DNA from: a virus
Length of the DNA stretch: 30,419 nucleotides
Virus record (IMG/VR): IMGVR_UViG_3300023184_000380
Span: 1-30,419 of that record
Strand: one strand, 5' to 3'
Shown here: piece by piece, positions 1 to 30,419 of the stretch
Layout: each line of letters begins with the position of its first letter
How positions within the stretch are numbered: position 1 is the first letter of the stretch
Notes under the pieces: generated by a model
The model's database searches: none
What the model was told of the DNA's origin: nothing
What the model saw: only the letters and a program-made list of their open reading frames with translations
Translations under genes and position numbers: made by a program

Positions 1-590
1 ACTAACTGAAGTCATTCCACTATTAACAAATCCTACATAACCATCTGAAAAGTAATTATCATTAAATAAGAACACTGGTGTGTTTTGACTACCACAATAT
101 AAACTATATGTAAATCTTGTATCATCACCAGCAAAACATTCATCAACATTTTCAAAGTTCTGTGTAACGAAATCTTTTAATACATTTGATAAGTCCATTC
201 TTGCCTCACCATTTGGATCAGGTGTAAATTTATATTTGATTACTCGTGAAACATATAGGGGTAATGCTATTGTTTGTGTTTGTGTTAGATCAATTATAAT
301 TGATGTAGATGATGGAATACTTACAATGTTATAATAACCTCTGTAGAATCCATTGTTATCATCTAAAAATAGGGTATCACCAAGTAAGTAGGGATGTGCA
401 GATGAAAATGTAATCTTGGTATATACATTATATCCAAATGTTGCTTGTGAATTTGAAAATGCTCCTTTTCTATCCCAAATAATATTGACTATATATTTAT
501 AGTTATCAACATTATCAACTTCTGTGTCAGTTAATCTTAATGGAACTGCCGCATATCCGTGTTGATAAATATTTGGTTGTGTTATTGCCG
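1..590. repeat. Terminal direct repeat, copy 1 (matches 29830-30419)
   Basis: Position 1 aligns with 29830 and position 590 with 30419 without any gap. Eight substitutions separate the copies, at 85, 169, 175, 226, 274, 354, 391 and 463. The repeat lies inside one coding region. The simplest reading is that the assembly runs past its own start on a circular or circularly permuted genome of about 29,829 bp, with two strain variants captured at the two ends. A true tandem duplication is the alternative. Confidence 0.93.
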
Positions 591-600
591 AATAAGCCAT
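1..600 (-). CDS. Large tail-associated protein, N-terminal 200 residues (3' end cut by window edge)
   Basis: An open frame starts at the ATG at 600 (MAYSAITQPNIYQHGY) and is still open at base 1. It continues in the same frame as the gene at the right end, because 1-590 equals 29830-30419. The internal ATG at 198 (MDLSNVLKDF) is the one a simple ORF search would pick at the right end. The upstream 134 codons are open, start 12 bases after the stop of the 613-1122 gene, and carry mostly silent differences between the two copies, so the longer start is preferred. The assembled protein would be 640 residues. It sits between the gp10-like protein and the tail hub candidate, so a structural tail role is inferred. 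No family is recognised with certainty. Confidence 0.85.
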   Translation of the reverse strand, partial: MAYSAITQPNIYQHGYAAVPLRLTDTEVDNVDNYKYIVNIIWDRKGAFSNSQATFGYNVYTKITFSSAHPYLLGDTLFLDDNNGFYRGYYNIVSIPSSTSIIIDLTQTQTIALPLYVSRVIKYKFTPDPNGEARMDLSNVLKDFVTQNFENVDECFAGDDTRFTYSLYCGSQNTPVFLFNDNYFSDGYVGFVNSGMTSVS

Positions 601-612
601 AGTTATTTTTTA

Positions 613-1122
613 TTATATTGGTTTTATTGTTGCGGTTGTATCCCCTTGTTTTATAAATTCAGACATAATACTATTTTCTAAATTGTTTGCAAATGTCTTT
701 GTAATCATATTATCAAAATTCTTATACATTATGTCGTTTGTTTCTTTTATCACATTGGTAGGTTTAATACCAAACTTGAATATATTTTCTCTAATACCAA
801 ATGCTGCAGCTTTAGGTAATCCTTTTAGTTGTGTCCATTTGGTTATTTCACTAATTGGGGGTTTCTTTGTTCTATATGAAAATTGTGATCCCCTTGATTG
901 TTGTGTTCCATTAACCCCTTTATCAACATAGTTTAAGTATTCTTCAGATTTTATAACGAATAGAATCTTTTCAGCATCTTTTCTAACCTCATACCTTAAT
1001 GAGTTTATAAGTTTACCTGATGATTTCTTCCTATGTTTAATCAATTGTTCGGTTAGTATCTTGATGTAAGATTTTCCAAATAACTGATTGGCAATAGGGT
1101 TATAAAATATTGAATTATCCAT
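613..1122 (-). CDS. HK97 gp10-like tail completion/neck protein
   Basis: 169 residues. Head-tail connector and tail completion proteins of the HK97 gp10 type join the neck to the tail tube. The visible pattern fits: a basic helical N-terminus, then a YVDKG motif near residues 65-69, a stretch after PPISEITKW (about 88-96), and a GLPKAAAFGIRENIF-like helix (about 101-115) ahead of a glycine-isoleucine-x-proline segment. Such 'xYxxxVExG...I..W....G' layouts are usual for this family. It begins 1 base after the stop of the collagen-like gene (TAA-N-ATG) and ends 12 bases before the next tail gene, so it is translationally tied to the tail module. The role is inferred from motif and context. Confidence 0.6.
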   Translation of the reverse strand: MDNSIFYNPIANQLFGKSYIKILTEQLIKHRKKSSGKLINSLRYEVRKDAEKILFVIKSEEYLNYVDKGVNGTQQSRGSQFSYRTKKPPISEITKWTQLKGLPKAAAFGIRENIFKFGIKPTNVIKETNDIMYKNFDNMITKTFANNLENSIMSEFIKQGDTTATIKPI

Positions 1123-1123
1123 A

Positions 1124-3445
1124 TTAACTTAATGATGCTCTTATTGTTTCACCAATATTAAAGAATGTTATAGTATATGCGTAATTACTTACTAAAGCTG
1201 CTTGTGTTATTGTTGGGTTTGTTATTATAGTTCCCGCAGTACTACCAGCTGACCAAGTAGTTGGAACTGTTGAAAAACCTGAAGTTGTAGTTGATGCATT
1301 AAATGATACCGTTCTTGTAGTTCCTCCAGTATTTTGAATAAATACTATAACAGATCTACCTTCAGTTAAATTTGAAATGTACAATGGTGGGGTCGCTCCA
1401 AAAGATGCAATCCAAGTAACCCTATTATACAATGATGCGTCTACCGTTAAAGTTGCCGTTGCCGTACTATTCAAATAAGTATATGTTGCTGGTGATGTTC
1501 CTGAAGTTCCATTAGTTCCTGATGTACCATTAGCACCTGAAGTTCCGCTTGAACCTGAAGTCCCTGAAGAACCACTTGTTCCTGAAGTTCCATTAGTTCC
1601 TGATACACCTGAAGTTCCATTGGTTCCAGCATCTCCTGTTCTATTAAATGTTAATCTACCATAATCAAGATTATTTATTGTACCATTAAAATTGATAAAT
1701 GATACTCCAATCTTGAAATAACCTGTTTTTTCTTCAACAGATAGAATATTATATTGTAAAATATAATCAGAAGAATCAGTATTAGTTCCTCCAATTAAAG
1801 TACATTGTCCCTTATTTGTTGAACTACTACCAGACCAAGATCTAAACCAATCTTGATAATCAGCCAAACTAAAACCAAGATCATCAATATACATAAAAGT
1901 TATGTTTGCTAATGTAGTTGTATTAAATTGTAATTTACCTGAACCAGGATCAGTATCGGTTATTGAAGTTGAATATCTATATAAAACAGCGTTTGATGCT
2001 CCATCTTGACCTGATGTACCGCTTGAACCTGAAGTTCCACTAACACCACTTGTACCTGAAGTACCTCGTGTTCCACTAGTACCATTAGTTCCTGATGTAC
2101 CATTTATTCCTGAAGTCCCGTTTGTACCATTAACACCTGATGTTCCGTTTGTACCTGATACACCTGACGATCCATTAGTTCCTGATAAACCTGAAGTTCC
2201 GTTTGTACCATTAGTTCCTGATAAACCTGAAGTTCCGTTTGTACCATTAGTTCCGTTAATACCTGATGTTCCATTTGTACCATTTACCCCCGATGTTCCA
2301 TTTGTTCCTGTCGCTCCATTTATTCCTGATGTTCCATTTGTACCATTTACCCCCGATGTTCCGTTTGTTCCTGATACACCTGATGTTCCGTTAGTCCCTG
2401 ATATACCTGATGTTCCATTTACACCACTTGATCCATTTGTCCCTGATGTTCCGTTAACACCACTTGATCCATTTGTCCCTGATGTTCCACTACTACCATT
2501 TGTTCCATTAACACCCGAAGTTCCACTTGTTCCTGATGTCCCCCTTGTTCCACTTGTTCCATTAACACCTGATGTTCCTGATGAGCCTGAACTACCTGAT
2601 GTACCACTTGTACCTCGCGTTCCTGATGTTCCGTTACTTCCACTTGTTCCATTAACACCTGATGTTCCTGATGAGCCTGAACTACCTGATGTACCACTTG
2701 TACCTCGCGTTCCTGATGTTCCGTTACTTCCACTTGTTCCTGAAGTACCAGATGTTCCTGATCCTCCACCTCCACCACCTGTAATTCCACTAACAACCAA
2801 TTCATTACCATTCAATGTAACCAATGTAAGTTCTGTTGTTCCACTATTATATGTTCCACCTGTATAAGCATAATCTTGGAATGTATGACAACTAGCCAAA
2901 TCATTACAAGTTAACCATTGTTCTTGAACCTGATGTTGTGTTGGGACATTTATTGTAACATTACCCAATGGGGTAACACAATTTGAATGAATCAACTTCA
3001 ATCTAATATCACACATCCAACCAGTTACCTTATCTGTGGTCTCATCCTGAACGATCTCTGGGTTGATCGGATCATCAGTCAACATAACTCCATACTGACC
3101 CAAATAAACGGATATGAAGTTAATTAAATCCTGTAGTATTTGGAATGTATCAGATAGAATCTCTTGTTCGTTATTAGATTCATACCCATTTGTATCTTCG
3201 TAGTTTTTTTGGATGTTGATCTTATCAACAATAATGAATGTTAATACCATTTCAGGTATCTGTGTTTTGTTTGTAACCCCAATTGTTGATGAGGTTCTAT
3301 GTGTAATCCACATATATGCCGGATCCATCTGTCTTGATGTTCCAATCATTGAGGTATCACCATATCCAAAATCATTCAACTGAAGATGTGCATCAGCAAA
3401 GTCCTTGAAAATCTGTATTAATTGGTTTAGTGAAATTATATTCAT
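1124..3445 (-). CDS. Tail-terminator-like domain fused to collagen-like repeat fibre
   Basis: 773 residues. Residues 1 to about 190 are non-repetitive and resemble the tail terminator/completion proteins of Bacteroidota phages: a start of the form 'LNQLIQIFKDFADAH', a 'FGYGD' motif near 26-30, 'EILSDTFQILQDLINF' near 95-110, and a late 'GWMCDIRLKL'. About 225-480 are Gly-Thr-Ser/Asn triplet repeats like collagen. About 480-607 are a non-repeat insert of the type often seen in phage fibres. About 607-650 are a second repeat block, and 650-773 a beta-rich C-terminal cap. One polypeptide thus seems to join a tail-end protein to an exposed fibre. The DNA of the repeats contains a perfect 90-bp tandem duplication. 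The 5' leader is nearly the same as that of the second collagen-like gene at 25426. A simpler label is 'tail fibre'. Confidence 0.75.
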   Translation of the reverse strand: MNIISLNQLIQIFKDFADAHLQLNDFGYGDTSMIGTSRQMDPAYMWITHRTSSTIGVTNKTQIPEMVLTFIIVDKINIQKNYEDTNGYESNNEQEILSDTFQILQDLINFISVYLGQYGVMLTDDPINPEIVQDETTDKVTGWMCDIRLKLIHSNCVTPLGNVTINVPTQHQVQEQWLTCNDLASCHTFQDYAYTGGTYNSGTTELTLVTLNGNELVVSGITGGGGGGSGTSGTSGTSGSNGTSGTRGTSGTSGSSGSSGTSGVNGTSGSNGTSGTRGTSGTSGSSGSSGTSGVNGTSGTRGTSGTSGTSGVNGTNGSSGTSGTNGSSGVNGTSGTNGSSGVNGTSGISGTNGTSGVSGTNGTSGVNGTNGTSGINGATGTNGTSGVNGTNGTSGINGTNGTNGTSGLSGTNGTNGTSGLSGTNGSSGVSGTNGTSGVNGTNGTSGINGTSGTNGTSGTRGTSGTSGVSGTSGSSGTSGQDGASNAVLYRYSTSITDTDPGSGKLQFNTTTLANITFMYIDDLGFSLADYQDWFRSWSGSSSTNKGQCTLIGGTNTDSSDYILQYNILSVEEKTGYFKIGVSFINFNGTINNLDYGRLTFNRTGDAGTNGTSGVSGTNGTSGTSGSSGTSGSSGTSGANGTSGTNGTSGTSPATYTYLNSTATATLTVDASLYNRVTWIASFGATPPLYISNLTEGRSVIVFIQNTGGTTRTVSFNASTTTSGFSTVPTTWSAGSTAGTIITNPTITQAALVSNYAYTITFFNIGETIRASLS
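2551..2730. repeat. Perfect 90-bp tandem duplication in the collagen-like gene
   Basis: 2551-2640 and 2641-2730 are identical over 90 bases, which is 30 codons (ten Gly-X-Y triplets), so the frame is kept. A partial third copy starts at 2731 and breaks off after about 10 bases. Identity even at silent sites points to a recent duplication. Confidence 0.93.
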
Positions 3446-3450
3446 ATCAA

Positions 3451-3483
3451 TTTTTTTAATAAATATTATTTATGTGTATTTGT
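3451..3483 (-). promoter_or_regulatory. AT-rich leader shared with the second collagen-like gene
   Basis: On the minus strand this reads ACAAAT, four variable bases, ATAAATAATATTTA, then TAAAAAAA just before the ATG at 3445. The leader of the 25426 gene has the same layout, 28 of 33 bases identical. It could be a phage promoter or a translation enhancer. It is not the ordinary TAnnTTTG host promoter. Confidence 0.45.
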
Positions 3484-3496
3484 TTTTCCCCATAAA

Positions 3497-3530
3497 CTAA
3501 AAATCAGGGGGAGCAACCACCTGACTTTAG
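3497..3530 (-). terminator. Stem-loop after the chaperone extension
   Basis: 3497-3511 pairs with 3517-3530 (arms ctaaaaatcaggggg and ccacctgactttag) around a 5-base loop, with one bulge and wobble positions. It starts right after the stop of the -1 frame extension (3531-3533) and precedes the leader of the collagen-like gene. The following minus-strand sequence (TTTATGGGG) has only a weak T run, so it may be a leaky terminator or an RNA-processing or protecting hairpin. Confidence 0.5.
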
Positions 3531-3824
3531 TTATTTCTGATTACTCATTTGATGTTCTATAACTTTATCCCGTTGATAGAAGAATGATAACCAATTCAGA
3601 CAATGTATATAATTCATTTCATAGACTTTTTCTTCTGTCGTATTGAGTTCTGTTATAAACTTGAAGATCATTTGATATGATGAAAATTTATCATCAATCT
3701 TACTTGCCCCATTTATATTCTCATACCTACTTTTAGGTTTATCATCTTTTACTTTTCGTTTTCCAAAGATACCCTGGTATTGGTCGGTGATAAATTCCCG
3801 CCATTTGAAAAATATGATAGTATA
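3531..3824 (-). CDS. -1 frame extension of the tail assembly chaperone (GT-like form)
   Basis: In the -1 frame relative to the 3749-4336 gene, 97 codons are open from just after a TAA at 3825-3827 to a TAA at 3531-3533. The product looks like real protein: KWREFITDQYQGIFGKRK at the overlap, then an acidic/helical tail with EEKVYEMNYIHCLNWL and SFFYQRDKVIEHQ. There is no start codon in a suitable place, so it is expected to be made by slippage. The best site by eye is the U5 run at 3808-3812 (frame 0 UAU UUU UCA, -1 frame UUU UUC AAA). A second candidate is the AAAAG just before the stop at 3749-3751. Slipping at U5 gives a fusion of about 268 residues. Without this reading, 3531-3748 would be an unexplained gap. 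Confidence 0.65.
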   Translation of the reverse strand, partial: YTIIFFKWREFITDQYQGIFGKRKVKDDKPKSRYENINGASKIDDKFSSYQMIFKFITELNTTEEKVYEMNYIHCLNWLSFFYQRDKVIEHQMSNQK

Positions 3825-4336
3825 TTATGAACCTTCGTAATTGATATTGTTGAAAACTTTTCTGATCTTAACATAAACTCATTCCTAAATGATTCAAGAT
3901 TACCACTCTTATTCTTCTTTCTTAAGAATATACACAATAACTTATCCATTACTTTTAAGAGGTTATTTTCATTCTGTTGAAGTAATGTATCAATGGATAG
4001 TATTTCCCCCATTGTAAGTTTTTCAAAGTCCTGTTTAAGAAAAAACTCCTCACCATCTACTTCAATTGATTCTACATTTTCTCCTTCAAGTTCTTTGGTT
4101 ATAAATGTGATTACCTTTGAAATCATTTGGAAGTCATCGGGGGTCATCATCATTAACTCATCAAATTTTATATTGGTGAATACACTAACAATCCTTACGA
4201 CCTTTTGTATTTCATTTAATCCCTCGTCTGATGTTGCAAATAGATCACAGAATTGTTTTACGGTTACCTCATCCCAATTTTCAGGGATCATATATTCTGT
4301 CATTATGTCATCAATTTCTAATTCTAACTTTACCAT
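3749..4336 (-). CDS. Probable tail assembly chaperone, short (G-like) form
   Basis: 195 residues. Tail assembly chaperones bind the tape measure protein while the tail tube grows, and usually exist as a short form and a longer frameshifted form. This protein has the features of the Bacteroidota-phage version: IPENWDEVTVKQF near residues 17-29, a helical middle (VVRIVSVFTNIKFDELM), KLTMGEILSIDTLLQ near 106-120, and a hydrophobic MDKLLCIFLRKK segment. Beyond its stop, a -1 frame stays open for 92 more codons. It starts 18 bases after the large terminase gene, in the same unit. Family assignment is by pattern and by the frameshift layout. Confidence 0.6.
   Translation of the reverse strand: MVKLELEIDDIMTEYMIPENWDEVTVKQFCDLFATSDEGLNEIQKVVRIVSVFTNIKFDELMMMTPDDFQMISKVITFITKELEGENVESIEVDGEEFFLKQDFEKLTMGEILSIDTLLQQNENNLLKVMDKLLCIFLRKKNKSGNLESFRNEFMLRSEKFSTISITKVHNILSYFSNGGNLSPTNTRVSLENEK
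3808..3812 (-). promoter_or_regulatory. Candidate -1 ribosomal slip site (U5 run)
   Basis: The message reads CAUAUUUUUCAAAUGG. The Phe codon UUU (3811-3809) can re-pair perfectly with UUU one base back, after which UUC is read. It lies only 12 bases past the stop codon that bounds the -1 frame, so nearly all the open overlap is used. The A-site part is not a classic X XXY YYZ heptamer. Confidence 0.35.
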
Positions 4337-4354
4337 ATTTTTATTTATTTAATT

Positions 4355-5551
4355 TTATGCAAATCTAAATGGTCTTGTACCACTACTTTCTTTTCTTACT
4401 CCTAACTTCATCATTGCCACATATCTTAACGCATCAATTGCGTGATTGTATGCATCAATTGGGGTCTTTTCATAACCACCATCCCTATTCTTTTTCCACA
4501 TATATTTACTGAACTCATCAAGTAGATTGGTTGATCCCCTTGTTATCAATATATGTTTTTGTTGTAGAATCTGAATACCATAGTTAATACTATCTTTTCC
4601 TTTTTCTACTGGTTTAACCTGATGACCATATCTTTTTAATTCGTGTATTGATTTAGGTTCAGCAGAGTCAGCAAAGATTTCACCCTTAACTCCACTCTGT
4701 TTCATTATATTAGATAGTTCTGAATTTAATAATCCTGTTTGATATACCACCTCATCAACAACAAGATCATCATTATATTTGTAGATCGCTATAAGTGCTG
4801 CAGGATCTTGACTAAAACCAAAGTCCAATCCATATCCAAGTAATCTTGCGTCTTCAGGGATCTTATCTATGATATTGAAGTCAGTAAAGATTGTTCCTTC
4901 AACCTGACCAATCTCCCCATCTAAATATACTCTACACCAATTCTCCCAATATGTTGAGGTCTTTGCCTTTTCCCTATTTACCTCAAGTTGTTTTACTATT
5001 TCTTCTGATAACGCTTCATTATCTTTATATGTTAATACCAATAATTCCGTATCAGGTTGTCCTATTACTTCTGTATGAACCCAAAACTTACTGGTTGGGT
5101 TGTAGTCCAAATAAATTTCCCCATCTGTTCTAATTTGAAGTTGTAAAAAAGAATCATAAGAAATGTTATTACTTTCATTACAATACAATATGTTTCTTCT
5201 TGCTCCCCTCAATCTACTTTCGTCATCCACACTAAAAAATTCAATGTATGATCCATTGGTAAATTCGTATCGTAGAAGGGTTTTATTATAGTGAGTTGGA
5301 ATATACCTACCCGTCTCCTTCATAATCTTCAGGAAGTCCTTGTTTGCTCCCCTACGGATATGCGGTATACTCTCTGATACAATAGATATTTCTATGTTGG
5401 GGGTTTTGATTGCCCGATCAATTAGAATAGCCAATATGGAAAATGTCTTGGAAGCAGAAGTTCCACCCTGAATTACTTTAATTCGGGATTTCATATTTCT
5501 AATCTTCCTTAACGCAGATGTATAAATAAATTTACTCTTCTGTGTCGTCAT
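4355..5551 (-). CDS. terL: Terminase large subunit
   Basis: 398 residues, the usual length for the Terminase_3 type. This motor packages DNA into the prohead and cuts the concatemer. ATPase part: Walker A GGTSASKT at 29-36, Walker B with catalytic Glu ILYCNE at 121-126. Nuclease part: GLDFGFSQDPAA around Asp243, FADSAEP around Asp295, and IDAYNHAIDALRY around Asp367/Asp373, so all three acidic groups are present. The start overlaps the end of the small subunit by 20 bases, indicating coupled translation. The chaperone gene follows, rather than the portal gene as in most phages of this type. Confidence 0.95.
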   Translation of the reverse strand: MTTQKSKFIYTSALRKIRNMKSRIKVIQGGTSASKTFSILAILIDRAIKTPNIEISIVSESIPHIRRGANKDFLKIMKETGRYIPTHYNKTLLRYEFTNGSYIEFFSVDDESRLRGARRNILYCNESNNISYDSFLQLQIRTDGEIYLDYNPTSKFWVHTEVIGQPDTELLVLTYKDNEALSEEIVKQLEVNREKAKTSTYWENWCRVYLDGEIGQVEGTIFTDFNIIDKIPEDARLLGYGLDFGFSQDPAALIAIYKYNDDLVVDEVVYQTGLLNSELSNIMKQSGVKGEIFADSAEPKSIHELKRYGHQVKPVEKGKDSINYGIQILQQKHILITRGSTNLLDEFSKYMWKKNRDGGYEKTPIDAYNHAIDALRYVAMMKLGVRKESSGTRPFRFA

Positions 5552-5924
5552 CTAAAAATAATGGTTGTTCTGTTATGGTTATATCCTGTTTGATTGCCGC
5601 ATCCAATCCCAATAGTTTTGCTAGTTGGGCTAATGACTTATTCCAATTCCCCCTGTCAATAAAGTTTTCGTCTGTCTTTGCCGAATTGATTAGTTCCAAG
5701 TATTCTTTAATTAAGAACTCACGGGTTATTTCTAACTTATCTGCCGTCTTATTTTGTTCTTGTTGGAGGTATTCTTTAACTCTTGCATTTTCTAGCAGTC
5801 GTGGAGCACTTGATCCCGCTACTTTATCACTAACCCCATAGACAGATTTATAGGCTTGAGTAGCGTTAAATCCATTACTTAAATACTGATCACAGAACGC
5901 TTTGTGTTTTGCAGATAAACTCAT
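5532..5924 (-). CDS. terS: Terminase small subunit (Terminase_2 type)
   Basis: 130 residues. The small subunit recognises the packaging site and feeds DNA to the large subunit. The N-terminus has the family pattern: LSAKHKAFCDQYLSNGFNAT at 3-22, then QAYKSVYG and a helix-turn-helix-like stretch to about residue 60, followed by a helical oligomerisation region and a short acidic tail. The start codon overlaps the previous gene's stop by one base (TAATG), and the 3' end overlaps terL by 20 bases. Confidence 0.9.
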   Translation of the reverse strand: MSLSAKHKAFCDQYLSNGFNATQAYKSVYGVSDKVAGSSAPRLLENARVKEYLQQEQNKTADKLEITREFLIKEYLELINSAKTDENFIDRGNWNKSLAQLAKLLGLDAAIKQDITITEQPLFLDDDTEE

Positions 5925-6109
5925 TATTTGACTATTTCAATTTTTATTTCTGACGACTCTGGTGAAGCGATCAACATTACAATATACTCCTTACCCACTC
6001 TTTCTTCCAAATCAGTCAGAATCATTTTATGTTCTTTATCAGTTATTGAAGCAGGAACAGGAAGTAATACTTTTACTATTGGTCTTGGTCTAAATAATCT
6101 CCAAATCAT
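5924..6109 (-). CDS. Small hypothetical protein
   Basis: 61 residues, not recognised. It is compact with a basic N-terminus (MIWRLFRPRPIVKVLLPVP) and beta-like segments (YIVMLIASPESSEIKIEIV). It overlaps the methyltransferase stop by 4 bases and the small terminase start by 1 base. This tight packing between two sure genes makes it likely to be translated. The opposite-strand open frame here is a shadow. Confidence 0.65.
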   Translation of the reverse strand: MIWRLFRPRPIVKVLLPVPASITDKEHKMILTDLEERVGKEYIVMLIASPESSEIKIEIVK

Positions 6110-7137
6110 AATTCATTATTTTCTATTCTTTGTTTAGCAATTTCAAAATACTCTTCTTCCCTCTCTATTCCGATGAAGGACATTCCTAAATTCTTTGCTG
6201 CAATCCCTGTTGATCCTGAACCCATAAATGGCTCCAAAACAATTCCACCTTTTGGCGTCACCAGTTTAATTAGATATTCCATTAGTTTAATTGGTTTAAC
6301 TGTTGGATGATGGTTTTTAGTTGTCGGTGCGTTTTCACCATTAGTTTCTAATCGTTTTTCAACAGATGTTTTACGACCAATACCACCAGAGTTTAATTGT
6401 GATGGTCTATCTTCAAAATCATCTAACCCTGCGTTTCGTTCCGTCTTGGATACTTTGGGACAATAAAAGAACCTTGATGCTTTACCACTCTGTTCATCCA
6501 ATATCTTACCAGACTCTTCATCAAACATAATGTTTGCAGGAAATCTACCTTGAACACCATCTTGGGACATAGTTGTTGTTCCCAATCTTCCATCATTTCC
6601 ACCACCAAAGTTATTATTGGCTTTATGTTCGTATGGAATATTTAATCTTGGTATTTTTTCATCACCAATTTCAATCCTACAATCATCTATGTTTATTCCA
6701 CCCGTTCCGTGTTTCAATACATTCTCCGCAATTGTTTTTTCACTTAAAGGTTTTCTTGCCATACAGATTGGTTCGTGTGCTGGTTTTAATGCAGTTCCCC
6801 AACCTTCATAATCTTCTAATTTCTTACCGATGTTATGTGATTTTGGAAATCCTGAACCATAGATCCACATAATTTGGTCTCTAATTTCAAATCCTGCATC
6901 TTCTATTGCTACTGCCATTCTATGATATGTCCTTGAACCACCAAATGATAATAGATGACCACCAGGTTTTAATACTCTTAAACACTCTTTCCATATATCC
7001 ACAGAAGGAACATCGTAATCCCACTTCTTACCCATAAATGATAAACCGTATGGCGGATCTGTAACGATACTATCTACCGAATTGTCTTCTAATGTTTTTA
7101 GGACTTCTATACAATCCCCTAATCTTAAATCTATCAT
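6106..7137 (-). CDS. DNA methyltransferase (N4-cytosine/N6-adenine type)
   Basis: 343 residues. It transfers a methyl group from S-adenosylmethionine to an exocyclic amino group in DNA. The catalytic DPPY motif is at 27-30 and the SAM-binding FMGSGSTG at about 304-311, preceded by HPTVKP (about 274-279). The order, catalytic motif before SAM motif, is the beta class. The middle (about 130-270) is a long variable target-recognition region. No restriction enzyme gene is next to it, so it is an orphan enzyme; protection of phage DNA from host restriction is the usual inference. It overlaps both neighbours by 4 bases (ATGA). Confidence 0.92.
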   Translation of the reverse strand: MIDLRLGDCIEVLKTLEDNSVDSIVTDPPYGLSFMGKKWDYDVPSVDIWKECLRVLKPGGHLLSFGGSRTYHRMAVAIEDAGFEIRDQIMWIYGSGFPKSHNIGKKLEDYEGWGTALKPAHEPICMARKPLSEKTIAENVLKHGTGGINIDDCRIEIGDEKIPRLNIPYEHKANNNFGGGNDGRLGTTTMSQDGVQGRFPANIMFDEESGKILDEQSGKASRFFYCPKVSKTERNAGLDDFEDRPSQLNSGGIGRKTSVEKRLETNGENAPTTKNHHPTVKPIKLMEYLIKLVTPKGGIVLEPFMGSGSTGIAAKNLGMSFIGIEREEEYFEIAKQRIENNEL

Positions 7138-7415
7138 TTCTTTGATGTTGTTGTTTTCTTTTTACAAGCCTGACAGGTCTTTTTTACAGGTGGATCAGGT
7201 ACTACAATTTGTTTTTCAACTTCTGTATTAACATTTGTGTAATACCAAGTGGCTAATCTTTTCTGAGCAAATCTAATTTGACCTGGACACGATGTGCATA
7301 TACTACATTTGGGATCAATGAACGCTCTTATTAGTTCTTGTAATTCTTTTACCTCTGTGGATTTTATTCTGTTCAGACCGATAAGGTATTCAATCTTTTT
7401 GTTTTGATCATTCAT
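7134..7415 (-). CDS. Small Cys-motif (possible zinc-binding) protein
   Basis: 93 residues, function unknown. Cys37, Cys40 and Cys43 form CSICTSC after a helical N-terminus, and Cys81 and Cys84 form CQAC in a lysine/threonine-rich tail, giving five Cys that could bind zinc. Small proteins of the type 'ELQELIRA...C..C' next to terminase genes are common in Bacteroidota phages. The leader has the ATATTTATAAG-like motif just before the ATG. Its stop overlaps the methyltransferase start by 4 bases, so it is the first gene of the packaging unit. Confidence 0.7.
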   Translation of the reverse strand: MNDQNKKIEYLIGLNRIKSTEVKELQELIRAFIDPKCSICTSCPGQIRFAQKRLATWYYTNVNTEVEKQIVVPDPPVKKTCQACKKKTTTSKK

Positions 7416-7498
7416 ACTTATAAATAGGGTGTTTAACGATTTGTTTTATTTATATAAATATCAGAGTTTTTAGAAAAAAATCAACGAATATAAAAAAA

Positions 7499-7514
7499 GG
7501 GGAATATCTTCCCC
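7499..7514 (-). terminator. Rho-independent terminator after the HNH gene
   Basis: On the minus strand, GGGGAA (as ttcccc/ggggaa on the plus strand, 7499-7504 with 7509-7514) forms a 6-bp stem with a 4-base loop, followed by seven T at 7498-7492. It lies 17 bases past the HNH stop, closing that unit. Confidence 0.8.
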
Positions 7515-7531
7515 CTAATTGTAATCTAAAC

Positions 7532-7987
7532 TCAATCAAATCTATGTCTATTCCTTTTCTCTTGTAGATATACTTTTCTTGCTTCTTCTTCCGTTTTATA
7601 CTCACCCAAGTATGTTGTCTTACCATCTACCGTTATTCTTACTTGATATTTACCTGACGCCTTATGGAAGTAATATCCTTTGACTGAAGGTTTGTTAAAA
7701 CTATTCTGTGAATGTGTTACAGACCTTAAGTTAACTATTCTGTTGTCTGATGGATTATTGTTGATGTGATCTATTTCATTTACGATCTCATCGTATATCC
7801 AATACCATGCTAATAGATGTGCTCTTAAATTAAATCTAATGTCTTTATCTCTGAATGCCAAACATATATATCCATTATTATCTTTTCTTTGGAGTTGTTT
7901 TCCTCTCAAACCAGTAACAAAACCAGAATCTGGATCATAGGTATATCCCTTATTTATTACATATTGAAGTTTCTCTAATCTAGTCAT
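7532..7987 (-). CDS. HNH endonuclease with C-terminal AP2-like DNA-binding domain
   Basis: 151 residues. The HNH domain (about 50-98) shows RAHLLAWYWIYDE with His57, EIDHINNNPSDNRIVNLR with Asp73-His74 and the Asn pattern, and the typical SVTHSQN. Residues about 102-145 (GYYFHKASGKYQVRI, YLGEYKTEEEARKVY) form an AP2-like domain. This is the layout of free-standing homing endonucleases in phages, which cut a related genome and spread by repair. The start overlaps the previous stop by 1 base (TAATG). A terminator follows, so it is the last gene of its unit. Confidence 0.9.
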   Translation of the reverse strand: MTRLEKLQYVINKGYTYDPDSGFVTGLRGKQLQRKDNNGYICLAFRDKDIRFNLRAHLLAWYWIYDEIVNEIDHINNNPSDNRIVNLRSVTHSQNSFNKPSVKGYYFHKASGKYQVRITVDGKTTYLGEYKTEEEARKVYLQEKRNRHRFD

Positions 7988-8199
7988 TATTTATTTTCAT
8001 TCTGAAAGATTATTTGGTCAATCTTTTCAAATCTATCTGCTAAAGATTTTGAATATCCATTTTCAACAAAGTCGTTTAATACTGTTGTTATTTGAATGAT
8101 CTCTACCATTGATAGACATTTCTCACAGGAGTTCATATACTCTACTACAAGTTTAAGATTTGATTGTGTTGCAATTTGTTGCGAAGTTGTGTTTGCCAT
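7987..8199 (-). CDS. Small hypothetical protein
   Basis: 70 residues, not recognised. Predicted mostly helical, with one CEKC motif (Cys30-Cys33) in the middle (EYMNSCEKCLSMVEI) and a polar tail. It lies in the short unit driven by the 8494 promoter, ending with a 1-base overlap into the HNH gene. Confidence 0.6.
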   Translation of the reverse strand: MANTTSQQIATQSNLKLVVEYMNSCEKCLSMVEIIQITTVLNDFVENGYSKSLADRFEKIDQIIFQNENK

Positions 8200-8226
8200 A
8201 ATTTTTGTTTTTTATTTTTGTTTATT

Positions 8227-8460
8227 TTATATGTAATCTATTTCTACTAATTCACCCATCATTTCCATTTCTTTTTGGGTTTGTTGTTCATCTTCCCAAC
8301 GCTGTTTGCATACTTGATCCCAAAACATTTCTTCTAAATGATATTCGTATTCTTGTTGCTCGTTAAGTTGTTTTTGTCTTTTGTTAAGGTAATCTTGGTG
8401 TTCAGAATTAAGTAATTGATCTTGGATGTAATCTTCCATAAAGTTTGTTAGGATGCACAT
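8227..8460 (-). CDS. Small Gln/Glu-rich hypothetical protein
   Basis: 77 residues from the first ATG, or 70 if MEDYIQ at 8439 is the start. It is rich in Gln and Glu (QKQLNEQQEYEYHLEEM, EDEQQTQKEMEMMGE) and probably one long helix. First gene after the Bacteroidota-type promoter at 8494-8524. No function can be given. Confidence 0.55.
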   Translation of the reverse strand: MCILTNFMEDYIQDQLLNSEHQDYLNKRQKQLNEQQEYEYHLEEMFWDQVCKQRWEDEQQTQKEMEMMGELVEIDYI

Positions 8461-8493
8461 AATTTTTAGTATTTAATTGATTTATTTATACTA

Positions 8494-8524
8494 CAAATAT
8501 AACGCTTTATCCTTGAAAAATCAA
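8494..8524 (-). promoter_or_regulatory. Bacteroidota-type promoter (TTG-N20-TATATTTG)
   Basis: On the minus strand a TATATTTG (8501-8494) matches the -7 consensus TAnnTTTG, and TTG (8524-8522) lies 20 bases upstream, the usual distance for the -33 element. It falls at the very end of the second sigma-like gene, whose stop is 8521-8523, and about 34 bases before the 8460 ATG. Confidence 0.65.
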
Positions 8525-9039
8525 TTCACTTTAAGATATTTTTTGATTTTATTTTTGGTTTTGTTGATGTTATGCCAAGCTAAACAATGATCCACACCAT
8601 ATTCCTTTTCTATTGCTCTGTAGGTTAATCCGTTTGTGTAATATTGTTGGAACATTTCATTATCAAACCAATTCTTTCTTACCTGTGTGTAAGCGTATAA
8701 TACACTATCTAATTTCTCCTCAAATTCAATCTTATCTTCTATTGTGGTATCATCTATCACATCAGGTATTTCAAGTGTCCCAAAGTCCTTTATTCTATTG
8801 TTCTTGTAGAAACTTGATGTTGATGAAAAGAGTTGATTTCTAACTGTATTCAAGAAGTAGTATTTGAACCATCCCTCTTCATATATTTTTTCTATTTTTT
8901 CTGCGTTTTCAAGGTATGATAAACTGATTTCACTTATTAGTGGTAGTTTATATTCCTTCTTATGTCCAATGAAGTTTTCAATAATTTCATCGTAGATTGA
9001 TCCTTTCTTACATATTTGAATTATGATCTGATCAATCAT
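8521..9039 (-). CDS. Sigma-factor-like protein 2
   Basis: 172 residues using the ATG at 9039 (MIDQIIIQICKKG), which overlaps the previous gene by 8 bases. An earlier in-frame ATG at 9105 would overlap it by 74 bases and add a Lys/Leu-rich stretch, so it is less likely. A region-2-like part (GWFKYYFLNTVRNQLFSS, STSSFYKNNR) is followed by an acidic linker (IPDVIDDTTIEDKIEFEE) and a C-terminal helix-turn-helix (LTYRAIEKEYGVDHCLAWHN) resembling sigma region 4. It probably redirects host RNA polymerase to phage promoters. Divergent, so assigned by pattern only. Confidence 0.55.
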   Translation of the reverse strand: MIDQIIIQICKKGSIYDEIIENFIGHKKEYKLPLISEISLSYLENAEKIEKIYEEGWFKYYFLNTVRNQLFSSTSSFYKNNRIKDFGTLEIPDVIDDTTIEDKIEFEEKLDSVLYAYTQVRKNWFDNEMFQQYYTNGLTYRAIEKEYGVDHCLAWHNINKTKNKIKKYLKVN

Positions 9040-9400
9040 TAATATCTTCTTCAAATTTATCAGATAGATCTTGAAACAATTTGTTAAATATTTTTTCATT
9101 ATCATCTTCAGGTTGAAATCTATTCATAGTAGTTATATAAATGAATTTTAGGTTGTCGTATAACTCTTTGGAGTATTCGTATCTTTCAAGGTTGTTATAT
9201 ACCTCAATCATACTGAAACAACTCACATAGATATCTATTAACGACTTAATTACTATTTCTTGATATTCTTTATTGTCATCTAAAATTGATGTTGTTATAT
9301 CAAATAATTCTAATAGTTGAATCATTGTTTGGTGGTGGTGATCCACATTGTCTTCGGTTACATCTTCAAATGTAAATGAAATGTTATCTGGTCTGCTCAT
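9032..9400 (-). CDS. Acidic hypothetical protein
   Basis: 122 residues, not recognised. It is strongly acidic and helical (FEDVTEDNVDHHHQTM, DLSDKFEEDIND at the end). It lies between the two sigma-like genes: its start is 16 bases after the first, and its stop overlaps the second by 8. The leader has GATATTTATAATT before the ATG. A regulator of one of the sigma-like proteins would fit the position, but that is a guess. Confidence 0.65.
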   Translation of the reverse strand: MSRPDNISFTFEDVTEDNVDHHHQTMIQLLELFDITTSILDDNKEYQEIVIKSLIDIYVSCFSMIEVYNNLERYEYSKELYDNLKFIYITTMNRFQPEDDNEKIFNKLFQDLSDKFEEDIND

Positions 9401-9416
9401 AATTATAAATATCTGT

Positions 9417-10079
9417 TTATTTTATTTTAACAATATAATACTGACCCAAGTTCAAATTGTATTGTAATGCGTGATCTATTTGACGAATAGTATATTGGTA
9501 ATCTAATTTCTTTTCAATATCGTTTCTTGAAAAACAAGGTATGTGAATAACTTTATTTTTATGATGTTTAATAACATATCGTGATCTTTTTCCAACAGAT
9601 GTTTTCATCTTTGAAATCATATTGTATTTGATTGACCCCATCTGACCAACTTTAAGATTTAATTTAGTTTTAATTTCATCTTCAGTTTTATCTTCTAATA
9701 ACATTTTCATTAGTTCTCTTTGAACCTTTGTAAACTTTGTTTCTTCAATACATTCAAGTAATACTCCTTTATATTTTTCTTTATCCATTTCATCTTCAAT
9801 AATAGGTTCATCCCATTGAAGTGTAGTATCTAAATTATCGGTATATACTAATTTATTTTTTTTATGAAATGAAAGACAGGAGTTTCTAACAATTAGAAAT
9901 GTATATCCCTTAATTTTATCATAGTCATCTTCTAAAACACCTTCTTGCATCTTCTCTAAAATCTTCAACCAGGTATTTTGAACTATGTCCATACGATCTA
10001 TATATGGAATATAATTACATTGTCTTATTCCTAGTACTAGACCTGTTAATTGTTTATCTAATTCTGTATAACTCTTCAT
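9417..10079 (-). CDS. ECF-like sigma factor
   Basis: 220 residues. Region 2 pattern at about 27-85: DRMDIVQNTWLKILEKMQEG followed by GYTFLIVRNSCLSFHKK, close to the 'DivQevflklwe...kaWLfrIarNlaid' layout of ECF sigma factors. Region 4 at about 125-165: FTKVQRELMKMLLEDKTEDE followed by IKTKLNLKVGQMGSIKYNM, a helix-turn-helix. A 55-residue basic C-terminal extension (KRSRYVIKHHKNKVIHI) is unusual. Leader motif ATATTTATAAG ends 1 base before the ATG. Likely an early gene that switches on phage promoters. Confidence 0.65.
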   Translation of the reverse strand: MKSYTELDKQLTGLVLGIRQCNYIPYIDRMDIVQNTWLKILEKMQEGVLEDDYDKIKGYTFLIVRNSCLSFHKKNKLVYTDNLDTTLQWDEPIIEDEMDKEKYKGVLLECIEETKFTKVQRELMKMLLEDKTEDEIKTKLNLKVGQMGSIKYNMISKMKTSVGKRSRYVIKHHKNKVIHIPCFSRNDIEKKLDYQYTIRQIDHALQYNLNLGQYYIVKIK

Positions 10080-10131
10080 TCTTATAAATATACAAGAATA
10101 TTAAATAAATTAAATTATCTTTATTTTTGAG

Positions 10132-10192
10132 GGTGATTAAAATCAAGTTATCCCCCCTTCCCCCCTAAAAGAAAAAATAACTTAATAATCAC
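10132..10192. other. Hairpin with a C-rich (G-rich on minus) loop
   Basis: 10132-10139 (GGTGATTA) pairs with 10185-10192 (TAATCACC), and 10145-10151 (AAGTTAT) with 10176-10182 (ATAACTT), leaving an uneven internal loop. The apical loop holds six C, TT and five C (10152-10164), which on the minus strand is GGGGGAAGGGGGG. It lies directly upstream of the sigma-like gene. Confidence 0.6.
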
Positions 10193-10331
10193 CTATTTTA
10201 GTTGGGCAGATAGAACTCACAAGTTGTAGAAAGAATTACTATCATTTAAGATTGAATATATTTTTGATTAACCTTTTATCAGTCCTGAACCATGCTTATG
10301 TTCCTACGCCTTCATAGGCGGATAAATAAAA

Positions 10332-10374
10332 ACCCCCTACTAAAATGATTGGAGTCCTTTTGAATGTAGGGGGT
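10332..10374. terminator. C5/G5 hairpin, terminator-like
   Basis: 10332-10340 (ACCCCCTAC) pairs with 10366-10374 (GTAGGGGGT) around a 25-base loop. On the minus strand it is followed by TTTTTATTTATC, on the plus strand by CTTATTTAT. Loop bases 10347-10355 (GATTGGAGT) match 10411-10419 (ACTCCAATC) exactly in reverse complement, so a pseudoknot-like fold is possible. Confidence 0.55.
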
Positions 10375-10524
10375 CTTATTTATATATAAGAAATATTTTC
10401 TAACATTAGAACTCCAATCTGTATGTCTATTATAAATATAATGATTTATTTCAAAAGATTCAAGTGGTAAAAATATTTTACTTATAAAAAATATTCATAT
10501 ATAATTTTAATGATTTATTGTTCA

Positions 10525-10552
10525 TAACCTGTTTACGCTATAATTCAGGTTA
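10525..10552. other. Inverted repeat TAACCTG/CAGGTTA
   Basis: Two perfect 7-base arms (10525-10531 and 10546-10552) are separated by 14 bases. It lies just beyond the terminator of the holin unit. It could be an operator, or extend the terminator structure. Confidence 0.35.
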
Positions 10553-10560
10553 AATTAAAA

Positions 10561-10588
10561 AACCCCCTACTCGTCTGAATAGGGGGTT
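10561..10588 (-). terminator. Terminator of the portal-holin unit
   Basis: 10561-10569 (AACCCCCTA) pairs with 10580-10588 (TAGGGGGTT) around a 10-base loop. On the minus strand it is followed by a T run (TTTTTAATTT). It is 21 bases past the holin stop at 10609. The plus side has CTTTTT after it, so it may work in both directions. Confidence 0.8.
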
Positions 10589-10608
10589 CGTCTTTTTAAG
10601 TAAGTATA

Positions 10609-10776
10609 TTATCTTTTAGATAAGATAGACCATATAGCTCCAACACTCGTTAATACACCTGCCGTGAGTTCTGTTAATAGATTTTCATCAAGATAACCTT
10701 TCACTACCAAAATACCTCCAATGAATGTTAGAGTGTGTCTAATTATGCCCAATAATTGTTCTTTAGTTAATTTCAT
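10609..10776 (-). CDS. Small holin (Pam3-gp28-like)
   Basis: 55 residues, starting at the ATG at 10776 (MKLTKEQLLGIIRHTLTF) and ending with a TAA at 10609-10611. The layout IRHxLTFxGGxLVxKGYLD, a short turn, then LTAGVLTSVGAIWSILSK matches the family of very small phage holins with two membrane segments (about 10-27 and 36-52). Holins make the pore in the inner membrane that times lysis. It follows the KTSC gene by 19 bases and is the last gene before the terminator. Confidence 0.8.
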   Translation of the reverse strand: MKLTKEQLLGIIRHTLTFIGGILVVKGYLDENLLTELTAGVLTSVGAIWSILSKR

Positions 10777-10795
10777 AATTTGTTTTTATTTTTGT

Positions 10796-11227
10796 TTATT
10801 GTAAATTGCCACCTTTTTTATATGCAACACCAGTTTTAATTAACCATTTGTGAACTGCCGCCCCATTACTAGGTGTTTTTCCTATATACCATTTTCCATA
10901 TTTGTTTTCACCTGTTGTGATACAAGTTGCATCACCATTGGCTATTTTCATAAACAGATCAAAGGCTACATTCATATATGTGTAGATTGATTTGTCTTGG
11001 AATTGAATAAACATTTCTTTTGATTCGTCATTATACATTACCCTTCTTACATTAGATGAGTTCAAATTGTTTGCTCTCCACTTCTTAAATTCAAAATTCA
11101 CAAGGTTATATACCTCATCATCAGAAAGTGTGTCAGATGGAAGATTTAACTCTTCTTTGATCAACTCAAACTTATAGTTGTCAGATAATTTTGGATGATC
11201 TAATATTTCTTCTATTGTATATTTCAT
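10796..11227 (-). CDS. KTSC-domain protein
   Basis: 143 residues. The part from about 57 to 98 (SSNVRRVMYNDESKEMFIQF, then SIYTYMNVAFDLFMKI) has the pattern of the KTSC domain: S-x-I/V-xx-VxY, a strand, then YxYxxV and a helix. The N-terminal 50 residues are helical and the C-terminal 40 (KYGKWYIGKTPSNGAAVHKW) are extra to the basic domain. The biochemical role of KTSC is not established. It starts 8 bases after the adaptor stop, and the holin follows. Confidence 0.6.
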   Translation of the reverse strand: MKYTIEEILDHPKLSDNYKFELIKEELNLPSDTLSDDEVYNLVNFEFKKWRANNLNSSNVRRVMYNDESKEMFIQFQDKSIYTYMNVAFDLFMKIANGDATCITTGENKYGKWYIGKTPSNGAAVHKWLIKTGVAYKKGGNLQ

Positions 11228-11235
11228 ATCTTCAG

Positions 11236-11835
11236 TTAATAATCATTATCACAATCGTAACATCCACCTGGCATTGTTGGATCATCAAATATCGGAATAT
11301 TCAATCTAATAGCGTAACTATTCTTTTGGAAGGATATACCACTAAAATATGATTTACCACTCTTCTGTAAGTTAACCCTTGATCCTGGATTCTGATATTG
11401 AGGGAAAAGACTAGGCCAATCCTGAAGAAACTTATTCATTCTCTTCAAATAAAATTGAGCCAAGTTGTAGATACTATTTCTAACATACTTAACCTCATCC
11501 AAATCTGATGCCTGTGAATATTCTGAACTTTCTTTACTGATCGCTTTATTCGTTGTCTTATAGTTTAAGAACGGAAAAGCTTCATAGAACGAAAATTGAC
11601 ATAGACAAGGTTGAATGTAATCCCTTAAGAAGTCCTCTTCATCATTATTCAATGTATTATTTATAACCGCATCCTGTAGATGTCGGTAGAATGTTGTTCC
11701 CAAGGCTTGTTGAATTGTTGTTTCTTGACTTGAATAAATAAACGGAACTAGTTTGTTATCATCCACATTGTCTTCAATCACGGTATTCTCCTTAAGATAT
11801 GTGGTACTTATAAATTTTACTCTCGGATTTGCCAT
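11236..11835 (-). CDS. Head-tail adaptor-like protein (DUF6712 type)
   Basis: 199 residues. It has the style of the helical connector proteins next to portals in Bacteroidota phages: a QALGTTFYRHLQDAV segment near 42-56, NDEEDFLRDYIQPCLCQFSF near 63-82, NYKTTNKAISKES, and a late helix YNLAQFYLKRMNKFLQDWPS. Connectors of this kind sit under the portal and dock the tail. The C-terminus is Gly/Cys/Asp-rich (GGCYDCDNDY). The start overlaps the portal stop by 1 base (TAATG), which supports the role. Confidence 0.6.
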   Translation of the reverse strand: MANPRVKFISTTYLKENTVIEDNVDDNKLVPFIYSSQETTIQQALGTTFYRHLQDAVINNTLNNDEEDFLRDYIQPCLCQFSFYEAFPFLNYKTTNKAISKESSEYSQASDLDEVKYVRNSIYNLAQFYLKRMNKFLQDWPSLFPQYQNPGSRVNLQKSGKSYFSGISFQKNSYAIRLNIPIFDDPTMPGGCYDCDNDY

Positions 11836-13154
11836 TATATATAGTTTTTTGTTGTATCGGTTATTGGTGTTGCTGTTTTTGGTTGCCCAATTATTGATCT
11901 TGCTTCCTCATCAGTAAATCCATATAACAAAATCATCATTTGGATTGCTGATTCATAAGATGTAATACCTGAAGCAACTGATTGTTGAACCAACAAGATA
12001 CCTTGAATATCTTCTTTTTCTCTTTGTTGGATATCGTCTTGGATATTTTCATCTTTATATTCCTTAAGAACCAACTCTTCAGTGAATCCTAATGGTTTTA
12101 ATATAGAATTTAATACCTCTTCCAATTGTTCTTGACGAGGTGTAATATAGTATGATTGGAACTCTGATAACAATTCGTTTCTTTCTGATGTAGATCCCAA
12201 TTTTCCTGGTGTTAATACAACCAATTGTGGTGGGATTTCGTGAGTCATAACGATATTCTTTTCAACCATATCCTGTAAGATAACAAATCTTTCATCAGAA
12301 CTATTTGCTTCAATTGGAATCAATTCAGGTTTCTGATCTCCACCATCTGAATAAGTAATAATTATCTTACCAGCATTTCCTGATCCTTGATAATTTCTTT
12401 TCCACTCACGCATGAACTCATCTTGTTCATCCAATGTAGGAATCCCTGTAGCGAAGTTTAATACGAACGATGGAGCAAACCCTTGTTTAACTGAATTTAA
12501 GTGAAATTTGGATATCTCATAGTCCAATTCTATATAGTTTAATCCCGTAGAATATGAAGGTTGTGGATAGATATTATCTGCCACAGGATTATCTTCAATA
12601 TAATAATATAATTGTCTTCCAATTCTAACATTTGGATCGTAAGCTCTAATCAATTCAGGTTTGAACTCATCCTTCTTAAATAATGCCCAATTGTTACAGA
12701 ACCAATAATGATCAAAATCAACATCCTCATTATGAACACCTCTTCTAATCTTATGTATTGGAACATAATGAACATCAAAAGATGTTCCCTCTCTATTCCA
12801 AATAACCTCAAAACAAAAACCATTGAATAATTCAAAGTCAGCTGATATCTGTCGTGTAAACTTTTCAAGTTTATTTTTCTTAACATACTGAAGTAAATTT
12901 GGATCTAATATTTCAGCAAAACCATATCCTGTTGATAACTTTATCTTTTTGTTGATAATAGCCTTATGAGTGGTTGACCCATAGTTATTGTATAAATTCA
13001 ACAAATAAATTGGGTATACATTATTTGTTCCCCACTCAATAAAATGATGGGTTTTATTTAATGTGTATTCTGGTATAACATAAGCCTCATTAAAATTATA
13101 AATCTTAAATGATCTTGTTGTTTTATTTTCTTCTGTTGATACTATCTCTTCCAT
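11835..13154 (-). CDS. Portal protein
   Basis: 439 residues from the ATG at 13154 (MEEIVSTEENKTTRSF). The frame could start at 13217, but that would overlap the previous gene, while 13154 lies 1 base past its stop (TAA-N-ATG), as at 22961 and 1122. The portal is the ring at one vertex through which DNA enters and leaves. Typical features: GTNNVYPIYLLNLYNNYGST near the start, an IKLSTGYGF segment, the long helical part ITPRQEQLEEVLNSILKPLG near the C-terminus, and the TPGKLGSTSERNELLSEFQS stretch before it. Located far from terL, which is unusual. Confidence 0.85.
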   Translation of the reverse strand: MEEIVSTEENKTTRSFKIYNFNEAYVIPEYTLNKTHHFIEWGTNNVYPIYLLNLYNNYGSTTHKAIINKKIKLSTGYGFAEILDPNLLQYVKKNKLEKFTRQISADFELFNGFCFEVIWNREGTSFDVHYVPIHKIRRGVHNEDVDFDHYWFCNNWALFKKDEFKPELIRAYDPNVRIGRQLYYYIEDNPVADNIYPQPSYSTGLNYIELDYEISKFHLNSVKQGFAPSFVLNFATGIPTLDEQDEFMREWKRNYQGSGNAGKIIITYSDGGDQKPELIPIEANSSDERFVILQDMVEKNIVMTHEIPPQLVVLTPGKLGSTSERNELLSEFQSYYITPRQEQLEEVLNSILKPLGFTEELVLKEYKDENIQDDIQQREKEDIQGILLVQQSVASGITSYESAIQMMILLYGFTDEEARSIIGQPKTATPITDTTKNYI

Positions 13155-13155
13155 A

Positions 13156-13527
13156 TTATTCAAATGTATATTCTTGTACTGGGTTATTATATGTTGTTTG
13201 TGTTGGATTAGTTCCAATTACCGTTGCCAATCCACTTTCAACTATGTCTTCTGTAGTCATCCCTGATAAACTTAAAGTTGTTCCTGATGTCTGATATACA
13301 AAATAGTCATAAGTTCCAGCAATTAAACTACTGGTAGTTCCTGATGTCCATTGGTATTCATTCCATCTGTTTATATTTGGACTTGTATCACCCGTCAACC
13401 AAAATAAATTGTTATCGTGATTCTGATTTGAAAACAAATTCAAAATGTAATTGGCATTTAGAATGGTTGTGTTCTCATTCAATGTGAAAATCAAATCCGA
13501 ATTTTGATAATTATATAGTGTAACCAT
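13156..13527 (-). CDS. Hypothetical small protein upstream of portal
   Basis: 123 residues, not recognised. It is rich in Thr, Ser, Asn and Tyr with short strand-like segments (TTILNANYILNLF, LIAGTYDYFVYQ, TSGTTLSLSGM), like a small virion protein of beta type. First gene of the portal unit. Its leader carries AATATTTATAAG before the ATG and lies back to back with the promoter of the plus-strand genes. Confidence 0.6.
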   Translation of the reverse strand: MVTLYNYQNSDLIFTLNENTTILNANYILNLFSNQNHDNNLFWLTGDTSPNINRWNEYQWTSGTTSSLIAGTYDYFVYQTSGTTLSLSGMTTEDIVESGLATVIGTNPTQTTYNNPVQEYTFE

Positions 13528-13570
13528 TACTTTTTCTTATAAATATTAAAAACATATTTTTGTTTATGCA

Positions 13571-13600
13571 TTGCCGATTGAAATAAAATTCATATCTTTG
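13571..13600 (+). promoter_or_regulatory. Bacteroidota-type promoter (TTG-N19-TATCTTTG)
   Basis: TTG (13571-13573) and TATCTTTG (13593-13600) are 19 bases apart, matching the -33 TTTG and -7 TAnnTTTG elements of the main Bacteroidota sigma factor. It points at the plus-strand gene whose ATG is at 13629. Confidence 0.75.
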
Positions 13601-13628
13601 TTAGACAAACAACTTAAAACTATAACAA

Positions 13629-13805
13629 ATGAAATCTTTAACTAAATATGAAAGAGAATTTTTAATTAGATTACTTGATGAGTATGGAGGTATTTTTAAT
13701 ATGGATAATAAAATTCAAATGATTGAATTGATTAAAGACATAAAAAAACTAAAAATCACCAAGAACAATTTAGAATCAACATATTTAACAACTATCATAA
13801 AATAA
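13629..13805 (+). CDS. Small hypothetical protein, first gene of the plus-strand pair
   Basis: 58 residues, starting at the ATG at 13629 (MKSLTKYEREFLIRLLDEY) and ending with a TAA at 13803-13805. It is a charged, helical protein (KIQMIELIKDIKKLKITK). A clear promoter lies 28 bases upstream and the second gene follows 18 bases later. With the promoter and the tight spacing, coding is likely. Function unknown. Confidence 0.65.
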   Translation: MKSLTKYEREFLIRLLDEYGGIFNMDNKIQMIELIKDIKKLKITKNNLESTYLTTIIK

Positions 13806-13823
13806 AAACAAACGATTAAAGAT

Positions 13824-14120
13824 ATGGAAGACAGACAAATGATGATGATGAAAAACTCCCTTATTCGTGGGACGATGTATATGTTGAATGACGATTATAG
13901 AATGGAAGATAAGGATTCGGCATATCAATATTTAATGGATATAACGAACTCTACAACCGAAGATGATATTGTTCCATTACTTCGTGGTAAAACCTATTCA
14001 GAACTAATGGATATAAATATTAAGGTGGGTTCTTACTTGAAACAAACAAAAAGATATTCAGGTGAAAGTTTTTTAACTGCTGAAGCTTACAGGGAATACG
14101 GAAAATATAAGGGGGATTAA
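13824..14120 (+). CDS. Hypothetical protein, second gene of the plus-strand pair
   Basis: 98 residues, not recognised. It is charged, with a Met-rich start (MEDRQMMMMKNSLIRGTM) and helical segments (DKDSAYQYLMDITNS, YSELMDINIKVGSYLK). It ends 10 bases before a hairpin shared with the convergent minus-strand gene. With the 58-aa gene it is one of only two genes on the plus strand. An early host-takeover or regulatory role is possible but nothing shows it. Confidence 0.75.
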   Translation: MEDRQMMMMKNSLIRGTMYMLNDDYRMEDKDSAYQYLMDITNSTTEDDIVPLLRGKTYSELMDINIKVGSYLKQTKRYSGESFLTAEAYREYGKYKGD

Positions 14121-14130
14121 ATATAAAAAA

Positions 14131-14155
14131 CCCCCAAACCTATTAGGTAAGGGGG
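14131..14155. terminator. Bidirectional terminator between convergent units
   Basis: CCCCCAAACCT (14131-14141) can pair with AGGTAAGGGGG (14145-14155) around a tiny loop, with a mismatch in the middle. The minus strand continues with TTTTTTATATT, the plus strand with AATATTTT. It closes the long virion unit from the right and the plus-strand pair from the left. Confidence 0.8.
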
Positions 14156-14178
14156 AATATTTTAAGGATTTGGAATTA

Positions 14179-14691
14179 TTATCCGATTGGAATATCAGTT
14201 CCTAAAACTGCTGGATCTAATAAGAAAGCTCCTGCTGCTGACTTCCAAGAGAAAGTCAATGTTGCACCATTCATATCTCCTAAAAGAACTCCCAATTGAG
14301 CCATACCTTCAGTTGCTCTACCTGCGGTTTCAACACCTAAAACATAGTATTCACCAGCGTTAGATTTAACTACTGCGAATAATGGTGCGTTTCCTAAAGC
14401 AACGATTAAATTTCTTAACTCTGCAGTTAAGTGGATAAATTTAGATGATAATGCTGATTCATAGAATACAGTTCCATTTTCACGACTAAACGCTCCAGTT
14501 TGAACTAATCCAAAAAACTCAATATCACCTTCCATTTCATACACGGTTACACCTGAAGTAACACCTGTTACGATGTTGTTAGCGTCATACGCATAAGTAG
14601 CATCTGCAGACCACGTACCGATCCACATTTTTTCAACACCACCGATTGTATTACATCCTAATGCCCACCCTTGATCAATTATACAAGACAT
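14179..14691 (-). CDS. Major tail tube-like structural protein
   Basis: 170 residues. It resembles the tail tube proteins of Bacteroidota siphophages: a Cys-containing start (MSCIIDQGWALGCNTIGGVE), VYEMEGDIEFFGLVQ, SRENGTVFYESALSSKF near the middle, a LRNLIVALGNAPLFAVV helix-strand, and the strong LGDMNGATLTFSWKSAAGA near the C-terminus. It has a high proportion of small residues, fitting a high-copy protein. It follows the capsid gene, separated by a hairpin. It is the last gene before the terminator at 14131. Confidence 0.55.
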   Translation of the reverse strand: MSCIIDQGWALGCNTIGGVEKMWIGTWSADATYAYDANNIVTGVTSGVTVYEMEGDIEFFGLVQTGAFSRENGTVFYESALSSKFIHLTAELRNLIVALGNAPLFAVVKSNAGEYYVLGVETAGRATEGMAQLGVLLGDMNGATLTFSWKSAAGAFLLDPAVLGTDIPIG

Positions 14692-14727
14692 ATTTTTATA
14701 TTTTAATTTTATTTATTTTTTTACAAA

Positions 14728-14747
14728 GGGGGATCAATAAGACCCCC
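14728..14747 (-). terminator. G5/C5 hairpin between capsid and tail-tube genes
   Basis: GGGGG (14728-14732) pairs with CCCCC (14743-14747) with a 10-base loop. The minus strand continues TTTGTAAAAAAATAAA, so the T run is short. It may act as a partial terminator or protect the capsid message's 3' end. Confidence 0.45.
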
Positions 14748-14763
14748 CATAATTTTTTTGTTA

Positions 14764-15696
14764 TTATACTAATTTGAAGTATACAACATATTCAGGGAAT
14801 GCGAATTGAACACCCATTTTGAATTTAACTCTAAATCTTACTTCGTCAAAGTCAGCAGAATAGAACAATTCAAAGTTCTCTTGGTCATTCAACAAGTCAG
14901 TTCCGTAATAAATTACTGAAGAAGAAGACAAAACTAATTTGTTAGTTCCGTTCAAACCTCTTACTGCTACGATTCTGATGTTTGTACCAGGGATCATTTG
15001 ACTGAAATCTTGACCTTGATTTTCTGCTCCTGAATATGCGAAGTAATTAGCGTTTCTCAATGCAGTTGCGTAAGTTCTGTAGAAGTCATAACCACAGAAT
15101 AAGATCAAGTCATCCATATTGATGATGTTAGTTGGAACTGAAGCAGCCATTCCATCAACAATATCAATGATGTTATTTGGTGTGATTGCGGTTACTCCAT
15201 CAACATTACCATTAACAACATCACCTGAAAAAGTAACATCACACAATCTGATGATACCATCACATAATGCTAAATTTCCTGATCCTTCTTCAGTATCACC
15301 TTGCCAAAGAATATCGTCTACCATTGCAGATACTTTGTCAGCTTTCTCTTCAATGAAGATTTGCTCAAAAGGTAATTGTGTATTGTATGAACCTGGATTC
15401 ATTAAAGTTTGTGTCCAATACTGCTCTAAAGTATTCAAACACAAAGATTCGTTAATTTTTAAGGGACATACACTTAAATTTTGTTGGGACAAGATTGTCT
15501 CCCCATCGGTATTCCATCCACAAGATCCTGCTTGTGCAACTAAATCAGAATTGATTATGTTGATAGCATCTGTTGATTTAACTCCGGGTTGTACTTTGAT
15601 GTAGTTAATTGTTCTACCACCAAGTACTGCTTTTTTAATTAACGCCAATTTGTTTTGGTCAACATATGCCGTTAAATCTGAAACATTAAAACTCAT
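14764..15696 (-). CDS. Major capsid protein
   Basis: 310 residues, fitting an HK97-fold capsid protein made without a large cleaved N-terminal part. Typical parts: an LTAYVDQNKLALIKKAVLGG helix at the start, the LPFEQIFIEEKADKVSAMVD spine-helix region (about 124-143), DDILWQGD, a DIVDGMAASVP region, DDLILFCGYDFYRTYATALR, and a C-terminal FRVKFKMGVQFAFPEYVVYF that fits the P-domain beta sheet. It is just after the scaffold-like gene, and its A-rich leader (AAAAAAATAAAAAAATG) suggests strong translation in Bacteroidota. Confidence 0.85.
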   Translation of the reverse strand: MSFNVSDLTAYVDQNKLALIKKAVLGGRTINYIKVQPGVKSTDAINIINSDLVAQAGSCGWNTDGETILSQQNLSVCPLKINESLCLNTLEQYWTQTLMNPGSYNTQLPFEQIFIEEKADKVSAMVDDILWQGDTEEGSGNLALCDGIIRLCDVTFSGDVVNGNVDGVTAITPNNIIDIVDGMAASVPTNIINMDDLILFCGYDFYRTYATALRNANYFAYSGAENQGQDFSQMIPGTNIRIVAVRGLNGTNKLVLSSSSVIYYGTDLLNDQENFELFYSADFDEVRFRVKFKMGVQFAFPEYVVYFKLV

Positions 15697-15728
15697 TTTT
15701 TTATTTTTTTAATAGTTTATTTTTTTAT

Positions 15729-16457
15729 TTATCGTTTTGCGAAGAATTTCAATTTATCTTCTTTATTATTTGATTTCAAATCAATTGTTTTTTTGATTGG
15801 TTCTTCAGATGGTTCTTCAGCGAACTTGTTGAATCTTGTTTTCAATTTTTCATTTTCTAATTTCATTGACTCAATCAAAGATTTCATATTTTGGATTTCA
15901 TTTACCAATGTTTCCATTGAACTAAATACTTCTTCCATTCCAACCTCATCTTCTTTTTTAGTATCAGGAGTTTGGATTTCGTTAATTACACCATCAGCAT
16001 CAACATAGATCACTCTATCGTCAGCTAAATTGTGTTGTCCTTCAGGAGCTGGTACATATCCATCAGGTGTTTCTACTTCAACTTTAGCACCAACTACAAG
16101 TTCGTTTCCTAAAACTCTTACTTTAGTACCATCCATTAATGTAGTTTCAAGATAGTCAGCCATTTCAACTTCACCTTCAATATTGTCTTCATTTACATCA
16201 GCAGCGGTATCCGATACTTCCATAATCTTACCATCAGCAACTGTTAATGTCATACCATCTTCCAATGTGTAATCACCATCCATTAAATCCATTTCTCCAT
16301 CAGGAGTAATTTCTTTAAGATCATCACCTATTTCTAAACCTGTACCATAACAACGGATAATTCTACCATCTAATGTTCTATAATCCATTCCCATTTTAGT
16401 TTCAGTTTTTTCAGTGAATAATTCTTTAATTTTTAATAAAATTCCTTTTTTATCCAT
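15729..16457 (-). CDS. Capsid scaffold-like protein
   Basis: 242 residues, very acidic. The first 165 residues hold repeated short beta units with Asp-Gly turns (TPDGEMDLMDGDYTLEDGMT, VADGKIMEVSD, DADGVINEIQTPD), as in the scaffold proteins of other Bacteroidota phages. About 175-215 form a coiled coil (VNEIQNMKSLIESMKLENEK). The C-terminus is basic. Such proteins fill the prohead core and are then removed or cut by the protease. It precedes the capsid gene by 32 bases. Confidence 0.7.
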   Translation of the reverse strand: MDKKGILLKIKELFTEKTETKMGMDYRTLDGRIIRCYGTGLEIGDDLKEITPDGEMDLMDGDYTLEDGMTLTVADGKIMEVSDTAADVNEDNIEGEVEMADYLETTLMDGTKVRVLGNELVVGAKVEVETPDGYVPAPEGQHNLADDRVIYVDADGVINEIQTPDTKKEDEVGMEEVFSSMETLVNEIQNMKSLIESMKLENEKLKTRFNKFAEEPSEEPIKKTIDLKSNNKEDKLKFFAKR

Positions 16458-16494
16458 AATGATTTTTAATTAAATATATTTATTTTAATAGTGT

Positions 16495-16941
16495 TTAATG
16501 ATTTATCTTATCCTTGATGTCTTTGGATGTATATACGATGGATTTAAGTATCTTAATATACTCCCTTACCCTATCTGAAATCCCTTTACCTGTTTGCCAT
16601 TTTATCTTTTCATCTATTGAAGTATATTCCACCCAAACGAAGAACGATGTCCAAAACTTTGTGAAGGCAAATTCAAACCATATATACTTTCTTGTGATTT
16701 CATTAACCATATACTGATCAATTAAAAAGAACAAAGTAATTACGGACAAATAAATCATCAACTTACTAGTAATTCCCTTTCTTGTTTTTTCAGATGTAAT
16801 AACCTGATTTTGTTTTTTTGCATACCACCTTCCAACAAATGTATCAAATATAACTGCTATACTTATAATACACATCAATGGTAATAATGGGGTAAAGAAC
16901 AATACGATCCATGCCCAAAATTGTGTTAATAGATTTCTCAT
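16495..16941 (-). CDS. Membrane protein, holin-like (phage_holin_4 style)
   Basis: 148 residues. There are membrane segments at about 8-34 (WIVLFFTPLLPLMCIISIAV), about 60-78 and possibly 85-104, then a soluble tail with YTSIDEKIKWQTGKGISDRV, a pattern seen at the end of Bacteroidota phage holins. The start overlaps the protease gene by 4 bases (ATGA). It lies inside the head module, an odd place for a lysis gene, so it could also be a virion or membrane accessory protein. Confidence 0.6.
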   Translation of the reverse strand: MRNLLTQFWAWIVLFFTPLLPLMCIISIAVIFDTFVGRWYAKKQNQVITSEKTRKGITSKLMIYLSVITLFFLIDQYMVNEITRKYIWFEFAFTKFWTSFFVWVEYTSIDEKIKWQTGKGISDRVREYIKILKSIVYTSKDIKDKINH

Positions 16942-17888
16942 TTAATATTCAATAAGTTTTTAATTTGATTTTCTTTCTCCAAATCAGATAGATCAGATTC
17001 CAAAATAGCATTAACTTTATCGTATAATTTTGCAATCATACTATCTTCATATTTTTCAATAAATGTTCCTTCTAAACTAATTCCATTGAAATTCTCTTCT
17101 TGTAGTTTCTCGTAGTAGTTCTTATCTTTAATGTAGAATGTAGCCATCCAAGATCCCTTTGGGATGTTTGGATATAATTCTGATTTGGCTCTATCCCCAA
17201 CGATGAATGATTCAATCATATAAACACCATCAATAACCTTTGTAGGATCGTGTTGTTCATTTATATTATTGATCTTATTTTCCATAAAGTATTTCTTCAT
17301 CATATTGAAGATTGTTTCTTCACTAAATAATGCATCATACTCACCTAGTATTGGGTTATATCTTGGTATTGGGGTTTCAGCAATCATAACAGGTGCAGTA
17401 ATAATTTGTTTTGGTGCTTGATCTACAAATACTTCTTCTGACATATTGTTATGTCTCATATTTGTATGAATAAATTCCATCTTATTGATTGCCCAATCAA
17501 TTCCTTGATCACCTCCCCAAGCATCCCACATAATACCACCACAACCTTCATCGTATGCAACATCTTTGTTTTGTTGATGTCTTTTAAATGAAGCCATTCT
17601 ACCAATAGTATCAACTGAAAGATTTTCAGCATTACACAACTGATTTGCCCTTGTCCAACCAACTTGAGTTCCACATTCTAATTTAGGATTATTGTCTCTA
17701 TATTTAATAGCTCTACACGCATTTTCACTTGCTGACTTTGGATAGTCATTATATGATTTTTCAATAGCGGCAAACATATTCCACACCAATTGTGTTGCTG
17801 GTCTATCTACGAAACTTATTCGGGACATTCCACTATTTTCATCCTCCTCGTCAATGTTCAAATATACCTGTGGTTTTTTTCCTTCCAT
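16938..17888 (-). CDS. Prohead protease (XkdF-like) with an N-terminal extra domain
   Basis: 316 residues. The C-terminal half (about 165-280) has the XkdF-like protease layout: PVMIAETPIPRYN, EETIFNMMKKYFM, NEQHDPTKVIDGVYMIES with candidate His213, GSWMATFYIKD, and NGISLEGTF with candidate Ser271. The N-terminal half (about 50-137) is a separate domain with CRAIKYRDNNP, GTQVGWTRANQL, SVDTIGRMASFKRHQQ and DEGCGGIMWDAWGG. The same domain is seen in other Bacteroidota phages. It ends with a 4-base overlap into the holin-like gene. The protease trims scaffold and capsid during maturation. Confidence 0.8.
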   Translation of the reverse strand: MEGKKPQVYLNIDEEDENSGMSRISFVDRPATQLVWNMFAAIEKSYNDYPKSASENACRAIKYRDNNPKLECGTQVGWTRANQLCNAENLSVDTIGRMASFKRHQQNKDVAYDEGCGGIMWDAWGGDQGIDWAINKMEFIHTNMRHNNMSEEVFVDQAPKQIITAPVMIAETPIPRYNPILGEYDALFSEETIFNMMKKYFMENKINNINEQHDPTKVIDGVYMIESFIVGDRAKSELYPNIPKGSWMATFYIKDKNYYEKLQEENFNGISLEGTFIEKYEDSMIAKLYDKVNAILESDLSDLEKENQIKNLLNIK

Positions 17889-17920
17889 ATTATAATTATT
17901 AAAATTCTTTTTTTGTTTAA

Positions 17921-20797
17921 TTAGAAACTAGCTGCTCGTTCCATTCTACTTATTCTTCGTTGTGAATTTGTTATCTGACTTTCAACTACATAAGCCTGAA
18001 CTACCTGTTGTTGAGGTTGGAATACATTACCTTGACTATAAGGATTTGTGAATGCCACATCAGGTACTAATCTTTTTCCACCACCAGCTTGATTTATATC
18101 ACTCAATAGTTGTGGGAACATCTGTGCTGATTGTGAATTAACTACAACCTCACCTGGTGCAAGTAATGATGGAACTGAATCTACATTACCTGACTGACCA
18201 TTTTGTGGAACTACACCACCTTGAGCTGCACGGAATTGTTGTGAAGCAATGATTGCGACTTGAGCAACCCCCAAGACCGCAGCCAATGCCATTAAGATAG
18301 GATTTGGTAATGCTTTTGTTATACCCACCGCAGTAGCCATAACCGCATTAACTATATTCAATGCCTTCTGACGCCTAAATTCTTTAATTTCAATTTGTTT
18401 TTTTCTTTCAGCGGCTGAGTTTTCTAATAACTTTTTCTTTTCATCATATTCTTTTTCGGTAATTTCACGATTTAGAAGTGATGCACTTAATTGTTCTTGT
18501 TCATTTGCCGTCAATTGTTCTAATGTTCCAAGTTGATTATCTGCAGCTTGTTGGAATGCTTGTGAAAATAAGCCTGTAATCTGTGCTGAAATTTCAGCAA
18601 TTTTACCAACTAATTTTGTTAGGGTATCCATCCAATTCTCTTCCCAATCTTTTTGGAATTGAGTATTTAATTCACTTAAAGTTTGTAATTCAGTTCTTGT
18701 TTTATCTGTGGTTTTTTCAAGTGTTGTTTCTTTTAACTTAAGAATCTTATTTTCAGCTTCTTCAATAATTTTTGTTCTTTGATCTTCAGTTAACTTTGTA
18801 TCCCTTAATTGAATTTGTGCTTGTAGTTTAATTATCTGTTCTTCGTTGGTTCTAATTCTATCTGCAAATGATTTACGAATAGCAGTTTTTTGTTCTTCAG
18901 TTGTTGCTAAATTTAATTCTTGTTGTTGTAATGAATCTAATTGTATTTTTTGTATTTCAAGTTCAACTAACTTTTCATCTTCTATTTTTCTTTGTGCATA
19001 TGTATTTCTAATTTCTGCAATCTTTGTATCACGAGCGGTTTCAAAATAAGCGGCATCTTTAATTTCTTGATCAAAATTTTTCTTAACCAATTCCATTTCC
19101 GATTTAAGTGCCTTTTCTTTTGCTAATCTTGCTTTCTTCGCTGCAGGAGTTTCTCCACCACCACCAATAGTAACATTTGAGGCTCTTACACGAGCTTCAC
19201 CTTCTTTCTTAATAACTTCTAATTGATCCTTTAGATATATTTCACTATCTGATTTAATACCACCTAACGCAGTTTTATAAGCTTCGGCAGTTTTATAAAT
19301 TCCTTTTGCTCTATTTTTCTCAACCTCATCAATTGCGTCAGCTTGAAGTTTAATTAAGTTATCGGCTTTTTGTCTTTCTTTAAGAATTGCTTGTTCCTCT
19401 TCACTTACCGCTTTTTCTTCATCAATAATACCTTTAAGAGTTTCTTTATATTTTAATCTTGCATCAATACTTTCTTCAACTGCATCAGTATTAGTTTTTA
19501 TGTCTTTGGTATTAGTATTAACTACATTATTATTAATTTTATATTTTGAACTTAATGAATTAACTTCATCACCTAAAGTAAAAGTTGTTTTTGTTAATCC
19601 TTTTAGATTTTCACCTAAATTTTGAAATTTGTATGTTAATGCTAGTGCGTCTCCACCATATTGTTTAATTAAGGCATCCATTTTTTGCCTATTTTCAAAA
19701 GTTTGTTCAAGACCAACATTTTGCATTTTTTGTAAACCTTCTTCAAGTTTTACTCTTTCAACAATTATTTTTTTAATCTTATCTTCATTAACAGACATTT
19801 TATATTTAGCCTCAGCGAGTTTAATATAATCATCTATTGCAATATTTAATTGTTGTTGAAATAAATTTTCATTAGATAAATTTTGTAATGTTGTTCCATA
19901 TTGTTTATTTATTTGACCTAATAAAAGTAATCTTTCTTTTGATCCTTGATTTGACCCTTTTAATTGTAAAACTAAACTAACAAATGCTCCTGTTTCTTTG
20001 AAAATATATTCACCATGCTCTTTAGTTGCCTTAGCATTTTGTTCCATTAGTTTTTTCTGTTCTTGTAAAAGTTTTTTTCTTTTTTCTTCTTCTTTTGCCG
20101 CATTACTTGATGAAGAAGCGTAAGTTACAAGACCAGCAATCAATAATCCAAGAGCGGTTACAATTGCAACCAATGGAAGAGCATTTAATGTTACGGCAAA
20201 TGCACCTGTTGATACTGCCGCTGCATCAGCAGCAATAGCCTCAGCCCCTTCAGCGACTGCCGCTTCAGTTGCCGCTACCGCAGTGGCTTGTTGTGCAACC
20301 GTTACAATACCCAATGTTTGAGCAAGTCCCATAAAGGATGCCTTTATCTGTGTGATCTTATCCCCTAATCCACCGAATGTTTCTATCGCTTGGGATAGAT
20401 TCATCAATGCAGTTAATTTGGCAATTGTTTTAGTGATTTCCTCACTTTCAACCCCCATTAGAGTTTGTGCTGCCGTAACTGATTGGAATGCGGCAACACC
20501 AATAGATGCAACAGATGTTAAACCCTTTCCAAGATTTTCAGTTACATTACCTGCAGTAGCGTTAATTACTGCGTTTGTATCAGCTATAGTATCACGAAGT
20601 TGTCCTGCCTTCTGTGTTAGTTCAGTAAATCTTGCTGAACCTGGTTCTAACCCTTGAAGTTCTTGGGTTATTTGTCTTAATTGAAGTTTTAATGAAGCCG
20701 TAGTGTTATTAGTTTGACCTATAGTTTGATTTAGATCATTAACACTCTTCTGTGCTTGAGTAGTATCTACCTTAACATTTATAGTTGCAGTTTGCAT
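17921..20797 (-). CDS. Tail tape measure protein
   Basis: 958 residues. The length of this protein sets the length of the tail, so a long non-contractile (sipho-type) tail is likely. The N-terminus (MQTATINVKVDTTQAQKSVN, then QLRQITQELQGL) and the long Gln/Lys/Glu-rich coiled coils are typical. Membrane-like segments occur at about 205-228 (NALPLVAIVTALGLLIAGLV) and about 845-865 (PNPILMALAAVLGVAQVAII). The C-terminal GGVVPQNGQSGNVDSVPSLL, followed by APGEVVVN, is a common tape measure signature. It lies between the HAD gene and the protease, rather than after the tail chaperone as usual. Confidence 0.9.
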   Translation of the reverse strand: MQTATINVKVDTTQAQKSVNDLNQTIGQTNNTTASLKLQLRQITQELQGLEPGSARFTELTQKAGQLRDTIADTNAVINATAGNVTENLGKGLTSVASIGVAAFQSVTAAQTLMGVESEEITKTIAKLTALMNLSQAIETFGGLGDKITQIKASFMGLAQTLGIVTVAQQATAVAATEAAVAEGAEAIAADAAAVSTGAFAVTLNALPLVAIVTALGLLIAGLVTYASSSSNAAKEEEKRKKLLQEQKKLMEQNAKATKEHGEYIFKETGAFVSLVLQLKGSNQGSKERLLLLGQINKQYGTTLQNLSNENLFQQQLNIAIDDYIKLAEAKYKMSVNEDKIKKIIVERVKLEEGLQKMQNVGLEQTFENRQKMDALIKQYGGDALALTYKFQNLGENLKGLTKTTFTLGDEVNSLSSKYKINNNVVNTNTKDIKTNTDAVEESIDARLKYKETLKGIIDEEKAVSEEEQAILKERQKADNLIKLQADAIDEVEKNRAKGIYKTAEAYKTALGGIKSDSEIYLKDQLEVIKKEGEARVRASNVTIGGGGETPAAKKARLAKEKALKSEMELVKKNFDQEIKDAAYFETARDTKIAEIRNTYAQRKIEDEKLVELEIQKIQLDSLQQQELNLATTEEQKTAIRKSFADRIRTNEEQIIKLQAQIQLRDTKLTEDQRTKIIEEAENKILKLKETTLEKTTDKTRTELQTLSELNTQFQKDWEENWMDTLTKLVGKIAEISAQITGLFSQAFQQAADNQLGTLEQLTANEQEQLSASLLNREITEKEYDEKKKLLENSAAERKKQIEIKEFRRQKALNIVNAVMATAVGITKALPNPILMALAAVLGVAQVAIIASQQFRAAQGGVVPQNGQSGNVDSVPSLLAPGEVVVNSQSAQMFPQLLSDINQAGGGKRLVPDVAFTNPYSQGNVFQPQQQVVQAYVVESQITNSQRRISRMERAASF

Positions 20798-20808
20798 AGT
20801 TAATTATT

Positions 20809-21267
20809 TTAATTAAATATAATTCCTACTACTCTTGTTTTTTGGTTCAGGTCTTTAATAACATTTTTGTTATTATCATAATGTTTTGAAATTCGTAGTT
20901 CTTGTATCTTTTCAACCTTTGCTTTATTAGATCCTGTTGCAAATACTCTTGATTGGGGAATACCTAATGATAGTGCGGTAGATAACATAGCCGTTTTATC
21001 GTTTCTTGCACTGATAACATATAAGACATTACCCTTATCAATTTCCTTCTGTGCAAGATCTTTTCCTCTTCGGGTAGATAATGTATCATCATAATCAAAA
21101 GATACTCTTAAACCAGCAAAATCACCTACTGCGTATCCTTGAATTATTGCGTATTGTTTGGCTTTTCTTCTTTGACCTTCGTTATCAGGATTATAGGTAT
21201 AACATTTTCCTTGTTGTCCCCATTTATATCCGGGTTTATTATTTTCTTCACACGATTGAACTGGCAT
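20809..21267 (-). CDS. HAD-like phosphatase with an N-terminal Cys motif
   Basis: 152 residues. FDYDDTL at 57-63 is HAD motif I with the nucleophile Asp58, ISAR at 85-88 is motif II, Lys115 or Lys117 may serve motif III, and KHYDNN at 128-133 resembles motif IV. The first 25 residues (QSCEENNKPGYKWGQQGKCY) form a module also found in phage head/tail genes and contain two Cys. It would remove phosphate from a small molecule or nucleic acid end; the substrate is unknown. It lies 11 bases before the tape measure gene. Confidence 0.75.
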   Translation of the reverse strand: MPVQSCEENNKPGYKWGQQGKCYTYNPDNEGQRRKAKQYAIIQGYAVGDFAGLRVSFDYDDTLSTRRGKDLAQKEIDKGNVLYVISARNDKTAMLSTALSLGIPQSRVFATGSNKAKVEKIQELRISKHYDNNKNVIKDLNQKTRVVGIIFN

Positions 21268-21289
21268 AATATGTAATTTTTAATTTTAT

Positions 21290-22573
21290 TTATATCCAAA
21301 CGGCTCCTGTACCATGCAATGTAATAGAAACAAATGTTGATACCGTATTATTAACTACACCTGAACTAGTTGTTTTATATGTAGCCCCATAATACATTAA
21401 ATCGTAAGGTGATCCACTTGCACCATCATATTGTTGTGTTACTGATATATTTGATGAATCCATATATGCTCCTGCAGCTCCATTAGTACAACCATATAGT
21501 ATACAAGCATTTGATGGTAATGATCCAAAAGGATATGATACACTGGTTAAAGCGGATTGATTACTTGTTCTATATGGTGTGGTTGATGTTAAATTTTGTA
21601 ATCTAAATACACCTATTGCAACATCATCAGGAGTTGATAATGTAAATATTACATCAGCAGTTGTTCCTGTAGATGTTATATTTGCATACATTATTTTTGT
21701 TTGAGTTCCATTTTGTATAATTGTTGCTGAAACACCACCTATTGTTGCAGAACTTATAGTTATAGTAGATCTATTATGAACTACAATAGCAATCAATCCA
21801 GCTCCACCTGTATTAACACTTCTAAAAGATTTTGATGTACTTTGTGTAGGATCAAATAAACTTTCACTAAAACTAATAATTGTTGGTATTGGTGCGGTTG
21901 GTGTTGGTGTTGGTGTGCGTGTTGGTGTGAGTGTTATTGTTGGTGTTAATGTTGGAGTAGATGTTAATGTCGGTGTTAATGTAGGTGTTGTGGTAAAAGT
22001 TGGTGTAGGTGTTAATGTAGGTGTAGTTGTTGATGTAGGTGTCGGAGTTAATGTCCTTGTTAATGTAGGGGTAGGTGTAGATGTTAGTGTAGCGGTTAAT
22101 GTCTGTGTTAATGTAGGAGTAGGTGTAAGAGTTTTTGTAGGGGTTAATGTCTGTGTTGGTGTAGTAGCAGGTGTAGATGTTAGTGTAGGGGTTAGTGTAG
22201 GTGTAGGTGTAGGTGTTGGGGTTAATAAATTCCAACTATTCCAATAACCATTTGCGGTTAACCAATTTGATGCATCATTACCTGTTGTAAAACTTTGTCC
22301 AAATAAATAATTGGTTAGTTCAACAAAAGATGATTCAGTTAAACCTGTTGATCTATTGAATGCAACAGAACCTGTTCTCCCATCAGGAGCAGGTTGACTA
22401 TCATCAGGAACAGGTAATGCTATTACATAACCTAAATCCTCATCAGCTCCATTCCACCATTCCATAGATCCTGTAAATCCAGAAGTTGGATAACCTACTG
22501 CCAATGATCCTACTTGAATTGTTCCTGGTATTGAAGCTCCTGTGTTATATGCAAATGGTCTTGATGTACTCAT
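21290..22573 (-). CDS. Fibre-like protein with a Thr-Pro repeat linker
   Basis: 427 residues in three parts. About 1-113 is a globular domain ([67 protein letters not shown]) that recurs at the N-terminus of virion proteins in uncultured phages. About 114-228 is almost only Thr-Pro with Leu/Ser ([16 protein letters not shown]), an extended stalk. About 229-427 is a beta-rich C-terminal domain, a candidate binding head. The odd antisense frames here (Val-Gly and Asn-Thr repeats) come from the repeat DNA. Likely a surface adhesion protein. Confidence 0.7.
21890..22235. repeat. Low-complexity Thr-Pro coding repeat
   Basis: Imperfect 6- and 12-base units (plus strand ggtgtt, ggtgta, gttaatgta) run over about 345 bases and code for TPT/TLTPT. 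The units differ at many silent sites, so the array is older than the 90-bp duplication at 2551. Confidence 0.85.
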
Positions 22574-22598
22574 CTATTATTTTTCTTTATTTTTTAAT

Positions 22599-22961
22599 TT
22601 ATTTATATTCAAATACATCAGTATCAATGATCTCAATATCTTTTGGTTTAATATCAAATTTCCTTGAAGTAAGAATAATAAACATCCCATAGTATTTTAG
22701 ATTTAATCTAACACGATCTGGTAGGTTATAATACTCTATATCAATAATTCCTTTAACCTCATCACTAATAGTATCTATATCCTCACCTTTTAGATTATAT
22801 TGACCCATCATAAGTGTATCACCACTTTCATTCTTATACTTATAACTAATAATCAAATGTTCAAAATTATTATTAATTTCAATATTAGTAATCACTCCAA
22901 TCAATTTAGATTTGAAGTGTATATTCTTTGTATCAATATTAACTTTTGATCTTATCTTCAT
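22599..22961 (-). CDS. Hypothetical protein, fibre region
   Basis: 120 residues from the ATG at 22961 (MKIRSKVNIDTKNIHFKSKL). The frame is open up to 23009, but 22961 lies 1 base past the stop of the gene before, the same tight TAA-N-ATG link seen elsewhere here. It is mostly beta strands, with many Ile/Lys/Asp (NIEINNNFEHLIISYKY). Possibly a tail fibre assembly or accessory protein by position. Not recognised. Confidence 0.6.
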   Translation of the reverse strand: MKIRSKVNIDTKNIHFKSKLIGVITNIEINNNFEHLIISYKYKNESGDTLMMGQYNLKGEDIDTISDEVKGIIDIEYYNLPDRVRLNLKYYGMFIILTSRKFDIKPKDIEIIDTDVFEYK

Positions 22962-22962
22962 C

Positions 22963-23187
22963 TTATAAAATTGAACCAGTAATTGGTGGTGATGGATTAC
23001 ACCATTCAATCATAGTTAAATCTTTAACCCATAAAAATTCTTCATTAGTTGTATTATCAATTTCTTCACTTGAAATAATCCAATCCTCATTACAATCTTT
23101 TACTGGATTATAATACCAATCTAATGTAACCATTTGACCTGTTAATAAATCTTTTTCTTCTTCTGTTAATAATCCTACTAGTGTCAT
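22963..23187 (-). CDS. Small hypothetical protein, fibre region
   Basis: 74 residues. The pattern LLTEEEKDLLTGQM near the start, YYNPVKDCNEDWIISSEEID in the middle and FLWVKDLTMIEW near the end is familiar from many phages of Bacteroidota, where it follows fibre genes, but no function is known to me. It sits in the chain of fibre genes. Confidence 0.7.
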   Translation of the reverse strand: MTLVGLLTEEEKDLLTGQMVTLDWYYNPVKDCNEDWIISSEEIDNTTNEEFLWVKDLTMIEWCNPSPPITGSIL

Positions 23188-23197
23188 ATTTTTTTAT

Positions 23198-24007
23198 TTA
23201 ATTTTGTCTTCCTAATGTTGTTTGGCATGCTTGAACTACCGAATATAGATTTGATGCATCAGTTGATGTTAAATTTGTACCAGCAGAGACAAAACAAAAA
23301 TTTTGATTAGAATAACCATCACTATAAGGACTACCATTTAAATTAAGAGTTCCAACATATATATTTTCTGTTGCTATACCAGAACCACCACTTGATCCAT
23401 TCAAATCTAATGTTCCATTTTTATAATATTTAGGGGAATTTGCTGCTCCTTTTGTTATAACATAAAATCCTTTAACTGTTGAATGACTAACACTATCAAC
23501 CCCAAGATTAAATCTGGCAACATAATTTGATGTCCTTATCCCCACTAATGAACTATATGCTAAACCACCTACACTAGGTAATACACCAATATCAACAGTA
23601 TCACCTTTACTCATCGCATTGTTGGTGTTAAGATAGATTGTTATATGTTCATCATTAAATGTTGCATTACTAGCGGGTTTATAAAAACTATCTGCATAAC
23701 CATTTGTTCCATTAGGTCTAAATCCATCTGTATGAGTTATTCCACCATAGTAAGTTAATCTAAATGCCGCATCTAAATCTCTTGGATCTTTTAAGTTATA
23801 CTTATTTGATGTTGCCGTCCCGCCAACAAAAGGATATATTACCTTTAATTTAGTCCATAACCCATAAGATTTTAGATCTACAACCATAGTGTTTATTGCA
23901 CTTTCTATAGTTGGACTTGTATTACCAATTGCAGTTAAGAATGCTGCAGCATCTGGATCTAATGATGATCCTACTGTTTTAATAAATGAAAAAGGATATA
24001 CAATCAT
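23198..24007 (-). CDS. Tail fibre-like protein, possible LamG/concanavalin fold
   Basis: 269 residues. The start SSLDPDAAAFLTAIGNT, then ESAINTMVVDLKSYGLWTKL, KVIYPFVGGTATSNKYNLKD and FRLTYYGGITHTDGFRPNGT is a layout seen in many phage surface proteins. The rest (HITIYLNTNNA, YYKNGTLDLNGSSG, NIYVGTLNLNG) looks like the strands of a lectin-like sandwich. A host-surface sugar-binding role is inferred. It starts directly at the stop of the collagen-like gene with no gap. Confidence 0.65.
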   Translation of the reverse strand: MIVYPFSFIKTVGSSLDPDAAAFLTAIGNTSPTIESAINTMVVDLKSYGLWTKLKVIYPFVGGTATSNKYNLKDPRDLDAAFRLTYYGGITHTDGFRPNGTNGYADSFYKPASNATFNDEHITIYLNTNNAMSKGDTVDIGVLPSVGGLAYSSLVGIRTSNYVARFNLGVDSVSHSTVKGFYVITKGAANSPKYYKNGTLDLNGSSGGSGIATENIYVGTLNLNGSPYSDGYSNQNFCFVSAGTNLTSTDASNLYSVVQACQTTLGRQN

Positions 24008-25426
24008 TTAAGTAAAGTTTTGTATATAAGAAGCGAAGTATTTAGATCCATCATAAATGAATGTATACACATCAAATTTATTGGCAGTTGCCGTCATAGT
24101 AGGTGTTGTTCCTCCTGCCCAAGTAACCGTACCAGGCCAAGTAATAGTGTTAGAACCACCTGATGATTGTTTTATTATCAATATATAAGTTGCTCCTGAA
24201 TTTGAATTACTAAATGTAAAAGTTGTTGATGCTCCTAATGTATATTCTTGAACATTACCATTATTAAAATTTATAGTTGTTGCACTTGTTGTTGTTCCGG
24301 TTGTTGGTAATGTAATCCAAGTTTGTCCTGATGTAATTTGTATATTTCCAGTATAGGGTGATGCAAATGATGTTCCTGATGTTCCGTTAGTTCCTGATGC
24401 TCCATTAGATCCACTTGTCCCATTTGTTCCTGCAGCTCCATTAGATCCACTTGTCCCATTTGTTCCTGCAGCTCCATTTATTCCTGATGTTCCATTAGTT
24501 CCTGCAGCTCCATTTATTCCTGATGTTCCATTAGTTCCTGCAGCTCCGTTTATTCCTGATGTTCCATTTACACCTGATAAACCTGATGTTCCGTTTGTTC
24601 CTCTATCACCTGTAGCACCATTTATTCCCGAAGTTCCATTTGTTCCTGCGGCTCCATTAGTCCCTGATGTTCCATTCGTTCCTGATGCACCTGGTTCACC
24701 TGTGGCTCCATTAGTACCTGAAGTTCCATTAGTTCCATTAGTACCATTTGTTCCTCTATTACCTGTAGCACCATTAGTCCCCGAAGTTCCGCTAGTTCCA
24801 TTAGTTCCGTTCAATCCACCTGAACTACTCCAAGAAATAGTATATTCACTACCATCATTTAATTGATCTGATGATGCTAATGGAGGATCAAGAGTAATAG
24901 TAATATATCCTGGTGTCCCACTATATTGAATTATAGTATCTATAACATAAACACCAATAACTGAATTATTTCCAACCTGTGTAATCTGAAAATACATTGT
25001 TCCACCAGCCGTTTGAAGTGCCGTAAGAGCATCAAACCATCCGATATAATCTGTTCCATTGATATCATAATTTGATATCGTTATAGCTGACATTGTTGAT
25101 AAATTAAATGTATTTGTATTGAAGTAATTGGAGGTAGGATCTTCATCAGATTTTCCTACAATATCATATATCCAACGACCTGAACTTGAACCATCATTTG
25201 CACTCATTGTGGTACCTGTTGTTCCTGATGCAGTTAAATCTAATAAACCATTATCAGTTCTAACCCAAAGCCTATCGTCTTGTGTGTTTAAGAATGCTTC
25301 TCCAACTAATATATCTGTATTTGTCCAAGTTGAATTAATAGTATCTCCTGATGGAATTGTTGGAACAACACCTGCAACGGTAGATCTCTTAAAAACCAAT
25401 CTTGAATATTCGGTAATGTTTGACAT
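24008..25426 (-). CDS. Collagen-like tail fibre
   Basis: 472 residues. The N-terminal part (EYSRLVFKRSTVAGVVPTIP, LVGEAFLNTQDDRLWVRTDN) resembles the virion-anchoring domain at the start of many phage receptor-binding proteins (Mtd-like). About 202-352 are GTNGTSG/GAAGTNG triplet repeats. The C-terminus (FNNGNVQEYTLGASTTFTF, GATYILIIKQSSGGSNTITW, TANKFDVYTFIYDGSKYFAS) is the common beta-rich fibre tip. It probably forms a trimer. There is a leader element like that of the gene at 3445. The repeat DNA contains 36-bp units. Confidence 0.85.
   Translation of the reverse strand: MSNITEYSRLVFKRSTVAGVVPTIPSGDTINSTWTNTDILVGEAFLNTQDDRLWVRTDNGLLDLTASGTTGTTMSANDGSSSGRWIYDIVGKSDEDPTSNYFNTNTFNLSTMSAITISNYDINGTDYIGWFDALTALQTAGGTMYFQITQVGNNSVIGVYVIDTIIQYSGTPGYITITLDPPLASSDQLNDGSEYTISWSSSGGLNGTNGTSGTSGTNGATGNRGTNGTNGTNGTSGTNGATGEPGASGTNGTSGTNGAAGTNGTSGINGATGDRGTNGTSGLSGVNGTSGINGAAGTNGTSGINGAAGTNGTSGINGAAGTNGTSGSNGAAGTNGTSGSNGASGTNGTSGTSFASPYTGNIQITSGQTWITLPTTGTTTSATTINFNNGNVQEYTLGASTTFTFSNSNSGATYILIIKQSSGGSNTITWPGTVTWAGGTTPTMTATANKFDVYTFIYDGSKYFASYIQNFT
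24370..24820. repeat. Collagen-like coding repeats with 36-bp units
   Basis: Near-identical 36-base units recur in frame: one reading gatccacttgtcccatttg then ttcctgcagctccatta at about 24408-24479 (twice), and a second reading ttcctgcagctccattta, ttcctgatgttccatta at about 24465-24560 (close to three times). Each is 12 codons, so loss or gain keeps the frame. Confidence 0.8.
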
Positions 25427-25428
25427 AG

Positions 25429-25461
25429 TTTTTTTTATTAAATATTATTTATAGTAATTTG
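25429..25461 (-). promoter_or_regulatory. AT-rich leader shared with the 3445 gene
   Basis: Minus strand: ACAAAT, four variable bases, ATAAATAATATTTA, TAAAAAAA, then the ATG at 25426 after a short spacer. 28 of 33 bases match the 3451-3483 leader. The two genes are otherwise related only through their repeats. Confidence 0.45.
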
Positions 25462-25465
25462 TTTT

Positions 25466-28400
25466 TTATTCAGGAGCTATTGGCATATTAGTATTTGGAT
25501 TTAATAGATTCCCATCAATCACAGGTCTTGCGTATGAACTACCACCAGGATTTCTAACATCATTTTTTGTTCCATCTACAATTTCAATAGGGTTTGTTTT
25601 CATTGGATAAAATACAACATCTTCACCCCCATCAATTATGTTTAATCCACTTGCAAGGATATTACCATTCTGATTGATCTTGAAATTACCCAAGTATAAA
25701 GTATTTTCCTCTGTACCAGTGATGTTATCACCAATGATAATAGAGTTTGTTGATCCCCTACCAAATGATGAGTTAGAACCAAGAATAAATCCACCTTTAG
25801 ATCCATTAGGAACATAGTTATTACTTCCAATAGTTGTAGTATTCAAACTATTCCTTGAAGTTCCAAATCTATCTAAAACACTAGGTCCTGTCTTCTGAAT
25901 TGTAGGGACAACATTTAATCCACCTTTTGCAATAAGTGGTTTACCTACACTATTTGGACTTACAGGTGGGAATATTTTCATATAACATACTCCATTTTGA
26001 TATGTTCCACCAAATGAAGTGCAACAATCTTGTGATACAAACTGACCTGATTGTGATACGGTTATAATTGTCCCATTAGGTAATTTTTTTGAAATCATAT
26101 CTACAGGACAAGGATCGTGATTACTTGTTGGTGTTGATCCTGTATATTCAATTATTGTATTTAAGTTAGTTATTTTGAATAATTCAACTTCTGTTAAACG
26201 ATCTGTATTAACTGGATTATAATTTTTAATCTTATTAACTCTCCAATAACTTCCTTTTAAGAACACTTTATCCCTAAAGTCAAAGTTAGCTATATCTTTG
26301 GGTGTTAGATACACCGTACATTCAAGTAATCGTGAATTAGGATCAACTATATTAGCCAAAGTATTCTTATGGAATTGTTGAAATAAGTTTCTATTTGGAA
26401 ATACATTATTTGAGTCCCAATAAATTTTTTCTGTTCTACCAAATGCTAAATCATATTGTGGGGATTTTGGATCATCCCACATGCCCGCATAGGGATAGTT
26501 ATAAATTGTTGTGAATGCTCCACCAACATAATCTTGTAATTTCAATTCAATTGATGATGTTTTTAATCCATCATAAAACAATATTCTTTGTTTTGTATTT
26601 TTTGGTTTGAAATTCTCCCCATCTAAATCAACAAAGAATGGTGCAACTCTTGTATCTACACCACCTGTTGTATTGATAGTTAAATATCTTTCAGCATTAG
26701 GTGTTGATGCTAATGTTTTTAATTCCAATTTAACTGTTTCAGTTGAAAAATCATTATCAATTTCAAGTTGATAATCCCCATATACTCTTTTGGTTTCAGT
26801 GTAGTATTCCTTATTATAGAAATCATCATCTGTAGCATAAGTAAATGTGTATGTCTTTGCATCAATTTCTGACATTGGGGTAATAGTAAAATCACTATCG
26901 TTGTCTAATATGGCATCCCATTCCAATATTTTATTCTTTGAAGCAAAGTAATCGTCTCTTGGTTCAATTATAATATTATTAGGATCATTTGGATCATCAA
27001 CAACAATTAAATTAAACATCTTAATTATATCCAATAAAAATTCGGACATTTTGACAGGGTAAGATGCCAATATTTGATTCATTGATATTACATCATTACC
27101 AAAACTATTATTGATAGATGGTTTAATACTTAAGTATGTGAACTGATCATTGAATGATTCCTTTAATACCAATCGTGCTTGATAATTTGTATCAAGACCA
27201 TTCCAATGTACTGATGATGGATGACTTAATCCAAATTCAAGTTTTACTTGTTGTCCATTTAATATAAAAACATTTTCAGCTGAAGCATTACATTGTAATG
27301 GGTTTCCTAAATCAGTCCAGGGATTACTTGGGAATGTATCTGATGAAGATGGTGAAAATGGAATCCATATACTACCTGCAATAGAGTCATAGGATTGATC
27401 TAATAAAGTATAAACTCCTGTACCAGGTGTAAATAACCAAACTCTATAATAATAACTTAAAGATCCTGAATCATATTTTGGATTATAAATACCAGTCCAT
27501 TTTCTATATTGACCAAACAACTGACCAACAAATTCAATGTCGTATGTTCCCGTATTAGCACAAGTCCAAGTACTACTACTATTCCATTGATTTGATGGAT
27601 CTTTGAATACTACAGGATTTGCCGTAGTTCCACCAACACCGGATTCCCTTGTTAATTGTAATTTGAATGCCGGTGCTTGATTCTGTGTTGTATAAGCTGA
27701 CGATGCATTTAATAATTCAGGTGTTAAATTCAAATAAGTTGTGGTTGTAGAAATACCTACAAATGTTTCACGATTGGAATATGTTTCTTCGTCTACTTCA
27801 ATTATTGGTTTTGAATAAGGTAAAATCAATTTCTTAAAATAAGCTGACTCAAAGAATTGTGATGTATAAGTATAACCAGCAAATTTAACAATCTTATCAA
27901 CAACGGTTTTAGCATAGATCGCAGGGAATGCGTCATAGATATTCCAAGTTAAATTTGGGGTTTCATTATTTCCATTGATAATAAATGGGTAAACATATCC
28001 TTGTCCCCCATCAACACTGCTAGGTCCACCAGTGTTAAATAAAACACCTGATTTGTAGATATTATAATCCCAAGAATAAGTAATATTGGTTCTATTTCTA
28101 ATATGGTCATATTCAGATATATCTAATTTATCCAAACCATAATCAGATATTTGTGTTAATAAGTTTTTGAAAGCTCCCGCTAATGATACTTCATATTCAA
28201 TAAGTTCATTATTAACAACCACATTCATTAGTTGAAGATAACCATTGAATACATCGGTTGACCCAACTCTTACTGTACAAGGGGTTCTTTTGATTGGATT
28301 GAATGTAATTGTTTCAACATTCACATCATACATATATTCAAAGAACTGATTATTAACAGGAGTCCCTGGTAATACAATTGTCTTTGACCAATTTGTTGAT

Positions 28401-28510
28401 CTCTTTGTAATATCCAATATATCATCAATCTGATAATTTAATGAAATATCATCCTTACCATAAGTATCAAGTATGGCAGTATCCGTAATAATTTGAAAAC
28501 TATTTATCAT
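25466..28510 (-). CDS. Tail hub/baseplate-like protein
   Basis: 1014 residues. The N-terminal part (NSFQIITDTAILDTYGKDDI, LDITKRSTNWSKTIVLPGT, NNQFFEYMYDVN) is a conserved domain of large tail proteins in Bacteroidota phages that follow or precede the tape measure gene, and 'NGYLQLMNVVVNNELIEYEV' continues it. A hub or distal-tail role fits. A beta-rich middle has a sandwich-like stretch around 290-420. The last 120 residues (GSNSSFGRGSTNSIIIGDN, IIDGGEDVV, EIVDGTKNDVRNPGG) have Gly/Asn repeats like trimeric adhesin stalks. It overlaps the previous tail gene by 4 bases (ATGA). Confidence 0.7.
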   Translation of the reverse strand: MINSFQIITDTAILDTYGKDDISLNYQIDDILDITKRSTNWSKTIVLPGTPVNNQFFEYMYDVNVETITFNPIKRTPCTVRVGSTDVFNGYLQLMNVVVNNELIEYEVSLAGAFKNLLTQISDYGLDKLDISEYDHIRNRTNITYSWDYNIYKSGVLFNTGGPSSVDGGQGYVYPFIINGNNETPNLTWNIYDAFPAIYAKTVVDKIVKFAGYTYTSQFFESAYFKKLILPYSKPIIEVDEETYSNRETFVGISTTTTYLNLTPELLNASSAYTTQNQAPAFKLQLTRESGVGGTTANPVVFKDPSNQWNSSSTWTCANTGTYDIEFVGQLFGQYRKWTGIYNPKYDSGSLSYYYRVWLFTPGTGVYTLLDQSYDSIAGSIWIPFSPSSSDTFPSNPWTDLGNPLQCNASAENVFILNGQQVKLEFGLSHPSSVHWNGLDTNYQARLVLKESFNDQFTYLSIKPSINNSFGNDVISMNQILASYPVKMSEFLLDIIKMFNLIVVDDPNDPNNIIIEPRDDYFASKNKILEWDAILDNDSDFTITPMSEIDAKTYTFTYATDDDFYNKEYYTETKRVYGDYQLEIDNDFSTETVKLELKTLASTPNAERYLTINTTGGVDTRVAPFFVDLDGENFKPKNTKQRILFYDGLKTSSIELKLQDYVGGAFTTIYNYPYAGMWDDPKSPQYDLAFGRTEKIYWDSNNVFPNRNLFQQFHKNTLANIVDPNSRLLECTVYLTPKDIANFDFRDKVFLKGSYWRVNKIKNYNPVNTDRLTEVELFKITNLNTIIEYTGSTPTSNHDPCPVDMISKKLPNGTIITVSQSGQFVSQDCCTSFGGTYQNGVCYMKIFPPVSPNSVGKPLIAKGGLNVVPTIQKTGPSVLDRFGTSRNSLNTTTIGSNNYVPNGSKGGFILGSNSSFGRGSTNSIIIGDNITGTEENTLYLGNFKINQNGNILASGLNIIDGGEDVVFYPMKTNPIEIVDGTKNDVRNPGGSSYARPVIDGNLLNPNTNMPIAPE

Positions 28511-30419
28511 AATCTAATTTCGTTGTTTGCGTATACGATTGTTAAGTTATATTGATAGATTTGTTCATCAATCGCTTTACCAAATTGTAATGTATTGTTG
28601 TCTATAGTACATCCATATACATTATTATTAGGTGTTTGGACATAGACTTCAGCTGATTGAAGAAGATCTTTTATAAGGACATTTTCATAATCATAAATCC
28701 ACCCTGTATTCAATAGAATTTTGTCTCTACTTCTAACAAAGAATGTTTTATCCCCACGATCATAAGTGTTATATCCAAAAGTATTGTTATCCCAATTCCC
28801 TGCAGTTTTGTAATATGATTTTCTATCTACATCAGTAGTATCTGTGGACATATATTTGAATGGATATACATTCCAAGATCCGTGAGCATCTTTCCAAATC
28901 AATTGGAATAAATCATACATACTACAATCTGTGTTTATTTCATAGGTATATGTTTCAGATCTTGTTGATCCCCCTATACCTGTTGTTGCAAAAACTTCAT
29001 ACGATGCAATTTGATCATAAATTGTAGGTAAATATACTGTATCAATTCTATTTGTTGAATTAAGTAATTGATCAACCCCGATTGGAGCATAATAATCCTT
29101 ATTATTTCCACTAACATTTGATATAAATGAATTACCCAAATAATTTCCATTGATGTCATACCATGTAAATTTTAATCCTGTTGTATATGATGAGGTTGAG
29201 TTATGAACTAACAACCAAGATCTTGCACTCTTTTCAATTCTATATTGTTGTGATGGATCTAATATTGTTGATAACTTACTTGTAGATCCTGATAACACAT
29301 ATTGGTTCATATCAGTTAAAGAATAATCATATATATTCACATAAGAATTAAAAACATTCTTATCACTAATTGTTAATATCTTATAATCATATGTAACCAA
29401 ATCATTGATTGGGGTTATTGTTCCACTGATTGCTGGTGAATTTCCTGCCCATCCAACATTAGTTGTTATTACTACTCCTGTGCCAGCAGTATAAGTGATA
29501 TTGGTAATGATTGCCGTTGTATTGTATTGTGGTATAGGTGTTCCCCATAATGTTCCTGATTGTGATGCAATTGAATTAGTATAATTCTTTGATAAGATCA
29601 TACTACTTGTTGTAGGAACACTTAACACGGTTGTATATCCATTATAACTTGGAGCGGTAGTAATGTTCTGTAAATACACTACATCATTTGCAGTAAATCC
29701 GTGTGCTACCGATCCTGTTAATTTAATCTTATTAACACCTGATACATTTTGACTTGTTAATCCTGTGTAAGTCCAAAAATGTGCGTTCTGTTGAATTAAG
29801 ATCTGATCCCCAATACTAAAATCTACCTCACTAACTGAAGTCATTCCACTATTAACAAATCCTACATAACCATCTGAAAAGTAATTATCATTAAATAAGA
29901 ACACTGGTGTGTTCTGACTACCACAATATAAACTATATGTAAATCTTGTATCATCACCAGCAAAACATTCATCAACATTTTCAAAGTTCTGTGTAACAAA
30001 ATCCTTTAATACATTTGATAAGTCCATTCTTGCCTCACCATTTGGATCAGGTGTGAATTTATATTTGATTACTCGTGAAACATATAGGGGTAATGCTATT
30101 GTATGTGTTTGTGTTAGATCAATTATAATTGATGTAGATGATGGAATACTTACAATGTTATAATAACCTCTGTAGAATCCATCGTTATCATCTAAAAATA
30201 GGGTATCACCAAGTAAGTAAGGATGTGCAGATGAAAATGTAATCTTGGTATATACATTATATCCAAATGTTGCTTGTGAATTTGAAAATGCACCTTTTCT
30301 ATCCCAAATAATATTGACTATATATTTATAGTTATCAACATTATCAACTTCTGTGTCAGTTAATCTTAATGGAACTGCCGCATATCCGTGTTGATAAATA
30401 TTTGGTTGTGTTATTGCCG
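28507..30419 (-). CDS. Large tail-associated protein, C-terminal 637 residues (5' end cut by window edge)
   Basis: The frame is open past the ATG at 30027 (MDLSNVLKDF) to the last base, and copy 1 of the end repeat shows the true start at base 600 (equivalent to 30429), giving 640 residues. The protein is beta-rich with a compact C-terminal part (DCSMYDLFQLIWKDAHGSWN, DRGDKTFFVRSRDKILLNT, QSAEVYVQTPNNNVYGCTID). It is followed with a 4-base overlap by the hub candidate, so it is probably part of the distal tail. No family is named with certainty. Confidence 0.8.
   Translation of the reverse strand, partial: AITQPNIYQHGYAAVPLRLTDTEVDNVDNYKYIVNIIWDRKGAFSNSQATFGYNVYTKITFSSAHPYLLGDTLFLDDNDGFYRGYYNIVSIPSSTSIIIDLTQTHTIALPLYVSRVIKYKFTPDPNGEARMDLSNVLKDFVTQNFENVDECFAGDDTRFTYSLYCGSQNTPVFLFNDNYFSDGYVGFVNSGMTSVSEVDFSIGDQILIQQNAHFWTYTGLTSQNVSGVNKIKLTGSVAHGFTANDVVYLQNITTAPSYNGYTTVLSVPTTSSMILSKNYTNSIASQSGTLWGTPIPQYNTTAIITNITYTAGTGVVITTNVGWAGNSPAISGTITPINDLVTYDYKILTISDKNVFNSYVNIYDYSLTDMNQYVLSGSTSKLSTILDPSQQYRIEKSARSWLLVHNSTSSYTTGLKFTWYDINGNYLGNSFISNVSGNNKDYYAPIGVDQLLNSTNRIDTVYLPTIYDQIASYEVFATTGIGGSTRSETYTYEINTDCSMYDLFQLIWKDAHGSWNVYPFKYMSTDTTDVDRKSYYKTAGNWDNNTFGYNTYDRGDKTFFVRSRDKILLNTGWIYDYENVLIKDLLQSAEVYVQTPNNNVYGCTIDNNTLQFGKAIDEQIYQYNLTIVYANNEIRL
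29830..30419. repeat. Terminal direct repeat, copy 2 (matches 1-590)
   Basis: This is the second copy of the end repeat, 582 of 590 bases identical to the left end. It covers the 5' part of the large tail gene whose true start is only visible at base 600. The reading frame is open in both copies. Confidence 0.93.

Follow-up and report, generated by a model that had tools for sequence, protein, structure and literature searches.

A putative tail assembly chaperone pair with a probable −1 frameshift at a shortened U-run, adjoining the terminase gene in a family of uncultured phages

A downstream reading frame without an early start

On the minus strand of IMG/VR record IMGVR_UViG_3300023184_000380 (30,419 nucleotides, the whole of which was analyzed and is referred to here as the window), an open reading frame next to the terminase gene ends while a second frame, displaced by −1, stays open beyond it. 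How is this second frame translated, and what might the two products do? In phage lambda, low-level −1 frameshifting gives rise to proteins G and GT, with G binding the tape measure protein and T binding the tube protein, and the G/GT frameshift is widely conserved in long-tailed phages (PMC5009743). We conclude that the window locus is very likely a lambda G/GT-like tail assembly chaperone pair, made by −1 slippage at UAU UUU UCA. Frameshifted chaperone pairs are a well-known type of system; the new elements are a tail chaperone family of uncultured phages that is unnamed in Pfam, PHROGs, and NCBIfam, its distance from the tape measure gene, and a shortened slip site in the window and its closest relatives.

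The first frame, G, is a putative tail assembly chaperone gene of 195 codons (3749 to 4336, minus strand), running from an ATG at 4336 to a TAA at 3751 to 3749, and it is kept in all relatives. Directly upstream is the gene for the terminase large subunit (TerL; 4355 to 5551, minus strand), recognized by matches to PF17288 (4.7e-14) and TIGR01547 (2.8e-23). The second frame, T, has 97 open codons (3531 to 3824, minus strand) and closes with a TAA at 3533 to 3531. The first ATG, GTG, or TTG in the T frame of the window is at residue 52, and therefore no ordinary start serves T; an independent start was rejected, and T would be reached only by frameshifting. The slip must occur inside the overlap of the two frames, which extends from 3749 to 3824 (minus strand) in the window and is 37 nt long in a sister clade described below. 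The original prediction had placed the G stop at 3749, the −1 frame at 3824 to 3531, and a U5 run at 3808 to 3812, and all of these proved exact on rechecking.

The −1 arrangement is shared by 79 distinct pairs

IMG/VR was searched with G, T, and progressively enlarged alignments, and 79 distinct G/T pairs were recovered, including that of the window, all on viral contigs. All 79 share both the −1 position of T relative to G and the site of the junction. Neither G nor T had a sequence match among phage isolates, and no prophage relatives were found in GTDB bacterial genomes. Among the first 60 distinct pairs the fused protein is 262 to 275 amino acids long (with the exception of L068, which has a short G), and the stretch of G beyond the junction ranges from about 3 to 38 codons; in some members (e.g., L017, L018, and L022-L024) the G stop codon UAA lies immediately 3′ of the U-run. 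Because the fused length is nearly constant and the G tail is free to vary, we read the frameshift as programmed.

The original prediction had named a −1 frame broken by stops, or a separate start codon serving it, as the findings in relatives that would speak against a frameshift. The frame is open and in the same register throughout the 79 pairs. The expectation that no separate start would be present holds in nearly all of them, where the first possible start codon is well past a conserved FFxWR motif, and fails in L083 and L173/L175, in which a longer open frame has an ATG upstream of the slip site.

T in the window clade evolves as a protein, under purifying selection in the −1 frame. Beyond the G stop, 35 synonymous sites carry 10 changes and 181 nonsynonymous sites carry 7, and dN/dS is 0.11 in the −1 frame versus 4.15 in the G frame. 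The open −1 frame, conserved in each relative recovered, exceeds what chance would give. Synonymous change is lower just after the slip site (3 of 16.7 sites, versus 10 of 30.7 later in T), a difference that is suggestive, the sites being few. We also note that one contig (IMGVR_UViG_3300028571_000063; 34147 bp) carries two different G/T pairs, L042 and L050, about 28 kb apart and one near each contig end; the contig may exceed one genome, joining two related variants.

The window has a shortened version of a family slip site

The candidate slip site of the window is UAU UUU UCA (3806 to 3814, minus strand), with the U5 run at 3812 to 3808. The run is unremarkable by itself, because the window coding strand has 40 runs of five or more T; its weight comes from being placed exactly where 77 other distinct members have U6 to U10, in a homologous site of the form U UUU UUN. 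Run lengths in these 77 of the 79 distinct pairs are U9 (52 members), U8 (15), U10 (8), U7 (1), and U6 (1), and U5 is present only in the window and a sister clade of four contigs (L001-L004) with a G 83% identical to that of the window. In the first set, all 58 members without U5 have the core T TTT TTT in 0-frame register; in the 19 members added later U UUU UUN is likewise in register, taking the form U UUU UUC in L173/L175. Of the 64 coding-strand runs of at least eight T in 315 kb of family DNA, 57 are G/T junctions.

The slip codons of the U5 clade are UAU or CAU followed by UUU UCA, and the U5C is the same in the window and the four sister contigs. When the first 60 distinct fusions are placed in a tree, the U5 pair occupies a separate branch within a family whose remaining members have U7 to U10; U5 is therefore most simply taken as a reduced form of a longer U-run slip site, in which the first UUU would have become UAU or CAU. 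Re-pairing in both the P and A sites, according to the canonical X XXY YYZ rule, is available in the 77 others, whereas in the window UUU alone re-pairs, and U UUU is the sole spot for full P-site re-pairing that we noticed inside the overlap common to the window and its sister clade. The A-site UCA cannot re-pair as UUC, and slippage would therefore involve a single tRNA, with an efficiency that may be low; probably, the P-site tRNA-Phe re-pairs from UUU to UUU. The original prediction had thus picked a slip site in the right place and correctly described it as differing from the classic heptamer. It had also offered AAAAG near the G stop as a second candidate, which finds no support and was rejected: G of the sister clade ends at TTA TAA, 13 codons earlier than in the window and ahead of AAAAG, which therefore cannot be a conserved site.

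We propose that most ribosomes would synthesize G (195 amino acids), and that a minority would slip by −1 at UAU UUU UCA (3814 to 3806), with the P-site tRNA-Phe leaving UUU and re-pairing with the overlapping UUU one base upstream. Translation would then continue with UUC AAA UGG (F-K-W) into T, making a fusion of about 268 amino acids (..SYF-FKWREF..). By analogy with lambda gpG/gpGT, a many-to-few product ratio is expected (PMC5009743). G would be predicted to interact with the tape measure protein, the T part of the fusion would bring in the tail tube protein, for which the product of 14179 to 14691 is a candidate, and neither chaperone would be expected in virions.

Immediately 3′ of the slip site (3763 to 3803, minus strand), two hairpins are possible that are weak and not significant, with window and L001 folds giving z scores of −0.8 to −1.7 against shuffled sequences, and there is no family-wide RNA fold signal (mean z, −0.4 to −0.8). 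The lack of both a heptamer in the window clade and a significant RNA stimulator counts against the chaperone-pair reading. The U10-to-U5 sites could form a natural series. The window clade would then have exchanged a tandem heptamer (or RNA polymerase slippage) for single-tRNA slippage in the P site, possibly aided by a newly acquired 3′ element, and would have kept the fusion; taken as a whole, this scenario is rather doubtful. The PRFect program uses eight motifs derived from tail chaperone genes of phages, among them a backward-frameshift motif called 'five' (PMC10885494). This motif, from actinobacteriophage chaperone genes, was derived from annotated overlaps of largely high-GC phages (PMC10885494), and may be comparable to the window U5 site.

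Ribosome or RNA polymerase as the slipping machine

An alternative source of the fusion is RNA polymerase, slipping on T8 to T10 family-wide to give an extra U in the mRNA, with the window clade either having changed mechanism or making little fusion. Bacterial RNA polymerase slips efficiently at nine A or T residues (review PMC5009743), and most family members have T9 or more, with a run of about nine A/T at the frame change in the U9 and U10 relatives. However, the window clade has T5, and slippage is undetectable at T5C5 without context features (PMC5009743); on these data, the U9 relatives could use transcriptional slippage, and the window probably cannot. Moreover, the ribosomal heptamer stays in register where the run is T6, T7, or T8, which favors the ribosome as the slipping machine, although the encoding of Phe-Phe by both frames at once could preserve the heptamer too. 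We therefore regard RNA polymerase slippage as an unlikely account of the family and favor slippage by the ribosome. The U10-to-U5 sites at one homologous place are a ready set with which to measure the U-run needed for −1 shifting in Bacteroidota, and could also tell which of the two machines slips.

Evidence for a tail chaperone role

Among tailed phages, a G/GT arrangement with a −1 shift is a hallmark of tail chaperones. The window pair resembles lambda gpG/gpGT in having a short upstream open reading frame, a −1 shift near its 3′ end, and a T domain without its own start; it differs in that no sequence similarity was found between the two pairs, in that its slip site is U5 (U UUU UUN in the relatives) and not lambda's heptamer, and in that it adjoins the terminase gene and not the tape measure gene. 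Matches of G and T to Pfam, PHROGs, and NCBIfam entries do not exceed chance level. An AlphaFold model of G (pLDDT 83) matches many uncharacterized phage proteins, as well as annotated tail assembly chaperones in BFVD (E values of 1.3e-3 and 0.048). Foldseek of this model against the PDB gave nothing below an E value of 1. When solved structures were re-aligned, the top rank went to the HK97 tail assembly chaperone (2ob9), which matches the N-terminal half of G; with a Z score of 4.1 over 75 residues and 4% identity this match is weak, and the score is too low to assert a common fold. G is also longer than 2ob9, with an extra C-terminal helical part. The T model is of low confidence (pLDDT 66) and has no fold match. 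The annotated tail chaperone of Flavobacterium phage FPSV-S2 was considered as a relative and belongs to a different family.

A putative tape measure protein of 958 amino acids is encoded at 17921 to 20797 (minus strand), with its role assigned from length and context. Homologs are present in all 15 pair-carrying records compared. With the genome taken as a circle, the window gene lies about 12.6 kb downstream of G/T, close to the 13 kb by the circular path that had been predicted, and in the 15 related records the tape-measure-like gene is always 7 to 13 kb downstream of G/GT on the same strand, as calculated from match coordinates with circular contigs allowed for. A chaperone pair directly upstream of the tape measure gene is the usual arrangement, and not a universal one; neither the window nor the 15 relatives has it. 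If the chaperone assignment is correct, such a pair can adjoin the terminase gene, far from the tape measure gene.

These features leave room for a different function, in which the frameshift is real and G and G-T act at some other stage of head or tail assembly. Such a role would suit a gene that, in all relatives, neighbors the terminase gene and is separated from the tape measure gene by 7 to 13 kb, and would also suit the absence of family matches above chance; the same distance, the lack of a named family, and the weak 2ob9 score count against the chaperone-pair reading. On the other side are the typical association of −1 G/GT arrangements with tail chaperones, the fold matches to annotated chaperones with 2ob9 at the top rank, and the co-occurrence of a tape-measure-like protein, and we think a nonchaperone function improbable. 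The frameshifted pair of the original prediction is thus borne out, and its tail chaperone role is supported by structure and co-occurrence, and is not proven.

A related architecture in a cultured flavobacterial phage

The G model has a fold match to a protein of Nonlabens (Persicivirga) phage P12024S (JQ823122; E = 3.6e-8), and the relation to this phage was reached only through structure. The product of P12024S gene 38 (175 amino acids) aligns with the G profile (hhalign E = 2.6e-5), and the gene contains the codons CTT TTT TTT TAT, forming a U9 run. The −1 frame there encodes FFLSFRERL and has a weak match to T (E = 1.4e-3). We infer an unannotated −1 frameshift at the U9 within 23136 to 23830, leading from gene 38 into the frame that contains gene 39; gene 39 would be the C-terminal part of T only, annotated as a separate gene, and the P12024S annotation can be corrected in this respect. 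From its sequence, P12024S has a G-U9-T architecture in a cultured flavobacterial phage, with a TerL-G-T order and T in the −1 frame as in the window, and differs from the window in having U9 with the heptamer in register.

In Flavobacterium phage 6H (10044 to 10927), a protein whose fold matches G weakly precedes open stretches in each of the two other frames, and the final stretch has a T-like tail; this may be a frameshifted gene or a sequence error. The 6H locus showed no clean single frameshift.

T appears to be retained in the window clade

The shortened slip site could also mean that the fusion is no longer made in the window clade, with the site decayed and T in the course of being lost. 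The window site has lost one of the two UUU codons found in all relatives, as decay would predict, but T is intact, has stayed under strong purifying selection after the window and sister lineages diverged (dN/dS of 0.11 at a dS of about 0.36), and is preceded by a U5C that is unchanged in both clades, and we consider such decay very improbable. Homopolymer frame breaks are a common artifact, but a sequencing or assembly error is effectively excluded here because the identical break recurs across dozens of contigs, drawn from many metagenomes, as well as in the P12024S isolate genome, with the U5 version in five contigs at two divergence levels.

Other features of the window genome

The window ends repeat each other (1 to 590 and 29830 to 30419; about 98% identity, copies spaced 29829 bp apart), and the genome is therefore circular or terminally redundant, about 29.8 kb long, with slightly different end copies. 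Its TerL is 56% identical to that of Flavobacterium psychrophilum phages, and the host is probably a member of the Bacteroidota. Two predicted tail proteins (1124 to 3445 and 24008 to 25426, minus strand) have long collagen-like GTSG/GTNG repeats, the former matching PF01391 (E = 1.5e-42), and a predicted protein at 21290 to 22573 (minus strand) has ends that both look folded, separated by a long repeat of threonine and proline (TPTPTLTPT).
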